Below, in pieces: positions 1 through 64,000 of a DNA stretch of 64,000 nucleotides. The DNA is from Sanguibacter keddieii DSM 10542. GTDB taxonomy: Bacteria; Actinomycetota; Actinomycetes; Actinomycetales; Cellulomonadaceae. Under the pieces are notes generated by a model. It saw only the letters and a program-made list of their open reading frames with translations, was not told where the DNA came from and searched no databases. Location: assembly GCF_000024925.1 (NCBI RefSeq), contig NC_013521.1, positions 682,001 to 746,000 on the forward strand, given 5' to 3'. The position numbers were made by a program, and so were the translations under genes. Every line of letters begins with the position of its first letter. The first letter of the stretch is position 1.

Positions 1-1332
1 GCCGGTCGAGCCGGGCGCGGGCTCCTCGATCTGCGCCACGACCGCGGTCGCGGTGCTGTGGTTCCCCAGGTCGAGGCCCGCGATGGCGGTGTCCGCCCGC
101 TCGAAGATCCGCGCCGGGCTCTGCTCGCTGTCGAAGGCGATCGCGCGGACGAGGCCGCGGAGCTGACCCATCGCTGCCGCGGCGACGTGGTCGTGCCCGG
201 TCACGTCACCGACCACCAGGGTGGTGCACCCGTTCTTGGTGAGGAACGAGTCGTACCAGTCCCCACCGATCTGCAGGTCCTCGCGGGACGGCTGGTACCA
301 CGCCATGAGGTCGAGACCGCAGGGCTGGACGGGCGGCGTGAGCATCGACTGCTGCAGCGCGATCGAGGTCTCTCGTGACTGGCGCTCGGTCGCCTCGATG
401 AGCGCGGTGCGCGCGTCACGGGCGTCGAGGACGGCTCGCTGCGCGCTGACCGCCTGGAGCGCGCCCGAGAGCGCAGAGGCGATGAGCTCGACGAAGGAGA
501 CGAGAGAGGAGTCGACCGGGCGCATCGGGGACCCCTCGGCCACGAGCAGCCCGACCATGGAGCCGTGGTCGTCGACGACCAGCGGCACGGCGACGTCGTG
601 CCCGACGAACTGCGTGCGTCCCTCGCGCAGCACGGCGGCGTAGAGGCCCTCCGGGTCCGTCAGGTCGAGGCCGACGTCGCTGCCGGGGACCGCGACCAGC
701 TGCCCGTCGGACTCGAGCATGATCGCGCTCCGGCTCAGGTCGACGCTCTCGGCCAGGACCTCCAGGGCGAGGCCCATGCGGTCGACACCGTCGCCCCTGC
801 TGGTCTGCATCTGGCTGTGCAGGTCGTCGAGGGTGGAGAGCCTGCGCACGGAGACCACCTGGTCGGTGATCTCCGCGGAGATGTCCATGACGCCGACCAC
901 CTGACCGGTGGAGTCGACGAGCGGGCTGCACGAGAAGGTGAAGTAGGTCTCCTCGTCGAAGCCCGACCGGTTCATGACGATCTTGTGCTCCGCGCCGCCC
1001 ACGGGGGCGACGGTCGAGAAGACCATCCCGAACATGGTCTCGACGTCGTCCCAGATCTCGGTCCAGACCTCGCGGATGGGCTTGCCCATCGCGTGCTGGC
1101 GCTTGTTCGGCCCGAGGATCTGCGCGTAGCCGTCGTTGTAGATCATGGTCATCTCCGGGCCCCAGGCGATCATCACCGGGAACTGCGTGCTGAAGCACAG
1201 CCGGACGGACTGCCGCAGCGTCTCGTCCCAGGTGGACGGGTCCCCCAGCGGGGTCTCGTGCCAGGGGAAGGCCATCGCCTCACGGCCGGACTGGCTGCTG
1301 TGGGCGGTGTGGGAGAACCACTCAGAGATCAC
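1..1332 (-). CDS. PAS/SpoIIE-type PP2C protein phosphatase (3' end outside window)
   Basis: The reading frame enters from the left edge and has no stop in the window, so the C-terminus is missing. About 444 codons are visible. Residues 45-155 look like a PAS domain (PVMIAWGPEMTMIYNDGY, then CSPLVDSTGQVVGVMDIS). A GAF-like sensor segment follows to about residue 300. A SpoIIE-type PP2C phosphatase begins near residue 320, with the metal-binding motifs GGDWYDSF and VVGDVTGHD. Such proteins dephosphorylate anti-anti-sigma or other phosphoproteins in response to a signal sensed by PAS/GAF. The start is uncertain: GTG at 1332 gives the longest frame, and ATG at 1275 is an alternative. Neither has a well-spaced ribosome binding site. 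The signal and target cannot be told from sequence. Confidence 0.85.
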   Translation of the reverse strand, partial: MISEWFSHTAHSSQSGREAMAFPWHETPLGDPSTWDETLRQSVRLCFSTQFPVMIAWGPEMTMIYNDGYAQILGPNKRQHAMGKPIREVWTEIWDDVETMFGMVFSTVAPVGGAEHKIVMNRSGFDEETYFTFSCSPLVDSTGQVVGVMDISAEITDQVVSVRRLSTLDDLHSQMQTSRGDGVDRMGLALEVLAESVDLSRSAIMLESDGQLVAVPGSDVGLDLTDPEGLYAAVLREGRTQFVGHDVAVPLVVDDHGSMVGLLVAEGSPMRPVDSSLVSFVELIASALSGALQAVSAQRAVLDARDARTALIEATERQSRETSIALQQSMLTPPVQPCGLDLMAWYQPSREDLQIGGDWYDSFLTKNGCTTLVVGDVTGHDHVAAAAMGQLRGLVRAIAFDSEQSPARIFERADTAIAGLDLGNHSTATAVVAQIEEPAPGSTG

Positions 1333-1432
1333 CCGGGGAGGATACAGGCGGCTCCTGACAGGCGCCGGGCCAGCGCCGGGCGGGCGCGGTGCCAGCGCGT
1401 GGCCGGCGTCGGTCCGGCAGCGCCTCGGCAGG

Positions 1433-2515
1433 TCAGGCCTCTGACCACTCCCCGGTCGTGAGGAACTGCTCCATGCGCTCCAGGTGCGGGGCCACGTCGA
1501 AGCCCTGCGCGGCGACCCAGGCGTCGTCGTAGTAGGTGCTCGCGTAGCGTGCGCCGCCGTCGCACAGCAGGGTGACGACGCTGCCCTGCTCGCCGGCGGC
1601 GAGCATCTGGGCGACGAGCTGGAAGGCGCCCACGAGGTTGGTGCCCGTCGAGCCGCCCGCCCAGTGCATGGTGCGCTCCTGGAGCAGCCGGATCGCCGCG
1701 AGCGACGCGGCGTCGGGCACCGGGATCATCTCGTCGACGAGCTCGGGCACGAAGGACGGCTCGACCCGTGGCCGGCCGATCCCCTCGATGCGGCTCGAGA
1801 GGCCGGTGGTGTACGAGAGGTCGCCGGTGCTCCACCCGCCGTAGAAGGCCGACCCCTCGGGGTCCACCACGGCGATGCGCGTGGGGTGGCGCCGGTAGCG
1901 GACGTAGCGGCCGAAGGTCGCGCTCGTGCCGCCGGTGCCTGCGCCGACCACCACCCAGGACGGCACCGGGTGCCGCTCGGCCGAGAGCTGGGCGAAGGTG
2001 CTCTCCGCGATGTTGTTGTTGCTGCGCCAGTCCGTGGCGCGCTCGGCCAGCGTGAACTGGTCGAGGTAGTACCCGCCAGACTCCCGCGCCAGGCGCTCGG
2101 CCTCGTCGTACATGCACGCCGGGTCGTCGACCAGGTGGCAGCGGCCGCCGTAGAACTCGATGCGCTGGATCTTCTCGGCGCTCGTCCCGCGCGGGATGAC
2201 CGCCACGAGGTCGAGGCCCAGCATCCGCGCGAAGTACGCCTCGGACACGGCCGTCGAGCCGCTGGACGCCTCGACGAGGGTCGTGCCCTCATGGATCCGA
2301 CCGTTCACCAGACCGTAGAGGATCAGCGAGCGCGCCAGCCGGTGCTTGAGCGAGCCCGTCGGGTGCATCGACTCGTCCTTGAGGTACAGGTCGATGCCCC
2401 ACTCGGCCGGCAGCGGGAACACCAGCAGGTGGGTGTCCGCGCTCCGCGTCGCGTCCGCCTCGAGCAGCCGCACCGCCTCGCTGCTCCACCTGCGTGCGCT
2501 GTCGTCGCCTGTCAC
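1433..2515 (-). CDS. cds1: PLP-dependent cysteine desulfhydrase, Cds1-like
   Basis: 360-residue fold-type II PLP enzyme of the cysteine synthase family. The PLP lysine is Lys57 in [11 protein letters not shown]. The phosphate-binding loop [12 protein letters not shown] and the asparagine-rich stretch [10 protein letters not shown] are present. The sequence is closer in style to actinobacterial Cds1 (mycobacterial L-cysteine desulfhydrase, which makes pyruvate, ammonia and sulfide) than to CysK/CysM, notably in the SLKHR rather than SVKDR context. The protein is cytosolic. It is a single-gene unit between the phosphatase gene and a plus-strand lipoprotein gene. The exact reaction (desulfhydrase versus synthase) is inferred from family resemblance. 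The gene symbol is tentative. Confidence 0.85.
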
Positions 2516-2706
2516 CGTCTGTGCCTCCTGCTGCCTGCGCTGCCCGTCGGTCGTGCCGCACCTATCCTCACACCTCCGCGGTGGCTCGTGGCGCGGCTAG
2601 GCTGGCGGTCCGCGCCAGAGCTCCCTGGTGCGTCGCCCGGGGACCTGACCGCGAGGCGTCCTCTCGGGGGACCTGTCGGTCACCCGCACGCACACCTGGT
2701 GGTCCG

Positions 2707-3702
2707 ATGGCGCCTCGATCCTCCCGTCCCCGCCGGGCGTCGGCTGGTGCTGCAGGCGTGCTGACGGTGCTCCTGGTCGCGGGCTGTGCGTCGCCCGTTG
2801 CTGGGGGACCCGACGCGAGCCGGACCTCGGTCCCACCGGGCGCCGCAGCGCACGGGGCTCCCACGTCCTTCGACGCCCCGCTCGTCCCTGAGACCGGCGT
2901 GTACCTCGGCATGTACTACGGCGACGGGACCCAGGACGAGACCGACGACGCGGTCGGCCGCGTCCCGCAGCTGCACCTCACCTACGTCGGCTGGGAGGAC
3001 CCCTGGACGACCGACGCCGTCCTCGCCGAGGACGTCGAGCGCGGTCAGCTGTCGCTGGTCAACTGGGAGCCCTTCGGTGTCGACCTCCAGGACGTCGTCG
3101 ACGGCCGGTACGACGACCTGCTCGCCCGACGGGCGGACGAGGCCGCCGGGCTCACCCAGCCGGCCTTCCTCGACCTCGCCGCCGAGATGAACGAAGAAGA
3201 AGGGTGGGGCGGCCACGACCCCGGGCTCTACGTCGCCGCCTACCGTCACGTGCACGACGCCTTCGACGGGAAGGACGGCGGGAACGTCGTCTGGGTGTGG
3301 GCGCCGAACAACGTCGACAGCGCCGGGGCGCCCCCGGCCCTGGACTACTACCCGGGCGACGACTACGTCGACTGGACCGGGATCGACGGCTACAACTGGG
3401 GGACCTCCGACCCGGACTTCGAGTGGCAGGGTTTCGAGGAGGTCTTCCGCGACATGTATGACGACCTCCGCACGCTCGGCAAGCCGATCATCGTCGGCGA
3501 GACCGCGTCGGCAGAGGAGGGCGGCAGCAAGGCGGCATGGGTGGAGGGGATCGTCCCGACCCTGCGGGACGAGTTCCCCGACATCCGCGCACTGGTGTGG
3601 TTCGACGTCGACAAGGAGCGCGACTGGAGGGTCCGCTCGTCGGAGGACTCGCTCGCGGCGGTGCGGGAGCTGGCCGCCGACGAGCTCTTCCAGACCTCCT
3701 GA
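2707..3702 (+). CDS. GH26-like glycoside hydrolase lipoprotein
   Basis: 331 residues. An N-terminal signal with lipobox VAGCAS (Cys near residue 25) predicts an exported, lipid-anchored protein. The catalytic part resembles GH26 beta-mannanase/endoglucanase proteins. AEMNEEEGW carries the probable acid/base Glu, WVWAPNN and DGYNWG are active-site strands, and IVGETAS carries the probable nucleophile Glu. GH26 enzymes cleave beta-mannan or related beta-glucans, here presumably at the cell surface. ATG 2707 is chosen because it starts directly at the signal peptide. Open sequence upstream in the same frame lacks coding character. It is convergent with the SUKH gene. Substrate is unproven. Confidence 0.8.
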   Translation: MAPRSSRPRRASAGAAGVLTVLLVAGCASPVAGGPDASRTSVPPGAAAHGAPTSFDAPLVPETGVYLGMYYGDGTQDETDDAVGRVPQLHLTYVGWEDPWTTDAVLAEDVERGQLSLVNWEPFGVDLQDVVDGRYDDLLARRADEAAGLTQPAFLDLAAEMNEEEGWGGHDPGLYVAAYRHVHDAFDGKDGGNVVWVWAPNNVDSAGAPPALDYYPGDDYVDWTGIDGYNWGTSDPDFEWQGFEEVFRDMYDDLRTLGKPIIVGETASAEEGGSKAAWVEGIVPTLRDEFPDIRALVWFDVDKERDWRVRSSEDSLAAVRELAADELFQTS

Positions 3703-3722
3703 CACGCAGGTGCTGGTGAGCG

Positions 3723-4286
3723 TCAGAGACGGACCGGGGGGAGCGGCTCGACGTCGTGCTCGCGCGGCCCGGACACGAGCGCCCCGCGGTCTCGAAGATG
3801 CGGGAGGGCGTCTGCCAGGGAGCCACCGAGCCGGTGCAGGGAGTCGAGGCCGCGCGACTCCCAGACGGGGAGCTCGCCGTCGGCACCGCGCGACCCGGTG
3901 TCCCAGAGGAGAGCGTCACCGTTCTCGCTCCACCCGAAGACGCAGAGGTCCGCCACGAGCGACCAGCTGCCGTCCGGCTCCACCATCCAGTCGAAGTCCT
4001 CGCGCTGACCGTCGGCGTAGGCCTCGACGACCCGCCGCGTGAGCACCGAGGCCCGCCCCTGCCAGCTGTCGGCGAACCCCGGCAGCAGCGGCGGGTAGAC
4101 GAGCCAGAGCCCGAAGGTCCGACCCCACCCGGCGTGGCGCACCATCTCGCGGTAGGACGGTGGGAAGCCACCCCCGTCAGGGAAGCGGTACGCGTCGAGC
4201 AGGTCGAGGTCGACGTGCTCGAGGGTGGGCTCTCCGAGGCACCGGAGCTCGCTGAGAGGGCTGGCCATGTCGGAAAGGTACTGCAC
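3723..4286 (-). CDS. SMI1/KNR4 (SUKH) family protein
   Basis: 187 residues with the SUKH fold pattern: a conserved start ELRCLGEPTLEHVDLDLLDAYRFPDGGGFPPSYREMVRHAGWGR is seen in part as LPPSYREF-like FPPSYREMV, followed by GLWLVYPPL, DLCVFGWSENGDALLWD and a final SLADALPHL helix. Family members often act as immunity proteins against contact-dependent or polymorphic toxins, but many are orphan cytosolic proteins. No toxin gene is adjacent here. GTG 4286 gives the longest form, and ATG 4268 is an equally possible start. Neither has a clear ribosome binding site. It lies downstream of rnj on the same strand but is separated from it by two hairpins. Confidence 0.7.
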   Translation of the reverse strand: MQYLSDMASPLSELRCLGEPTLEHVDLDLLDAYRFPDGGGFPPSYREMVRHAGWGRTFGLWLVYPPLLPGFADSWQGRASVLTRRVVEAYADGQREDFDWMVEPDGSWSLVADLCVFGWSENGDALLWDTGSRGADGELPVWESRGLDSLHRLGGSLADALPHLRDRGALVSGPREHDVEPLPPVRL

Positions 4287-4305
4287 GGAGGTCTCAGGAC
4301 GACGC

Positions 4306-4371
4306 GAGGGCGCCGACCGGACCTCTCGGACCGGGCGGCGCCCTCGGTGCGTGCGTACCGTCAGACGGTAC
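4306..4371 (-). terminator. Double-hairpin terminator after rnj
   Basis: Two successive perfect inverted repeats lie just beyond the RNase J stop: a 10-bp stem GAGGGCGCCG/CGGCGCCCTC (4306-4315 with 4336-4345) and a 7-bp stem GTACCGT/ACGGTAC around a 3-base loop (4355-4371). No U tract follows, as is common for actinobacterial terminators. Confidence 0.65.
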
Positions 4372-4393
4372 GGTTCATCGCTGCTGGATCAGC

Positions 4394-6082
4394 TCACGCG
4401 TCGACGACGATGGCGTTGACGAGCGGCTCGCGGCGGTACTTGCGCTGGAGCCAGCGGGCGACGGACTTGGCGATGGTCGCCTCGAGGCGGTCGATGTCGC
4501 CGACGTCCTTCTTGGGGATCTGCGCGAGGGCCTTCTCGATCTCGACGACCGCGTCGTCGAAGGTGTGGCCGTCGTGCACGAACCCGCGGGTGATGAACTC
4601 GGGGGTCTCGGCGAGGACGCCGAGGTCGAGGTCGACGAGGGCGAGGACGGTGACGATGCCCTTGGAGCCGAGTGCACGGCGCTCGGCGAGGGTGTCCTCG
4701 GTCGCGGTGCCGACGGTCTGGCCGTCGACGTACACGTAGCCGGCGGGGACCTTGCCGACGATCGACAGCTTGCCCTTGACGAGGTCGACGACCGTGCCGT
4801 CCTGGGCGATGACGACGTTGTTCGACGGCACGCCCGTCTTCTCCGCCAGCGCGCCGTTGGCACGCAGGTGCTTGGACTCGCCGTGGATCGGCATGACGTT
4901 GCGCGGCTTGACGATGTTGTAGCAGTACACGAGCTCGCCGGCCGAGGCGTGGCCGGACACGTGCACCTTCGCGTTGCCCTTGTGCACGATGGTCGCGCCG
5001 AGGTCGGTGAGCGAGTTGATGACGCGGTAGATCGCGTTCTCGTTGCCCGGGATGAGCGAGCTGGCGAGGAGGACGGTGTCGCCCTCGCCGACCTTGATGA
5101 CGTGCTCGCTCTTGGCCATGCGCGACAGCGCAGCCATCGGCTCGCCCTGCGAGCCGGTGCACACGAGGCAGATCTTCTCGGGCGGCATCGACTCGAGCTT
5201 CTTGAGGTCGACGACCAGGCCGCGGGGGATCTTGAGGTAGCCGAGCTCCTCCGCGATCCCCATGTTGCGGACCATCGAGCGGCCGACGAACGCGACCTTG
5301 CGGCCGGCCTCGTGCGCCGAGTCGAGGATCTGCTGGATGCGGTGCACGTGGCTCGCGAAGCTCGACACGATGACGCGGCGCGGGGCCGTGCGGAACACCT
5401 GCTCGATGGCGGGGACGAGGTCCTGCTCCGACATCGTGAAGCCGGGGACCTCGGCGTTGGTCGAGTCGGTCATGAACAGGTCCACGCCCTCCTCGCCCAG
5501 GCGGGCGAAGTGGTTGAGGTCCGTGATGCGCGAGTCGAGGGGGAACTGGTCCATCTTGAAGTCACCGGTGTTGATGACCAGGCCCGCACGCGTGCGGATT
5601 GCGACGGCGAGGGCGTCGGGGATGGAGTGGTTGACCGCGATGAACTCGAGGTCGAAGGGGCCCTGCTTGGAGGAGCCGCCGGCCTCGACCTCGATGGTGC
5701 GCGGGCGGATGCGGTGCTCCTTGAGCTTCGCCGAGATGAAGGCGAGCGTCAGCTTGGACCCGATGACGGGGATGTCCGCGCGCTCCTTGAGCAGGTACGG
5801 GACACCACCGATGTGGTCCTCGTGGCCGTGGGTGAGGACGATCGCGACGACGTCCTTGAGGCGGTCGCGGATCCAGGTGAACTCGGGGAGGATCACGTCG
5901 ATGCCGGGCTGGTGCTCCTCGGGGAAGAGGACGCCGCAGTCGACGATGAGCAGCTTGCCCTCGTGCTCGAACACGGTCATGTTGCGGCCGACCTCGCCGA
6001 GGCCGCCGAGCGGCACGATGCGCAGGCCACCGCGGGGGAGCGCGGGGGGCGCTGAGAGGTTCATGCTGGTTGCTGTGATCAC
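4394..6082 (-). CDS. rnj: Ribonuclease J
   Basis: 562-residue metallo-beta-lactamase/beta-CASP nuclease. The zinc-binding motif HGHEDHIGG lies at residues 85-93. The beta-CASP motifs include TDSTNAE, SSFASHVHRI and the late SGHASAGEL histidine motif. The C-terminal RNase J domain ends in RWLQRKYRREPLVNAIVV. The enzyme is a 5'-3' exonuclease and endonuclease in mRNA decay and rRNA maturation. GTG 6082 is chosen because GAAGG lies 7 bases upstream. An internal ATG six codons later is possible. In many actinobacteria rnj follows dapA; here prfC lies directly upstream (59-base gap), so co-transcription with prfC is plausible. Confidence 0.97.
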   Translation of the reverse strand: MITATSMNLSAPPALPRGGLRIVPLGGLGEVGRNMTVFEHEGKLLIVDCGVLFPEEHQPGIDVILPEFTWIRDRLKDVVAIVLTHGHEDHIGGVPYLLKERADIPVIGSKLTLAFISAKLKEHRIRPRTIEVEAGGSSKQGPFDLEFIAVNHSIPDALAVAIRTRAGLVINTGDFKMDQFPLDSRITDLNHFARLGEEGVDLFMTDSTNAEVPGFTMSEQDLVPAIEQVFRTAPRRVIVSSFASHVHRIQQILDSAHEAGRKVAFVGRSMVRNMGIAEELGYLKIPRGLVVDLKKLESMPPEKICLVCTGSQGEPMAALSRMAKSEHVIKVGEGDTVLLASSLIPGNENAIYRVINSLTDLGATIVHKGNAKVHVSGHASAGELVYCYNIVKPRNVMPIHGESKHLRANGALAEKTGVPSNNVVIAQDGTVVDLVKGKLSIVGKVPAGYVYVDGQTVGTATEDTLAERRALGSKGIVTVLALVDLDLGVLAETPEFITRGFVHDGHTFDDAVVEIEKALAQIPKKDVGDIDRLEATIAKSVARWLQRKYRREPLVNAIVVDA

Positions 6083-6140
6083 TGTGTGCCTTCGTGGTGT
6101 GGGGCGACCCGTCGCCGGGCCCTGGGGTGCTGCTACGAGA

Positions 6141-7775
6141 TCAGGTGGCCACGAGCGGTTCGAGGACCGCGTCAGGGAGCCGGTTGCGGACTGACGTCAC
6201 GCGCCAGCGGTCGGGGAACAGGGCGAGCAGCTCGCCGTCCTCGCGCTGGAGGACCTCGACGCCCAGCTGGGCGTCGAGGGTCGAGACCCACTCCTGCGTC
6301 GTGCGCAGGGCGATCTCGTACGGCAGCCGGTCGAGGGTGACCGGTGCGTTGAACTCTGTGGCCATGCGGTGCTCGGCGACCTCGAACTGCATGGGTCCGA
6401 CCGCGGCGAGCACGGGGGCCTGGTCTCCGCGGAGGTCCGAGCGGAGGACCTGGACGACGCCCTCGGCGCCGAGCTGCATGACACCGCGCTGGAACTGCTT
6501 GTAGCGCGAGACGTCCTTGGCGCGCATCACCGCGAAGTGCTCGGGCGCGAAGGTCGGCAGGGCCGGGTACTCGACGGGCTTGTCGAGGTACAGCGTGTCG
6601 CCCACGCGCAGGTTCGCCGCGTTGACGAGGCCGACGACGTCGCCCGGGTAGGCCTCGTCGACGACGGTGCGCTCACGGCCGAACACCTGCTGCGCGTACT
6701 TGGTCGCGAAGGGGCGGCCCGTGCGGGTCGAGGTGACGACCATGCCGCGCTCGAAGACGCCCGAGCAGATGCGCGCGAAGGCGAGGCGGTCGCGGTGCGC
6801 GGTGTCCATGCCGGCCTGCATCTTGAAGACGAAGGCGCTGAAGGGAGCCTCGACCGGGCGGGTGTCGCCGGCGACGGTCTCGCGCGGCGAGGGGGAGGGT
6901 GCCACGTCGACGAGGACGTCGAGCAGCGCGTGCACGCCGAAGTTCTGCACGGCCGAGCCGAAGAGCACCGGGGTGGTCTCGCCGCCGAGGAAGGAGTCGA
7001 GGTCGTGGTCGGCGCCCGACGCCTCGAGGAGCTCGGCCTCCTCGACCGCGGTGGTCCACGCGTCGCCCTCGCGCTCGAGCGCGGCGTCGGGGCCCATGTG
7101 CTCCTCGGGGGCGATGGTCGTGCCGCCCGCGGTGCGCGTGAAGCGGGTGTACTCGCCGGTGCGGCGGTCGAGGACGCCGCGGAAGTCGCCACCGACGCCG
7201 ACGGGCCAGGTGAGCGGGGTCGGCACGAGGCCGGTGCGCTCCTGGATCTCGTCCATGAGCTCGAGGGCGTCCTTGCCCGGGCGGTCCCACTTGTTGATGA
7301 CGGTGATGAGGGGGATGCCGCGGTGCTTGCAGACCGCGAAGAGCTTCATGGTCTGGACCTCGAGGCCCTTGGCGGCGTCGACGAGCATGACGGCCGCGTC
7401 GACCGCGGAGAGCACGCGGTAGGTGTCCTCGGAGAAGTCGGCGTGGCCGGGGGTGTCGACGAGGTTGATGACCGCGTCGCGGTAGGTGAACTGGAGCGAC
7501 GCGGAGGTGATGGAGATGCCTCGGGCCTGCTCCATGTCCATCCAGTCGGACACGGTGCGCTTGCCGCCGGCCTTGCCGTCGGCACGGCCGGCCTCGCGGA
7601 TCGCCTTGGCGTGCAGCGCGAGCGCCTCGGTGAGCGTCGACTTCCCGGCGTCGGGGTGGCTGATGACGGCGAAGGAGCGTCGGCGGCGAGCCTCGGTGAG
7701 GACGGCTGCGCTGTCGCGTGACGAGGTGGTGCCGCTCTCGGCGAGAGCGGGGCTTTCGGGGGCTGCCTGAGGCAC
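6141..7775 (-). CDS. prfC: Peptide chain release factor 3
   Basis: 544-residue translational GTPase. The G1 P-loop SHPDAGKST is at residues 39-47, followed by the switch region with RGISITSASLQF, G3 VDTPGHADF and G4 NKWD. RF3-specific domains 2-3 include AFVFKMQAGMDTAHRDRLAF and the C-terminal QFEVAEHRM. RF3 recycles RF1/RF2 from ribosomes after termination and contributes to quality control. GTG 7775 is chosen because AGGAAG sits 5 bases upstream and the open frame further upstream shows no coding character. It is cytosolic, probably co-transcribed with rnj downstream. Confidence 0.95.
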   Translation of the reverse strand: MPQAAPESPALAESGTTSSRDSAAVLTEARRRRSFAVISHPDAGKSTLTEALALHAKAIREAGRADGKAGGKRTVSDWMDMEQARGISITSASLQFTYRDAVINLVDTPGHADFSEDTYRVLSAVDAAVMLVDAAKGLEVQTMKLFAVCKHRGIPLITVINKWDRPGKDALELMDEIQERTGLVPTPLTWPVGVGGDFRGVLDRRTGEYTRFTRTAGGTTIAPEEHMGPDAALEREGDAWTTAVEEAELLEASGADHDLDSFLGGETTPVLFGSAVQNFGVHALLDVLVDVAPSPSPRETVAGDTRPVEAPFSAFVFKMQAGMDTAHRDRLAFARICSGVFERGMVVTSTRTGRPFATKYAQQVFGRERTVVDEAYPGDVVGLVNAANLRVGDTLYLDKPVEYPALPTFAPEHFAVMRAKDVSRYKQFQRGVMQLGAEGVVQVLRSDLRGDQAPVLAAVGPMQFEVAEHRMATEFNAPVTLDRLPYEIALRTTQEWVSTLDAQLGVEVLQREDGELLALFPDRWRVTSVRNRLPDAVLEPLVAT

Positions 7776-7988
7776 TGAGACTTCCTGCACGTTGACCGAC
7801 GAGTGACTAGGGAGATAACCGGTGAGGGGCCGCCGTCGGGGCGTCCTGCGCACACCTGCTGGGCCTAGTATCTTCGCGTCCACACTATCACCGCGGCGCG
7901 TCCCACGGTCCGGTGCGCTGCGGGTGCCGAGACGCGACAGAGGTGGCCTCGCAGAGTGCCCTGTCAGTCGAGGTCGTCGGAGGGCGCC

Positions 7989-8018
7989 GTGGGCGCCCGG
8001 TGTGCACCGGGCGCCCAC
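7989..8018 (-). terminator. Hairpin terminator after terC
   Basis: A 30-base near-perfect palindrome: stem GTGGGCGCCCGGTG / CACCGGGCGCCCAC around a 2-base centre, beginning 8 bases beyond the terC stop codon. It is the likely terminator of the terC transcript and separates it from prfC. Confidence 0.7.
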
Positions 8019-8025
8019 GCTCGTC

Positions 8026-9027
8026 CTACTTCTCGGCGCCGACCTCGGCCGCCGCTCGACGGTCGGAGCGGTCCTTGGCGAGGCTCGCGACGGTGGTGAC
8101 CGCCAGGGTCACGAGGATGAACCCGAGGGACAGTGCTGTCGGGATCTCGGGGATCACGGTGATGTGCTCGCCGCCGTTGATGAACGGCACCTCGTTCTTG
8201 TGGAGGGCGTGGATGAGGAGCTTGGCGCCGATGAACCCGAGGATCGCGGCGAGCCCGTACGCGAGGTACACGAGGCGGTCGAGCAGGCCGTCGATGAGGA
8301 AGTACAGCTGGCGCAGGCCGAGCAGCGAGAACGCGTTGGCGGCGAACACGAGGTATGTCTCCTGCGTGAGCCCGAAGATCGCGGGGACGGAGTCCACGGC
8401 GAACAGCAGGTCCGCGCTGCCGATGGCGATCATCACGATGAGCATCGGGGTGATGTAGCGGCGGCCGTCGATCTTGGTGGTGAGCTTGTCGCCGACGTAG
8501 GTGTCGGTCGTCGGGAAGATGCGTCGGACGAGACGCAGGAGGCCGTTCTCGGAGAACTCCTTGGTCTCCTCGGAGGCGTGCTTCACCTGAGCCCACGCGG
8601 TGTAGACGAGGAACGCGCCGAAGATGTAGAAGACCCAGCTGAAGTTCTCGATCATCGCGGCGCCCGCGAAGATGAACGCGGTGCGCAGCACGAGCGCGAT
8701 CGTGATGCCGATGAGCAGGACCTTCTGCTGCATGATCGGCGGCACGCGGAACGCGGAGATGATGAGGACGAACACGAAGAGGTTGTCGATCGACAGGCTC
8801 TTCTCGGTGACGTACCCGGCGAAGTACTCACCGCCGTAGGTGCCGCCCCAGACCCACCAGACGATGAGCCCGAACACGACGGCGACGCCGACGTAGGCGG
8901 CGGACCACCAGGCGGCCTCGCGGATGGTGGGGGCGTGCGGTGTGCGCACGTGGCCGACGTAGTCGACGGCGAGCATCGCGACGATCACGCCGACGGTGAC
9001 GAGCCAGATCCAGAGGGGGACGTCCAT
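8026..9027 (-). CDS. TerC/Alx family integral membrane protein
   Basis: 333 residues with about eight or nine hydrophobic segments and TerC hallmarks: [15 protein letters not shown] with the acidic Glu/Asp pair in the membrane, [16 protein letters not shown] with a second Asp pair, and [13 protein letters not shown]. TerC/Alx/MeeF proteins are now linked to manganese export and to metallation of exported enzymes. The manganese riboswitch directly upstream supports a role in manganese homeostasis rather than tellurite resistance. ATG 9027 starts directly at the first membrane segment and is preceded by GAGG six bases away. The C-terminus is charged and cytosolic. Confidence 0.93.
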
Positions 9028-9073
9028 GGGGGGCCTCTCGGTACGTGTGCCTGAGCGGGCACGACGGGGTACC

Positions 9074-9206
9074 GAAGGTCTCTTCCGCCGCGTGCCGTCC
9101 CGGACCCCGAGATCGGGTCCGTGCAGGTCACGTGACCGGTGGCGCCGGGTCGGCATCTGCACCGGCCGTGTTGACGACGTCACCGCGAGGGAATACTCCC
9201 CTTCAC
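9074..9206 (-). promoter_or_regulatory. yybP-ykoY (manganese) riboswitch upstream of terC
   Basis: On the minus strand the leader begins with GAAGGGGAGTA (9194-9204) and ends with GAGACCTTC (9074-9082). The GAAGG and CCTTC ends pair to form P1, and GGGGAGTA and GAGACC are the invariant elements of the Mn2+-sensing yybP-ykoY class. The intervening bases can form the two coaxial arms. The length of about 133 nt and position about 50 nt upstream of a TerC-family start match known examples. Manganese binding is expected to raise terC expression. The ligand is inferred from the class. Confidence 0.85.
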
Positions 9207-9331
9207 GATGGCTCACTGTACCGACGGGGTGTCACATCCGCCCGTCAGACGTGTGGAGAGATCGCGAAGACCGTCCGCGGCGGGACGTTCGTCCCTGGAC
9301 CGCGCGGATCTGGCTGGGAAGATCGAGGTGT

Positions 9332-9343
9332 TGAATCGATTCA
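9332..9343. promoter_or_regulatory. LacI-type operator before the class II aldolase gene
   Basis: Perfect 12-bp palindrome TGAATCGATTCA with the central CG typical of LacI/GalR operators, 17 bases before the start codon. The controlling regulator is not identified; both LacI genes in the window are distant. Confidence 0.5.
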
Positions 9344-9360
9344 CTACGAGAGGCCGGACG

Positions 9361-10047
9361 ATGACGACCGTGGCACCAGCGAACCCCCGGACGGACAGCC
9401 GCGCGAGCCGCGCGGTGCGGGAGGAGATCCTCTACTGCTGCCGCGAGTCGGTCCGCGTCGGCCTGAACTTCAACACCCAGGGCAACATCAGCGTGCGGCT
9501 CCCGGGCACGCACGACGGCGCCGACGCCATCGTCATCACGCCCTCCGACGTCCGGTACGACGCGATGAGCGTCGACGACATGGTGGTCGTGGGGCTCGAC
9601 GGCACCGTCCTCGAGGGAGACCTGCTCCCGTCGACGGAGCTCCCGGTGCACCTCGAGCACTACCTGCGCCGCCCCGACGTGCAGGCGATCGTCCACACGG
9701 AGTCCACCTTCGTCAACGTCCTCGGTGCGCTCGGCCGGAGGATCGACCCCGTGCTGCTCAACATGGTGCTCTACGCCAAGGGGCCGGTCGAGACCATGCC
9801 CTTCGAGTTCTCGACCAACGCCGACTTCGGGCGCCGCAGCGCCGAGCTCATGGGCGACGCGGTGAACGCCGTCGTGTGGGGCAACCACGGGCTGCTGGCG
9901 GTCGGGACCTCCCTCAAGCTCGCGTTCAAGGTGGCCGTGGCCGTCGAGGAGAACGCCGAGGTCCTGCTCCGGGCGAGCGCTGCGGGGACGCCGAACGTGC
10001 TCGTCTACGACGACATCGACGTGCCGGAGGGGGCTCGCCTGCCCTGA
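9361..10047 (+). CDS. Class II aldolase/adducin-like protein with HxE metal motif
   Basis: 228 residues of the L-fuculose-phosphate aldolase/L-ribulose-5-phosphate 4-epimerase fold. The motifs GNISVRLPG (substrate loop), [16 protein letters not shown] (catalytic Glu93) and [10 protein letters not shown] (His176) are present. In FucA and AraD two zinc ligands form HxH; here the sequence is His112-Thr-Glu114, so the second His is replaced by Glu. Spacing from Glu93 to His112 (19) and to His176 (83) matches FucA, so the alignment is sound. The protein may still bind a metal with Glu, or have a different activity. ATG 9361 follows AGAGG at good spacing. It is preceded by a LacI-type operator. The physiological substrate is unknown. 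Confidence 0.8.
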
Positions 10048-10088
10048 CGCAGGGGGCGGTCCAGAGTCTGGATGCTGGCTGGGATCCG

Positions 10089-10116
10089 CTACTTCTCGCG
10101 TGCCCTGAGCCGATAA
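10089..10116 (+). promoter_or_regulatory. Possible sigma-28 (FliA/WhiG-class) promoter for the chemoreceptor gene
   Basis: GCCGATAA at 10109-10116 exactly equals the flagellar sigma-28 -10 consensus. At the canonical 15-base spacing lies CTACT (10089-10093), matching CTAAA at three of five positions. It is 35 bases upstream of the chemoreceptor start, and motility-class control is usual for such genes. Confidence 0.45.
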
Positions 10117-10151
10117 GGAGCGGACGTCCCCCTGCTCCGAACGGAAAGCCC

Positions 10152-11753
10152 ATGACACGCACGACCAGCCTCACGCGGACCAACCCGCTCCGCGACCTGC
10201 CAGTCGGGACGAAGATCATGCTCGTCCTCGGCGGGATGGCTCTCATGATGATCGTCATCGCGACGATCTCCATCCTCCGCTTCAACGCCCTCGACGCCGC
10301 GGGCAAGCAGCTGGCCGAGGACAACATCGCGTCGACGCGAGTCCTCAACGAGATCCAGCGCAGCTACCAGGGCGACCGCACCCGCCACCTCCAGTACGGC
10401 CTCGCCGACGCGGCCGGACGGCAGGAGCTCAAGGACGACCTCGCGACCCGCCGCGCCGACCTCGACGACCTCGTGACGTCCTACGACCGCTTCGTCGTCG
10501 ACACCCAGGCCATGGCGGACTTCGACGCCGCGCTCGACTCCTACTACTCCTTCGCCGACTCCACGCTCATGCCAGCGGCCGACTCGGGCGACCTCGCCGA
10601 GTTCAGCGAGCTCACCGCGGAGCTCCGGTCCCTCTCGACCGGTGTGCTCGACCCGCTCAAGGCCGAGTTCGAGGCCGAGATCGCCCAGGCCGAGCAGCGC
10701 TCGGACGCCTCGCACGACTCTGCGCAGCTCGCGATCCGCCTGGTGCTCCTCGCCCTGCTCGTCGGTCTGGTCCTGCCGACCGTCCTCGCGGTGCTCGTCG
10801 TCCGTCGCATCCTCGGTGACCTCCGTGGTGTCCGTGGCGCGCTCGTCGCCATGGCCGACGGTGACCTCACCGTGGGATCCGGGGTGACCGGTCGCGACGA
10901 GGTCGCGCAGATGGCAGCCGCCCTCGACGAGGCGCAGGCCAACCTGCGCACCGTGATGGGCGACGTCGTCGAGTCCTCGCAGACCGTCGCCGCCGCTGCC
11001 GAGGAGCTCGCCGCGTCGTCGAGCCAGGTCGCCGCCGGCTCGGAGGAGACCTCGAGCCAGGCCGGTGTGGTCGCGTCGGCAGCAGAGCAGGTCTCGCGCA
11101 ACGTCCAGACCGTCGCGGCCGGTGCCGAGGAGATGAGCGCGTCGATCCGCGAGATCGCGCAGAGCTCGTCCGACGCGGCCAAGGTCGCCGCGCAGGCGAC
11201 CACCATGGCCGAGACCACCAACGTCACCGTCGGCCGCCTCGGCGACTCGTCGCAGGAGATCAGCCAGGTGGTCAAGACCATCAACTCGATCGCCGAGCAG
11301 ACCAACCTGCTGGCCCTCAACGCGACCATCGAGGCCGCACGCGCCGGGGAGGCCGGCAAGGGCTTCGCAGTCGTGGCCGGTGAGGTCAAGGAGCTCGCGC
11401 AGGAGACCGCCCGCGCGACCGAGGACATCGCGCGCAAGGTCGAGACCATCCAGGGCGAGACCAGCGGAGCCATGGCGGCGATCGCCGAGATCTCCTCGAT
11501 CATCGCGAGCATCAACGACTACCAGCTGACCATCGCGTCGGCCGTCGAGGAGCAGACCGCGACGACCAACGAGATGTCCCGCTCGGTCGCCGAGGCGGCG
11601 ACGGGCTCCGGCGAGATCGCCGCGAACATCGTCGGCGTCGCGACGTCGGCTTCGTCGTCGACCGAGGTCGTCGGCCAGATGGGCGGCGCGATCTCCGAGC
11701 TCGCCGGCCTCGCCACCGAGCTCCGCGCCCGCGTCGAACGCTTCCGCTACTGA
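10152..11753 (+). CDS. Methyl-accepting chemotaxis protein
   Basis: 533-residue transmembrane chemoreceptor. Membrane segment 1 is at residues 21-43. A helical four-helix-bundle ligand domain follows ([16 protein letters not shown]; about residues 45-190). Membrane segment 2 is at about 195-220, then a HAMP domain ([22 protein letters not shown]). The cytoplasmic coiled coil has the highly conserved signalling tip [19 protein letters not shown] and [12 protein letters not shown]. It signals to CheW/CheA to control flagellar rotation. The presence of this gene implies a motile organism, though no che or flagellar genes lie in the window. ATG 10152 starts just before the first membrane helix. 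The ligand is unknown. Confidence 0.95.
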
Positions 11754-11770
11754 CCCACCCCACACACCCT

Positions 11771-11832
11771 CATGCCCGTGGCGCGACAGCAGGGCCCTCT
11801 CCGGAGGGTCACGCGGTCGCGCCACGGGCATG
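11771..11832. repeat. 62-bp palindromic element, copy 1
   Basis: A 62-base inverted repeat. The outer 17-bp arms are perfect (CATGCCCGTGGCGCGAC and its complement) and an inner stem CCCTC/GAGGG lies near the centre. It begins 17 bases after the chemoreceptor stop and would terminate its transcript. The same length, ends and core recur at 52023-52084, suggesting a dispersed repeat family. Confidence 0.8.
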
Positions 11833-11895
11833 AGAGGGGGCGGACGGCCGGGATATCGCTTCCCCCCGGGGGGTTGGGTCTGGGAGGATCGTGGG

Positions 11896-12945
11896 GTGAC
11901 CCTCTTCAACGCTGATGACTCCCGCTACTCCTCGATGCCCTACCGCCGCGCAGGTCGCAGCGGACTCGACCTCCCGGCACTGTCGCTGGGCCTCTGGCAC
12001 AACTTCGGTGACACCACCCCCTTCGAGACGCAGCGCTCAGTCCTGCGCCGCGCCTTCGACCTCGGCATCACGCACTTCGACCTCGCGAACAACTACGGCC
12101 CGCCCTACGGCTCCGCAGAGGAGAACTTCGGCCGCCACATGGTCGACGACTTCCGCCCCTACCGCGACGAGCTCGTCATCTCGAGCAAGGCCGGCTACGA
12201 CATGTGGCCCGGACCCTACGGCGACGGTGGCTCGCGCAAGTACCTGCTGAGCTCGCTCGACCAGTCGCTCAAGCGGATGAACCTCGACTACGTCGACATC
12301 TTCTACTCCCACCGCCCCGACCCGACGGTGCCGATCGAGGAGACGATGGGTGCGCTGCACACCGCCGTCACCAGCGGCCGCGCGCTCTACGCCGGCATCT
12401 CGAACTACAGCCCCGCGCAGACCCGCGTCGCGCAGGAGGTCCTCGCGGACCTCGGCACCCCGCTGCTCATCCACCAGCCCAGCTACTCGATGTTCAACCG
12501 GCACGTCGAGATGCCCGATGCCGGGAAGACCGACGACCCGGACGCGACGGGCCAGTCGCTCCTCGACACCGTCGGCGACCTCGGCATCGGCATGATCGTG
12601 TTCTCCCCGCTGGCGCAGGGCATGCTCACCGACCGCTACCTCGACGGCAACGTCCCGTCGGACTCGCGTGCTGCGGTCGGGCACTTCCTCAAGGGCGAGT
12701 CGATCAGCGAGACGTACCTCGAGCGGGCCCGCGCGCTCAACGAGATCGCCGACGGCCGTGGGCAGACCCTCGCCCAGCTCGCCCTCACCTGGCTGCTGCG
12801 CGACGACCGTGTCACGTCGACGCTCATCGGTGCGAGCAGCGTCGCGCAGCTCGAGAACAACGTCCAGGCGGCCCACGCGGCACCGCTCACGGCCGACGAG
12901 ATCGCGGCCATCGAGCCCTTCGCGGTCGACGGGACCAACCGGTGA
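11896..12945 (+). CDS. Aldo/keto reductase, L-glyceraldehyde-3-phosphate reductase (YghZ/MgrA) type
   Basis: 349 residues of the NADPH-dependent TIM-barrel AKR14-like group. Key features are SLGLWHNFG, DLANNYGPPYGSAE (catalytic Asp and Tyr), ISSKAGYDMWPGPYGDGGSRKYL (Lys), FYSHRPDP (His), ISNYS and the C-terminal cofactor patch LIGASSVAQLENN. Family members reduce aldehydes such as L-glyceraldehyde 3-phosphate and methylglyoxal. GTG 11896 is chosen because GGAGG lies 8 bases upstream. The stop overlaps the next gene by GTGA, so it is translationally coupled to the ThuA-like gene. Confidence 0.9.
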   Translation: MTLFNADDSRYSSMPYRRAGRSGLDLPALSLGLWHNFGDTTPFETQRSVLRRAFDLGITHFDLANNYGPPYGSAEENFGRHMVDDFRPYRDELVISSKAGYDMWPGPYGDGGSRKYLLSSLDQSLKRMNLDYVDIFYSHRPDPTVPIEETMGALHTAVTSGRALYAGISNYSPAQTRVAQEVLADLGTPLLIHQPSYSMFNRHVEMPDAGKTDDPDATGQSLLDTVGDLGIGMIVFSPLAQGMLTDRYLDGNVPSDSRAAVGHFLKGESISETYLERARALNEIADGRGQTLAQLALTWLLRDDRVTSTLIGASSVAQLENNVQAAHAAPLTADEIAAIEPFAVDGTNR

Positions 12946-13682
12946 CGTCCGTGCCCCACGTCCTGGTGCTGTCCGGTCACGGCCGGTACCAGGACCCCTG
13001 GCACGACGGCGCCGCCACGTCGCACCGCATCGCCGAGGTCCTCACGGCGCCACGGCTCGACGGCACCGACGACCTCGCCGGGCCCGCGTACCAGGTGACG
13101 GTGCGCGGGTCCTTCCCCGGGGCGCTCGACGACCTCGACCCGACGACCGACGACGTCGACCTGCTGGTCGTCAACACCGGGTCCGGGCGCGCCGACCCCG
13201 GGTTCGACGGGGATGACGAGCGCTGGGCCGGGTTCCACGAGCGCCTGCGCGCGTGGGCCGACGCCGGGCGGCCGGTGCTCGCCGTGCACCAGGCGGCCAA
13301 CAGCTTCGCGGACTCACCCGCCTGGGAGCGGGTCCTCGGCGGGCGCTGGGTCGACGGCACGTCGATGCACCCGCCGATCGACGAGGCGACCTTCACGCTC
13401 ACCGGTGCGGGCCACCCGCTCACCGGCGAGCTGCGCGAGGCCACCTCGGGGACCGTCACGGCCTTCGACGAGCGCTACAGCTACCTCACAGTCGCCGAGA
13501 GCTCGACGGTCCTGGTCACCACGGTGCACGACGGCATCGACCACCCGGTCGTGTGGGTCTCGGGGGCCGAGGGCGTCCGCTGCGTCTACGACGCGCTCGG
13601 TCACGACGTGCGGTCCTACGACTCCCCGTCGCGCCAGGCGCTGCTCCGCACCGAGGTCGCCTGGCTCCTCGCCGGAGCCTGA
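12942..13682 (+). CDS. ThuA-like (trehalose utilization) domain protein
   Basis: 246-residue protein with the class I glutamine-amidotransferase-like fold of ThuA: VLVLSGHGRYQDPWHD, DLLVVNTGSG, LAVHQAANSF, the late WVSGAEGVRCVYDALGHD and the end helix SRQALLRTEVAWLL. ThuA proteins act in 3-keto-sugar metabolism (trehalose and related disaccharides), and the Gly-His near the C-terminus is typical. GTG 12942 overlaps the stop of the upstream aldo/keto reductase by four bases. The pairing with a reductase suggests a shared sugar-oxidation or detoxification route, but the substrate is not shown by sequence. Confidence 0.85.
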   Translation: MTSVPHVLVLSGHGRYQDPWHDGAATSHRIAEVLTAPRLDGTDDLAGPAYQVTVRGSFPGALDDLDPTTDDVDLLVVNTGSGRADPGFDGDDERWAGFHERLRAWADAGRPVLAVHQAANSFADSPAWERVLGGRWVDGTSMHPPIDEATFTLTGAGHPLTGELREATSGTVTAFDERYSYLTVAESSTVLVTTVHDGIDHPVVWVSGAEGVRCVYDALGHDVRSYDSPSRQALLRTEVAWLLAGA

Positions 13683-13722
13683 CGGGGCCTTCTGGTACCT
13701 GCGTGTCAACTCCCGGAAACGG

Positions 13723-13741
13723 GTGAGAAACACCCTCTCAC
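13723..13741. promoter_or_regulatory. Operator-like inverted repeat before the amidase gene
   Basis: GTGAGA and TCTCAC form a perfect 6-bp inverted repeat separated by 7 bases, 66 bases before the amidase start. A regulator cannot be named. Confidence 0.3.
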
Positions 13742-13807
13742 TAGCGTCGTCGCCACACCCCGCCGCACCCGCGCGGGGTGTCGCGACGACCGCCCCGTGG
13801 AGGACGC

Positions 13808-15178
13808 ATGCCTCAGATCGACCCCCGAGAAGCCGCGACGGTCCTGGCCCGAGGCCTCGGACGGCGGGACTTCCTGCGCGCGGCCGCCGCCGTCGGTGCG
13901 GGCGGTGCCGTGGCCGGTGCTCTCGCCGCGTGCGCCCCCGGCTCGTCGGCGTCCACGCCCCGCCCCACCACGACCCCGGCGCAGCGCGGGATCCTGCAGC
14001 CCGGCGCGGGCGACGTCACCGGGGACCACTACCTCGGCTCGACGCCCGACGACGTGCTGTGGGGCTACGTCCCGACCGTGCACTCCTCGCCCGTGGCCCG
14101 GATGCGGTCCGGGCAGACCATCACCATCGACGCCGTCTCGCACGAGGGGATCCTCGAGGACCAGGGCCGCGACCCGGTGAGCTACTTCGCCCAGCACGGC
14201 ATCGCGTCGTCGGACGTGCTCGAGGACGCGATCTCGATCGCCGCCGAGTACGACCGCACCCCGCGCGACTTCGTCACCGACGGCCCGCACGTGGTCACTG
14301 GCCCGGTGCACGTCGACGGGGCCGAGCCGGGCGACGTCCTCAAGATCGAGACGCTCGAGGCGATCCCGCGCGTCCCCTACGGCGTCGTGTCGAGCCGGCA
14401 CGGCAAGGGCGCGCTCGCGCTCACCGCAGACGGCACCCCGCCGGCGGGCATCACCCTCGACGAGGTCATGCCGCCCGTCGCGACCGACGGTCGTGAGTCC
14501 GACGACCCCGAGTCCTTCGGCAACATCTCGACCTTCACCGCGGTCGACGGCGACGACGGCGTCATGACCTTCGGGTCGGGCGACAGTGCCGGGACGGTCC
14601 GGTTCCCGCTCCGGCCGTTCATGGGGATGATGGGCGTCGCCTTCTCCCAGGACACCGACCCCACGGCACCGAGCGCCAACTCGATCCCGCCCACCCTCGG
14701 CGGCGGCAACATCGACATCCGCCAGCTCGGCGTGGGCTCCACCTTCTACCTGCCGGTCGCGGCCGACGGCGCGCTGTTCTACGTGGGCGACCCGCACATG
14801 GCGATGGGCGACGGCGAGGTCGCGCTCACCGCGATGGAGGGCTCGCTGCGCGGCACCTTCCGGCTCACGGTCTGCAAGCCCGGGTCCGGTGACGCACCCT
14901 CGGTCGCCTACGGCTACCCCTTCGCGGAGACCGACGACGCGTGGATCCCGATCGGGCTGTCCGACCCGGACGGGGCGGTCGACGGGCAGGTGAGCGACCT
15001 CGACGTCGCCATGCGCCGCGCGGTGGTCAACGCCCTCGACTTCCTCGAGCACGACCGCGGCATGGACCGGGCGACCGCCTACGCCTACCTGTCCGCAGCC
15101 GCCGACTTCACGGTCACGCAGGTGGTCGACCGCACCGTCGGCGTCCACGGCCTCATCTCGAAGTCCCACTTCGGGTAG
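13808..15178 (+). CDS. Exported acetamidase/formamidase family protein (Tat signal)
   Basis: 456 residues. The N-terminus has a twin-arginine signal GRRDFLRAAAAVG followed by a lipobox-like ALAAC, so the protein is exported folded and possibly lipid-anchored. The body matches the FmdA/AmdA family: SGQTITIDAVSHEG, a GPVHVDGAEPGDVLKIE stretch, PFMGMMGVAF, GGNIDIRQL, LPVAADGALFYVGDPHMAMGDGEV (metal His/Asp). Family enzymes hydrolyse formamide or acetamide to ammonia, but many periplasmic members have unknown substrates. ATG 13808 has GGAGG with good spacing. The Tat export of a normally cytosolic family is notable. Confidence 0.85.
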   Translation: MPQIDPREAATVLARGLGRRDFLRAAAAVGAGGAVAGALAACAPGSSASTPRPTTTPAQRGILQPGAGDVTGDHYLGSTPDDVLWGYVPTVHSSPVARMRSGQTITIDAVSHEGILEDQGRDPVSYFAQHGIASSDVLEDAISIAAEYDRTPRDFVTDGPHVVTGPVHVDGAEPGDVLKIETLEAIPRVPYGVVSSRHGKGALALTADGTPPAGITLDEVMPPVATDGRESDDPESFGNISTFTAVDGDDGVMTFGSGDSAGTVRFPLRPFMGMMGVAFSQDTDPTAPSANSIPPTLGGGNIDIRQLGVGSTFYLPVAADGALFYVGDPHMAMGDGEVALTAMEGSLRGTFRLTVCKPGSGDAPSVAYGYPFAETDDAWIPIGLSDPDGAVDGQVSDLDVAMRRAVVNALDFLEHDRGMDRATAYAYLSAAADFTVTQVVDRTVGVHGLISKSHFG

Positions 15179-15199
15179 TCCGGGACGCCCGCAGGCTCG

Positions 15200-15328
15200 T
15201 CACGACCCGATCGACACCATCCCGGCGGCGAGCCCGTCGAGCCTGTCGCCGCACCTCTTGCAGAGGGTGCGGGTGGCCGTCTTCACCGGGGTGCCGGTGA
15301 TCTTCGAGTCGCACTGGTCGCATCGCAT
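15200..15328 (-). CDS. Small zinc-ribbon protein, copy 1 (short)
   Basis: 42 residues starting MRCDQCDSK. Two CxxC pairs (RCDQCD and LCKRCGD) separated by about 16 residues predict a single zinc ribbon. It is almost identical over its first 36 codons to the gene at 15568-15792 but stops early, lacking the charged C-terminal tail. At DNA level about 100 bases at the start differ at only two positions, so this is a recent tandem duplicate or a truncated copy. The start is shared with copy 2. There is no strong ribosome binding site (GTGG 5 bases upstream). Function unknown. Confidence 0.6.
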   Translation of the reverse strand: MRCDQCDSKITGTPVKTATRTLCKRCGDRLDGLAAGMVSIGS

Positions 15329-15393
15329 GCAGCCACGGTAGCGGGAGGGTCGGGGCGGGTGCACCGGCCACGGGATCGTCTGCCCGCACCGGC

Positions 15394-15538
15394 GAGGTCG
15401 CACCGTGGTTCACGAGGTCGCACGATCGCAGACGAGGTCGCACTGACACGCCGAGTCCCGGCCGCTCCGCCGGACACCTGGCGTGTCTCTGCGACCTCGG
15501 TGTCAGGGGTGCGACCTGGGCGGTAGACGTGCGACCTG
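15394..15538. repeat. Symmetric 20-bp-period repeat array, copy 1
   Basis: Three copies of GAGGTCGCAC start at 15394, 15414 and 15434, exactly 20 bp apart. Their inverted counterparts (KTGCGACCTS type) end-match at 15489, 15509 and 15529, also 20 bp apart. All three pairs share one symmetry axis at 15466. Inside lies GACACGCC (15445-15452) with its complement GGCGTGTC (15480-15487). The same layout recurs at 50792-50936. It lies between two zinc-ribbon genes. It is not a CRISPR array, since units are 10 bp and no cas genes are nearby. Confidence 0.9.
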
Positions 15539-15567
15539 GCTGGCTGGGGTGAGGTTCGTGGAGGACG

Positions 15568-15792
15568 TCAGGTTGAGGAACCCGACGTGCGCTTCTTCTC
15601 GCGGGCCTCGCGTCGCTTCTCGCGCAGGGAGCTGTACCAGCCAGCGGTCGCGATCGCCTCGCCGACGCCGCCGCCTGACATCACCCCGGCGGTGAGCCCG
15701 TCGAGCCTGTCGCCGCACTTCTTGCAGAGGGTGCGGGTGGCGGTCTTCACCGGGGTGCCGGTGATCTTCGAGTCGCACTGGTCGCATCGCAT
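15568..15792 (-). CDS. Small zinc-ribbon protein, copy 2 (long)
   Basis: 74 residues. The N-terminal zinc ribbon has CDQC and LCKKCG pairs, followed by a small Gly-rich link (SGGGVGEA) and a basic helix YSSLREKRREAREKK. The Cys pattern and basic tail suggest a nucleic-acid- or protein-binding role. No named family is recognised. It is the fuller paralogue of the gene at 15200-15328, and the repeat array separates the two. It is followed downstream by that array, which could terminate its transcript. Confidence 0.65.
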   Translation of the reverse strand: MRCDQCDSKITGTPVKTATRTLCKKCGDRLDGLTAGVMSGGGVGEAIATAGWYSSLREKRREAREKKRTSGSST

Positions 15793-15862
15793 GCCACCAC
15801 CGTAGTGACACCAGCGGCGGCAGGTCGGGTGATCTGTCGAGAGACTCGCCTACTCTCGTGCC

Positions 15863-16564
15863 ATGTCGTCAGGGGAGGACGCCGACGGGCGTCGGTCGGT
15901 GCAGCCGTCAGGTCGCCTTCCTGTCGTGCTGTCGGAGCGCGAGCTCGCCACGAGAGGGCGCCGCCGGGACCGCTGGTGGCTCGTCGGCCTGGGGGCCTGG
16001 TGCGGGGCCGTCGTCTGGTGCTGGGGCGTGACGGTCGGCCGGGCGCGGACCGTGGCCCGGGTGGACGACACCTGGGTCATGTGGTGGCACCTCGCGCCGG
16101 TGCTCGCGCTCCTGGGAGCCATGTGCCTGGGCGTCGCGGCAGCTCTCTCGCTGCGGACCGGCGCACTGCGCAGGGCAGAGCTGCGGGTCCTGCCGCGCAG
16201 CCGCCGCCGGACGGGCCGGACCGTGGCGACCGTGGCCGGTGCTGCCCTGCTGACGGTGACGCTCGCAGTCGTCGCGTCTCTCCAGGGCGAGACTGTCGTC
16301 ACGGTGCTCGGTCCCTCGAGCCCGGGCGGGTGCACCGTCGTGGTCGAGGAGTCACGCGGGCTCATGAGCGGCAGCGGCAGGGTCGGGGTCCTCGGCGAGG
16401 GTGGCTGGGTCCCGGACTGGCAGGGGACGTACGGCTCGGACGACGGGTACCGCCCGTTCACCGACGGCGGGTACGAGCTGACGTGGCGCGGTGCCGAGGC
16501 CGACGTGGCCCTGGTCGACCCGAGCCAGCCCACCGGACCTCAGGCCTGGCGCGTCTCCTGCTGA
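15863..16564 (+). CDS. Hypothetical membrane protein
   Basis: 233 residues with three predicted membrane helices: LVGLGAWCGAVVWCWGVTV (about 40-58), LAPVLALLGAMCLGVAAAL (about 77-96) and VATVAGAALLTVTLAVVASL (about 120-140). An extracellular C-terminal domain follows with two cysteines (GGCTVVVEES near 153 and the last residue) that could form a disulfide. The cytosolic N-terminus is Arg-rich. The coding frame has consistent G/C third positions, supporting a real gene. No family is recognised. It ends 18 bases before the convergent ROK repressor gene. Confidence 0.7.
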   Translation: MSSGEDADGRRSVQPSGRLPVVLSERELATRGRRRDRWWLVGLGAWCGAVVWCWGVTVGRARTVARVDDTWVMWWHLAPVLALLGAMCLGVAAALSLRTGALRRAELRVLPRSRRRTGRTVATVAGAALLTVTLAVVASLQGETVVTVLGPSSPGGCTVVVEESRGLMSGSGRVGVLGEGGWVPDWQGTYGSDDGYRPFTDGGYELTWRGAEADVALVDPSQPTGPQAWRVSC

Positions 16565-16582
16565 GGAACGGGCGTGCCGCCG

Positions 16583-17803
16583 TCAGCCCAGCCAGGCGCT
16601 CGGGTCGTCGATCACCCGGCGGAGCACCTGACGCGCACCGCCGATGGTCGCGGCGGCCCCGGCGACGGGGGCGCGGACGACGCTGAAGGTGGACCACGGC
16701 GCGGACAGCACGCGGGTGGCGAGCTCGGCGTGGACGAGGGGCGCGAGGTGGTCGGCGAGCTCGGAGTAGGCGCCGCCGAGGACGATCGCGGGGACGTCGA
16801 TGAGGTTGACGAAGTCGGCGAGCGTCGCGCCGAGGGCGTGACCGGCGCGGTCGAGGGCTGCGCTCGCGGTGGGTGCGAGGTCTCCTGCCGCGTCATGACC
16901 TGCGGCCGGGGCCACGAGCTCGGCGACATCGGACCCCCGCGGCAGCCCGGCCGCGCGGAGCACTGCGTCGGTCCCGGCGTACTGCTCGAGGCACCCGGTA
17001 GCCCCGCAGGGGCACCGCGGGCCCGCGGGGTCGACGACCACGTGCCCGAGCTCGCCGCTCCAGCCGCGACCTCCGACGAACAGCTCGCGGTCGAGGACGA
17101 TCGCGGCGCCGATGCCCACGTCGGCCGAGACGTAGAGGAACGAGTCGGGGACGTCGTCGTGCCGGCCCTGCCAGGGGACCTGGGCGAGGGCGGCGAGGTT
17201 CGCCTCGTTGCCGAGCGTGATCGGGGCGTCGCCGGTGTGGGCGGCGACGGCGGAGGTGTCGACGGAGAGCTCTGCCCAGCCGAGGTTCGGTGCGACGCGC
17301 AGCGTCGACGTCCCGGGCTCGACGAGGCCGGGGAGGGCGACCTGCACGCCGGCGACCCGCAGGCCCGGGTGCGTGGCGCGGGCTGTCGCGAGCAGGCGCC
17401 CGGTGAGGTCCCCGAGCAGCGCGAGCGTGGCGGCGGGGTCGCTGCCGTGGAAGTCGCCGTGCAGCGTCTCGGTCGCGAGCGTGTCGCCGGCCAGGTCGAG
17501 GACGACCCCGGCGAGGTGCCCGACGTTGACCTCGAGCCCGACGCCCACCAGCGTCCCGCGGGCGGGGACCAGGGGGACGGCCGGCCGGCCGGCTCGGCGT
17601 GACGCGACGGGTGGGAGCTCGGTGACGATGTGCGCCTCGATGAGGCGGTCGACGAGGGAGGACACCGTGGCCCGGGTCAGACCCGTGGCGGTCGCGACGT
17701 CGGACCGCGACGGCGTGCCCCCGGCGTCGACGACGGCCCGGGCGACGAGCGCGATGTTCTGCTCGCGCAGCGAGTGCTGCCCTGCGGCCGGGGTGGCGAT
17801 CAT
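16583..17803 (-). CDS. xylR: ROK-family transcriptional regulator (probable xylose repressor)
   Basis: 406 residues. The N-terminal winged helix-turn-helix ([23 protein letters not shown], about 33-55) is followed by an ROK sugar-kinase-like domain with [18 protein letters not shown]. The zinc motif is GELGHVVVD followed by [14 protein letters not shown] (His plus three Cys). It is divergently transcribed from xylA with a 105-base gap holding an operator-like repeat, the usual XylR arrangement. It is expected to repress xylA-xylB until xylose binds. ATG 17803 is chosen at the start of the conserved N-terminus, and an upstream extension lacks coding character. The xylose assignment rests on context. 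Confidence 0.9.
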
Positions 17804-17806
17804 GTG

Positions 17807-17850
17807 TTGACCATACCGTCGGACGGGGATAAGTTCATCCATACAACTAA
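17807..17850 (+). promoter_or_regulatory. xylA promoter with overlapping ROK operator
   Basis: TTGACC (17807-17812), a 17-base spacer, then TAAGTT (17830-17835) form a good vegetative promoter. TAAGTT and AACTAA (17845-17850) are an imperfect inverted repeat around 9 bases, so the operator covers the -10 element and start site. It is about 60 bases upstream of xylA. Binding here would block RNA polymerase. Confidence 0.65.
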
Positions 17851-17908
17851 TCCGCTGTCCCGCGCTGCTGCGGCCCGGCGGTGCGAACTCTCGACGAGGA
17901 GACCTCCC

Positions 17909-19090
17909 ATGGCGCACGCATCAGGCATCAACTACTCCTTCGGCCTCTGGACCGTGGGCTGGAACGCCCAGGACCAGTTCGGCTCCGCGTCCCGCCCGCA
18001 CCTCGACCCGGCGCGCGCGGTCCGCAAGCTCGCCGAGCTCGGTGCCTGGGGCTTCACCTTCCACGACGACGACGTCGTCCCCTTCGGCTCGGACGACGCC
18101 ACCCGCGACCGCCTGCTCGGCGAGGTGAAGACGGCCGCCGAGGAGAGTGGCATGACCATCGAGATGGTCACGACGAACCTCTTCGGGCACCCCGTGTTCA
18201 AGGACGGCGGTTTCACGTCGAACGACCGCTCCGTGCGTCGCTTCGCGCTCCGCAAGGTGCTCCGCAACATCGACCTCACCGCCGAGCTCGGCGCCAAGAC
18301 CTTCGTCATGTGGGGCGGCCGCGAGGGATCCGAGTACGACGGCGCCAAGGACCTGCACGCCGCGCTCGAGCGCTACCGCGAGGGCATCGACCTCGTCGCC
18401 GGGTACATCAAGGAGAAGGGCTACGACATGCGCATCGCGCTCGAGCCCAAGCCCAACGAGCCCCGCGGAGACATCTTCCTCCCGACCATCGGCCACGCTC
18501 TCGGGTTCATCGCCCAGCTCGAGCACGGCGACATCGTCGGCCTCAACCCGGAGACCGGCCACGAGCAGATGGCCGGCCTCAACTACACGCACGGGCTCGC
18601 CCAGGCGCTGTGGTCGGACAAGCTCTTCCACATCGACCTCAACGGTCAGCGCTCGATCAAGTTCGACCAGGACCTCGTCTTCGGTCACGGAGACCTGCTG
18701 TCGGCCTTCTTCACGGTGGACCTCGTCGAGAACGGCTTCCCGGGGTCGCCCGACGCTCCTCGCTACACGGGTCCGCGCCACTTCGACTACAAGCCCTCGC
18801 GCACCGAGGTCGAGGCGGGCGTCTGGGACTCTGCGTCGGCCAACATGGAGATGTACGAGATGCTCGCCAAGAAGTCGGCTGCGTACCGCGCCGACCCCGA
18901 GGTGCAGGAGGCCTTCACGACCGCCGGCATCTTCGAGCTCGCCACGCCGACCCTCAACCCCGGCGAGACCGTCGACGAGCTCCTCGCCGACCGCTCGGCC
19001 TTCGAGGACTTCGACCCCGAGGCCGCCGCTGAGCGCGACTTCGGCTTCGTGCGCCTCAACCAGCTGGCCCTGCGCCACCTCATCGGCTGA
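17909..19090 (+). CDS. xylA: Xylose isomerase
   Basis: 393 residues of the actinobacterial short class I xylose isomerase. The motifs [10 protein letters not shown] (catalytic His with Asp), [38 protein letters not shown] (metal Glu), [14 protein letters not shown] and LFHIDLNGQ (metal His/Asp) are intact. It converts D-xylose to D-xylulose (and glucose to fructose), using Mg or Mn. ATG 17909 follows AGGAG at 7-base spacing. Its stop overlaps the start of xylB by one base, so the two are translationally coupled. Confidence 0.98.
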
Positions 19091-20568
19091 TGGCCGACGC
19101 GTCGTCGCGCCCGGTGCTGGTCGCCGGGGTCGACTCCTCGACCCAGTCCTGCAAGGTCGTCGTCCGTGACGCCCGCACCGGCGAGCTCGTGCGGTCCGGG
19201 TCGGCGCGCCACCCCGAGGGCACCGAGGTGCACCCCTCGGCCTGGTGGGACGCCTACCTCGAGGCCGTCGAGGCGGCCGGCGGGCTCGACGACGTCTCGG
19301 CGCTCTCCGTCGGCGGGCAGCAGCACGGCATGGTCGTGCTCGACGCCGACGGCGAGGTGGTCCGTCCCGCGCTGCTGTGGAACGACACCCGCTCCGCCGG
19401 CGCGGCGACCGACCTCATCACCGAGCTCGGCGAGCGGCGCGGTGGCTCGGGCGAGCAGGCGTGGGCCGACGCGATCGGCACCGTGCCGGTCGCCTCGCTC
19501 ACCGTCACCAAGCTGCGCTGGCTCGCCGGTGCAGAGCCCGAGAACGCCGCCCGGGTGGCGGCCGTCTGCCTGCCGCACGACTGGTTGACGTGGCAGATCT
19601 CCGGGGCTGGCGGTGTGCCGGGGGGCGCCCGCGACCTCTCGGCGATCACCACGGACCGCTCGGACGCGTCGGGGACCGGGTACTTCTCGGGGACGACCGA
19701 CGAGTACCTGCCCGAGCTCCTCGACCTCGCCCTCGGCGAGGGTGCGTCCGAGCGGGTGTCGCTCCCGCGGGTCCTCGGTCCCGCAGAGCGCGCGGGCGTC
19801 GTGGAGCGCGACGGTGACGCCGGCAGCCTGGTCCTCGGACCGGGTGCTGGGGACAACGCGGCCGCAGCCCTCGGGCTCGGGATGGTCGCGGGAGACGTCG
19901 CCGTGTCCATCGGGACGTCGGGGGTCGTCTCGGCGATCGCCGTCGAGCCGTCGGCCGACGGCTCGGGGCTCGTCGCAGGCTTCTCCGACGCGACCGGTGC
20001 GTTCCTGCCGCTCGCCTGCACGCTCAACGCGAGCCGGGTGCTCGACGGTGCGGCCCGTGTGCTCGGCGTCGATCACGACGAGCTGTCCCGGCTCGCGCTG
20101 TCCGCACCGGCCGGGGCCGACGGCCTCGTGCTCGTCCCGTACCTCGAGGGCGAGCGCACGCCGAACCGCCCCGACGCGACCGGGACGCTGCACGGCCTGA
20201 CGCTCGGCACGATGGACCCCGCGCACCTCGCGCGGGCGTCGGTCGAGGGGATGCTGTGCGCCCTGGCGGACGGTCTCGACGCCCTCGTGGCGCAGGGTGC
20301 GGTCGCGAGCCGCGTGGTGCTCATCGGCGGGGGTGCGCGGTCGCAGGCGGTGCGGGAGATCGCACCGCAGGTGTTCGGCGTGCCCGTCGAGGTCCCCGAG
20401 CCGGGGGAGTACGTGGCCGACGGCGCCGCCCGCCAGGCTGCGTGGGTCCTCTCCGGAGCGCAGGGGCCTCCGGAGTGGACCGCGACGGACGGTGCGACCG
20501 AGGTCTACGACGCTCCCGCGACCCCGGTGGTCCGCGACCAGTACGCGGCGGTCCGCGACCTGGTCTGA
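19090..20568 (+). CDS. xylB: Xylulokinase
   Basis: 492-residue FGGY carbohydrate kinase. The N-terminus [17 protein letters not shown] holds the phosphate-1 loop. [13 protein letters not shown] is the substrate loop with catalytic-region residues, followed by [47 protein letters not shown] and the C-terminal ATP-binding [16 protein letters not shown]. It phosphorylates D-xylulose to xylulose 5-phosphate, feeding the pentose phosphate pathway. Second gene of the xylA-xylB operon, starting within the xylA stop (TGATG). Confidence 0.97.
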
Positions 20569-20593
20569 GTGCTGGACCGAGACCTGCGCACGA

Positions 20594-20643
20594 AGACGCC
20601 GACGGCGCCCGTCCCTGCGAGGGGGCGGGCGCCGTCGGCGTCT
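20594..20643. terminator. Bidirectional terminator between xylB and ohr
   Basis: An 18-bp perfect stem, AGACGCCGACGGCGCCCG (20594-20611) with its complement at 20626-20643, around a 14-base loop. It lies between the convergent xylB and ohr genes and can fold in either transcript. Confidence 0.85.
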
Positions 20644-20714
20644 GCTGCGGGTGCGTCGTGCCCCGAGGAGGCAGGCGCGGCGCGTCCGCGGGGGAGGTCG
20701 GTCCTCGACGAGGC

Positions 20715-21137
20715 TCAGTCCTCGACGACGGAGACCGTGACCTCGATGTTGCCGCGCGTCGCGTTCGAGTACGGGCAGATCTGGTGCGCGCGGTCGGCGA
20801 GAGCCTGGGCCTCGTCGTGCGGGACCTCGGGGATGACGACCTCGAGGGCGACCGACAGGCCGAAGCCGCCGTTGTCGAGCGGGCCGATGTTGACGCGGGC
20901 GCCGACGCTCGAGCCGGTGATCTTCACCTTGGCCTCGCGGGCGGCCGACTGCAGCGCCGAGTGGAAGCACGCGGAGTAGCCGGCGGCGAAGAGCTGCTCG
21001 GGGTTGGCGCCGTCGCCGGAGCCGCCCATCTCCTTGGGGATCGCGAGGCCCATGTCGAGGCGGCCGTCCGGGGTGGCGACGTGGCCGTTGCGGCCGTCGC
21101 CGGTCGCGAGGGCTTCTGCGGAGTAGAGGGTGTCCAT
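20715..21137 (-). CDS. ohr: Organic hydroperoxide resistance protein (Ohr)
   Basis: 140 residues (144 if ATG 21149 is used). An OsmC/Ohr thiol peroxidase with both redox cysteines in context: FAAGYSACFHSAL (peroxidatic Cys) and HQICPYSNATRGN (resolving Cys). Also present are DTLYSAEAL at the start and NPEQLFAAGY, diagnostic of Ohr rather than OsmC. It reduces fatty-acid and other organic hydroperoxides using lipoylated proteins. ATG 21137 is preferred because GGAG lies 8 bases upstream, while 21149 has no ribosome binding site. It is downstream of ohrR on the same strand. Confidence 0.96.
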   Translation of the reverse strand: MDTLYSAEALATGDGRNGHVATPDGRLDMGLAIPKEMGGSGDGANPEQLFAAGYSACFHSALQSAAREAKVKITGSSVGARVNIGPLDNGGFGLSVALEVVIPEVPHDEAQALADRAHQICPYSNATRGNIEVTVSVVED

Positions 21138-21240
21138 GAGGGTCTCCATCTGTCGGTGCGTCCGGGTGCGGGCGCTGTCGGGGTGAGGGGTCTGGTGGGG
21201 TGAGCGGTCTGGTGGACGAGGGGGCTGAGCGGCGGGTGGC

Positions 21241-21750
21241 TCAGGTCCGCACGGCCGCTGGCCCGAAGGCCGCGTCGATCGCGGGGTCTCGGGCTGGCTC
21301 TGCGCCGGCGAGGTTGCTGCTCAGACGGTCGAGCAGGCGGGCGAGCTCGGCGGTCTCGCCAGCGTCGAGGCCGCCGCGCTGCCACAGGTCCTGCGGCACG
21401 CCGTGCGCGCGCTCGCGGAGGTCGCGACCCGCCTCGGTGAGGCGCACGTGCACCACGCGCTCGTCGTCCCCGGACCGCGTGCGGCTCACGAGACCGGCGT
21501 CCTCCATGCGGCGCAGCAGCGGCGAGAGCGTGCCGCTCTCGAGCGCGAGGCGCGAGCCGAGGTGGGAGACGGTGGCGCCGTCGGTCTCCCAGAGCACGAG
21601 CAGCACGAGGTACTGCGGGTACGTGACGCCGAGGTCGGCGAGCAGCTCGCGGTAGGTCGCGAGGACGGCGCGCTCGCTGCGGTACAGGCGGAAGCAGAGC
21701 TGGGCGTCGAGGAGCAGCCCGGGGTCTGTCGGGAGCGGCTGCGTGGTCAT
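21241..21750 (-). CDS. ohrR: OhrR, MarR-family peroxide-sensing repressor
   Basis: 169 residues. The N-terminal reactive cysteine is in DAQLCFRLYRSER, exactly as in OhrR proteins. The winged HTH (VSHLGSRLALESGTLSPLLRRMEDAGLVSR) carries the wing RSGDDERVVHVRLTEAG. Oxidation of the Cys by organic peroxide releases the repressor from DNA. It lies 103 bases upstream of ohr in the same orientation and 14 bases downstream of a perfect 32-bp palindrome, its likely operator. The whole unit is therefore a self-regulated ohrR-ohr operon. Confidence 0.93.
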   Translation of the reverse strand: MTTQPLPTDPGLLLDAQLCFRLYRSERAVLATYRELLADLGVTYPQYLVLLVLWETDGATVSHLGSRLALESGTLSPLLRRMEDAGLVSRTRSGDDERVVHVRLTEAGRDLRERAHGVPQDLWQRGGLDAGETAELARLLDRLSSNLAGAEPARDPAIDAAFGPAAVRT

Positions 21751-21764
21751 GTCTCGACCCTACG

Positions 21765-21796
21765 ACCGGTTTAGGTTGTGCACAACCTAAACCGGT
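21765..21796. promoter_or_regulatory. OhrR operator, perfect 32-bp palindrome
   Basis: ACCGGTTTAGGTTGTG is followed at once by its exact complement, centred at 21780/21781. It is 14 bases upstream of ohrR. The core TAGGTTGTGCACAACCTA resembles MarR/OhrR boxes. It lies between divergent ohrR and the SGNH hydrolase gene, so it could affect both. Confidence 0.75.
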
Positions 21797-21981
21797 CTGT
21801 CTGCTGCGTCACCTGGTCTGACCAGGGCCGAGGCTCCGAGACTTCGCCCGACGGGTCGGCGGTGCGCGTCGCGTCACCGCACCTGACGGCGATAGCCTTC
21901 GACAGGGCCACGCTCATCACTCCGTGCCCACCCCGCCCTGCCCTGACGCGCGACCACCACGCAGACACACGAGGACGTGAC

Positions 21982-22632
21982 ATGACGCTGTCCATCAAGG
22001 CCGGGTCGACCGTGCTGTTCATCGGCGACTCGATCACCGAGTGGGGCCGGGACGACGCGACCGGCTCGCTCGGCCACGGGTACGTCCGCAAGGCCGCCGA
22101 CCTCTGGGCCGCCGCCCACCCGGACCACCCGGTCACCGTCGTGAACCGGGGGATCAGCGGCAACCGCGTGGCCGACCTCCGCGACCGCTGGACCCGCGAC
22201 GCCATCGACGTCCAGCCCGACGTCGTCACCGTGATGATCGGCATCAACGACACCTGGCGCGCCATGGACAGCGGCGAGGTCACGACCGCCGAGGCCTACG
22301 AGGTCGACTACCGGCACAGCCTCGACCGGCTCGTCTCGGGCACGTCCGCCCAGCTGATGCTCGTCGAGCCGTTCCTGCTCCCCGTCACCCCCGAGCAGTG
22401 GGACTGGCGCCCGGACCTCGACCCGCGCATCGCCGTCGTGCGCCGCCTCGCGGCCGAGTACGACGCGACCCTCCTCGCCGCCGACGGCATGCTCAACCAG
22501 CTCGCCGTGAACACCGGGGGAGGAGCCGTCGTCTCCGGCTTCGCCCGCTACGCCGACGACGGCGTGCACCTCACCGACGAGGGCGCCGACGTCCTCGCCG
22601 CCGCCTGGATCGCGGGCACCGAGGCGGTCTGA
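21982..22632 (+). CDS. SGNH/GDSL hydrolase (esterase)
   Basis: 216 residues with all four SGNH blocks: block I FIGDSITEWGR (nucleophile Ser), block II NRGISGNRVADL (Gly), block III MIGINDTWR (Asn) and block V DDGVHLTDEG (Asp and His). There is no signal peptide, so it is cytosolic. Members of this group often deacetylate sugars or hydrolyse esters from plant polysaccharide breakdown. ATG 21982 follows GAGGA at good spacing. The natural ester is not known. It is divergent from ohrR. Confidence 0.88.
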   Translation: MTLSIKAGSTVLFIGDSITEWGRDDATGSLGHGYVRKAADLWAAAHPDHPVTVVNRGISGNRVADLRDRWTRDAIDVQPDVVTVMIGINDTWRAMDSGEVTTAEAYEVDYRHSLDRLVSGTSAQLMLVEPFLLPVTPEQWDWRPDLDPRIAVVRRLAAEYDATLLAADGMLNQLAVNTGGGAVVSGFARYADDGVHLTDEGADVLAAAWIAGTEAV

Positions 22633-22708
22633 GGACCCGGGCGCGCTGCGGCTGCCTCGTTCAGGCGTGCTGCGCCTGGCCGCCTCGGGCGCGCCGCGAC
22701 TGCCTTCT

Positions 22709-23626
22709 TCAGGCGCGTTGCGCCTCTGCGACGCGCATCTGCAGCAGCGCCAGGTCGACGAGCGGGGTCGCCACGCCGAGCTCGCGGGCGCGGAGCGTGA
22801 GGTCGCCCAGCAGGTGCTCGGCCTCGGTGGCCCGCCCGGCGACCAGGTCGCGGTACAGGGACGAGGTGAACGACGAGCCGGGCTCGGTGAGCAGGGCGAG
22901 CGACGCGTCGGTCTCGCGCTCGGGCACCGGGTAGCCGGCAGCCTCGGCGACGGCCGTCGCCTCGGCGAGGACCGCCCGCACGAAGCCCTCCCCGCCAGGC
23001 GCGGCGACGATGGGACCGACGGGACCGCGGGCGAGCCCGGTGACGGCGCCGGTAGCGACGATGAACACCCACTTGTGCCACATCGTCGCCAGGACGTCGG
23101 GCACCGGCTGCACCTCGATGCCGGGGACGTCGAGCGCCTCCTGCACCGCCTCGAGCGCCGGTGAGGTGGTGGTGCCGCGCGGGCCGACCCGGACCTGGGC
23201 GAGCGGGGCCATGACCCGGACGTCGCCGTCGTCGGTCAGCGTCGCCACGATGCGCACGACGCCGCCGAGCACCTCCGCCTCCGGGAACCGCGCGTCGAGG
23301 GAGTCGAGGTGCGCCATGCCGTTGAGCACCGGCAGCGCCACGGTGCCCGGGCCGACCGCGGGCGCGAGGTCGTCGAGGGCGGCCTCGAGGCCGGTCGCCT
23401 TCACGGTGAGCAGGACGAGGTCGTAGGTGTGGTCGAGGTCGGCGGCGGTCACGAGCGCGGGCTCGACCACCTCGTCGTCCCCGAGACCGGTGATCCGCAG
23501 GCCGCGCTCGCGCAGCTGCGCCGCCCGGCGCTCGCGGACGAGGAAGGTCACGTCGCGCCCCGCCTGGGCCAGGCGGCCGCCGTAGTACCCGCCGGTGGCA
23601 CCGGCTCCGACGACGAGGATCTTCAC
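22709..23626 (-). CDS. Ketopantoate reductase-like protein (PanE/ApbA family)
   Basis: 305 residues. The N-terminal Rossmann motif is VVGAGATGGYYGGRLAQAG, with LTVKATG and LNGMAHLD typical of PanE. The catalytic Lys is in MWHKWVFI, followed by the C-terminal helical domain with PGSSFTSSLYRDLVAGRATEAEHLLGDL. PanE reduces 2-dehydropantoate to pantoate with NADPH for coenzyme A synthesis. Several paralogues per genome are common, so the substrate may differ. ATG 23626 begins directly at the Rossmann strand. No pan genes are adjacent. Confidence 0.88.
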   Translation of the reverse strand: MKILVVGAGATGGYYGGRLAQAGRDVTFLVRERRAAQLRERGLRITGLGDDEVVEPALVTAADLDHTYDLVLLTVKATGLEAALDDLAPAVGPGTVALPVLNGMAHLDSLDARFPEAEVLGGVVRIVATLTDDGDVRVMAPLAQVRVGPRGTTTSPALEAVQEALDVPGIEVQPVPDVLATMWHKWVFIVATGAVTGLARGPVGPIVAAPGGEGFVRAVLAEATAVAEAAGYPVPERETDASLALLTEPGSSFTSSLYRDLVAGRATEAEHLLGDLTLRARELGVATPLVDLALLQMRVAEAQRA

Positions 23627-23675
23627 GACGACTCCCAGGGGTGGTGGTGCCCCCGGGGCGGGCGTCCCGGGGCCG

Positions 23676-24290
23676 TCAGAGGTAGCGCGCGGGGCGCAGC
23701 GCCGTCATGACGTCGTCGAGCCTACCGGCGAGGACGGGCCCGTCGACGGAGCCGTCCGTGAAGCAGAGGATAGCGGCCTCGAGGCACGCGAAGGCAGAGC
23801 CCACGACGGCGCGCAGCACCGCGTCGCTCTCGGCCCGGTCGCCGCGCTCTGCGGCGCGGTCGTGGAGGGTCTGGACCATGCGCTTCTGCAGGGACGCGCT
23901 GCGCTCGAGGTACGCGGCGAGCAGCGTCGGGCTCGACTCGAGCAGGGAGTGCAGCGACGAGATCCGTGCACCGAGCGTCGCGTCGGCGCACTGGTCGACG
24001 ACGAGGTCGAAGACCGACCGCAGGGACGCCCACTCGTCCTCGCCGAGGGGACGCTCCGACAGTCGCTCGAGGAACAGCTCGGTCTGGTGCTCGAAGCTGT
24101 CGAGGGCGGCGTCCTCCTTGGACGGGAAGTACCGGAAGAAGGTGCGCTGCGACATGCCGACGGCGGCGGCGATCTGGTCGACCGTGGTCGCGTCGAAGCC
24201 CTGCGCGGCGAAGAGCGCCTCGGCCGCCTCGGCGATCTCGGAGCGCACCGCCGCGCGGGAGACGTCCCGCAGTCTGCTCGCAGTGTTCAC
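23676..24290 (-). CDS. TetR-family regulator of the adjacent efflux pump
   Basis: 204 residues. The TetR HTH is AAEALFAAQGFDATTVDQIAAAVGMSQRTFFRYFPSKEDAAL, of which the recognition helix is MSQRTFFRYF. The helical ligand domain follows and is unlike any specific named regulator. It is divergent from an MFS drug exporter with a 185-base intergenic region, the classic repressor-pump layout. GTG 24290 is chosen as the in-frame start nearest the conserved HTH. The upstream open frame lacks coding character. Ligand unknown. Confidence 0.88.
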   Translation of the reverse strand: MNTASRLRDVSRAAVRSEIAEAAEALFAAQGFDATTVDQIAAAVGMSQRTFFRYFPSKEDAALDSFEHQTELFLERLSERPLGEDEWASLRSVFDLVVDQCADATLGARISSLHSLLESSPTLLAAYLERSASLQKRMVQTLHDRAAERGDRAESDAVLRAVVGSAFACLEAAILCFTDGSVDGPVLAGRLDDVMTALRPARYL

Positions 24291-24310
24291 GACCCCGACG
24301 ATAGCAGCCG

Positions 24311-24349
24311 ACAGGGTTGACAGTCGCTGACACGGGTGACGTAACCTGT
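24311..24349 (+). promoter_or_regulatory. Promoter/operator region of the MFS exporter gene
   Basis: TTGACA (24317-24322) is a perfect -35 and TAACCT (24342-24347) a possible -10 at 19-base spacing. The region is bounded by ACAGG and CCTGT, giving an imperfect inverted repeat that could bind the TetR protein. Confidence 0.4.
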
Positions 24350-24475
24350 TGACGAACATGCAGTCGCCCGACGGAGTCGCGACCACGCAGACCACCACGC
24401 ACGGCACCGGGCAGCAGTCATGCCCGCGCGCCGGCCGACCGACCGACCGAACCTCAGGCGACAAGGGCCCCGCAC

Positions 24476-25948
24476 ATGACAGCCGACCTCGGCACCCGAG
24501 ACACCGCACCCCAGCAGGACGACTCCCTCCCGCGCGAGATCAAGCTCGTCATCGGGCTGCTCCTCGTCGCGACCTTCGTGGTCGTCCTCAACGAGACCAT
24601 CATGGGCGTGGCGCTGCCCCAGCTCATGGGGGACCTGCAGATCTCCGCCTCGACCGCGCAGTGGCTCACCACCGGGTTCCTGCTCACCATGGCCGTGGTC
24701 ATCCCCACCACCGGGCTGATCCTCAAGCGGTTCTCGACCCGCAGCGTGTTCATCGCGGCGATGTCGCTGTTCAGCGCGGGCACGCTGCTCGCCGCCGCAG
24801 CGCCCGGGTTCCCCGTGCTCCTCGTCGGCCGCATCATCCAGGCGAGCGGCACGGCGATCATGATCCCGCTGCTCATCACCACGGTGCTCACCTTCGTGCC
24901 CGAGTCGCGCCGCGGGCGCACCATGGGCCTCATCAGCATCGTCATCGCGGTGGCACCTGCTACCGGGCCGACCTTCTCCGGTCTCATCCTGTCGCAGCTG
25001 AGCTGGCGCTGGCTGTTCATCATCGTGCTGCCCATCGCCCTCGCGGCCCTCGCGCTCGGTGCGACCTTCGTCAAGAACATCACCACGCCGCAGGCGGTGA
25101 AGTTCGACCTGCTGTCGATCGTGCTGTCCGCCACGGCCTTCGGCGGTCTCATCTACGGGCTGAGCAGCATCGGCGAGTCCGCGGCCGGCCACGGGACCCC
25201 GGTCCCGCCGGCCGTGCCGATCGCCGTCGGTGCCGTGGCGCTCGCGCTCTTCGTGTGGCGCCAGCTCCTGCTGCAGCGGACCGACTCCGCGCTGCTCGAC
25301 CTGCGCCCCTTCAAGCAGCGGTCCTTCGTGGTCGGCATCATCGTGCTGCTGGTCGCCATGGGCGCCCTGTTCGGCACGCTCATCCTGCTGCCCATCTACC
25401 TGCAGGACGTCCAGGGCCTCACCACGCTGCAGACCGGTCTCGTGCTGCTGCCCGGCGGGCTCATGATGGGTCTGCTCGCGCCGTTCGTCGGCCGGGCCTT
25501 CGACAAGGTGGGGCCGCGCCCGCTGGTCATCCCCGGCACGATGGTCGTCGCTCTGGCGCTCGCCGGCATGACGCTCCTCGACGAGACCTCGGGCCGTGGC
25601 ATGGTCATCGCGATCCACGTGGTGCTGAGCATGGGGCTCGGGCTCGTCATGACGCCGCTCATGACCTCGGCCCTCGGGTCGCTCGACAAGGCGCTGTACT
25701 CGCACGGCAGCGCCGTGCTCAACACGCTCCAGCAGCTCGCCGGGGCCGCGGGCACCGCGCTGTTCGTCGCGATCATGACCACCCGCTCGGCGTCCGCCGC
25801 AGAGGACGGCATGGCGCCGCTCGACGCCCTGGCGTCCGGCATCCACTCGGCGTTCCTCGTCGGAGCCGGCCTCGCCCTCGTGGCCGTCGCCGCGTCGTTC
25901 CTGGTCCGCCGCCCGAAGAACACCCTGGTCGACGTCCCCGTCCACTGA
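24476..25948 (+). CDS. DHA2-family MFS drug exporter
   Basis: 490 residues with about 14 hydrophobic segments, as in the drug:proton antiporter-2 family. Motifs include the N-terminal FVVVLNETIMGVALPQLMGDL (D1-like NETIMNVALP), the motif C region IPLLITTVLTFVPESRRGRTMGL and APATGPTFSGLIL. It is an inner-membrane proton-driven exporter of drugs or toxic compounds. ATG 24476 begins a normal N-terminus and leaves a 125-base leader after the promoter. Its divergent TetR neighbour is the likely repressor. Substrate cannot be predicted. Confidence 0.93.
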   Translation: MTADLGTRDTAPQQDDSLPREIKLVIGLLLVATFVVVLNETIMGVALPQLMGDLQISASTAQWLTTGFLLTMAVVIPTTGLILKRFSTRSVFIAAMSLFSAGTLLAAAAPGFPVLLVGRIIQASGTAIMIPLLITTVLTFVPESRRGRTMGLISIVIAVAPATGPTFSGLILSQLSWRWLFIIVLPIALAALALGATFVKNITTPQAVKFDLLSIVLSATAFGGLIYGLSSIGESAAGHGTPVPPAVPIAVGAVALALFVWRQLLLQRTDSALLDLRPFKQRSFVVGIIVLLVAMGALFGTLILLPIYLQDVQGLTTLQTGLVLLPGGLMMGLLAPFVGRAFDKVGPRPLVIPGTMVVALALAGMTLLDETSGRGMVIAIHVVLSMGLGLVMTPLMTSALGSLDKALYSHGSAVLNTLQQLAGAAGTALFVAIMTTRSASAAEDGMAPLDALASGIHSAFLVGAGLALVAVAASFLVRRPKNTLVDVPVH

Positions 25949-25973
25949 CCCCGTCACCACTCCGCAAGGCACG

Positions 25974-26040
25974 GGAGGCGCAAGCCTCCACGAGCCTCCG
26001 CGAGGTACGGGGCGCGCTCGCGAGCGCGCCCCGTACCTCG
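25974..26040. terminator. Bidirectional terminator: GNRA hairpin plus 40-bp perfect palindrome
   Basis: GGAGGC-GCAA-GCCTCC (25974-25989) is a 6-bp stem with a GNRA tetraloop. At 26001-26040 a perfect 40-bp palindrome follows, starting CGAGGTACGGGGCGCGCTCG. It separates the convergent MFS and zinc dehydrogenase genes. Confidence 0.8.
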
Positions 26041-26051
26041 GGAGGGGGTGG

Positions 26052-27206
<1,155 letters not shown>

Positions 27207-27327
27207 GGTGTTCCCTCCGTGCGTCCGGGTGGGACGCGGTTGTCCTGCGGTACCCCCAGTCGACGGCCGCGGGACCGAGCGCGCAACAGGTAACCTCGCA
27301 GACCTCTCGTTCCCCGCGGGTCGCGGG

Positions 27328-27359
27328 CCCGGAGGGACGTCAGCCCGGAGGGACGTCAG
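27328..27359. repeat. 16-bp direct tandem duplication
   Basis: CCCGGAGGGACGTCAG occurs twice in direct succession (27328-27343, 27344-27359) in the gap between two minus-strand genes. It begins 19 bases downstream of the LLM-BBE fusion's stop. No function is evident. Confidence 0.8.
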
Positions 27360-27378
27360 GACGGACCCGTCCCGCTCG

Positions 27379-29583
27379 TCAGCCAGCGGCGGAGGTCACG
27401 GCGGGCGCACCGAGGGCGAAGTTGTCACGGAAGACGTCGTCGGGGTCGTGGCGCTGCTTGATCTCGCGGAGCCGCTCGAGCGTGGCCGGCGGGTAGGCGT
27501 CGAGCAGGCGCTCGGGCCTCTGGTCGGTCTCGAAGTTCGTGTAGAGCCCGGTGAAGTGCTCGGCCATCGCGTCCCACCGCGCGTCGAGCCGATCGCGGCT
27601 CGCCCCCATGGCGACGAGGCTGAAGCCGGCGTCGCGGTGCGCGTAGGCGGTGGCGTCGGCCGGGACGTCGGCCACGGCCCCGCCGACGGACCGGATCTGG
27701 AAGAAGTAGCTCTGCCCGCTGCGCACCAGCTGGGCCGCCGCGCGCGCCAGGGCCGGGGTGATGTGGTCGGCGAGGGCGGACCGGGTCACCGGCTCGCCCT
27801 GCCCCTGGTGGGGGCCGGGTGCGGGCGCCGCGACGACCTGGTCGTAGCTCGCGAGCCGGACCGACTGCTGGAGCAGCGGGGCGATGCGGGCGAGCGGCTC
27901 CAGCCGGTCGATGATCACGTCGGGCTCGGGGGAGTCGACCACCGCCATGATCTGCGCGACGGGCGGCTGCCCGGGCTGCGGGCGCCCCATGAGGAGGAAG
28001 GCCGTGAGGTCTCGCGGGGCTGCCTCGACGACGGCGCCGTAGGCCTCGAGGAGCTCCGCCGTGTCCGTCGCGTCGAAGACCAGCTGGGCGAAGCCGACGT
28101 CGCCGACCTCGTCGGCCTCGAGCTCGAAGGACGTGACGATGCCGACGGTGTGGCCGGCACCGCGGACGGCCCAGAAGAGGTCGGTGTTCTCGGTGTCGCT
28201 GGCGCGGACGACGCTGCCGTCGGCGAGCACCATCTCCACGGCGCGGACGTGGTCGATGGTCAGCCCGTGCTCGCGGACGAGGTAGCCGATGCCGCCCGAG
28301 GTCGCGAGCCCGCCGACGCCCACACCGCCGTAGTCGCCCGAGCTGATGGCCCACCCGAGCGGCGCGAGCTCGCGCGCGACGGTGCCCCAGCGTGCCCCGG
28401 GGCCCAGCCGCACCCGCCGGGTCGCGTGGTCGAGCACCTCGATGCCGTCCAGGCGCCCGAGGTCGAGGACGATCCCGCCGCGGTTGGTCGACCGGCCGCT
28501 GATGCCGTGACCGCCGCTGCGCACGGCGAGGGGGACGTCGTGCGTGCGGGCGAAGGCGAGCGAGTCGACGACCTCGGGGACCGAGCGCGGGCGCAGCACG
28601 AGGCCGGGAGAGCCGCCACGCATGTAGGTGGACCGCACGTCGCCGTAGCCGACGTCGCCGGGCTCGACGGCGATCTGCACGAGCGTGGGAGGGATCTGGT
28701 CGTAGCGGATGCCGGGGTGGCGTCGGGCACGGACACGGCTCGGCCGGACGAGGGCCGGTGTGGTCCCGTCAGCGGCGCGAGCAGCCTCGACGGCCTCCCT
28801 CAGTGCCGGAGAGACCACGCCTCCGACGTGCTCGACGACAGCGGGGTCGTCCGTCTCGACGACGAGCGTGCTGAACCCGAGCCCGACCACCAGCCCGACG
28901 AGCTGCTCGACGGCGTCGGGCGCGGTCCACCCCGGGTGGTCGCCGTCCGGCTGTGCCGGCAGGACGAGCCGGCGACGGACCTCGCGCGGGTCGCGTCCCG
29001 CTGCCCGGGCTGCGTGGTCGACGGCCTCCGAGGCGGCGGCCAGGTCGGTGGCGGCGAGCTGGTCCCAGCGGACGCTCCACCCGTCACCGAGTCGCCCGGC
29101 GACATCGAGCGTCCCGGTGCTCGTCCCCGCCACCCACACGCCCACCGGGTGCGCGGGCGACGGACCGCGAGGCGCGGCAGGGACGACATGGTGCTCGCCG
29201 CGGTAGGCGAGCGGCCGGTCCTCGCCGGTCGCCCACATGCCGTGCACCACCTCGACGGTCTCGGCGAGGGCTGTCGCGTCGCTCGAGGCGAGCGTGAGGT
29301 CGAGCCGCCCGCCCGTCAGCAGGTCGAGGGAGGCTGCGGCGCGGCCCAGGACGGTCGCAGGACCGGCGGTCGCGTCGAGCCCGGCCGGGGTGACGTCCAG
29401 GCGGGTGGTCTGCCCGGCGACCCAGGCGAGCGCCGTCCAGTCGTCGAGCCCGCCCTCGGGCGAGGCCGGGCTGACGACGAGGTCGAGCCCGGCCTCTTCG
29501 GCGAGCGTCGCGAGGGGGAGGGTCTCCTCGCCTCCGCCCGCGGGGATCTGCAGGCCGACGACGAGCGGGTGTGCGTAGTCCAT
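27379..29583 (-). CDS. Fusion flavoprotein: luciferase-like (LLM) domain plus BBE-type FAD oxidoreductase
   Basis: 734 residues in one uninterrupted frame. Residues 1 to about 290 are a luciferase-like monooxygenase fold (LASDAT, EVVHGMWATGEDRPLAYRG, PVGVWVAGTS). About 310-490 is an FAD-binding PCMH domain with LAVRSGGHGISGRS, whose His is the usual 8-alpha-histidyl FAD attachment, and GGVGVGGLATSGGIGYL. The second covalent Cys of berberine-bridge enzymes is not seen. The C-terminus is a BBE domain (LREIKQRHDPDDVFRDN). ATG 29583 follows GAGAGAAG. The next gene upstream encodes a standalone LLM enzyme, so the two are probably one transcript. The reaction is unknown. Confidence 0.85.
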   Translation of the reverse strand: MDYAHPLVVGLQIPAGGGEETLPLATLAEEAGLDLVVSPASPEGGLDDWTALAWVAGQTTRLDVTPAGLDATAGPATVLGRAAASLDLLTGGRLDLTLASSDATALAETVEVVHGMWATGEDRPLAYRGEHHVVPAAPRGPSPAHPVGVWVAGTSTGTLDVAGRLGDGWSVRWDQLAATDLAAASEAVDHAARAAGRDPREVRRRLVLPAQPDGDHPGWTAPDAVEQLVGLVVGLGFSTLVVETDDPAVVEHVGGVVSPALREAVEAARAADGTTPALVRPSRVRARRHPGIRYDQIPPTLVQIAVEPGDVGYGDVRSTYMRGGSPGLVLRPRSVPEVVDSLAFARTHDVPLAVRSGGHGISGRSTNRGGIVLDLGRLDGIEVLDHATRRVRLGPGARWGTVARELAPLGWAISSGDYGGVGVGGLATSGGIGYLVREHGLTIDHVRAVEMVLADGSVVRASDTENTDLFWAVRGAGHTVGIVTSFELEADEVGDVGFAQLVFDATDTAELLEAYGAVVEAAPRDLTAFLLMGRPQPGQPPVAQIMAVVDSPEPDVIIDRLEPLARIAPLLQQSVRLASYDQVVAAPAPGPHQGQGEPVTRSALADHITPALARAAAQLVRSGQSYFFQIRSVGGAVADVPADATAYAHRDAGFSLVAMGASRDRLDARWDAMAEHFTGLYTNFETDQRPERLLDAYPPATLERLREIKQRHDPDDVFRDNFALGAPAVTSAAG

Positions 29584-29648
29584 GGTCTTCTCTCGTGCGG
29601 TGCGGTGCGGTGCGGTGTGCGGTGGGGGCCGTGGCGGTGCTGCTCGGT

Positions 29649-30548
29649 CTAGCGACCGCGCTCGGCGGCGACGAGCTCGCGCAGCGCCGGCGCGATCTCC
29701 TGCCCCAGGACGGCGATCGCCCGCGCGTCGTCCCCGCCGAGGACGTAGCCGCTGAACCCGTGCTCGAGGGTGAGGGTCGCGAGCTGCTCGACCCACTGCT
29801 CGGGCGGCCCGACGAGCATCTGGTCCGTCGGTGACGTCGTGAGCTGACCGGTGACGTTGAGCAGGCGTCGTACGTCGGAGGGCTGGCGTCCCGCCTTCTC
29901 GGCGGCGCCGTCGATGATCTCGTTCGCGTCGACGAGGTCCTTGATGCTCTTCATGTAGGCGAGGGACGGGAGCCAGCCGTCGGCGGCGCGGCCGGTCAGC
30001 CGCAGGATGCGCGGCTTGTAGGCGCCGAGCCAGATCCCCATGTCGTGGGCGGGGGCGGGCCCGCGCTTGGCGCCGTCGACGCGGTGGTGGGTGCCGTCGA
30101 CGCGCAGCAGCGAGGTGTCGTCGGCGTCCCACACCCCGCGGATGATCTCGACGGCCTCGCCGAGGGCCACGATGCTCTCGCCGGGGGTGAGGCGCTCGCC
30201 GCCCATCGCGACGATGGCGTCCCAGAAGGCACCGGCTCCGAGCCCGAGCTCGATGCGCCCTCCGCTGAGGCGGTCGAGGCTGGCGGCCGCGCGGGCCAGG
30301 ACGGCGGGCGGTCGCAGCGGGAGGTTGATGACGTTGGGGACGAGGCGCAGCGTCGTCGTGCGCGCTGCCAGGAACGACAGGAGCGTCCAGGTGTCGAGGA
30401 ACCCGGGCTGGTAGGGGTGGTCCTGGAAGGTCGCGAGGTCGAGGCCGGCGGCCTCCGAGGCTGCGGTGAGCTCGAGCACGCGGGGGACGTCGGCGTTGGT
30501 GGGGGTGATGAAGGACCCGAAGAGCAGGTCGTGGCCGTAGTCCGTCAT
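29649..30548 (-). CDS. LLM-class flavin-dependent oxidoreductase
   Basis: 299 residues of the bacterial luciferase-like TIM barrel, F420- or FMN-dependent group. Characteristic stretches are SEAAGLDLATFQDHPYQP, TLRLVPNVINLPLRPPAVLARAAASLDRLSGGR (family signature), ELGLGAGAFWDAI and AADGWLPS. Such proteins are monooxygenases or reductases of aldehydes and sulfonates. ATG 30548 has GAGGA with short spacing upstream. It is divergent from a MarR regulator across a short region with inverted repeats, and is likely co-transcribed with the downstream LLM-BBE fusion. Confidence 0.9.
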   Translation of the reverse strand: MTDYGHDLLFGSFITPTNADVPRVLELTAASEAAGLDLATFQDHPYQPGFLDTWTLLSFLAARTTTLRLVPNVINLPLRPPAVLARAAASLDRLSGGRIELGLGAGAFWDAIVAMGGERLTPGESIVALGEAVEIIRGVWDADDTSLLRVDGTHHRVDGAKRGPAPAHDMGIWLGAYKPRILRLTGRAADGWLPSLAYMKSIKDLVDANEIIDGAAEKAGRQPSDVRRLLNVTGQLTTSPTDQMLVGPPEQWVEQLATLTLEHGFSGYVLGGDDARAIAVLGQEIAPALRELVAAERGR

Positions 30549-30578
30549 GTGTCCTCGCTCGGGTCGCCGGTAATCATC

Positions 30579-30618
30579 TGCACAACAGACGATATGGCTC
30601 GCAGAAGAGTTGTGCAAC
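30579..30618. promoter_or_regulatory. Probable MarR operator pair between LLM and marR genes
   Basis: TGCACAAC (30579-30586) and GTTGTGCA (30609-30616) are exact inverted copies 22 bases apart. The right site extends to the perfect decamer palindrome GTTGTGCAAC (30609-30618). They lie between the two divergent starts. Confidence 0.65.
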
Positions 30619-30645
30619 CACTTGTGCGCTCGTAGGCTTCAGGGC

Positions 30646-31155
30646 ATGGACATCGCTGCGCCTCCTGTTGCGCCGACCGACGCCGACCAGAGCCTCGGCT
30701 GGCCCCTCGGTGTCCTGCTCCGCGGCTACGAGGCCGTCGTCGGCACCGAGCTCGACGGACTGCCGCACCGCCACCGTGGGTACCAGGTGCTGCGCGAGGT
30801 CGTCCACGGAGACCAGCCCAGCCAGCTCGCACTCGCGGGCCACCTCGGCATCGACCGCACCGTGATGACCTACCTCATCGACGACCTCGTCGCCGAGGGC
30901 CTCGTCGAGCGTCAGCCCAACCCGGCCGACCGCAGGCAGCGCAAGGTCGTCGCGACCGAGCTCGGCCACACCCGGCTCGCCGAGACCTGCACCCGCGTGT
31001 CAGCAGCCGAGGACCGCGTCCTCGCCGCCCTCGACCCGGCCGAGCGCTCGGCCTTCCGCGACATGCTCCAGCGCGTCGCCACCTCCGTCCAGGACGTCGA
31101 CGCCGAGACCGACCCCTGCGTCGTCGCGTCGGAGGTGCTCGGGGGCCGCTCCTAG
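30646..31155 (+). CDS. MarR-family transcriptional regulator
   Basis: 169 residues. The winged HTH is QLALAGHLGIDRTVMTYLIDDLVAEGLVERQPNPADRRQRKVVAT, with the DRR wing typical of MarR. No N-terminal OhrR-type reactive Cys is present. It is divergent from the flavin oxidoreductase operon and the intergenic TGCACAAC sites suggest it controls that operon and itself. ATG 30646 has only a weak ribosome binding site. It converges with the downstream sugar-permease gene. Confidence 0.9.
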   Translation: MDIAAPPVAPTDADQSLGWPLGVLLRGYEAVVGTELDGLPHRHRGYQVLREVVHGDQPSQLALAGHLGIDRTVMTYLIDDLVAEGLVERQPNPADRRQRKVVATELGHTRLAETCTRVSAAEDRVLAALDPAERSAFRDMLQRVATSVQDVDAETDPCVVASEVLGGRS

Positions 31156-31195
31156 CCCAGGACCGCTCGCCCCAGACCGGCGGCCGACTGGCGCG

Positions 31196-32092
31196 TCACT
31201 CCTTCACCGCGCCCGCCGACGAGTTCATGATCTTGCGCTGGAACACGAAGAACAGGACCGCCACCGGGATGGTCATGACCGTCGCGGCGGCCAGCTTGAT
31301 GGGGAACTGCGAGCCGGCGCTCAGCGCGCCGGACGCCAGCTGCGCCACGCCCTTGGTGAGCGTGAAGAGCTCGGGGGACTGCGTCGCGACGATCATGTGC
31401 GACAGCTCGTTCCACGAGCCCTGGAACGACAGGATGAAGATGGTGACGACCGCCGGGCGGGCCATCGGCAGCACCACCGACCAGAACCGTCGGAACACCC
31501 CGGCTCCGTCGATGCGTGCCGCCTCCTCGACGGAGGTGGGGATCGACTCGAAGAAGTTCTTCATGATGAAGATCCCGGCGGCGTCGGCGAGCAGCGGGAT
31601 GATCATGCCCGCGTAGCTGTCGTAGATGCCCAGCTGGTTGATCACGAGGAACCGCGGGATGAGCAGCACCACGGAGGGCACGGACATCACCGCGACGAGG
31701 CCGGCGAACACGAGGGCACGCCCGCGGAACCGCAGCCGCGACAGCGCATAGCCGGCGAGGGCGCTGAAGAACACGCGCCCGGTGGTCACCACGACGGTGA
31801 CGATCGCGGAGTTCTTGAACCACGTCGGGAAGTCGGCCTCGAACAGCCGCTCGTAGGCCGCCGTCGTGAAGGTCTGCGGGATCAGGCTGATCGGGTTCGC
31901 GGCCGCGTCGGCGTTGTCCTTGAAGGAGTTCGCGATCGACAGCAGGAACGGGTAGACGTAGATCACGGCGAGGACCGCCAGGCCTACGTATACCGCGATG
32001 GTCCCGGCGCGGCGGCGGCCCGCCGACCGGTCGTAGGCGCGCTCGTGGCTGGTCCGGGCGTCGCCTGTCGGCCGCTCGAGTGTCGTGGTCAT
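31196..32092 (-). CDS. Sugar ABC transporter permease, MalG type
   Basis: 298 residues with six membrane helices starting at AVYVGLAVLAVIYVYPFLL. The EAA loop is EEAARIDGAGVFRRFWSVVLPMARPA, the coupling site for the ATPase. This is a CUT1 carbohydrate transporter inner-membrane protein. The start ATG 32092 overlaps the stop of the other permease by four bases. Last gene of the LacI-SBP-permease-permease operon. No ATPase gene is present, so a shared MsiK-like ATPase elsewhere is expected. Confidence 0.93.
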   Translation of the reverse strand: MTTTLERPTGDARTSHERAYDRSAGRRRAGTIAVYVGLAVLAVIYVYPFLLSIANSFKDNADAAANPISLIPQTFTTAAYERLFEADFPTWFKNSAIVTVVVTTGRVFFSALAGYALSRLRFRGRALVFAGLVAVMSVPSVVLLIPRFLVINQLGIYDSYAGMIIPLLADAAGIFIMKNFFESIPTSVEEAARIDGAGVFRRFWSVVLPMARPAVVTIFILSFQGSWNELSHMIVATQSPELFTLTKGVAQLASGALSAGSQFPIKLAAATVMTIPVAVLFFVFQRKIMNSSAGAVKE

Positions 32093-33195
32093 CGCTCGTC
32101 CTTCCCGTCGGGGTAGAACCTGCGGCGCCGCGGCACGGCCGTGCGCTCGCGAAGCAGGATCCGCTGGACGATGGTCATCGTCACGATGATCGCGAAGAGC
32201 ACGAAGGCGATCGCGGCACCGCGGCCCCACTGGTTGTTCTGGAACGACGACGTGTACGACAGGTACGCCGGCGTCAGCGTGGTCTTGGCCGGTCCGCCCT
32301 GCGTCCCGACGTAGATCTGGTCGAACACCTGCCACGTGCCGATGAGACCCAGCGTCAGGACCGTGAAGGTGGTGGGCTTGAGCATGGGGAGCGTGATGCT
32401 CCGGAACCGCTGCCAGCCGTTCGCGCCGTCCATGATCCCGGCCTCCTCGATCTCGCCCTGGATGTTCTGCAGGGCCGAGACGTAGAGCAGCATGAAGGTC
32501 CCCGACGTGGTGAACACCGCCATGATGATGAATACGCTCATCGCGGGGCTGGGGCCGGACAGCCAGTCCCACCAGCTGTTGCCGAGCAGCCCGTGCTCCG
32601 CGAGGGCCGCGGGTGGCGTGTCGACGCCGAGGCCGCGCAGCGCGACGTGGATGATCCCGCCGGGGTCGGAGAACCAGCTGGGCCCGTTGACCCCCAGCCA
32701 CGAGAGCGCCTTGTTGACGGCTCCCGTGGTCGAGAACAGGAAGAGGAAGATCACCGTGATGGCGACCGAGCTCGTCACGGACGGGAAGTAGAAGGCGGTG
32801 CGGAAGAACCCGCGCCCGCGCAGGATCCGCCGGTTGACCATCACGGCGAGGAACAGCGACACGGCGGTCTGCAGCGGAATGACGAACAGCACGTAGTAGC
32901 CGTTGTTGCGCAGCGCCCGTCCGAAGTCGGACTGGGCGAGCCCGGGCTCGGACAGCAGCGCGCTGTAGTTGTCGGTCCCGACAAAGCTCACGTCGGAGGA
33001 GAACGGGCTCCCGCGACCCGACCAGTCGGACACCGACACCCACGCGGCCATGAGGACGGGGACGACGAGGAACAGCCCGAGCAGCACCAGCATCGGGGAG
33101 ATGAACAGCCAGCCCGCCGCGGCCTCGCGGCCGTGGGTGCGGCTCTTCCGGGGGCGTGGCGTCCGGGTCTGCGGACGGTCCTGCGTCGTGGTCAT
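32089..33195 (-). CDS. Sugar ABC transporter permease, MalF type
   Basis: 368 residues. Membrane segments start with AGWLFISPMLVLLGLFLVV. The EAA loop is EIEEAGIMDGANGWQRFRSITLPMLKP. It has a longer-than-usual periplasmic loop (GLGVDTPPAALAEHG) and partners the MalG-type permease that overlaps its 3' end. It follows the binding-protein gene by 86 bases. The sugar transported is not known; the divergent debranching-type enzyme suggests a gluco-oligosaccharide. Confidence 0.93.
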   Translation of the reverse strand: MTTTQDRPQTRTPRPRKSRTHGREAAAGWLFISPMLVLLGLFLVVPVLMAAWVSVSDWSGRGSPFSSDVSFVGTDNYSALLSEPGLAQSDFGRALRNNGYYVLFVIPLQTAVSLFLAVMVNRRILRGRGFFRTAFYFPSVTSSVAITVIFLFLFSTTGAVNKALSWLGVNGPSWFSDPGGIIHVALRGLGVDTPPAALAEHGLLGNSWWDWLSGPSPAMSVFIIMAVFTTSGTFMLLYVSALQNIQGEIEEAGIMDGANGWQRFRSITLPMLKPTTFTVLTLGLIGTWQVFDQIYVGTQGGPAKTTLTPAYLSYTSSFQNNQWGRGAAIAFVLFAIIVTMTIVQRILLRERTAVPRRRRFYPDGKDER

Positions 33196-33281
33196 CGCTG
33201 TCTCGTCTCGTCGTCGAGCTGAGGGGGACGTGCGCCGCCCCGCAGGGGGGGCAGGGCGGCGCACGGGGGAGGAAGAGCAGG

Positions 33282-34511
33282 TCAGGGGACGATCGCCTCG
33301 AGGTTCTGCTGCGTCGAGTCGAGGATGGTCTGCGGGTCGCCGCTGCTCAGCGCCTGCAGCTGCGCATTGAGGTCCTCGACGACGTCCGAGATGCCCACGA
33401 CGCTCGGGATGGACCGCGCGTAGTCCGCGCCCTCGAGGAACGGCGCGAGGTCGGGGTTGTCGGTCTTCCAGGTGTCGGCCGCCGAGAGCACCGCGGGCAT
33501 GACCCCGAAGGCCTCCGAGAAGCCGAGCTGCTGCTCGGGCTGCGTGAGGTACTCGACCAGCGCGGTCGCGTCGTCCTTGGACGGGGAGTCCGCGGCGACG
33601 CCCCACCCTCCGTTGAACTGGATGGTGCCCTTGCCCGCGGGACCGGCCGGGAGCTCGGCGACGGTGTAGGCGACGTCCGGGTAGTCGTTGGTCAGGGCCC
33701 CGGTGATCCAGTTGCCCTCGATGGTCATCGCCGCGGCACCGGTCCCGAAGGCCTCGCCGCCCCAGCCCGCACCGACGTCGGTCGCGTACTTGAGCGACCC
33801 GGCAGCCATGAGGTCCTTGACGTAGGTGAGGGCCTCGACGTTCTCGGGCGAGTCGGCCGCCGGCGTCCCGTCCTCGTCGACCAGCCAGCCGCCGTTCTGG
33901 GCGAAGAACGCCCCGACCCGCGCGAACTCCGGGCTGATCGCCAGGCCGACCGTCGTGTCGGTGGTCAGCGCGGCGGCGACGGTCTCGAGCTCGTCCCAGG
34001 TCGTCGGGACGTCGGCGTCGGTCAGGCCGGCCGCCGCCCACAGGTCGGTGTTGATGATGAGCGCCAGCGTCGAGAAGTCCTTGGGCGCGGCGTACACCTC
34101 GGAGTCGTAGGTGAACGAGTCCAGGACGTTCGGGTAGAAGTCGTCGACGTTCGCCAGGCCGTCGACGTAGGCGTCGAGAGAGCCGTTCGAGGCGTACGTC
34201 GCCACGGTGTCGTTGGTGAGGTAGAAGACGTCGGCCGGGCTGCCTCCCGCGAAGCCCTGCGACAGCTGCTGGCTGAGGTCGGACGCGACGTTGACCGTCG
34301 CGTCCACCCCGGACTCGGCCGACCACGCGTCGACGGCGGCCGTGACCGCGGCGGTCTCGGCGTCGCCCGAGGACCCGATGAGGACGGAGATCGAGCGGCC
34401 TGCGGCGTCCTCGGTCGAGGTGTCGTCGTCGAACCCCGACCCTCCGCAGGCGGTCAGGGTGAGGGCTCCGACGGCGGTCATTGCCGTGGCGAGCCGTGTC
34501 GTGGTGCGCAT
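33282..34511 (-). CDS. Extracellular sugar-binding lipoprotein (CUT1, family 1)
   Basis: 409 residues. The lipoprotein signal has lipobox LTACGG (Cys22). The family 1 solute-binding fold shows SPADVFYLTNDTVATYASNGSL, YAAPKDFSTLALIINTDLW, PTTWDEL, GAAAMTIEGNWITGAL and FNGGWGVAADSPSKDDATALVEYL. It delivers a sugar to the two permeases downstream. ATG 34511 has AGGAG at 7-base spacing. It is 41 bases after the LacI gene in the same operon. Confidence 0.95.
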   Translation of the reverse strand: MRTTTRLATAMTAVGALTLTACGGSGFDDDTSTEDAAGRSISVLIGSSGDAETAAVTAAVDAWSAESGVDATVNVASDLSQQLSQGFAGGSPADVFYLTNDTVATYASNGSLDAYVDGLANVDDFYPNVLDSFTYDSEVYAAPKDFSTLALIINTDLWAAAGLTDADVPTTWDELETVAAALTTDTTVGLAISPEFARVGAFFAQNGGWLVDEDGTPAADSPENVEALTYVKDLMAAGSLKYATDVGAGWGGEAFGTGAAAMTIEGNWITGALTNDYPDVAYTVAELPAGPAGKGTIQFNGGWGVAADSPSKDDATALVEYLTQPEQQLGFSEAFGVMPAVLSAADTWKTDNPDLAPFLEGADYARSIPSVVGISDVVEDLNAQLQALSSGDPQTILDSTQQNLEAIVP

Positions 34512-34552
34512 CAGGGTTCTCCTTTGATCCGAGCTGGCAGGGGAGGGGAGGG

Positions 34553-35608
34553 CTACCGGAGCGGCCCGGGGGTCGAGGACCTGCGGACCACGAGCCGTGG
34601 GTGCAGGAGGGCGGGGGTGGCAGGAGCCTGCCCGCCGGCGAGCTGCGCGACGAGACGCTCGAGGGTGGCCTCGGCGACGTCGACGAGAGGCTGGGCGATC
34701 GAGCTGAGCCCCACGGCAGCCGCGACCGGGGTGTCGTCGAAGCCGACCACCGCCAGCGGTACGCCGTGCGCCCGGGACGCCTCGAGGGCGCCGAGGGCGA
34801 GCGAGTCCGACGCGCAGACCAGAGCCGTCGGCGGGTCGTCGAGCCGGAGCAGCTGCTCGACGACCTGGGCGCCCTCGGCGACACCGTCGGGCGTCTGGTG
34901 GTCCAGGTCTGAGCAGTCGGCGGCAGGTCCAGCGTCGGCGCTCGCGGCCTCGAGAGCGGTGCGCCAGCCGAGGCGGCGCTCGTCCCCGGTGCCCGAGCCG
35001 ACGGGCCACCCGGCGAAGGCGACGCGTCGGTGGCCGGCCTCGAGCAGGTGCTCGGTGGCGGCGCGGGTCCCGGCGCAGCCGTCGACGTCGACCCAGGCGT
35101 GCGAGGGGTCGTCGTGGGCTCCGTCGGTGGTCCACGGGCGTCCGAAGGTGACGAAGGGGATGTCGCGCTCGGTCAACCACGCGGTCCGCGCGTCGCCGTG
35201 GTGCGTGCCGGTGAGGACGAAGGCGTCGATGTCGGTGGTGTCGAGCAGCTCGCGGTACCGCGCGATCTCGCCGGTGTCGTCGTCGGCGGTGAAGAGCACC
35301 ACCCGGTAGCCGCGGTCCTGGGCCCCCTCGGTGAGGGCGTGCAGGAACCGGTCGAGGACGGCGCCGTTGATGCCGTCGGTGACGGGCTCGAGGCGCAGGC
35401 CGATGACGTTGGAGCGACGGGTGCGCAGCTGACGCGCCGCGAGGTGAGGCCGGTAGCCGACCTCGTCGAGCACGGCGCGGACGCGGGCGAGGGTCTGCGC
35501 CTGGACGCGGGCCGGCTCGTTGAGGACGTTGGAGACCGTCTGGCGGGAGACGCCGGCGAGGGCCGCGACCGAGGCCAGGGTGGGGCGGGCACCGTCGGTC
35601 CTGGCCAT
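34553..35608 (-). CDS. LacI-family regulator of the sugar ABC operon
   Basis: 351 residues. The HTH is TLASVAALAGVSRQTVSNVLNEPARV with the hinge helix HLAARQLRTRRSN, and a periplasmic-binding-protein-like sensor domain follows. First gene of the operon that includes a sugar-binding protein and two permeases, and divergent from a glycosidase gene. The 168-base gap holds two TTGAACGATCAA-type operators spaced 33 bp, three helical turns. ATG 35608 has AAGGAG at 7-8-base spacing. The inducing sugar is unknown. Confidence 0.95.
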   Translation of the reverse strand: MARTDGARPTLASVAALAGVSRQTVSNVLNEPARVQAQTLARVRAVLDEVGYRPHLAARQLRTRRSNVIGLRLEPVTDGINGAVLDRFLHALTEGAQDRGYRVVLFTADDDTGEIARYRELLDTTDIDAFVLTGTHHGDARTAWLTERDIPFVTFGRPWTTDGAHDDPSHAWVDVDGCAGTRAATEHLLEAGHRRVAFAGWPVGSGTGDERRLGWRTALEAASADAGPAADCSDLDHQTPDGVAEGAQVVEQLLRLDDPPTALVCASDSLALGALEASRAHGVPLAVVGFDDTPVAAAVGLSSIAQPLVDVAEATLERLVAQLAGGQAPATPALLHPRLVVRRSSTPGPLR

Positions 35609-35649
35609 GGGGTCGCTCCTTCGCGATCGGTGAGGTCTCTTGGCCCGGT

Positions 35650-35694
35650 TGGATCGATCAACTACGCTCGGCCGAGGTGGTGTTGAACGATCAA
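35650..35694. promoter_or_regulatory. Paired LacI operators, centres 33 bp apart
   Basis: TGGATCGATCAA (35650-35661) and TTGAACGATCAA (35683-35694) share the half CGATCAA and a central CG. Spacing of about three helical turns would allow cooperative binding between the divergent LacI operon and glycosidase gene. Confidence 0.65.
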
Positions 35695-35776
35695 ATCGGG
35701 ATGCGCCCAGAATGAACGCCCGTTGCCGCCCTGTCAAGACCGACGACCTGACGGCCCACCCGTCTGGAGGACACCG

Positions 35777-37714
35777 ATGTCTGATCCGACCACCGCTGTC
35801 GACGCGCCCCCCGTCTTGCCACGGCGCCAGCCGCTCCTGCACGACCTCCTCCCGGCGCTCTGCGCGCCGACGCAGGCCTGGTCTGCTGCCGACGGGCAGG
35901 TCCGCAGCCACGGCGGGCAGGGCTTCTACCACTCTGACCTGCGCGTCCTCTCGCTCGCGACCGTGCTCGTCGGCGGCGAGGAGCCCGAGACCGTCGCCGC
36001 CGGACCCGACGGCCCGGGGGAGGTGCTGGTCACCGCGCTGCTGCGCGCCGTCGACGGCCCCGGCGCCGACCCGACCGCCCGCCTCGACCGGCGACGCACC
36101 GTCACGGCCGGGACCGTCACCGAGACGCTCACCCTCGGCTGCGCGATGGCCGAGCCGGTCGAGGCGACGGTCCGCCTCGAGCTCGGCTCCGACCTCGCGA
36201 CCATGGAGCAGGTGAAGAGCGGCAGCCCCACCCGCCTCCGCCCCGTCCGGGTGGACGGGGACGAGCTCGTCTGGTCCGACGGCCCGGTCACCGCACGCGT
36301 CGCGGCCCCCGGTGGGCTCGTCGACACCACCGACCCGACCCGACCCACGGTCACCTGGACCGTTCGCCTCCTGGCAGGCTCTCCCGTCACGCTGACCTGG
36401 ACCGTGACCGCCGTCGACGACGAGGCCGTGGTCGCCGGTGCGCCAGACCGTGCCGAGCTGTGGTCCCGCCCGACGGCGGGGGCGACCGCCGACGACCGTC
36501 TGACGCGGTGGGTCGACCAGGCTCTCGACGACCTCGAGGGCCTGCAGATGGTGAGCGCGCGCACCCCCGACGACGTGTTCCTCGCCGCGGGCGCGCCCTG
36601 GTTCTTCACGCTGTTCGGCCGCGACTCGCTCATCGCGGCCCGCATGATGCTGCCGCTCGGGACCCGGCTCGCCGCCGGCACGCTGCGCACCCTCGCCGCC
36701 TACCAGGGGACGCGCGTCGACCGTGCGACCGCCGAGCAGCCGGGCAAGATCCTGCACGAGCTCCGGCGCGAAGAGCTCGCGATCGAGGGGGAGGGTGTCG
36801 TCCTGCCGCCGGTGTACTACGGCACCGTCGACGCGACCCTGCTGTGGGTGTGCCTGCTGCACGACGCCTGGCGCGCGGGGCTGCCGGACGAAGAGGTCGA
36901 GGCGCTCCTGCCCCACCTCGAGGCGGCGCTCGGCTGGCTCCGCGAGCACGCCGACGCCGACGGCGACGGGTTCCTCGAGTACGCCGACGAGACTGGCCAC
37001 GGCCTGGCCAACCAGGGCTGGAAGGACTCCGGGGACTCGATCCAGTTCGCCGACGGGACGCTCGCGGTCGGGCCGATCGCCCTCGCCGAGGTGCAGGGTT
37101 ACGCCTACGAGGCCGCGGTGAGCGGCGCGGCGCTGCTCGACGCCTTCGGGCGCGAGGGCGGCGACTCGTGGCGCACGTGGGCCGCGGAGATGGCGGAGCG
37201 GTTCCGGGCGACCTTCTGGCTGGAGGACGCGCACGGCCGCTACCCGGGCATCGCTCTCGACGGGCAGAAGCGGGTCGTCGACACGCTGACCAGCAACGTC
37301 GGGCACCTGCTCGGGACGGGCATCCTCACGCCGGAGGAGGCGGCGACCGTGGCGGCCCGCCTGGTCGACCCGACCATGAGCTCGGGCTTCGGCCTGCGCA
37401 CCATGGCCACGACCTCCGGCGGGTACTGGCCGCTCAGCTACCACGGCGGTTCTGTGTGGACCCACGACACCGCGGTCGTGGTGGCCGGCCTGGTCCGCGA
37501 GGGCCTCGCCGACGAGGCCGCCGTGCTGTCCGAGGGTCTGCTGCGCGCGGCCGCGGACTTCGGGTACCGGGTGCCCGAGCTCCACTCGGGCGACGCCGCA
37601 GACGACGTACCCGTGGCGGTCCCGTACCCGGCCGCGTGCCGGCCCCAGGCCTGGTCAGCGGCGTCGGCGGTGGTGGTCCTGGCGGCGTCAGGTGCGCTCG
37701 GTCTCGAGGTCTAG
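35777..37714 (+). CDS. Glycogen-debranching-type glycosidase (GDE_N-like plus (alpha/alpha)6 barrel)
   Basis: 645 residues. The N-terminal beta-sandwich (about 10-230) resembles the glycogen-debranching N-terminal domain, with GQGFYHSDLRVLS. An (alpha/alpha)6 barrel follows with APWFFTLFGRDSLIAARMML, PGKILHELRREE, GTVDATLLWVCLLHDAW, NQGWKDSGDSIQFADG (probable acid residue) and SGGYWPLSYHGGSVWTHDTAVV. Relatives are annotated amylo-alpha-1,6-glucosidase but specificity is mostly untested. No signal peptide, so it acts on imported oligosaccharides. ATG 35777 is 5-6 bases beyond GGAGG with acaccg. It shares operators with the LacI/ABC operon. Confidence 0.85.
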   Translation: MSDPTTAVDAPPVLPRRQPLLHDLLPALCAPTQAWSAADGQVRSHGGQGFYHSDLRVLSLATVLVGGEEPETVAAGPDGPGEVLVTALLRAVDGPGADPTARLDRRRTVTAGTVTETLTLGCAMAEPVEATVRLELGSDLATMEQVKSGSPTRLRPVRVDGDELVWSDGPVTARVAAPGGLVDTTDPTRPTVTWTVRLLAGSPVTLTWTVTAVDDEAVVAGAPDRAELWSRPTAGATADDRLTRWVDQALDDLEGLQMVSARTPDDVFLAAGAPWFFTLFGRDSLIAARMMLPLGTRLAAGTLRTLAAYQGTRVDRATAEQPGKILHELRREELAIEGEGVVLPPVYYGTVDATLLWVCLLHDAWRAGLPDEEVEALLPHLEAALGWLREHADADGDGFLEYADETGHGLANQGWKDSGDSIQFADGTLAVGPIALAEVQGYAYEAAVSGAALLDAFGREGGDSWRTWAAEMAERFRATFWLEDAHGRYPGIALDGQKRVVDTLTSNVGHLLGTGILTPEEAATVAARLVDPTMSSGFGLRTMATTSGGYWPLSYHGGSVWTHDTAVVVAGLVREGLADEAAVLSEGLLRAAADFGYRVPELHSGDAADDVPVAVPYPAACRPQAWSAASAVVVLAASGALGLEV

Positions 37715-37954
37715 GGCCACATCCTGAGACTGGTGAGACCCCGGTCTCCGGGATGGAGCCGGTCGGGCCTGCGGGTCGGTCGGGCACCACGTAGGCGGGC
37801 GCTTGGCACGGGTGCTGCTCGAGTGCCAGCTGGGGTCTTTATGCCGCGCCTCGCCTAGATCCAGGGATCGGACGTCCTGGTGAACAGGCCTCTCATAGGT
37901 TGGATGAGCACGCGATCTGCCGTGCTCCCCTGGTCCTCCGAAAGGTCCCGTCAC

Positions 37955-40117
37955 ATGTCTGTCGCCGTCCACAGGACGTTCGTCACGTTGGTCCTCGCAC
38001 TCGTGGCCGCACTGGTCATGCCCCTGGCAGCAGGGGCCGTCGTGCTGCCCGACGAGCTCGTGGCCACGGACGAGGTCGACGGGGCGCCCGTGGTCGAGGA
38101 GATCGACCGAGGGCTCCTCGAAGAACCCACGCCGGTGGAGCTCCCTGACGCGGTTTCGCCCCCCCCGCCCCATGCACTGACTCCTGACGACGAGCAGGAA
38201 GTCGTGGCGAGCGCGACGGAAGACGAAGAGATCACTGTCGCGGATCTTGAATCGCCTGATGAGACCGATGTGTCGGATGCTCCGGAGCACGCCAAGTACC
38301 CGACGCTGAGCACCGCGGCGTCGACGGGACGAGACACGCACATCGCTGCAGGGCATAGTCATGGACTGTATCTCGACTCGAAAGGACAAATCTGGGCCTG
38401 GGGCCTCAATTCGAGTGGTCAACTGGGCAACGGGACTAGGGCAAGTTCAACCACGCCAGTTCCTGTGGATATGACTGGGGTGATGGCAAACTCCGAAATG
38501 GTCGCAGTTGCCGCTGGTGCGCGGCACAGTTTGGCGCTGGACTCGGAGGGAAACGTCTTCGCCTGGGGGCGGAACGGCTTCGGTGAGTTGGGCGACGGCA
38601 CCCGCGTGGATAGGTCGACCCCTGTCCGCGTGGGCGGGCTCTTGGCTGAACAACCAGTCGAAAGGATCTCCGGGGGTGGCAATACCACAGACGCAGGGAT
38701 CCAAGGGAACAGCCTTGCCTTAGGTGCCAACGGTCGGGTGTACACCTGGGGTGCAGGAGAGAGAGGTCGGCTGGGAATCGGCACGAGTCCGGCATCAATT
38801 GCCACGCCGGCCTTGGTAGGTGGACTCATCGCAGACCAGCACATCGTCGATGCGTCTTTCGGCACAAACAATGCAGTCGTGCTCAGTTCCGACGGCCGGC
38901 TCTTTTCATGGGGTGACGGCTCTTACGGTGCGCTCGGAAATGGAACGACCACGACTAGCGCATCTCCGGTTGCTGTCACGATGACTGGAGTGTTGTCCGG
39001 TGTGTCCATCTCGCAAGTAGATGCGGGGCAGCTGGGAAGCATTGCGAGGAGCGTCACCGGGGAGTTATTCACCTGGGGTTGGAACAATGCTGGTCAGATT
39101 GGAAACGGCACGACTTCGAACTCGACGGTCCCAACCCGCGTAGATATGGGGGCGCTTGAAGCGCTTGGGAATCGCCCGATTCAGGCCTCTGCCGGTCCAG
39201 CGTTTTACATGGCGCTTGGGGCTGATGGGCGCCTCGCCGCCTGGGGACTCAACACTAGCGGGCAGCTTGGCGCGGGAACCAACGTGAATGCTTCTCGGCC
39301 GGTCGCGGTAAGGGTCGACGGAGTCATGGTCGGGGCGAACATAATTCAAGTCACCAACTCGTCGTCGGGCACGACGCTTGCGTTGGCTGACGATGGAAGG
39401 GTGTTCGCCTGGGGAATAGGAGGCAGCGGGGGGCTTGGGAACGGTAGTAGCTCGAACGCGAATGCTCCTGTGCAGGTCGGTGGTCTGCGAACGACAATAC
39501 AGCCGGAAGACATCGGCGTGACTGAAGGTGACGACGCGAAGTTCATGGCCTCGTCGAATGAACTGACCGCCACCGTCCAGTGGCAGTCGTCGACCGATGG
39601 TGGCCACACGTGGGCACCTATCATCGGCGAGATCTCTAGCGACCTGATTATCTTGGCGACCACGCGTGAGATGACCGGTACGCAGTTCCGGGCCGTCTTC
39701 ACGAGCGCGTCGCCGTTTCCCAACACGGTTGTCTCGCGCGCCGCGACCCTCACCGTCCAGGAGCTCGAGGACCCGCCGCTCATCACCCTCCACCCGGTCA
39801 ACCGCGTCCGCTCGCTGGTCGATCTCGAGGTCACCCTCACCGCCGACGCGGTGAGCCCGACCCCCATGACGGTCCAGTGGCAGTCGTCCGCCGACGACGG
39901 ATCCACCTGGGTCGACCTCGTAGGTGCCACGGACAAGACGCACACCTTCGTCGCGACCGAGGACCTCGACGGAGCGCTGTTCCGCGCGGTCTTCACCAAC
40001 CCCGCCGGGGCCGCCACCACAGACAGCGCCCTCCTGCAGGTCGTGCTCCGAGCACCTCAGGCACACCTGTCCGTCACCCCGACAACCCGCCTGGTCACCG
40101 AGCCCGAGCTCGCCTGA
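37955..40117 (+). CDS. Secreted RCC1-repeat beta-propeller protein, mosaic composition
   Basis: 720 residues with a signal peptide (LVLALVAALVMPLAAGA), an acidic linker rich in Glu/Asp, then about seven RCC1 repeats of the form HSLALDSEGNVFAWGRNGFGEL, and two Ig-like repeats with TVQWQSSTDGGHTW and TVQWQSSADDGSTW. RCC1 propellers bind proteins or glycans; secreted bacterial forms are of unknown role. From about 38200 to 39740 the gene has clearly lower GC (34 of 60 bases in 39301-39360) and two rare TTA codons (38720, 39065), while both ends are as GC-rich as the chromosome, so the propeller core looks recombined or imported. ATG 37955 precedes the signal directly. Confidence 0.85.
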   Translation: MSVAVHRTFVTLVLALVAALVMPLAAGAVVLPDELVATDEVDGAPVVEEIDRGLLEEPTPVELPDAVSPPPPHALTPDDEQEVVASATEDEEITVADLESPDETDVSDAPEHAKYPTLSTAASTGRDTHIAAGHSHGLYLDSKGQIWAWGLNSSGQLGNGTRASSTTPVPVDMTGVMANSEMVAVAAGARHSLALDSEGNVFAWGRNGFGELGDGTRVDRSTPVRVGGLLAEQPVERISGGGNTTDAGIQGNSLALGANGRVYTWGAGERGRLGIGTSPASIATPALVGGLIADQHIVDASFGTNNAVVLSSDGRLFSWGDGSYGALGNGTTTTSASPVAVTMTGVLSGVSISQVDAGQLGSIARSVTGELFTWGWNNAGQIGNGTTSNSTVPTRVDMGALEALGNRPIQASAGPAFYMALGADGRLAAWGLNTSGQLGAGTNVNASRPVAVRVDGVMVGANIIQVTNSSSGTTLALADDGRVFAWGIGGSGGLGNGSSSNANAPVQVGGLRTTIQPEDIGVTEGDDAKFMASSNELTATVQWQSSTDGGHTWAPIIGEISSDLIILATTREMTGTQFRAVFTSASPFPNTVVSRAATLTVQELEDPPLITLHPVNRVRSLVDLEVTLTADAVSPTPMTVQWQSSADDGSTWVDLVGATDKTHTFVATEDLDGALFRAVFTNPAGAATTDSALLQVVLRAPQAHLSVTPTTRLVTEPELA

Positions 40118-40136
40118 CCGCGGCGTGTCCGCACCC

Positions 40137-40171
40137 GCCCCGGAGCCTGCCTCAGAGCACGGCTCCGGGGC
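40137..40171 (+). terminator. Hairpin terminator after the RCC1 gene
   Basis: An 11-bp perfect stem GCCCCGGAGCC (40137-40147) with its complement at 40161-40171 around a 13-base loop, 20 bases past the stop. Confidence 0.7.
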
Positions 40172-40258
40172 GTCGTCGCGCGTGCGTCGCTCACCTCGGC
40201 CTGCGCCCCTCCGGTCACGGTGTCGTAACATCGTGCCCGTGACGCGAAGGATGGTGTG

Positions 40259-41368
40259 ATGCAGAAGGTTCCTACCGTCTACGACGTCGCCGAGCTGGCA
40301 GGCGTGTCGATCGCCACGGTGTCGCGCGTCCTGCGCAAGCCCCACGAGGTCGCAGACGCCACCCGAGACCGGGTGAACGCGGCCGTCCTGGACCTCGGGT
40401 ACGTGCCCAGCGGCAGCGCCCGCAGCCTGGCCGCCAGGCGAGCGGGTGCGATCGGGCTGTGCCTGCCCGACTTCGACGGGATCGACGACGACCCGGCGCT
40501 GGCGCCCGTCACGTTCTCCGACGGTCAGGTGCCGACGGTGCTCGACTTCCCCGAGGACGTCGAGCTGGGCGACAACCTGTACATCTCCGAGGTGATGCTC
40601 GGGACCGAGATCGAGGCGTGGCAGCACGGGCTGGCCGTCACCATCGCCGTCGCCCGCGGCTCCCGCGGGACCGACATCTTCGACAACCTCGCCGGCCGGG
40701 TCGACGGCATCGTCACCCTCGCCCGGACCATCCCGGACCAGCAGCTCGCGCACATCGCCCGCCGCGTCCCCGTGGTCGTCCTCGCCGGGCCGCGTGCCGG
40801 CGACGAGTACGACCACATCACCACGGACAACCGCGAGGGCATGCGCGTCATGACCTCCCACGTCGTCGAGGCGCACGGCGTCACCGACCTGGCCTTCGTC
40901 GGCGGGCCGGCCGACTCGCCCGACGACGACGCGCGCTTCCGCGGCTTCTGCGAGGCCCTGCGGACGGCAGGCCTGCCGGTCCCGTCGGCACCGGTCGCCC
41001 GCGGCGACTACACGCGCGTCCAGGGTCGCTCGATCGGACGGCGGCTCGTCGCCGACGGCGGGGTGCCCCGGGCGCTCGTGTGCTCCAACGACCAGACCGC
41101 GCTCGGTGTCCTCGACGTCCTCACCGGGGCGGGGATCCGCGTCCCGCAGGACGTGATCGTCACGGGCTTCGACGGCATCGACGCCTCCGAGATGTCCCGC
41201 CCCCGCCTGACCACGGTCTACCAGCCGATGCGCGACCTGGGCCGCGCCGCCGTCGACACCCTGCTGCACCGGCTGCGTGACACGCAGCTGCCCCCGCAGA
41301 CCCGCTCGCTCCCCGTCCGGGTGCTGCTGCGGGACAGCTGCGGTTGCCTGCCGGCCCAGGCTGCCTGA
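40259..41368 (+). CDS. LacI-family regulator of the oligosaccharide/GH94 locus
   Basis: 369 residues. The HTH is TVYDVAELAGVSIATVSRVLRKPHEV, the hinge is SGSARSLAARRAG, and a sugar-binding sensor domain follows with IRVPQDVIVTGFDGIDASEMSRPRLTTVYQP. A Cys-rich end SCGC is typical of some actinobacterial LacI proteins. ATG 40259 with AAGGA 7 bases upstream is preferred over GTG 40256. It precedes a family 5 ABC transporter and a GH94 phosphorylase, and the promoter after it holds a perfect LacI-type palindrome, its probable target. Confidence 0.93.
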   Translation: MQKVPTVYDVAELAGVSIATVSRVLRKPHEVADATRDRVNAAVLDLGYVPSGSARSLAARRAGAIGLCLPDFDGIDDDPALAPVTFSDGQVPTVLDFPEDVELGDNLYISEVMLGTEIEAWQHGLAVTIAVARGSRGTDIFDNLAGRVDGIVTLARTIPDQQLAHIARRVPVVVLAGPRAGDEYDHITTDNREGMRVMTSHVVEAHGVTDLAFVGGPADSPDDDARFRGFCEALRTAGLPVPSAPVARGDYTRVQGRSIGRRLVADGGVPRALVCSNDQTALGVLDVLTGAGIRVPQDVIVTGFDGIDASEMSRPRLTTVYQPMRDLGRAAVDTLLHRLRDTQLPPQTRSLPVRVLLRDSCGCLPAQAA

Positions 41369-41477
41369 CAGTCAGCAGGTGACCTTGGTCCCTGGCGCGG
41401 ACGCAGGTGCTCGTGCAGCACCCGCGACCGTCCTGCCACATCCTGCACGACGTCGCACCTCGAGCGACGTCCAGGGT

Positions 41478-41506
41478 TTGCACAGCGTCATGTATGCGCA
41501 TACATT
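41478..41506 (+). promoter_or_regulatory. Promoter with embedded LacI operator for the oligosaccharide transporter
   Basis: TTGCAC (41478-41483), 17 bases, then TACATT (41501-41506) form a good promoter. The perfect 16-bp palindrome ATGTATGCGCATACAT (41490-41505) fills the spacer and overlaps the -10, with the central CG of LacI operators. It is 91 bases before the binding-protein gene. Confidence 0.8.
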
Positions 41507-41596
41507 GCTCGGGACAGCATTGATCACCGACGCGAGCCGCACAGCTGCGCACCGCCCGGTCGACGTGACGAAGAAGACACGAAGGAGAAGACAGCC

Positions 41597-43255
41597 ATGA
41601 CCGATGGCACCCGTCGGACGCGCAAGCGCCTGACCTCCGCGCTCGGGCTGGGCCTCGTAGCGGCCCTCGCTCTCAGCGCCTGTGCGGCACCGGAGTCCAC
41701 CGGAGGCGGCACCGCCGGCTCCAGCTCGCTGATGCTCGCGGCCGACAACGGCTCGCCGACCTTCACGCGCAACTTCAACCCGTTCGTGATCGAGAAGCGC
41801 ACCATGTCGCTCATCATCAACGAGCCCCTCATGGTCGTGAACGCGCTCGACGGCAAGTCCACCAACTTCCTGCAGAGCGACTACACGCAGCCTGACGCGA
41901 AGACGATCGTCTCGACCCTCCGTGAGGGCGTGACGTGGAGCGACGGCGAGGACTTCACCGCCGACGACGTCGTCTTCACCTACAACCTCCTCAAGGAGTT
42001 CCCGGCTCTCGACACCACCGGCATCTGGTCGCGCGTCGAGTCCGTCACCGCTGAGGGCCAGGACGTCACGTTCACCCTGAAGTCCGAGGACTCGTCCGCG
42101 CCGATCATCGTGCTCGCCGTCCCGATCGTCCCCGAGCACGTCTGGGCAGACCAGGCCGACCCGGTCACCTTCACCAACGAGAACCCCGTGGGCACCGGCC
42201 CCTACGTGCTGGGCGACTTCAACGCCAACCAGTACAAGATGGAGAAGAACGAGACCTACTGGCAGGCCGACAAGGTCGCTGCCGAAGAGCTCGTCCTCCC
42301 CGCCGCGAACTCGCAGCTGGACGTCGTCAACAACGGCTACGACTGGGCCTACGCGTTCATGTCCGACGTCGAGAACACCTGGAACGCCGCGGACGAGGGC
42401 AACGAGTACTGGTTCCCCGCCGGTGGCACCGTCGGCATCGCGCCGAACCTCACCAAGGCCCCCTACGACGACGTCAACTTCCGTCGGGGCATGTCGCTCG
42501 CGCTCGAGCGCGGCATCATCGCCGAGAACGCCTCGGAGGGCACGGTCGGCGCTGCGGGCCAGCAGGGTCTGCTGCTCCCGACGCAGGAGGAGTGGCTCAC
42601 CGACGCCATCCCCGACGAGGGCATGGTCACCCAGGACACCGCCGCCGCCGAGGCGGCCTTCGCCGAGGCCGGCTACACCCTCGAGGGCGGCAAGCTCGTC
42701 GACGCCGAGGGCAACCAGGCGACGATGACCATCACCACGCCGAACGGCTGGACCGACTGGCTCCGCGCCGTGCAGGAGATCCAGAAGCAGTACATGGCCA
42801 TCGGCATCGACGTGAAGGTCAACCAGCCGCAGCCTGCCGCGTACTTCAAGGCGGTCCAGGACGGCGACTTCGACGTCGCGATGACGTCCTTCGGTGGCAA
42901 CGGCTCGGTCTACCAGGGCTACTACAACCTGCTGAGCTCGGACTTCAACCGTCCGCTCGGGGAGACCGCGCCCTCCAACTACCAGCGGTACTCCAACCCT
43001 GACGTCGACGCTCTCCTCACCGAGTTCCGCACGACCGTCGACGAGGACCGCCAGAAGGAGCTCGCCGGCGAGCTCCAGGAGGTCATGTACAACGACGTCC
43101 CGGTCGTCTCGGTCTACTACGCAGGACTCTGGGGTCTCTTCTCCGACAAGAGCTTCACGGGCTGGCCGGACGCCGAGAACCCGTACATGACCCCGACGCC
43201 GTACGCAGCATCGGCGCTCGTCGTCCTCACCACCATCACGAAGGCTGACGGCTGA
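41597..43255 (+). CDS. Family 5 (peptide/oligosaccharide) solute-binding lipoprotein
   Basis: 552 residues. A signal with lipobox LSACAA (Cys about 31) anchors it outside the membrane. Family 5 features include FNPFVIEKRTMSLIINEPLM, LREGVTWSDGEDFTADDVVFTYNLL, NPVGTGPYVL, FRRGMSLALER and DVAMTSFGGNGS. This family binds peptides, but in actinobacteria and thermotogae related proteins bind cello- or other beta-glucan oligosaccharides. The linked GH94 phosphorylase suggests a sugar ligand. The ATG at 41597 begins a typical lipoprotein N-terminus after GAAGGAGAAG. A hairpin separates it from the permease genes, as is common for highly expressed binding proteins. Confidence 0.94.
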   Translation: MTDGTRRTRKRLTSALGLGLVAALALSACAAPESTGGGTAGSSSLMLAADNGSPTFTRNFNPFVIEKRTMSLIINEPLMVVNALDGKSTNFLQSDYTQPDAKTIVSTLREGVTWSDGEDFTADDVVFTYNLLKEFPALDTTGIWSRVESVTAEGQDVTFTLKSEDSSAPIIVLAVPIVPEHVWADQADPVTFTNENPVGTGPYVLGDFNANQYKMEKNETYWQADKVAAEELVLPAANSQLDVVNNGYDWAYAFMSDVENTWNAADEGNEYWFPAGGTVGIAPNLTKAPYDDVNFRRGMSLALERGIIAENASEGTVGAAGQQGLLLPTQEEWLTDAIPDEGMVTQDTAAAEAAFAEAGYTLEGGKLVDAEGNQATMTITTPNGWTDWLRAVQEIQKQYMAIGIDVKVNQPQPAAYFKAVQDGDFDVAMTSFGGNGSVYQGYYNLLSSDFNRPLGETAPSNYQRYSNPDVDALLTEFRTTVDEDRQKELAGELQEVMYNDVPVVSVYYAGLWGLFSDKSFTGWPDAENPYMTPTPYAASALVVLTTITKADG

Positions 43256-43325
43256 GAGGCCTGGTCCCTCGAGACCGCTGACGGCTAGCCGCGGCAGACG
43301 TCACGGCCTCACCTAGTCCGCTCAC

Positions 43326-43369
43326 GGCTGAGCGAGGTGCGACGCACCCCCGGAGCACCTCGCTCAGCC
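43326..43369 (+). terminator. Intercistronic hairpin between binding protein and permeases
   Basis: A 14-bp perfect stem GGCTGAGCGAGGTG (43326-43339) with its complement at 43356-43369 around a 16-base loop. It probably stabilises the binding-protein mRNA or attenuates transcription into the permease genes. Confidence 0.7.
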
Positions 43370-43410
43370 CTTGCTGTACCCGCAACCTCCCGACCGAAGG
43401 CGAGCACCCC

Positions 43411-44391
43411 GTGTGGTATCTCCTGCGCAAGCTTGGCTTGCTGCTCCTCACTGCGTGGGCCGCGATCACGCTGAACTTCTTGCTGCCGCGGCTCATGCCC
43501 GGCACACCGGCTGACGCGGCCATCGCGAAGCTGGCGCAGAACGGCCCCGTGGACCCCGCGACCCGAGCAGCCATCGAGGCTCAGCTCGGCGTCCCGACCG
43601 GCGACGCCTGGTCGCAGTACGTCCAGTACCTCGGCAACGTGTTCCGCCTCGACTTCGGGGTCTCGTACACGTTCTTCCCCCAGAACGTCTCGACGCTCAT
43701 CATGAACGCGCTCCCCTGGACGCTCGTCATGGTCGGTCTCGTGACGATCGTCGCCTTCATCGTCGGGACCCTGCTCGGTGTCCTCGCCGCATGGAAGCGC
43801 GGGACGTGGCTCGACACGCTCCCCACCCTCGGTGGCACGTTCACCTCGGCGTTCCCGTACTTCTGGACCGCCCTGCTGCTCGTCTTCTTCCTCGGGTACC
43901 AGCTCAAGTGGTTCCCGACCTCGGGGGCCTACGGCCGCGACTCGACGCCGAACCTCAGCCTCGCGTTCATCAGCGACGCGATCGGCCACGCCTGGCTGCC
44001 CGCCCTGACGATCCTCATCACCTCCCTCGGTGGCTGGATCCTCGGGATGCGCAACAACATGATCAACACCCTCGGCGACGACTACGTGACCTTCGCCGAG
44101 GCGAACGGTCTGCGCAGCCGCACCGTCGCGGTCAAGTACGCGGCCCGCAACGCGATCCTCCCGAACCTCACCGGCTTCGGCCTGGCGCTCGGTGGTGTGG
44201 TCGGCGGGTCGCTGCTCGTGGAGCAGGTGTTCAACTACCCCGGTGTCGGCTACCTGCTGTTCAACGCGGTGACGAACCAGGACTTCCCGCTCATGCAGGC
44301 GCTGTTCCTCATGATCACCATCAGCGTGCTGATGGCGAACTTCTTTGTTGACATCTTGTACGGACTCTTGGATCCGAGGACCCGCCGATGA
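43411..44391 (+). CDS. ABC transporter permease, DppB type
   Basis: 326 residues with six helices. The first is LLRKLGLLLLTAWAAITLNFLLPRLMPG, characteristic of DppB/OppB proteins. The EAA-like loop is EANGLRSRTVAVKYAARNAILPNLTGFG. It pairs with the DppC-type permease that overlaps by four bases. It starts at GTG 43411. Part of the family 5 importer that serves the GH94 enzyme. Confidence 0.94.
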   Translation: MWYLLRKLGLLLLTAWAAITLNFLLPRLMPGTPADAAIAKLAQNGPVDPATRAAIEAQLGVPTGDAWSQYVQYLGNVFRLDFGVSYTFFPQNVSTLIMNALPWTLVMVGLVTIVAFIVGTLLGVLAAWKRGTWLDTLPTLGGTFTSAFPYFWTALLLVFFLGYQLKWFPTSGAYGRDSTPNLSLAFISDAIGHAWLPALTILITSLGGWILGMRNNMINTLGDDYVTFAEANGLRSRTVAVKYAARNAILPNLTGFGLALGGVVGGSLLVEQVFNYPGVGYLLFNAVTNQDFPLMQALFLMITISVLMANFFVDILYGLLDPRTRR

Positions 44392-45350
44392 CTGTTGCAG
44401 CGAACCTCCCGGAGCCCACGGGCTCGACACCTCCTCACGAGCTGGAGCGCGGTGACACCGTCGCTCCCACTCCTCACGGCCCGGCCTCGCCGCTCAAGGT
44501 CCTGTCCCGCGGGGCCTCGACCATCTGGAGCAACAAGAAGGCCCGCATCGGCGTGGTCCTGCTCCTGCTGTTCGTGCTCATGGCGGTCTTCGCGCCGCTC
44601 ATCGCGCCCTACGGCGCGAGCGAGAACGGCTTCGGCCGCAACCAGGGACCCTCGGGCAGCCACTGGTTCGGCACGACCGCCGCTGGTGAGGACGTCTTCT
44701 CGCAGGTGGTCTTCGGCGCCCGGATCTCGGTGCTCGTCGGCTTCATCGCCGGGTTCCTCTCGACGCTCATCGCCGTCGTGGTGGGTCTGTCGTGGGGCTA
44801 CATCCGCGGGCCGCTCGCCGACGTCATCAACTTCGTCGTCAACCTCGTGCTCGTCATCCCGGGCCTGCCGCTCATGATCGTCATCGCTGCGTACCTGCAG
44901 AACGGCGGCATGACGATGATCATCTTCGTGGTGGTCCTCACCGGCTGGGCCTACGGCGCCCGCGTGCTGCGGTCCCAGACCCAGTCGATCCGCGGTCGTG
45001 ACTTCATCACCGCGGCGCAGTTCTCCGGCGACGGTGCGGCACGCATCGTCTTCCGCGAGATCCTCCCGAACATGACCTCGCTCATCACCGGCAGCTTCTT
45101 CGGTGCGGCGACCTCGGCGATCCTCGCCGAGTCGGGCCTGTCGTTCCTCGGCATCGGCGACACCACGACGGTCAGCTGGGGCTCCATGCTCTTCTGGGCG
45201 TCGAACTCCAACGCGCTGCTCACCGGCCAGTGGGTGCTGCTGTTCGCACCCGGTCTGTGCATCGCGCTGCTCGCCACGTCGCTCACCCTCATCAACTTCG
45301 GGGTGGACGGACTGTCCAACCCCCGCCTACGGGAAGGATCGGGACGATGA
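44388..45350 (+). CDS. ABC transporter permease, DppC type
   Basis: 320 residues. A cytosolic N-terminal extension of about 45 residues precedes ARIGVVLLLLFVLMAVFAPLIAPYG, then GPSGSHWFGTTAAGEDVFSQVVFGARISVLVG, the DppC/OppC signature. The coupling loop is RSQTQSIRGRDFITAAQFSGDGAARIVFREILPNM. ATG 44388 overlaps the DppB stop, and its own stop overlaps the ATPase start (ATGA), so the three are coupled. Confidence 0.94.
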   Translation: MTVAANLPEPTGSTPPHELERGDTVAPTPHGPASPLKVLSRGASTIWSNKKARIGVVLLLLFVLMAVFAPLIAPYGASENGFGRNQGPSGSHWFGTTAAGEDVFSQVVFGARISVLVGFIAGFLSTLIAVVVGLSWGYIRGPLADVINFVVNLVLVIPGLPLMIVIAAYLQNGGMTMIIFVVVLTGWAYGARVLRSQTQSIRGRDFITAAQFSGDGAARIVFREILPNMTSLITGSFFGAATSAILAESGLSFLGIGDTTTVSWGSMLFWASNSNALLTGQWVLLFAPGLCIALLATSLTLINFGVDGLSNPRLREGSGR

Positions 45351-47095
45351 GCCTCCTCGAGGTCCAAGACCTGTCGGTCGTCTACGAGCCGCGCGGCGCA
45401 GAGCCGACCTACGCGGTCAAGAACGCGAGCTTCTCCCTCGAGCGCGGCGAGTTCGTCGGCCTCGTGGGGGAGTCCGGGTCGGGCAAGTCGACCCTCGGCT
45501 TCGCCGTGACCCGCCTCGCCAAGGCACCCGCGCGCATCTCGGACGGCAAGATCCTCTTCGACGGCCGCGACATCGCCGGCATGGGAGAGGAAGAGCTGCG
45601 CCACCAGCGCCAGGGCGGCTTCGCGATGGTGCTGCAGTCGGGCATGAACGCGCTCAACCCGGTGCGCTCGATCCGCAAGCACTTCGGCGACATCTTCGCC
45701 GCGCACGGCCACGTCCCCAAGGCCAAGCGCCTGCAGCGGGCCTACGAGCTCGTCGAGAAGGTCGAGCTGCCCCGCACGGTCCTCGACCGCTTCCCCGGCG
45801 AGCTCTCGGGCGGCATGCGCCAGCGCGTCTCCATCGCGCTCGCGCTGTCCCTCGAGCCGCAGCTCATGGTCTTCGACGAGCCGACCACGGCCCTCGACGT
45901 CCTCGTGCAGCACGCGGTCATGGGCACCATCCGTGACCTGCAGAAGACCGAGAACTTCACCGCGCTGCTCATCAGCCACGACCTCGGCATCGTCCTCGAG
46001 TCGACGTCGCGCGTCATGGTGATGAGCGAGGGCGTGATCGTCGAGGACGGCACCTCGCAGCAGATCCTGCAGGCGCCGAAGCACGAGTACACGCAGATGC
46101 TGCTCAGCCACTACGCCGACCCGCGTGCCGAGGTCGTCGAGGTCCCGGGCCTCGTCGTCCGTGGCGCGACCATCGAGACCACGGGTACGAGCTCGATCGC
46201 CGAGTCCGTCGCGGCCGACGCCGTTGCCGACGGCGAGCCGGCCACCCTCACCGCCGGCGGGGCCTCGGGCTCCCGCCGCCGCGCGGGACGTGTCGCGGAC
46301 AAGGCCGTCGTCGTCTCGGACGTCTCGAAGGTCTACCCGCCGCCGCGCCGCGGCCAGGACCCGGTCACCGCGGTCGACCACGTCTCGTTCACCCTCGAGC
46401 CCGGCCAGTCCATGGCCCTCGTGGGTGCGAGCGGCTCGGGCAAGTCGACGCTCGCCAAGCTCATCACGGGTGTCGAGCGCCCGACGTCGGGCGAGGTGCA
46501 CTTCGGTGACGCACGCGTCGACAAGCTCCGTCGCAAGGGCCTCAAGGACCTGCGCCGCGAGGTGCAGATGGTGTTCCAGGACCCGTACTCGGCGCTCAAC
46601 CCGCTGCACTCGGTCGAGTACACGCTCATGCGTCCCGTCGTGAACTACACGGGGCTCAAGGGCACCGCGGCGCGCACCCGCGTCCTCGAGCTGCTCGAGA
46701 CCGTGGGCCTCACGCCTGTCGAGCAGTTCGCGGCGAAGCTCCCGCACCAGCTCTCGGGCGGCCAGCGCCAGCGCGTCGTCATCGCCCGAGCGCTCGCCTG
46801 CGACCCGCAGGTGATCATCGCGGACGAGCCCGTCTCGATGCTCGACGTCTCGCTCCGCGCCGGGGTGCTCGCGCTCCTCGACGACCTCCGTGCGACCTTC
46901 GGCGTCTCCATGCTCTACATCACGCACGACCTGCTCTCCGCGCGTCTGGTCACCGACCAGATCATGGTGCTCAACTCCGGCCGCGTGGTCGAGTCGGGCA
47001 ACACCGCCCAGGTCCTGCGGTTCCCTGAGGACAGCTACACGATGGAGCTGCTCGACGCGATCCCGCAGCCCGCCCGGGCCGGCCAGGGCCGCTGA
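45347..47095 (+). CDS. Fused dual-domain ABC ATPase (DppD-DppF type)
   Basis: 582 residues with two complete nucleotide-binding domains. The first has Walker A GESGSGKST (about 42-50), signature LSGGMRQRV, Walker B LMVFDEPTT. A variable linker rich in Ala/Gly/Arg follows (about 265-320). The second has Walker A GASGSGKST, signature LSGGQRQRV and Walker B VIIADEPVS. In most peptide transporters these are two proteins; here one chain provides both ATP sites for the DppB/DppC permeases. ATG 45347 lies inside the previous stop region (ATGA). Confidence 0.95.
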   Translation: MSLLEVQDLSVVYEPRGAEPTYAVKNASFSLERGEFVGLVGESGSGKSTLGFAVTRLAKAPARISDGKILFDGRDIAGMGEEELRHQRQGGFAMVLQSGMNALNPVRSIRKHFGDIFAAHGHVPKAKRLQRAYELVEKVELPRTVLDRFPGELSGGMRQRVSIALALSLEPQLMVFDEPTTALDVLVQHAVMGTIRDLQKTENFTALLISHDLGIVLESTSRVMVMSEGVIVEDGTSQQILQAPKHEYTQMLLSHYADPRAEVVEVPGLVVRGATIETTGTSSIAESVAADAVADGEPATLTAGGASGSRRRAGRVADKAVVVSDVSKVYPPPRRGQDPVTAVDHVSFTLEPGQSMALVGASGSGKSTLAKLITGVERPTSGEVHFGDARVDKLRRKGLKDLRREVQMVFQDPYSALNPLHSVEYTLMRPVVNYTGLKGTAARTRVLELLETVGLTPVEQFAAKLPHQLSGGQRQRVVIARALACDPQVIIADEPVSMLDVSLRAGVLALLDDLRATFGVSMLYITHDLLSARLVTDQIMVLNSGRVVESGNTAQVLRFPEDSYTMELLDAIPQPARAGQGR

Positions 47096-47101
47096 CCCGT
47101 C

Positions 47102-47133
47102 GTCCGGCCGGCACCCATGCGTGCCGGCCGGAC
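47102..47133 (+). terminator. Hairpin between the ABC ATPase and GH94 genes
   Basis: A 13-bp perfect stem GTCCGGCCGGCAC (47102-47114) and complement (47121-47133) with a 6-base loop, 6 bases past the ATPase stop. It is a terminator or attenuator before the phosphorylase gene. Confidence 0.7.
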
Positions 47134-47263
47134 CGCACGCTCCGCACGACCCCCCGAGAACGACCGACGGACCCGTGGACGCCACGGGCCCAGCCGCGCC
47201 GTGCCCTGCGAGCAGCGCACGCGACGCACCGACCCACCCCACGACCTCCGAGGGACTCCCGCT

Positions 47264-50200
47264 GTGAACAGCTCACCCGCCCACCCGTCCGCCTCGTCCG
47301 CCGCCGTGCTCACCACGCCGTCGAGCCCCTCGGCCCCGGTCGACCAGGTGCTCCAGGCCGGCCCGACGCGCATCGCGCTGAGCGCCACGGGTGACGTCCG
47401 CTCGATCCGCCACGGCGAGTCGACGCTCGTCAGCCAGTACAGCCCCTCGGACCACGACGCGATGGTCGGCGGCGTCTTCCTGCGCCGTCACTCCGCGCAC
47501 GGCGTGCAGAGCGCACCGCTCGTCGGCGCGCACGCCTCCGGCACGTCAACCGTCTCCGACGGCGTCGCCCGCTGGGCCGGCGAGGCCCTCGGCGCGCGCT
47601 ACGTCGTCACCCTCGCGCTCGACCCGGCGGGCGACCTCTGGGTGTGGCGCGTCGACCTCGAGTCGACCGACGGCACCGGCGGGACCTACGACGTGGTCGT
47701 CGCGCAGGACCTCGCCCTCGCCCCGGAGGGCATGTCGCTCAGCAGCGAGCCCTACGTCAGCCAGTACCTGGTGCACCACGTGGTCGACGGGTCGGGCGCC
47801 GGCTCGGTGCTCGCCAGCCGCCAGACGATGGCGACCGCACCGGTCCTCCCGCTCGCCGTGAGCGCGATCGTCGAGGGCGCCCGCGCGCACCTGACCGACG
47901 GGTTCTCTCTCTACGGACTCGACAGCAAGCTCGACGGGCACGCCCACGCCCTCGACACCGCCGCGTGGGACTCCCTCGTCTACCAGTACGAGCTCGCGAT
48001 GCCCACGCTGCTCGGCCCGGAGCTGGACCTCTCTGAGCCCCGCACCGTGCATGCGGTGACCGCGTTCGTGCCCGACTACCGCGGCGACCTCGACGACGCC
48101 CTCGACGCCGTCCCGGACATGCTCGGGCGCGCCGTCGCGGCAGCGGCATCAGCCGGAGACCCCGGCGCTCACAGCACGGCCGACGCCTCGACCGCACCGC
48201 GGTCGCTGCTCGTCTCCGCGCCGCTGCTCGCCGGCCGTGACCTCACCGAGGACGAGCTCGTCTCCCTCGGCGCCGGCTCGGTCTTCCAGCCGGAGCGCGC
48301 GGCCGACGGCTCGCTGCTCTCCTACTTCACGGCCGACGCCACCCACGTCGTCTCGCGCGCCAAGGAGCTCGCGGTCGAGCGCCCGCACGGGCACGTGGTC
48401 AAGGCACGCACCGACGTCGCGCCCGAGGACAACATCCTCTCGTCGACCTCCTACGTCTACGGCGTGTTCGCCTCGCACGTGGTGGTCGGCAACACCTCGG
48501 TCAACCGCTTCGTGTCGGTCCAGCGCAACCACCTCAACCTGCTCCGCTCGAGCGGAGTCCGTGCCCTCGTCCAGGTGGACGGCACGTGGCAGCTGCTCGG
48601 CGTGCCCTCGGCGCTCGTCATGGACCTCGGCGGGCTCCGCTGGGTCTACGAGACGCCGGTCGGCCGCATCGAGGTCCGCACCACGGCCAGCGCCGACGAC
48701 CGTGCCCTCGAGGTGCGTGTCGACTCCGAGAACCCCGTCGAGCTGCTCGTGACTGTCGACGTCGAGCTCGGCGACCACGCGTGGACGGCCGAGCCCGCGC
48801 TCGACGGCCGCGCCCTGGTCTTCACGGCCGACGCCGGGACCGACGTCGCGGCGCACTGCCCTGACCTCACCTACGTCCTCGGCTCCTCCACCGGACGCAT
48901 CGGCGACGACTCGGTGCTCTTCGCCGACGGCGCCCCGCGCCGGACGGGCGTCGTCACCGTCGCCTTCGACGCGACGACCTCCGCGTCCGTCGTGCTCACC
49001 GGTGACCTCGAGGGACGCGCCCCGGCCCTCGCCGCCGCCGAGAAGACCCTCGGCTCCGCGCTCGACGTCCCCGCCGAGCTCGCGGCGCACCGCCGCTACG
49101 TCGGCGACTTCACGCGCAACCTGCACGTCGAGGGCTCGGGCCGCCTCGCCGAGGTCAACCTGCTGCTCCCGTGGTTCACGCAGAACGCGCTCATCCACTT
49201 CCTCGTGCCGCACGGCCTCGAGCAGTACTCCGGCGCCGCGTGGGGCACCCGCGACGTGTGCCAGGGACCGCTCGAGCTCAACCTCGCCTTCGGTCGCTTC
49301 GACACCGCCCGCGAGATCGTGCTGCGAGTCTTCGGCCACCAGGATGCCGACGGGACCCTGCCGCAGTGGTTCATGTTCGACGCGTACTCCGAGCGCTACT
49401 CGGACGAGGCGCACGGCGACGTCGTCGTCTGGCCGCTCATGGCGCTCGGCGAGTACCTGTCCGCGACGGGCGACACGTCGGTCCTCGACGTCGAGCTGCC
49501 GTTCTGGGACAACGCGACCCGCCAGGCCGGGACCGAGGCGGTGCCCGTCCTCGAGCACGTGCGCGCCTCGCTCGAGTACATCCGCACCCACCGCGCGCCG
49601 GGCACCCAGCTGCTCTCGTACGGCGAGGGCGACTGGGACGACACGCTCCAGCCCGCGCAGGAGTCCATGAAGGAGGAGATGGCGTCGGCGTGGACCGTCG
49701 CGCTCCTCTTCCAGGCGACCTCGACGCTGTCCGCGCTGCTGCGCGGCGGGGCGCACGACGCCCTGGCCGACGAGCTCCAGGCCGAGGCCGACGTCATCGC
49801 GGCCGAGTTCACCGACCGCCTGATGATCGACGACGTGCTCGCCGGCTACGTGGTGTTCGCCCCCGAGGGCCCGTGGCCGGTCATCCACCCGACGGACGAC
49901 CGCACCGGGCTGCAGTACCGCCTCATCCCCATGACGCGCTCGATCATCGCCGGGCTGTTCACGCCCGAGCAGGTGCTGCGCCACGAGGCGCTCGTCGAGG
50001 ACAACCTGCACTTCCCCGACGGCGTGCGCCTCATGGACCGCCCGGCGCCGTTCCAGGACGGGATCACCAAGTACTTCCGTCGCGGTGAGCAGGCGGCGAA
50101 CGTCGGTCGAGAGATCGGCCTCATGTACACCCACGCCCACGTCCGCTACACGCAGGCCCTGGCGACGCTGGGGCGCGAGCGCCTCGTCACCGAGCTGCTG

Positions 50201-50701
50201 CGCATCAGCCCCGTGGGGCAGTTCGGCCGCCTGGACCACAGCGCACCGCGTCAGCGCAACTGCTTCTACTCGTCCTCCGACGCCGGCTTCACCGACCGGT
50301 ACGACTTCGCCGAGAACTTCGGCAAGCTCCGTGACGGGTCCGTCCCGGTCAAGGGTGGGTGGCGCGTGTACTCCTCGGGCCCCGGCATCTACCTGCGCCA
50401 GCTGGTGCACGGTGCGCTGGGCATCACCGAGCGTGCGGGCGGCGTGGTCTTCGACCCGGTGCTCGCGGCCGAGGACGACGGCACGGAGCTCGGCATCGAC
50501 CTGGCCGGCGTGCACCGCCGGGTGACCCTGCACGTGGTGGCCGGCGACGCCCCGGTCCGCGTCGAGGTCGGCGGCGTGACCGTCGAGGGCTCCGAGGTCC
50601 CCGCGCACTACCGCTCGGGCGGTCTCTTCGTCGCCACCGAGCAGCTCACGGGCGACGTCGACGTCTACGTCGGCCTCGACCGCAGCACGCTGGGAGCCTG
50701 A
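47264..50701 (+). CDS. GH94 phosphorylase, probably 1,2-beta-oligoglucan phosphorylase type
   Basis: 1145 residues, much longer than cellobiose phosphorylase (about 800) and near the size of 1,2-beta-oligoglucan phosphorylases. Two N-terminal beta-sandwich regions span about 1-600. The (alpha/alpha)6 barrel carries GAAWGTRDVCQGPLELN, QWFMFDAYSERYSDEAHGDVVVWPL and GEGDWDDTLQP (catalytic general-acid Asp), EMASAWTVALLFQ and FPVKGGWRVYSSGPGIY-like VKGGWRVYSSGPG. No signal peptide: it acts inside the cell, using phosphate to release glucose 1-phosphate from imported glucan. GTG 47264 has GAGGG 9 bases upstream. It follows a family 5 ABC importer. Exact linkage specificity is inference. Confidence 0.85.
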   Translation: MNSSPAHPSASSAAVLTTPSSPSAPVDQVLQAGPTRIALSATGDVRSIRHGESTLVSQYSPSDHDAMVGGVFLRRHSAHGVQSAPLVGAHASGTSTVSDGVARWAGEALGARYVVTLALDPAGDLWVWRVDLESTDGTGGTYDVVVAQDLALAPEGMSLSSEPYVSQYLVHHVVDGSGAGSVLASRQTMATAPVLPLAVSAIVEGARAHLTDGFSLYGLDSKLDGHAHALDTAAWDSLVYQYELAMPTLLGPELDLSEPRTVHAVTAFVPDYRGDLDDALDAVPDMLGRAVAAAASAGDPGAHSTADASTAPRSLLVSAPLLAGRDLTEDELVSLGAGSVFQPERAADGSLLSYFTADATHVVSRAKELAVERPHGHVVKARTDVAPEDNILSSTSYVYGVFASHVVVGNTSVNRFVSVQRNHLNLLRSSGVRALVQVDGTWQLLGVPSALVMDLGGLRWVYETPVGRIEVRTTASADDRALEVRVDSENPVELLVTVDVELGDHAWTAEPALDGRALVFTADAGTDVAAHCPDLTYVLGSSTGRIGDDSVLFADGAPRRTGVVTVAFDATTSASVVLTGDLEGRAPALAAAEKTLGSALDVPAELAAHRRYVGDFTRNLHVEGSGRLAEVNLLLPWFTQNALIHFLVPHGLEQYSGAAWGTRDVCQGPLELNLAFGRFDTAREIVLRVFGHQDADGTLPQWFMFDAYSERYSDEAHGDVVVWPLMALGEYLSATGDTSVLDVELPFWDNATRQAGTEAVPVLEHVRASLEYIRTHRAPGTQLLSYGEGDWDDTLQPAQESMKEEMASAWTVALLFQATSTLSALLRGGAHDALADELQAEADVIAAEFTDRLMIDDVLAGYVVFAPEGPWPVIHPTDDRTGLQYRLIPMTRSIIAGLFTPEQVLRHEALVEDNLHFPDGVRLMDRPAPFQDGITKYFRRGEQAANVGREIGLMYTHAHVRYTQALATLGRERLVTELLRISPVGQFGRLDHSAPRQRNCFYSSSDAGFTDRYDFAENFGKLRDGSVPVKGGWRVYSSGPGIYLRQLVHGALGITERAGGVVFDPVLAAEDDGTELGIDLAGVHRRVTLHVVAGDAPVRVEVGGVTVEGSEVPAHYRSGGLFVATEQLTGDVDVYVGLDRSTLGA

Positions 50702-50751
50702 CGCCTGACGCCTGACGCCTGACGCCTGACGCCTGACGCCTGACGCCTGAC
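50696..50751. repeat. Heptamer tandem repeat (GCCTGAC)8 overlapping the GH94 stop
   Basis: Eight exact copies of GCCTGAC from 50696 to 50751. The TGA stop of the GH94 gene lies in the first unit, so changes in copy number would not alter the protein. Likely length-variable by slippage. Confidence 0.95.
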
Positions 50752-50791
50752 GCAAGAGCGGCGCCTGACCCACAGCACCACCTGACCCCGC

Positions 50792-50936
50792 GAGGTCGTA
50801 CTGCAGCCCGCGAGGTCGTACAGCAGCCCGCGAGGTCGTGCAGACACGCCAGATCGGTCCCCTGGAGGGGCGGATCTGGCGTGTCTGTACGACCTGGGCA
50901 GCGGGTGTGCGACCTCGGCGGGGTGCGTGCCGCAGC
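50792..50936. repeat. Symmetric 20-bp-period repeat array, copy 2
   Basis: GAGGTCGTAC-type decamers start at 50792, 50812 and 50832 (20 bp apart). Inverted copies GTACGACCTG (50887) and GTGCGACCTC (50907) follow, and a decayed third lies at 50927. All share the axis 50864. A central 13-bp stem GACACGCCAGATC (50843-50855) pairs with 50873-50885. Every distance equals that of the array at 15394-15538. It lies between the convergent GH94 and isomerase genes, in a 325-base gap that also holds the heptamer repeat and a terminator. Confidence 0.9.
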
Positions 50937-50941
50937 ATGAC

Positions 50942-51000
50942 GACGGCCCGGTGGCCGCCTGCGCCCGAGGAGGGGACGTGCAGGTGACCACCGGGCCGTC
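50942..51000 (-). terminator. Hairpin terminator after the isomerase gene
   Basis: A 13-bp perfect stem GACGGCCCGGTGG (50942-50954) with its complement at 50988-51000, 26 bases beyond the isomerase stop. The loop is long (33 bases). Confidence 0.6.
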
Positions 51001-51026
51001 GGTGTCTCCGGGCCGCGGCAGGCGGC

Positions 51027-51929
51027 TCAGAGGTACGGCTGCACGAGCGCTGCGTAGCGCTCGGCGACCGTCCGGATCACCGCGTCCCCTGCGGTGTCCC
51101 AGATCTGCTGGTTGAAGATCTCGACCTCGACGTCACCGGTGTACCCCGCTGCGGTCACCCACCGGGTGATCGTCGGGAAGTCCACGTAGCCGTCGCCCAT
51201 GTACCCGCGGGACAGCAGCGGGTCGGCGGCGAGGGGGAGCAGCCAGTCGCACACCTGGTACGAGGCGATGCGTCCCTCGGCCCCGGCCCGGGCGACCTGC
51301 GCCTCGAGGTCTGGGTCCCACCACACGTGGTACGTGTCCACCACGACGCCGACCACGTCAGCCGGGTGCGGGGCGGCGAGGTCGAGCGCCTGCTTGAGCG
51401 TCGACACGACGGCGCGGTCGGCGGCGAACATCGGGTGCAGCGGCTCGAGGACGATGCGCACCCCGTGCTCGGCGGCGAAGGGTGCGAGGTCGCCGATGCG
51501 GTCGGCGACGCGCTGGCGGGTGGCGACGACGTCCCTGCCGGCGTCCCGCTCGGCGGCGTCGGTCGGCGTCCGCGCCGGCTCGCCCGGTCCAGGGTTGGCT
51601 CCCAGACCACCCACGACGAACACGAGCTCGCTAGTCCCGACCGTGGCCGCCTCGACGATCGCCGTCTTGTTGTCCTCGAGCGCGGAGGCGATGCCGGCGT
51701 CGTCGGCGGCGGTGAGGAACCCGCCGCGGCACAGCGACGACACGCGGAGCCCCGCGTCGGCGACGACCTTCGCGGCCTTGTCCGCACCGATCTCCTGGAC
51801 CCGGTCGCGCCACAGCCCGACCGCGCCGTACCCGGCACGTGCCGCACCGTCGACCGCGTCGACCAGGGTGAGCCCCTTGGTGGTCGCGGTGTTGAGGGAG
51901 AGCCGGGAGAGGTCTGCACCGGAGGTCAT
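51027..51929 (-). CDS. Sugar phosphate isomerase/epimerase (xylose isomerase-like TIM barrel)
   Basis: 300 residues of the AP endonuclease 2/xylose-isomerase-like family. LSLNTATTKGLTLVDAVDGAARAGYGAVGLWRD is the first part of the barrel, RIVLEPLHPMF holds a metal Glu, VVVDTYHVWWDPDL holds Asp/His, and VEVEIFNQQIWD holds a metal Glu near the end. Members include inosose, hydroxypyruvate and keto-sugar isomerases. ATG 51929 begins a standard N-terminus. It is divergent from an SDR-FAD gene pair with matching operator-like sites on both sides, suggesting one pathway. Substrate unknown. Confidence 0.85.
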   Translation of the reverse strand: MTSGADLSRLSLNTATTKGLTLVDAVDGAARAGYGAVGLWRDRVQEIGADKAAKVVADAGLRVSSLCRGGFLTAADDAGIASALEDNKTAIVEAATVGTSELVFVVGGLGANPGPGEPARTPTDAAERDAGRDVVATRQRVADRIGDLAPFAAEHGVRIVLEPLHPMFAADRAVVSTLKQALDLAAPHPADVVGVVVDTYHVWWDPDLEAQVARAGAEGRIASYQVCDWLLPLAADPLLSRGYMGDGYVDFPTITRWVTAAGYTGDVEVEIFNQQIWDTAGDAVIRTVAERYAALVQPYL

Positions 51930-51966
51930 CGTCGAGTCCGTTCGCTGAGCCGTGGCGCGCTCCTGA

Positions 51967-51980
51967 GGAATGCGCTTTCC
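51967..51980. promoter_or_regulatory. LacI-type operator near the isomerase start
   Basis: GGAATGCGCTTTCC is a near-perfect 14-bp palindrome with a GCGC centre, 37 bases upstream of the isomerase start. A close match lies at 52121-52134 near the divergent SDR gene. Confidence 0.55.
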
Positions 51981-52022
51981 GCCGAGCATAAGGAGCGCAC
52001 CCTCGAAGGTCAAGCGCCCTCC

Positions 52023-52084
52023 CATGCTCGTGGCGCGCTCGCGCAACCCTCCGCGGAGGGTTGCGCGAGCGCGCCACGAGCATG
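52023..52084. repeat. 62-bp perfect palindrome, copy 2 of the 11771-11832 family
   Basis: Every base of 52023-52084 pairs about a CCGCGG centre. The arm begins CATGCTCGTGGCGCGCTC and contains CCCTCCGCGGAGGG at the middle. Length (62), ends and core match the element at 11771-11832. It lies midway between two divergent starts, so it is not a simple terminator. With the two operators, this is what the 313-base gap between the isomerase and SDR genes holds. Confidence 0.9.
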
Positions 52085-52120
52085 AGGGCGTGGGAGTCGG
52101 GCGGGAGGGGGGAAGGAGAG

Positions 52121-52134
52121 GGAAAGCGCTTGCC
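52121..52134. promoter_or_regulatory. LacI-type operator upstream of the SDR gene
   Basis: GGAAAGCGCTTGCC, a near-palindrome with GCGC centre, matches the site at 51967-51980 at 12 of 14 positions. It is 108 bases before the SDR start. Confidence 0.5.
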
Positions 52135-52242
52135 GGGAGGGGTGGGGGTCTGAGAGCATCGGGGGACGCGCGGGCGTCCGGTGACCGGACGCCCTCACCC
52201 ACCCTCGGGCGACGGAGCCCGGACAGACCGGAGGACGCACGC

Positions 52243-53031
52243 ATGACCCAGGTTGCCCTTGTCACCGGCGGGAACCGCGGGATCGGGCTCGGCATCACGC
52301 GCCGGCTCCTCGCCGACGGCTACGCCGTGGCCATCCTCGCCACCCGCCCCGAGCCCACCGAGCTGCTCGACGAGCTCCGCGCCAGCGGGCCTGACGGCGG
52401 TGCTGCCCAGGTGATCTACGTGCAGGGCTCGGTCGCCGAGGTCGCCGACCACGCCCGCTACGTCGACGCTGCGCTGGAGGCCTGGGGACGCATCGACCTG
52501 CTCGTCAACAACGCAGGCGTCGCGCCGACCGTCCGTGCGGACCTGCTCGAGGCCGAGCCCGAGAGCTTCGACCGCGTGCTCGGCATCAACCTGCGTGGCC
52601 CGTACTTCCTCACGCAGCGCGTCGCCAACGCCATGATCGCGGGCCGCGGAGACGCGACCGGCGTCGACCGCCCTGTCGGCACCATCGTCAACGTCTCGTC
52701 GATCTCGGCGACCACCGTGTCGACCAACCGCGGCGAGTACTGCGTGTCCAAGGCGGGGGTGTCCATGGGGACCCAGCTCTTCGCGGCACGCCTGGCCCCC
52801 GAGGGCATCGTCGTCTACGAGGTGCGTCCCGGCGTCATCGCGAGCGACATGACCGCTGGCGTCACGGAGAAGTACGACAAGCTCTTCGCCGACGGTCTGG
52901 CGCCCATGCCGCGCTGGGGCCGTCCGAGCGACGTGGCCGGAGCGGTCGCGATCCTCGCCTCGGGACAGACGCCCTACTCGACCGGCGAGGTGTTCCACGT
53001 CGATGGCGGGCAGCACATCCCACGGCTCTGA
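52243..53031 (+). CDS. Short-chain dehydrogenase/reductase (FabG-like)
   Basis: 262 residues of the classical SDR family. The cofactor motif is VTGGNRGIGLGI, the NNAG motif is LVNNAGVAPT, and the catalytic triad includes Ser in VNVSSISATTVSTNRGEYCVSKAG with Tyr and Lys. The end VDGGQHIPRL is typical. ATG 52243 has GGAGG nearby. The next gene, an FAD flavoprotein, follows by 73 bases in the same direction. Context suggests a sugar or cyclitol dehydrogenase, not fatty-acid synthesis. Confidence 0.9.
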   Translation: MTQVALVTGGNRGIGLGITRRLLADGYAVAILATRPEPTELLDELRASGPDGGAAQVIYVQGSVAEVADHARYVDAALEAWGRIDLLVNNAGVAPTVRADLLEAEPESFDRVLGINLRGPYFLTQRVANAMIAGRGDATGVDRPVGTIVNVSSISATTVSTNRGEYCVSKAGVSMGTQLFAARLAPEGIVVYEVRPGVIASDMTAGVTEKYDKLFADGLAPMPRWGRPSDVAGAVAILASGQTPYSTGEVFHVDGGQHIPRL

Positions 53032-53104
53032 CCACACCGCCGCCACACTCTCGTACCTCTTCACCTCTCTCGGGCCGCCCGAGACCGTCCTGCCTGGAGT
53101 CACC

Positions 53105-55366
53105 GTGACCGCCCCCGCCACACCCCAGACGAACGACCCGAACACGCCCGCGCCCGCGCGCGACGCGGGCGACCACTCCGTCAACGCGAGCTTCGACGTC
53201 GAGACCGTGCGCGTCGCCGGCCACGACGTGCCGGTCGTCAGCGCCAACACCGTGATCGTCGGGACCGGCTCGGCCGGCTTCTGCGCCGCCGACCGCCTCT
53301 GGGAGTTCGGCCAGGAGGACGTCGTCATGGTCGCCGACAAGGTCAACGCCGGGTCGTCGCGCAACGCCGGGTCCGACAAGCAGACCTACTACAAGATGAC
53401 ACTCTCGGGCGGCGACGGAGACTCCGTCCGCGAGATGGCGGAGACGCTGTTCTCCGGCGGCGCCATGGACGGGGACAACGCGCTCTGCGAGGCGGCGCTC
53501 TCGGCACGCGGGTTCCTCCGGCTCTGCGAGCTCGGTGTGCCTTTCCCGCAGAACCGGTACGGCGAGTTCATCGGCTACAAGACGGACCACGACCCCCGAC
53601 GCCGGGCCACCTCCGTCGGTCCGTACACCTCGCGGTCGATGGTCGAGCAGCTCGAGAAGAAGGTGCACCGCAACGGCACCCGCATCTACGACCAGTGCCG
53701 CGTGGTCGACGTGGTCACGCGCGGCATGGTGGAAGGAAGCGCGCCCGACGGTGCACCCGAGGGCGCGACGAGCGAGGTCGTCGGCCTGCTGTGCCTGCGG
53801 ACCGACGTCGTCCACGACGGCTCGCAGAGCCCCTTCGTCCTGTTCCGGGCGAGCAACCTCGTCTACGCGACGGGCGGGCCTGCCGGCATGTACGCGACCT
53901 CGGTGTTCCCCAACGGCCAGTGGGGTGCGTCGGGCGCTGCGTACCGCGCCGGCGTGCACGGCAAGAACCTCACGGAGTGGCAGTTCGGCCTCGCGTCGAC
54001 CAAGCCGCGGTGGAACGTCTCGGGCACCTACATGCAGGTGATGCCCCGCTTCGTGTCGACCGACACCGACGGCGGCGACGAGCGTGAGTTCCTCAGCGAG
54101 ACCATCCCCGACTACGGGCGCCAGCTCTCGATGATCTTCCTTAAGGGCTACCAGTGGCCCTTCGACATCCGCAAGGCGCTCGACGGGTCGTCGCTCATCG
54201 ACCTGCTCGTCTACCAGGAGACGGTGCTGCGAGGTCGCAAGGTCTACCTCGACTTCACGCGCAACCCCGTCCAGCCCGAGCTCGACCCCTCGAAGATCTC
54301 GCCGGAGGCGCACGCCTACCTCGAGAAGGGCGGTGCGCTGTTCGGCACGCCCATCGAGCGCCTCAAGCACATGAACATGCCCTCCTACGAGCTCTACCTC
54401 GGCAAGAACCCGTACGTGGACCTCGAGAAGGACTGGCTCGAGGTCGACGTGTGCGCCCAGCACAACAACGGCGGGCTCGTGGTCGACGCGTGGTGGCAGT
54501 CCAACGTCGCCGGGTTCTTCCCCGTCGGGGAGGCCGGCGGCGCGCACGGCATCTACCGTCCGGGAGGCGCGGCGCTCAACTCGGGCCAGGTGGGTGCGAC
54601 GCGTGCGGCGCAGTACATCGCCGTCCGTCGGACCGACGAGCCGGTCGACCTCGCCGCCTTCGAGGCGGCGGCCGCGCCCCTCGTCGAGGAGGCTGCCGCG
54701 CTGGTGGCCAGGGCCGCAGGTCGCGTCGCGGCGGGGGAGCCGGACAACACCGGCGAGCTGCTGCGGGCCGCGAGCTCCCTCATGAGCGAGAAGGCCGGCC
54801 CGGTACGCTCGGCGCAGTCGATCACCGAGGCGCTCGCCCAGGTGACCGAGTGGCTCGCCTCGTACGAGGACCTCGTGGTGGCGGACCCGTCGAGCCGCCG
54901 GTCGGTCAACCGGACCTTCCTGGTCCGGGACATCCTCACCACGCAGTACGTGTACCTCTCGGCCATGGCGGACTACGTCGACCACGGCGGGCGCAGCCGT
55001 GGCTCGGTCCTCTACACGGACGCCTCCGGGCACCTCCCGCGGGTGGGGTTCGGCGACACCCCGGAGGCCGAGCTCGACCTGCCGGAGATCTTCCGCTTCG
55101 CGCTCGACGGCGGTGCGCTCGACGACGTGGTCCAGGAGGCCGCCTGGTCTCCGGACCAGGAGAGCGCTTCCCAGGGTGCAGCGGGTGAAATCTGGGAGGA
55201 GGCTGTGCAGGGCTCAGAGGGGCTGGCGCGGCCAGCTGCCGCAGGATCCCGGGGCGCAGCCGGGACCTGCGACTTCACCTGGCGTCCGGTGCGTCCGATC
55301 CCGGAGGACGACGACTTCTTCGAGAACGTCTGGCGCAGCTACCGTGAGAACAGGAACATCGTCTGA
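53105..55366 (+). CDS. FAD-binding flavoprotein of the fumarate reductase/succinate dehydrogenase superfamily
   Basis: 753 residues. The dinucleotide motif is TVIVGTGSAGFCAADRL (near residue 55), with SSRNAGSDKQTYYK where fumarate reductases bind FAD and substrate. VYATGGPAGMYA is the second FAD contact, and VGEAGGAHGIYRPGGAALNSGQVG is the late FAD-binding motif. A helical C-terminal domain follows. It is longer than L-aspartate oxidase and has no heme or iron-sulfur motifs. GTG 53105 has GGAG 5 bases upstream and is preferred over an upstream ATG at 53003 that overlaps the SDR gene. Linked to SDR and isomerase; substrate unknown. Confidence 0.85.
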   Translation: MTAPATPQTNDPNTPAPARDAGDHSVNASFDVETVRVAGHDVPVVSANTVIVGTGSAGFCAADRLWEFGQEDVVMVADKVNAGSSRNAGSDKQTYYKMTLSGGDGDSVREMAETLFSGGAMDGDNALCEAALSARGFLRLCELGVPFPQNRYGEFIGYKTDHDPRRRATSVGPYTSRSMVEQLEKKVHRNGTRIYDQCRVVDVVTRGMVEGSAPDGAPEGATSEVVGLLCLRTDVVHDGSQSPFVLFRASNLVYATGGPAGMYATSVFPNGQWGASGAAYRAGVHGKNLTEWQFGLASTKPRWNVSGTYMQVMPRFVSTDTDGGDEREFLSETIPDYGRQLSMIFLKGYQWPFDIRKALDGSSLIDLLVYQETVLRGRKVYLDFTRNPVQPELDPSKISPEAHAYLEKGGALFGTPIERLKHMNMPSYELYLGKNPYVDLEKDWLEVDVCAQHNNGGLVVDAWWQSNVAGFFPVGEAGGAHGIYRPGGAALNSGQVGATRAAQYIAVRRTDEPVDLAAFEAAAAPLVEEAAALVARAAGRVAAGEPDNTGELLRAASSLMSEKAGPVRSAQSITEALAQVTEWLASYEDLVVADPSSRRSVNRTFLVRDILTTQYVYLSAMADYVDHGGRSRGSVLYTDASGHLPRVGFGDTPEAELDLPEIFRFALDGGALDDVVQEAAWSPDQESASQGAAGEIWEEAVQGSEGLARPAAAGSRGAAGTCDFTWRPVRPIPEDDDFFENVWRSYRENRNIV

Positions 55367-55389
55367 CGCTCGTACGTCGACGACACAGA

Positions 55390-55433
55390 CCACGACGGCT
55401 CAGGGCTCCGCAGGGGGAGGACTGGGCCGTCGT
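55390..55433 (+). terminator. Hairpin terminator after the flavoprotein gene
   Basis: A 13-bp stem with one G-U pair: CACGACGGCTCAG (55390-55402) and CTGGGCCGTCGTG (55421-55433), 24 bases beyond the stop. Confidence 0.75.
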
Positions 55434-55546
55434 GCTGTCCCGGGCGGCGACGTCCGGCCGCTCGCCCCTGGTGGGCGTCTCGGGTTGCGCGCCTGTGGGC
55501 TAGGTCACGCGGGGGATCTCCCGGTGCTCTTCGTCGCGTGCGCAGC

Positions 55547-55565
55547 CGAGGTTAGGCTTACCAAA
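55547..55565 (+). promoter_or_regulatory. IdeR/DtxR iron box
   Basis: Matches the 19-bp consensus TTAGGTTAGGCTAACCTAA at 15 positions, including the core AGGTTAGGCT. It lies 48 bases upstream of the siderophore-binding-protein start. Iron-loaded IdeR/DtxR would repress the transporter. Confidence 0.85.
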
Positions 55566-55613
55566 GACCTCCCGACCGGTGGTCGACCCCACCGACGTCC
55601 TCCGGAGGCACCC

Positions 55614-56675
55614 GTGCCCGCGACACCCCTGCAACTCCCGTCCGCGCGCCTGCGCCGGGCCCTCGTCGCCGCCACCACGGCGACCGCCGTCCTCGCCCTC
55701 GCCGCCTGCGGCTCCGACGACTCGTCCGACGAGGCCACCGGCAGCACGGCACCTGCGGCCGAGGCCGGTGCGTTCCCCGTGACGATCTCCGGGGCGCTCG
55801 GCGAGACCACCATCGAGGAGGCGCCCGAGCGCGTCGTCACCCTCGGGTGGGGAGCCTCGGACATCGCGCTGTCCCTCGACGTGGTGCCCGTCGGCATCGA
55901 GACGGACGCCTGGGCCGGTGACGAGGACGGCTACCAGCCGTGGTTCCGCGACGCCGTCGAGGCCCAGGGCGCCGAGCTGCCGACCACCATCGAGATGTAC
56001 CCCGAGCTCGACGTCGAGGCCGTCATCGCGCTCGAGCCCGACCTGATCCTCGCCCCGCAGTCCGGGCTGGACCAGGCGACCTTCGACCAGCTCTCCGAGT
56101 TCACGAACGTCGTCGCGTACCCCGAGGGCCCGTGGATCACGCCCCTCGACGAGCAGGTCGAGATCGCCGCGACGGCGCTCGGCGTGCCCGACGCCGCGCA
56201 GCCGCTGCTCGACGAGATCGACACCACCCTCGCCGACGCCGCCGCCGAGCACCCGGAGTTCGCGGGCAAGACCATCGCGTACGTCGCCTCGCAGGAGCTC
56301 GGCACCCTCGCCGCCTACGTCCCCGGCGACCCCCGCGTCGACATGCTCACCGGCCTCGGCTTCGAGCTGGCCCCGTCCGTCGCCGACCTCACGGCGCCCG
56401 AGGGCCTCTTCACGGCCGACATCGGCCTCGAGAACTCCGACGTGCTCTCCGACGCCGACGTCCTGTTCACCTGGTTCAACGACGAGACCGAGCAGGCCGC
56501 GACCGAGGCCCAGCCGCTCTTCGCCTCGATCCCCGCCTTCGCCTCGGGCGCCTACGTGCCGATGGTCGACCGCCAGCTCGGCATGGCCGTGTCCGTCTCC
56601 ACGCCGCTGAGCGTCCCGTGGGCCATCGACAAGTACGTCCCGATGATCACCGAGGCCGTCGCCCAGGTCGGGTGA
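55614..56675 (+). CDS. Iron-siderophore-binding lipoprotein
   Basis: 353 residues. Lipobox LAACGS (Cys near 31). The FepB/FhuD-type fold shows the N-terminal EAPERVVTLGWGASDIALSL, then DVEAVIALEPDLILAPQSGL and the long connecting helix TPLDEQVEIAATALGVPDAAQPLL, and IAYVASQELG. It captures a ferric siderophore outside the membrane. GTG 55614 has GGAGG 5 bases upstream. An iron box lies 48 bases upstream. The stop overlaps the first permease gene by one base. Confidence 0.95.
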   Translation: MPATPLQLPSARLRRALVAATTATAVLALAACGSDDSSDEATGSTAPAAEAGAFPVTISGALGETTIEEAPERVVTLGWGASDIALSLDVVPVGIETDAWAGDEDGYQPWFRDAVEAQGAELPTTIEMYPELDVEAVIALEPDLILAPQSGLDQATFDQLSEFTNVVAYPEGPWITPLDEQVEIAATALGVPDAAQPLLDEIDTTLADAAAEHPEFAGKTIAYVASQELGTLAAYVPGDPRVDMLTGLGFELAPSVADLTAPEGLFTADIGLENSDVLSDADVLFTWFNDETEQAATEAQPLFASIPAFASGAYVPMVDRQLGMAVSVSTPLSVPWAIDKYVPMITEAVAQVG

Positions 56676-57715
56676 TGACAGCGCACGTCGACGCACCCGA
56701 GCAGGGCCGGACCGTCGCGTCCGGCCCTGCTCGGCCCTGGGGGCTGGGCGCCGGCCTCGTGCTCGCGGTCGCGCTCGCAGCGCTCGTCGCCGGGCTGAGC
56801 CTCGCCGTCGGCAGCAACCAGCTGCCCCTGAGCACGGTCTGGCGCGGCCTGTTCGCGCCCGACGACACCTTCGAGGCGACGGTCATCGCGTCCCGGGTGC
56901 CGCGCACCGTCCTCGGTCTGCTCGTCGGCGCCGCCCTCGCGGTGTCGGGCGCGCTCATGCAGGGCATCACCCGCAACCCGTTGGCCGACCCGGGCCTGCT
57001 CGGGGTCAACACCGGGGCCTCGGCCGCGATCGTGGCCGGGACCGTCGCCTTCGGTGCGCTCGGGCAGCGCAGCATCTTCTTCGCGCTCCCGGGCGCGTTC
57101 GTCGTCGCCGTGGTCGTCTACGCGATCGGGTCTGGCCGGACCGGCCCGACCCCGGTGCGCCTGGTGCTCGCGGGCGCGGCCATCGGCGCGGTGCTGTCGG
57201 CAGCGATCCAGGCCGTCACGCTCACCAACCCCGAGGTGTTCGACAGCTACAGGTTCTGGGTGGTGGGCTCGCTCGCCGGGCGCCCGGCCTCGACGGTCGA
57301 CATGGTCTGGCCGATCATCCTCGTCGGCCTGCTCGCCGGGCTCGCGCTCGGGCGACCGCTCAACACCCTGGCCCTCGGCGACGAGACAGCCCGCGCCGTC
57401 GGCGGCAACGCCGGGCGCACCCGCCTCCTCGGGGCCCTCGTGGCGACCCTCCTCGCCGGTGCCGCGACCGCGGCCGTCGGCCCCATCGCCTTCGTCGGCC
57501 TCGCCGTGCCGCACATCGTGCGGACCATCACCGGGTCCGACTACCGCTGGCTCGTCGCGTACTGCGTCGCGCTCGGCCCCGTGCTCCTGCTCGGCGCCGA
57601 CGTCCTCGGGCGCGTGGTCGCCCGGCCCGGCGAGCTCATGGTCGGGGTGGTGACCGCCTTCGTGGGCGCCCCCTTCCTCTACGTGGCCGTCCGCAGGTCC
57701 GGGAGCGGGCTGTGA
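56675..57715 (+). CDS. FecCD-family iron-siderophore permease 1
   Basis: 346 residues with about nine to ten membrane helices. The FecCD hallmarks are VIASRVPRTVLGLLVGAALAVSGALMQGITRNPLADPGLLGVNTGA and the coupling helix VGPIAFVGLAVPHIVR. It forms half of the siderophore channel. ATG 56675 uses the last base of the upstream stop (TGATG) and its stop overlaps permease 2 by GTGA. Confidence 0.95.
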   Translation: MTAHVDAPEQGRTVASGPARPWGLGAGLVLAVALAALVAGLSLAVGSNQLPLSTVWRGLFAPDDTFEATVIASRVPRTVLGLLVGAALAVSGALMQGITRNPLADPGLLGVNTGASAAIVAGTVAFGALGQRSIFFALPGAFVVAVVVYAIGSGRTGPTPVRLVLAGAAIGAVLSAAIQAVTLTNPEVFDSYRFWVVGSLAGRPASTVDMVWPIILVGLLAGLALGRPLNTLALGDETARAVGGNAGRTRLLGALVATLLAGAATAAVGPIAFVGLAVPHIVRTITGSDYRWLVAYCVALGPVLLLGADVLGRVVARPGELMVGVVTAFVGAPFLYVAVRRSGSGL

Positions 57716-58827
57716 ACCGCCCCACCACGGTCGCCGAGGCCGTCGCAGAGCAGGCCGAGAGCGCGGGCCGGCGTGGTACGCGCCGCCTGCTCCCCGTCGT
57801 CGACGAGGGGCACCTGAGCGTGGTCGGCGTCGTCGTCCCCTGGAACCGTCGGGCGACGCTCGTCGTCACCGGTGCCCTGGTGCTCGTCCTGACGACCCTG
57901 GTCCTCTCCCTCACCCTGGGACGGCTGGGCATCGCGCTGGTCGACCTCCCCGCGGTGCTGCGCGGCGAGGGCAGCAAGACCGAGCACTTCGTGGTCTTCA
58001 CCAACCGGCTGCCGCGCGCGCTCGTCGGCATCTGCGCGGGCGCGGCCCTCGGGATCTCCGGGGCGATCTTCCAGAGCGTCACCCGCAACCCGCTCGGCAG
58101 CCCCGACATCATCGGGCTCAACGCTGGTGCTGCCGCGGGTGCCGCCGCCGTGACGCTCGTCTGGCCCGGGATCCTCCCCGCGCCCGTGGGTGCGCTGCTC
58201 GGCGGGGCGGTGGCCGTCACCCTCGTGCTGCTCGGCGCCGGGCGAGGCCTGCAGGCACCGCTGCGCATGGTGGTGATCGGGATCGGTGTGGGCGCCATGT
58301 CGCTCGCCTTCGTGCAGTTCGCCATCACCCGCACCCGTCGCGAGCAGGCGCAGGAGATGGCCGCGTGGCTCAACGGCTCGCTCAACGCCCGCAGCTGGGA
58401 GCACGTGACGATCGTCGCCGTCGCGCTCGTGGTGCTCGGCGCGGCGGCGCTCGCGCTGAGCCGAGGCCTGCAGCAGGTCGAGATGGGCGACGACGCCGCC
58501 GTCGCCCTCGGTGTCCCGGCCCGGCGAGTGCGGCTGCTCGCCGTGTCCGTCGGGGTCGGCCTCGCCGCCGCCGCGGTCGTGGTCTGCGGCCCGGTGGCCT
58601 TCGTCGCGCTCGTCGCCCCGCAGGTCGCGCGCCGCGTGACGGGGTCGGCCGGGCCCGGCATGGTCGCCGCCGGGGCCACCGGCGCGCTGCTGCTCGTCGG
58701 GGCCGACCTCGTGGCCGTGCACCAGCCGTGGTTCGGCTCGCTGCCCGTCGGCGTGCTCACCGCCGGGATCGGCGGGCTCTACCTCGCCGTCCTGCTCACC
58801 CGTGAATGGAGACGTGGATCCCTGTGA
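57712..58827 (+). CDS. FecCD-family iron-siderophore permease 2
   Basis: 371 residues. A cytosolic N-terminal extension of about 45 residues precedes the first helix. FecCD motifs are TNRLPRALVGICAGAALGISGAIFQSVTRNPLGSPDIIGLNAGA and CGPVAFVALVAPQVARRVTG. It is the second channel half. GTG 57712 overlaps the permease 1 stop by four bases. Confidence 0.95.
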   Translation: MNRPTTVAEAVAEQAESAGRRGTRRLLPVVDEGHLSVVGVVVPWNRRATLVVTGALVLVLTTLVLSLTLGRLGIALVDLPAVLRGEGSKTEHFVVFTNRLPRALVGICAGAALGISGAIFQSVTRNPLGSPDIIGLNAGAAAGAAAVTLVWPGILPAPVGALLGGAVAVTLVLLGAGRGLQAPLRMVVIGIGVGAMSLAFVQFAITRTRREQAQEMAAWLNGSLNARSWEHVTIVAVALVVLGAAALALSRGLQQVEMGDDAAVALGVPARRVRLLAVSVGVGLAAAAVVVCGPVAFVALVAPQVARRVTGSAGPGMVAAGATGALLLVGADLVAVHQPWFGSLPVGVLTAGIGGLYLAVLLTREWRRGSL

Positions 58828-59675
58828 CTGCTACCGACACCCCGGACCCGGAGGACTCGACGTCATCGGCAGCCCCGTCGGGCGCTGCGCCGGCCGTCGC
58901 CCCCGTGCGCGGCACCGGGCTGCGCCTCGCCTACGACCAGCGGGTGGTCGTCGACGGTCTCGACGTCGAGATCCCCGCGGGGTCGTTCACCGTGATCGTC
59001 GGCCCGAACGGGTGCGGCAAGTCGACGCTGCTGCGCGCCCTCGGCCGGACGCTCACCCCGCGCGCCGGGCACGTCGACCTCTACGGGGAACCGCTCGCGT
59101 CGCTCGGCAACAAGCAGATCGCCAGGATGCTGGCACTGCTCCCGCAGACACCGGTCGCCCCCGAGGCGATCACGGTGCGCGACCTCGTGGGTCGCGGCCG
59201 CTACGCCTACCAGACGCTCCTGCGCCAGTGGTCGGCGTCCGACGGTGTCGCGGTGCGTGCCGCCATGGAGGCCACCGGGACCACCGACCTCGCCGACCGG
59301 AAGGTGTCCGAGCTGTCGGGCGGGCAGCGCCAGCGCGTGTGGATCGCGATGGTGCTCGCCCAGGACACCGACCTGCTGCTGCTCGACGAGCCCACCACCT
59401 TCCTCGACATCACGCACCAGGTGGACGTCCTCGACCTGTGCGCGCAGATGCACCGGGAGGGACGGACCCTGGTCGCGGTCCTCCACGACCTCAACCTCGC
59501 TGCCCGGTACGCGACGCACATGATCGCGATGCGCGACGGCGAGGTCGTCGCCACCGGCACCCCGCACGAGGTGGTCACGGCGGAGGGTGTCGAGGAGATC
59601 TTCGGCCTGCGCTGCCGCATCATCACCGACCCCGAGAGCGAGACGCCGCTCGTGGTCCCGCTCGTCACCCGGTGA
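58806..59675 (+). CDS. Iron-siderophore ABC transporter ATPase
   Basis: 289 residues from ATG 58806. GTG 58824, which overlaps the permease 2 stop by GTGA as elsewhere in this operon, is an equally plausible start (283 residues). Walker A GPNGCGKST, Q-loop LALLPQTP, signature LSGGQRQRV, Walker B DLLLLDEPTTFLD and the switch His in AVLHDLN are intact. It energises uptake of the siderophore bound by the upstream lipoprotein. Last gene of the four-gene iron operon. Confidence 0.95.
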   Translation: METWIPVTATDTPDPEDSTSSAAPSGAAPAVAPVRGTGLRLAYDQRVVVDGLDVEIPAGSFTVIVGPNGCGKSTLLRALGRTLTPRAGHVDLYGEPLASLGNKQIARMLALLPQTPVAPEAITVRDLVGRGRYAYQTLLRQWSASDGVAVRAAMEATGTTDLADRKVSELSGGQRQRVWIAMVLAQDTDLLLLDEPTTFLDITHQVDVLDLCAQMHREGRTLVAVLHDLNLAARYATHMIAMRDGEVVATGTPHEVVTAEGVEEIFGLRCRIITDPESETPLVVPLVTR

Positions 59676-59832
59676 CGCCGGGCCAGCACGAGCCGGCGGG
59701 GGACGGCTGCGCGTCTGACCGTCGACGCGCAGATGTGAGCCGCGCCATACGCAGAAGGCCGTCAACCCGACGGGGGCGCCGACGGACGGTGTGAGACTTC
59801 GACGACAGCACCCTCAGGAAAGGTCGTCTGTC

Positions 59833-62535
59833 GTGCGCCTGGCCTCCGTCACGGTCGTCATCCTCTCGCTCTCTCTCGTCGCGAGCGCCGCGCCGGCGCA
59901 GGTCCCGGGCGCCGACCCCGCGAGCCAGACGCACCGTGACCAGGGGGACGCACCGACGGCTGGTGGGGACCACGGCTCCCAGCAGCGCGTCGCGGCTGGC
60001 TGGAACCACAGCCTCCTCGTCGACTACCACGGGCGCGTCCACGCCTGGGGCGCCAACGCGAGCGGCCAGCTGGGCGACGGCACGACCGGCAGGTCCCTCG
60101 TCCCGGTCCCCGTCGCGGTCGACGGTGCCCTCGCCGGGGTCCGCGTGGTCCAGGTCGCAGCCGGACCAGAGCACAGCCTGGCGCTGGCGGACGACGGTGC
60201 GGTCTACGCCTGGGGCAGCGGCACGAGCGGCCAGCTCGGCCACGGCTCCGTCGAGGGCTCCACCGTCCCCGTGCGCGTCGCCGGGGACCTGGACGGGCGC
60301 CGTGTCGTCCAGGTCGAGGCGGCAGGGACCGACGACGCGTCGACGAGCCTCGCCGTGGTCGACGACGGCACCGTGTACACGTGGGGGCGCAACCTCGGCG
60401 GCCGTGCCGGGCACGCCGTGGAGGACCTGGTGCTCACCGAGCCGACAGCCTTGGCCGGTGCGCTCGAGGGCCACCGTGCGGTGCGTGTGGCGGCCGGCCA
60501 TGTCACCGGGGTGGCGCTGACGGCAGACGGACGCGCCTTCGCGTGGGGCTCACGCGTGAACGGCGCTGTCGGTGACGGCCTGACGTCGGGTGTCCAGCTC
60601 GGGCCGACCCCGGTCGTGGGAGGCGGTGCACTGTCGGGTGCACGGCTGGTCGACGCGGGCAGCGGGCTGCGCCGCACCGCCGTGATCGATGACGACGGTC
60701 GTGCCTACGGCTGGGGTGCGGGGGACCACGGGGCGCTCGGGACAGGTGGCACGGCCAACGCACCGACACCGGTGCTCGCCGACATGGAGGCGCTCGACCA
60801 GCTCGGTATCAGGCCCGTGCAGATCACGTCGGGCCAGAACTTCTCGGTGGTGCTCGGCGCGGACGGCAGGCTCGCGGCCTGGGGCAACGGGACCGGTGGT
60901 CAGCTGGGGAACGGTGCGTCTGCGACGTCCTGGCATGCTGTCGCGGTGGGCACCGACGGGGTCCTGGACGGTGTCGAGGTGGTACACGTCTCCGCCGGGC
61001 AGAGGCACACGGTCGCGCTGGGCCGTGACGGACAGGTCTACGCCTGGGGCCAGGGCCTGTCGGGCGAGCTCGGGAACGGGACGGGCAGAGGGTCGAACGT
61101 CCCGGTCGTGGTCGGTGCGCCCGTCCCCGTCTCGCTCGAGGTGCTGGGGCGCGCGTCGAGCGAGGCCGCCCCGCTGCTCGGCGGAGAGGGGACCGCGTGG
61201 TCGACGGTGACGGTCGCGGTCGACGACGTGCCCGTCGGGTCGGCGCGGGTCGGGGGCGACGGACGGTGGTTGCTGCGGGTCCCGCACGTGCTCGCGCTCG
61301 GCGACCGGGCCATCACCGCGTCGCAGGGGTCTGACGGCTCGGCTGCGACGACCGAGGTCGGGGTGGTGGGCCACGCGCTGACCGCGTGGGGCGCGGGCGC
61401 CGACGAGGGCGTCCTCGGCGAGCTGGAGGACCTCCGAGACCGCCGGGTGGTCCAGGTCGCCAAGAACGCGGTGAACGTCGACTTCGAGGTGGCGCTGACC
61501 GGGGACGGGGCGGTGCTCGCCCGTGGCACCGACACCCACGGGCAGGTAGCCGTACCCCCGGACCTCGACGCAGGTGTCGTGCAGGTCGCCGCGGGGGAGA
61601 CCTTCGCGCTGGCGCTCACGGGCGAGGGGACGGTGGTCTCGTGGGGCGACCCGTCGCTGGCGGTCCCTCCCGCGCTCGGGGGTCGCCGGGCCGTGCAGGT
61701 CGCGGCTGCCGCGCGCACCGCTTACGCGCTCCTCGACGACGGGACGGTGGTCGCCTGGGGCGAGGACGGCGACGGGCAGGCCCGTGTCCCGGACGGGGTC
61801 GAGAGCGTGGTCCAGGTCGCCGGGGGTGGGCGGTTCGCCGCCGCGGTGACTGCCGGTGGGCTCGTCCGCGCCTGGGGTGCGGGCGAGGCGGGCCAGCTGG
61901 ACGTGCCTACCGAGGTCCAAGGGGAGGCGGTCGCCGTCGAGGCGGGGGACGACTTCGTGGTGGCGCGACTGCAGGGCGACAGGGTCGCGGTCTGGGGGCA
62001 GGGGGCTCAGGGTCAGCTCACGGTGCCCGACGAGGTGCAGGGACGGGTGGAGGGCGTCGGAGCCGGCCTCGACGTCGCCATGGTGACCACGGCCGAGGAG
62101 GGCGTCGTGGCGTGGGGATCCCACGAGCACGGTCTCCTCGACCTGCCCGGGGCGATCGAGCTGCAGCGCGTCGTGCAGGTGAGCGCGGGCAGGGTCCGTG
62201 GTCTCGCGGTGGTCGACCTCGTCACGGTCGACTCGCCGGCCGACGGCGCGCTCGCCTGGTCCGGGGAGCCGCTCGTGGTCGACGGCAGAGCGGCTCCGGA
62301 CACCGTCGTGACGCTCTCGCGAGCTCTCGACGACGTCGACGCCGAGGTCTCGGAGGTCGCCGTCGGGTCCGACGGGAGGTGGTCGCACGTCGTCTCCGAG
62401 CGACCGGACGAGGGCGTCCACACCGTCGTCGTCACCTCGGCCGCGGGAGCCGTCCACGAGTCGTCGGTCGTGGTCTCCCGCGCACCCGACGCTGTCCTGC
62501 AGGTGACACCCCGGGCCACCTACGGCGGAGGCTGA
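59833..62535 (+). CDS. Secreted RCC1-repeat protein, high-GC paralogue
   Basis: 900 residues with a signal peptide directly at the start (LASVTVVILSLSLVASAAPA). The first propeller has about seven RCC1 repeats (HSLALADDGAVYAWGSGTSGQL and similar, residues about 50-430). A beta-sandwich spacer follows (SLEVLGRASSEAAPLL...). A second set of degenerate repeats with VVQVAxG and AWGxG patterns spans about 510-800, then a final Ig-like domain. Unlike the first RCC1 gene its GC is uniformly high (47 of 60 bases in 61201-61260). GTG 59833 has AAAGG 9 bases upstream. Extracellular binding role is inferred; no partner is seen. Confidence 0.85.
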   Translation: MRLASVTVVILSLSLVASAAPAQVPGADPASQTHRDQGDAPTAGGDHGSQQRVAAGWNHSLLVDYHGRVHAWGANASGQLGDGTTGRSLVPVPVAVDGALAGVRVVQVAAGPEHSLALADDGAVYAWGSGTSGQLGHGSVEGSTVPVRVAGDLDGRRVVQVEAAGTDDASTSLAVVDDGTVYTWGRNLGGRAGHAVEDLVLTEPTALAGALEGHRAVRVAAGHVTGVALTADGRAFAWGSRVNGAVGDGLTSGVQLGPTPVVGGGALSGARLVDAGSGLRRTAVIDDDGRAYGWGAGDHGALGTGGTANAPTPVLADMEALDQLGIRPVQITSGQNFSVVLGADGRLAAWGNGTGGQLGNGASATSWHAVAVGTDGVLDGVEVVHVSAGQRHTVALGRDGQVYAWGQGLSGELGNGTGRGSNVPVVVGAPVPVSLEVLGRASSEAAPLLGGEGTAWSTVTVAVDDVPVGSARVGGDGRWLLRVPHVLALGDRAITASQGSDGSAATTEVGVVGHALTAWGAGADEGVLGELEDLRDRRVVQVAKNAVNVDFEVALTGDGAVLARGTDTHGQVAVPPDLDAGVVQVAAGETFALALTGEGTVVSWGDPSLAVPPALGGRRAVQVAAAARTAYALLDDGTVVAWGEDGDGQARVPDGVESVVQVAGGGRFAAAVTAGGLVRAWGAGEAGQLDVPTEVQGEAVAVEAGDDFVVARLQGDRVAVWGQGAQGQLTVPDEVQGRVEGVGAGLDVAMVTTAEEGVVAWGSHEHGLLDLPGAIELQRVVQVSAGRVRGLAVVDLVTVDSPADGALAWSGEPLVVDGRAAPDTVVTLSRALDDVDAEVSEVAVGSDGRWSHVVSERPDEGVHTVVVTSAAGAVHESSVVVSRAPDAVLQVTPRATYGGG

Positions 62536-62627
62536 GCGACACCTCGCCCGCGGTACGGGTCTAGGTTGGTCTCAGACCGCCGACGCCGTCGCGCCTGCGC
62601 GGACCGCCGACGCAGAGGAGGTCTCCC

Positions 62628-62738
62628 GTGAACCTCGCCGACCAGGTCGCCGCAGTGCAGAGGTCAGTACTCACCCACGGAGAGGTGCACGACATCGTGC
62701 TCGCCCGCACCTTCGCGGTCGCCCCGGGCGAGGTGTGA
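62628..62738 (+). CDS. 36-codon small ORF with strong ribosome binding site
   Basis: A GTG start preceded by AGGAGG at 6-base spacing, the best ribosome binding site in the area. The protein VNLADQVAAVQRSVLTHGEV... ends GEV at a TGA and is mildly amphipathic, without membrane segment or Cys. The upstream 90 bases have promoter-like TAGGTT, and a terminator lies 18 bases past the stop, so it looks like an independent small gene. No homology is recognised. It could also be a decayed remnant of a longer gene. Confidence 0.45.
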   Translation: MNLADQVAAVQRSVLTHGEVHDIVLARTFAVAPGEV

Positions 62739-62755
62739 GCGCCGCCGCAACACAG

Positions 62756-62791
62756 CAGGACGCCTCACTCCTGCTGGGGTGAGGCGTCCTG
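62756..62791. terminator. Bidirectional terminator between the small ORF and the Gfo/Idh gene
   Basis: A 13-bp perfect stem CAGGACGCCTCAC (62756-62768) with its complement at 62779-62791 and a 10-base loop, lying between convergent genes. Confidence 0.8.
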
Positions 62792-62855
62792 ACGGTGCGG
62801 TCGTGCGGCGCGACTCCGAGTCTGGGCCTCGGCGAGTGCCGTCGACCAGCGCGGG

Positions 62856-64000
62856 TCAGAGCGAGATGGTCGGGACGTCCAGGGTGCGGCGCTCGGCGGA
62901 GGACTGCAGGCCGAGCTCGGCGAGCTGGACGCCGCGGGCGGCGGACAGCAGCCCGAAGCGGTGCTCGCGGCCGGCGACGACGTCGCGGAGGAACTCTTCC
63001 CACTGGGCCTTGAAGCCGTTGTCGAGGTCGCCGTTCGCCGGGACCTCGAGCCACTGGTCGCGGAAGGACTCGGTGACCGGCAGGTCGGGGTTCCACACGG
63101 GCTTGGGGGTGTGGGCGCGCTGCTGCGCGACGCACTTGTTGAGCCCGGCCACAGCGGAGCCGTGCGTGCCGTCGACCTGGAACTCGACGAGCTCGTCGCG
63201 GTACACGCGCACGGCCCACGACGAGTTGATCTGCCCGACGACCTGGTCGCCGCCCGGGGTCTCGAGCTCGAAGATGCCGTAGGCGGCGTCGTCGGCCGTC
63301 GCGGCGTACTCCGACCCCTGCTCGTCCCAGCGGGTCGGGATGTGCGTGACCGTCGTGGCGTTGACCGACTTCACGGTCCCGATGATGCCCTCGAGGACGT
63401 AGTTCCAGTGGCAGAACATGTCGGTGGTCATGCCACCGCCGTCCTCCTTGCGGTAGTTCCACGAGGGGCGCTGCGCGGCCTGGGTCTCGCCCTCGAACAC
63501 CCAGTAGCCGAACTCACCGCGGATCGAGAGGATGCGGCCGAAGAAGCCCTCGTCGACGAGGCGGCGGAGCTTGACCAGCCCCGGCAGGTAGAGCTTGTCG
63601 TGCACGACGCCCGCGGTGATGCCCGCCTCCTGCGCGATGCTGGCCAGCTCGACGGCCTCGTCGAGGGTCTCCGCCGTGGGCTTCTCCGTGAAGATGTGCT
63701 TGCCGGCCTTCATGGCCTTGCGGAGGGTCTCGGCACGCAGGCTGGTCATCGACGCGTCGAAGACGATGTCCACGGTCGGGTCGGAGATCGCACCGTCGAG
63801 GTCGGTGGTCCAGTGCTCGACGCCGTGCAGCGCTGCGAGCTCTTTGATCTTGGCCTCGTTGCGCCCGATGAGGATCGGCTCGACCTGGACCTTCGTGCCG
63901 TCCTCGAGGGTGAACCCGCCCTGGTCGCGGATCGGCAGGATCGAGCGGAGCAGGTGCTGGCGGTATCCCATGCGGCCGGTGATGCCGTTCATGGCGATGC
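62856..64000 (-). CDS. Gfo/Idh/MocA-family oxidoreductase (5' end outside window)
   Basis: At least 381 residues. The frame remains open to the window edge, with Ile-Ala before MNGITGRMGYRQHL, the dinucleotide-binding loop, so the true start lies beyond 64000. DASMTSLRAETLRKAMKAGKHIFTEKP includes the catalytic EKP motif with Lys, and later VVHDKLYLPGLVKLRRLVDEGFFG and MTTDMFCHWNYVLEG include His typical of the C-terminal domain. These NAD(P)-dependent enzymes oxidise sugars or inositols to keto forms. Substrate not assignable. Its neighbours upstream lie outside the window. Confidence 0.92.
   Translation of the reverse strand, partial: IAMNGITGRMGYRQHLLRSILPIRDQGGFTLEDGTKVQVEPILIGRNEAKIKELAALHGVEHWTTDLDGAISDPTVDIVFDASMTSLRAETLRKAMKAGKHIFTEKPTAETLDEAVELASIAQEAGITAGVVHDKLYLPGLVKLRRLVDEGFFGRILSIRGEFGYWVFEGETQAAQRPSWNYRKEDGGGMTTDMFCHWNYVLEGIIGTVKSVNATTVTHIPTRWDEQGSEYAATADDAAYGIFELETPGGDQVVGQINSSWAVRVYRDELVEFQVDGTHGSAVAGLNKCVAQQRAHTPKPVWNPDLPVTESFRDQWLEVPANGDLDNGFKAQWEEFLRDVVAGREHRFGLLSAARGVQLAELGLQSSAERRTLDVPTISL

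Follow-up and report, generated by a model that had tools for sequence, protein, structure and literature searches.

Arrays of mirrored decamers at gene ends in Sanguibacter keddieii and its relatives look like putative binding platforms

Introduction

What is the role of ten-base-pair words that are repeated at a fixed step and mirrored about one axis beside the end of a gene? This question is raised by a locus in the chromosome of Sanguibacter keddieii, an actinobacterium first isolated from cattle blood. The locus belongs to the window, i.e., the whole stretch of 64,000 nucleotides that was analysed, and a preliminary description, based on the letters of the sequence, proposed for it either a protein-binding array or an RNA with a long periodic hairpin. 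The genome of strain ST-74T, a single contig in this analysis, has 4,253,413 bp according to the available part of its publication (PMC3035225).

Arrays in the Window and in the Genome

The first array, site 1, occupies positions 15394–15538 of the window. As found by both direct reading and a script, the word GAGGTCGCAC stands three times on the forward strand at 20-bp steps, at 15394–15403 (level 3, the outermost), 15414–15423 (level 2) and 15434–15443 (level 1, the innermost). The inverted partners, located by script on the reverse strand, are CTGCGACCTC at 15489–15498 (level 1) and GTGCGACCTG at 15509–15518 (level 2) and 15529–15538 (level 3), each one mismatch off the perfect inverse. One base inside the innermost decamers lies an 8-bp stem, GACACGCC at 15445–15452 (+) and GGCGTGTC at 15480–15487 (−), enclosing a 27-bp loop (15453–15479) that has little sequence conservation in the comparison of sites; the stem and all three decamer pairs share the axis 15466. 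This arrangement, including the central stem, is as given in the preliminary description, with the addition of the single mismatches. Between the array and the stop codon of a gene at 15568–15792 (−) there are 29 bp, and on the other side a gene start lies at a distance of 65 bp. Two copies of a gene of a small CxxC...CxxC protein flank the array (15200–15328 and 15568–15792, −); their products of 42 and 74 amino acids are identical in the first 24 residues, and a 129-bp repeat at 94% is located around the site at 15213–15341 and 15677–15805.

Site 2, at 50.8 kb, consists of 3 + 2 decamers. The left ones begin at 50792, 50812 and 50832 with 20-bp steps (50792–50841, +), the 43-bp core at 50843–50885 is formed by GACACGCC, a 27-bp loop and GGCGTGTC, and the right decamers begin at 50887 and 50907 (50887–50916, −). 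The surrounding genes are convergent and end at 50701 (+) and 51027 (−). Another repeat, 8.3 perfect copies of GCCTGAC at 50696–50753, overlaps and then follows a stop codon, 38 bp before site 2.

Single near-words are common in the window, where GAGGTCGYRC with at most one mismatch gives 114 matches vs 68 expected. The exact word GAGGTCGYAC is confined to the two arrays, so a chance origin of these arrays is excluded; scattered words of the DNA-uptake type were rejected on the same ground.

The preliminary description had also proposed a search of the whole genome for spaced GAGGTCGYRC pairs, and this preset test gave 20 matches for pairs 8–12 bp apart and 0 for a reversed-pattern control, i.e., the arrangement is not limited to the two copies in the window. 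The combination GACACGCC..GGCGTGTC was found in 15 places genome-wide and in none in the control. One of these places has no decamers; it is a perfect 44-bp palindrome with GACACGCC and GGCGTGTC as its ends (L015, G000:C1:227660–227703; G-numbers denote genomes, G000 being the S. keddieii genome of the window, and L-numbers denote loci), and it was excluded before counts were made. A covariance model derived from 15 sites led to 20 sites in the S. keddieii genome, including 5 new to the model, and the matches just past them have E values of 0.53 and 0.94. The conserved words of the family are CGAGGTCGYAC and GACACGCC.

The geometry was studied in 38 sites from two species, namely 19 of the 20 in G000 and 19 of the 37 in a congener, G019, with steps of 18–22 bp allowed and the four orthologous site pairs counted in both species. 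L025 was omitted from the step counts, and both L025 and L029 from the covariation counts. The step from decamer to decamer is exactly 20 bp in 136 of 149 cases; for the first step in each arm (75 of 76) this follows in part from the search model, and for the further steps, from the second decamer outward, which are free in the model, the figure is 61 of 73. The loop has 27 bp in 34 of 37 sites. Pairwise identity in 37 sites reaches 0.79–0.91 in decamers and about 0.95 in the stem, in comparison with 0.335 and 0.376 in the two spacers, which is near-random (0.30 and 0.32 are expected from composition), and 0.40 in the loop (0.27 expected). Thus, the spacers keep their length and lose their sequence similarity.

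The arms consist of 2–7 directly repeated decamers pointing inward to the stem (by eye, more in one G019 locus), and the sites measured, with at least two decamers per arm around the stem, span 103–105 bp or more; the matches of the covariance model extend over 103–105 positions. Matches of at least 8/10 to the decamer occur in 76/76 arm positions at level 1 and 74/76 at level 2, a constancy that is partly ascertainment because these levels belong to the search model. From level 3 to level 7 the counts are 37, 11, 5, 3 and 1 of 74–76 positions, and half-step controls gave 0; in other words, conservation drops outward. The arms may be unequal in the number of units, e.g., 3 + 6 or 7 + 4. One arm of the stem is displaced 9 bp further in at L025 and L029, and the spacing between the decamers is still 55 bp, as judged by eye. 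The long arrays in the right flanks of L047 and L060 adjoin, by eye, a GC-rich hairpin containing CGCGAGGTC, as if a terminator and an array had merged.

Occurrence in Related Bacteria

Matches were found in 24 of 121 genomes of the family to which the species belongs, S. keddieii included. A permissive rerun on 13 genomes gave 37 sites in G019, matches in each of the eight carriers to which named loci had led, and no site in the congeners G040, G070 and G082; the congener G056 has one weak match (E 0.005). The element is therefore dispensable in the genus, three of the five congeners having no site and a fourth only this weak match.

Arrays with a short centre, which are present in other Micrococcales, were sought by a pattern scan of one genome each of 84,980 species. 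The scan gave 44 stretches in 14 genomes belonging to Actinotalea, Isoptericola, Cellulosimicrobium, Pseudactinotalea, Microbacterium, Cellulomonas and one Actinomyces, counts that represent a lower bound because the pattern fixes certain spellings. With steps of 18–21 bp and centres of 12–29 bp allowed, 62 short-loop sites were found, 59 of them distinct. A 19-18-19 layout (66 bp) is characteristic of 41 of these 59, while sites of Isoptericola and Cellulosimicrobium mostly show steps of 20–21 bp and a centre of 17 or 26–27 bp. The suggestion that a 20-bp period places all sites on one face of the helix is not supported, since 20 bp corresponds to roughly 1.9 helical turns, the step in related genera is 19 bp, and the distance across the centre also varies by genus, being 53–55, 26–27 or 17–18 bp (15 in one site). 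In one locus (L038, G013:C2) two short arrays at 1520–1585 and 1661–1726 are about 75 bp apart; to judge by their arms, which resemble one another in inverted orientation, this may be a case of element duplication.

The spelling of the decamer, GAGGTCGCAC, GAGATCGCAC, GAGGTAGTAC or GAGGTAGAAC, differs between genera and within one genome, and separate GAGATCGCAC, GAGGTCGCAC and GAGGTAGCAC sites are present in the genome of Pseudactinotalea suaedae. This variety is not simply explained by one protein.

Position Relative to Genes

The place of the sites relative to genes, a point raised in the preliminary description, proved to be at gene ends. Genes were predicted by a home-made caller, and both neighbours were called for 36 sites, of which 22 are convergent, 13 co-directional and 1 divergent; in 3 more sites one neighbour lies beyond the stretch examined. 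Convergent surroundings are thus seen in 22/36 sites, in comparison with 24/203 of the remaining junctions of these loci (Fisher p 8.6e-10; L015 was left out of the background). In 11 of the 13 co-directional cases, site 1 included, the array is nearer to the stop codon of the upstream gene.

Among the proteins encoded by 58 of the 75 flanking genes, no Pfam family matches more than 3/58; the most shared models, ABC_tran, AAA and SMC_N, have 3/58 each (in the first 25 of 163 families). A dedicated neighbour gene was rejected on this basis.

Folding and Pairing

The main rival to a binding array is an RNA element. In transcripts of either strand the 3' end of the mRNA would form a long hairpin and serve as a bidirectional terminator or 3'-end stabiliser, the decamers being important by pairing. 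We consider this explanation somewhat unlikely, and the position of the arrays at the 3' ends of genes agrees with it. So do the very stable folds, from −33.8 to −90.6 kcal/mol over 38 sites, in which the innermost decamers are paired in 37 of 38 cases, and the absence of any other perfect stem of at least 8 bp from 17 of the 22 convergent regions that carry an array. Such separate stems are present in 5/22 of these regions and 8/23 of the others, with no difference between the two groups. On the other hand, L045 keeps its decamers and does not form the hairpin when folded, the unequal numbers of units in the arms do not favour pairing, and no T-run terminator was found at site 1 (15100–15900). 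Beside the array of the L024 locus there is a separate terminator-like hairpin, visible by eye in G000, G019, G056, G082 and G040; in G056 and G082 the array itself is absent, and G040 has a different palindrome there, so that this hairpin occurs without the array too.

The preliminary description had recommended a search for covariation between the arms. Such covariation was confirmed for the innermost decamers, whose position 8 (C/T) agrees in 33/37 pairs vs 18.5 in shuffled data (p = 0.0016 and 0.037 within the two species), but not for the outer decamers, which vary at the same position without covariation (24 pairs vs 23.6), or for the Sanguibacter spacers. The single base between decamer and stem gives a weak signal, 25/37 pairs with G-U included vs 20.0 (p 0.018). 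In spacers, loop and outer decamers of the 37 Sanguibacter sites no convincing complementarity beyond shuffles was observed; two variable columns, among many tested, reach p 0.03–0.04. The alignment of 15 sites shows 88.8% paired cells vs 89.7% after shuffling, i.e., no excess, and its RNAalifold covariation term of +0.13 gives the hairpin no support. Hence, there is some reason to regard the centre as symmetric or paired, and little reason to regard the arms so.

In the short-loop relatives part of the evidence favours the RNA hairpin. Spacers of the 41 sites with the 19-18-19 layout are complementary in 258/369 positions (70%) vs 160 under free shuffling, an excess mostly explained by species consensus; nevertheless, shuffling within genomes (36 of the 41 distinct sites) still gives 227/324 vs 204, p 0.0018. 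This complementarity speaks for pairing there and is the best evidence against the array reading. The two halves of these loops are complementary in 89/164 positions vs 81.1 (p 0.057), without clear excess. Differences between the four decamers of a site at a given position were counted in 92 cases, in 67 of which one word alone deviates, and the rest comprise 11 mirror-symmetric, 8 arm-wise, 3 crossed and 3 other cases; the mirror, arm and cross patterns in the 59 sites (11, 8, 3; p 0.11) stand against pairing.

Evolution and Comparison with Known Elements

According to the available parts of PMC3733652 and PMC2817692, REP/BIME elements are palindromes dispersed over intergenic regions, chiefly those of convergent or co-directional genes; they are often arranged as inverted units with regular spacing, and binding of proteins to them was reported. 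REPs have 20–40 bp, GTAG- or CGTC-tags and an IS200/IS605-related transposase, and usually more than 100 copies, with cases from 37 perfect copies (PMC2817692, available part). The arrays resemble them in being dispersed, intergenic and downstream of genes, whereas they differ in size (at least 103–105 bp vs a 20–40-bp unit) and in their composition as arrays of units with near-random spacers; their copy numbers are 20 and 37 sites. In the search of Rfam 15 with 15100–15900, no match exceeded the curated score, and six of the seven sub-threshold matches (best E 0.096) are microRNA models. Y1 (IS200/IS605-like) transposase, PF01797, was found in 0/11 genomes (S. keddieii, G019, G040 and the eight carriers), while the control search gave matches in 5/14 known genomes. 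Membership in the REP/RAYT system was rejected for this reason and for the wrong unit size. The best reading is that these are dispersed REP/BIME-like intergenic palindromes of a new variant and not members of REPs; they sit like REP/BIME elements and may work like them.

Long intergenic palindromes of the ERIC and YPAL types, obscure in origin, are also situated at gene ends, but their consensus is conserved in full length, whereas conservation of the arrays is limited to decamers and stem. Iteron arrays and parC-type centromere repeats consist of direct repeats at fixed steps, can be extended by units and are bound by a small DNA-binding protein. The arrays share with them the blocks of direct repeats, the fixed steps and the extension by whole units; however, iterons and parC-type repeats are found at a single locus next to the gene for their binding protein, and the arrays are scattered, with no recurring neighbour family among the 58 flanking proteins. 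With intrinsic bidirectional terminators they share a stable hairpin between convergent genes, differing in the lack of a T-run at site 1, in the same words repeated throughout the genome and in unequal arms. Unlike in CRISPR, the repeats have 10 bp and are inverted about a centre, and the available part of the S. keddieii genome paper gives 0 CRISPR repeats (PMC3035225). A published description of the arrays was not found in open full text, subscription literature being outside the scope of this search, and is absent from the available parts of PMC3035225, PMC3733652, PMC1590033 and PMC2817692. Full-text matches to the decamer spellings, among those listed, have titles that look unrelated.

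The arrays might also be selfish REP-, ERIC- or MITE-like palindromes, spread by some enzyme and kept mostly by chance, their place at 3' ends resulting from avoidance of promoters and genes. This is, in our opinion, quite unlikely. The patchy distribution across the genus is in agreement with it, as is the comparison of 19 G019 loci (of 37 sites) with G000 loci, in which only four were orthologous on both flanks (six site pairs were aligned). At these four sites, however, decamers and stem are 0.80–0.97 identical vs 0.53–0.58 in spacers and 0.28 in loops (two pairs; the other two differ in length), a contrast that neutral decay would not give. Whole units were gained or lost between the species, six right decamers in L047 and two in L022. 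The loops of L049/L016 and L061/L024, identical in 15/54 positions, are like random sequence, while the flanking DNA aligns at about 75–86%; at orthologous sites the turnover of loop and spacers may be unusually rapid. The L031 locus is uninformative due to loss of synteny between the genomes.

The recent-copy test, restricted to 34 sites with a 27-bp loop, also speaks against selfish spread, since the similarity of spacer and loop sequences does not exceed the null in any pair (28/45 in the best pair with both orientations, 27 in the same orientation; one-orientation null maxima average 27.1) and no recent copies are visible. To this may be added the absence of Y1 transposase and of any match in plasmids, searched with site 1, or phages, searched with site 2; a plasmid- or phage-borne element was rejected accordingly. 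Conservation that falls outward, partly by construction at levels 1 and 2, is the opposite of that expected for transposon termini, and transposon ends or a MITE were rejected on this ground together with the lack of visible near-identical recent copies. A point in favour of selfish origin is that one congener, G040, contains a separate family of 64-bp palindromes, GAGTGCGGTC..GGCTGCC..GGCAGCC..GACCGCACTC, found by exact pattern in 11 places (L133–L142), one of them at the intergenic spot of an S. keddieii array. Paired changes in the stems of these palindromes are visible by eye.

A chromosome-scale organiser like parS, matS or Noc sites, intergenic by accident, is highly improbable: the distance to the origin (dnaA at 584–1069) is below 1 Mb for 16/20 S. 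keddieii sites (KS p 0.011 for origin distance), but this bias was examined after the fact and is one-armed, with 14/20 sites on the right chromosome arm, and the arrays are absent or nearly absent in four congeners.

Proposed Function

The preliminary description named the right pair of alternatives. The Sanguibacter data lean to the array, and the covariation of the innermost decamers and the complementarity in short-loop relatives keep the RNA hairpin under consideration. We tentatively prefer, at a little less than even chances, to regard the arrays as double-stranded binding arrays for a predicted protein acting at the ends of transcription units. Fixed steps with free spacers favour a cooperative array on double-stranded DNA, and so do the outer words, which are conserved without covariation, whereas an RNA hairpin would predict paired arms. 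Unequal and extensible arms, as well as the spacing of decamers that stays constant when the stem has moved, point in the same direction. The covariation of the innermost decamers counts against the binding array, as a hairpin would give it, and the patchy distribution in the genus and the lack of a recurrent flanking family must also be counted against it.

According to this binding-array reading, the decamers are most likely putative binding sites of a sequence-specific protein. The candidate protein would fill the double-stranded array from both sides, and its footprint would set the fixed steps. In this way a symmetric block of DNA and protein would form at the 3' ends of genes, in most cases between two that converge, and it would act alike on RNA polymerase or supercoils coming from either side. 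The family, its geometry, the conservation of decamers as opposed to spacers and the location at gene ends are observed directly; the protein, its occupancy of the arrays and the boundary function are what we infer from the sequences. A wider proposal, that the arrays constitute a class of gene-end boundary elements in Micrococcales, symmetric, extensible and double-stranded, with a dedicated reader protein and a word changing between lineages, which mark and insulate convergent ends of transcription units, is unlikely at present.

Conclusions

Summarizing the data considered, it may be concluded that the arrays look like an undescribed family of putative binding platforms where genes end. Conserved decamers stand in contrast to turned-over spacers at the orthologous loci, and this difference can be tested directly. 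Even if selfish, the arrays would represent a class of dispersed repeats without the known REP transposase. If a protein reads them, the 20 and 37 sites in two species, along with the changed words in several genera, would be natural replicates, and the arrays would provide a handle on how actinobacteria separate convergent transcription units.
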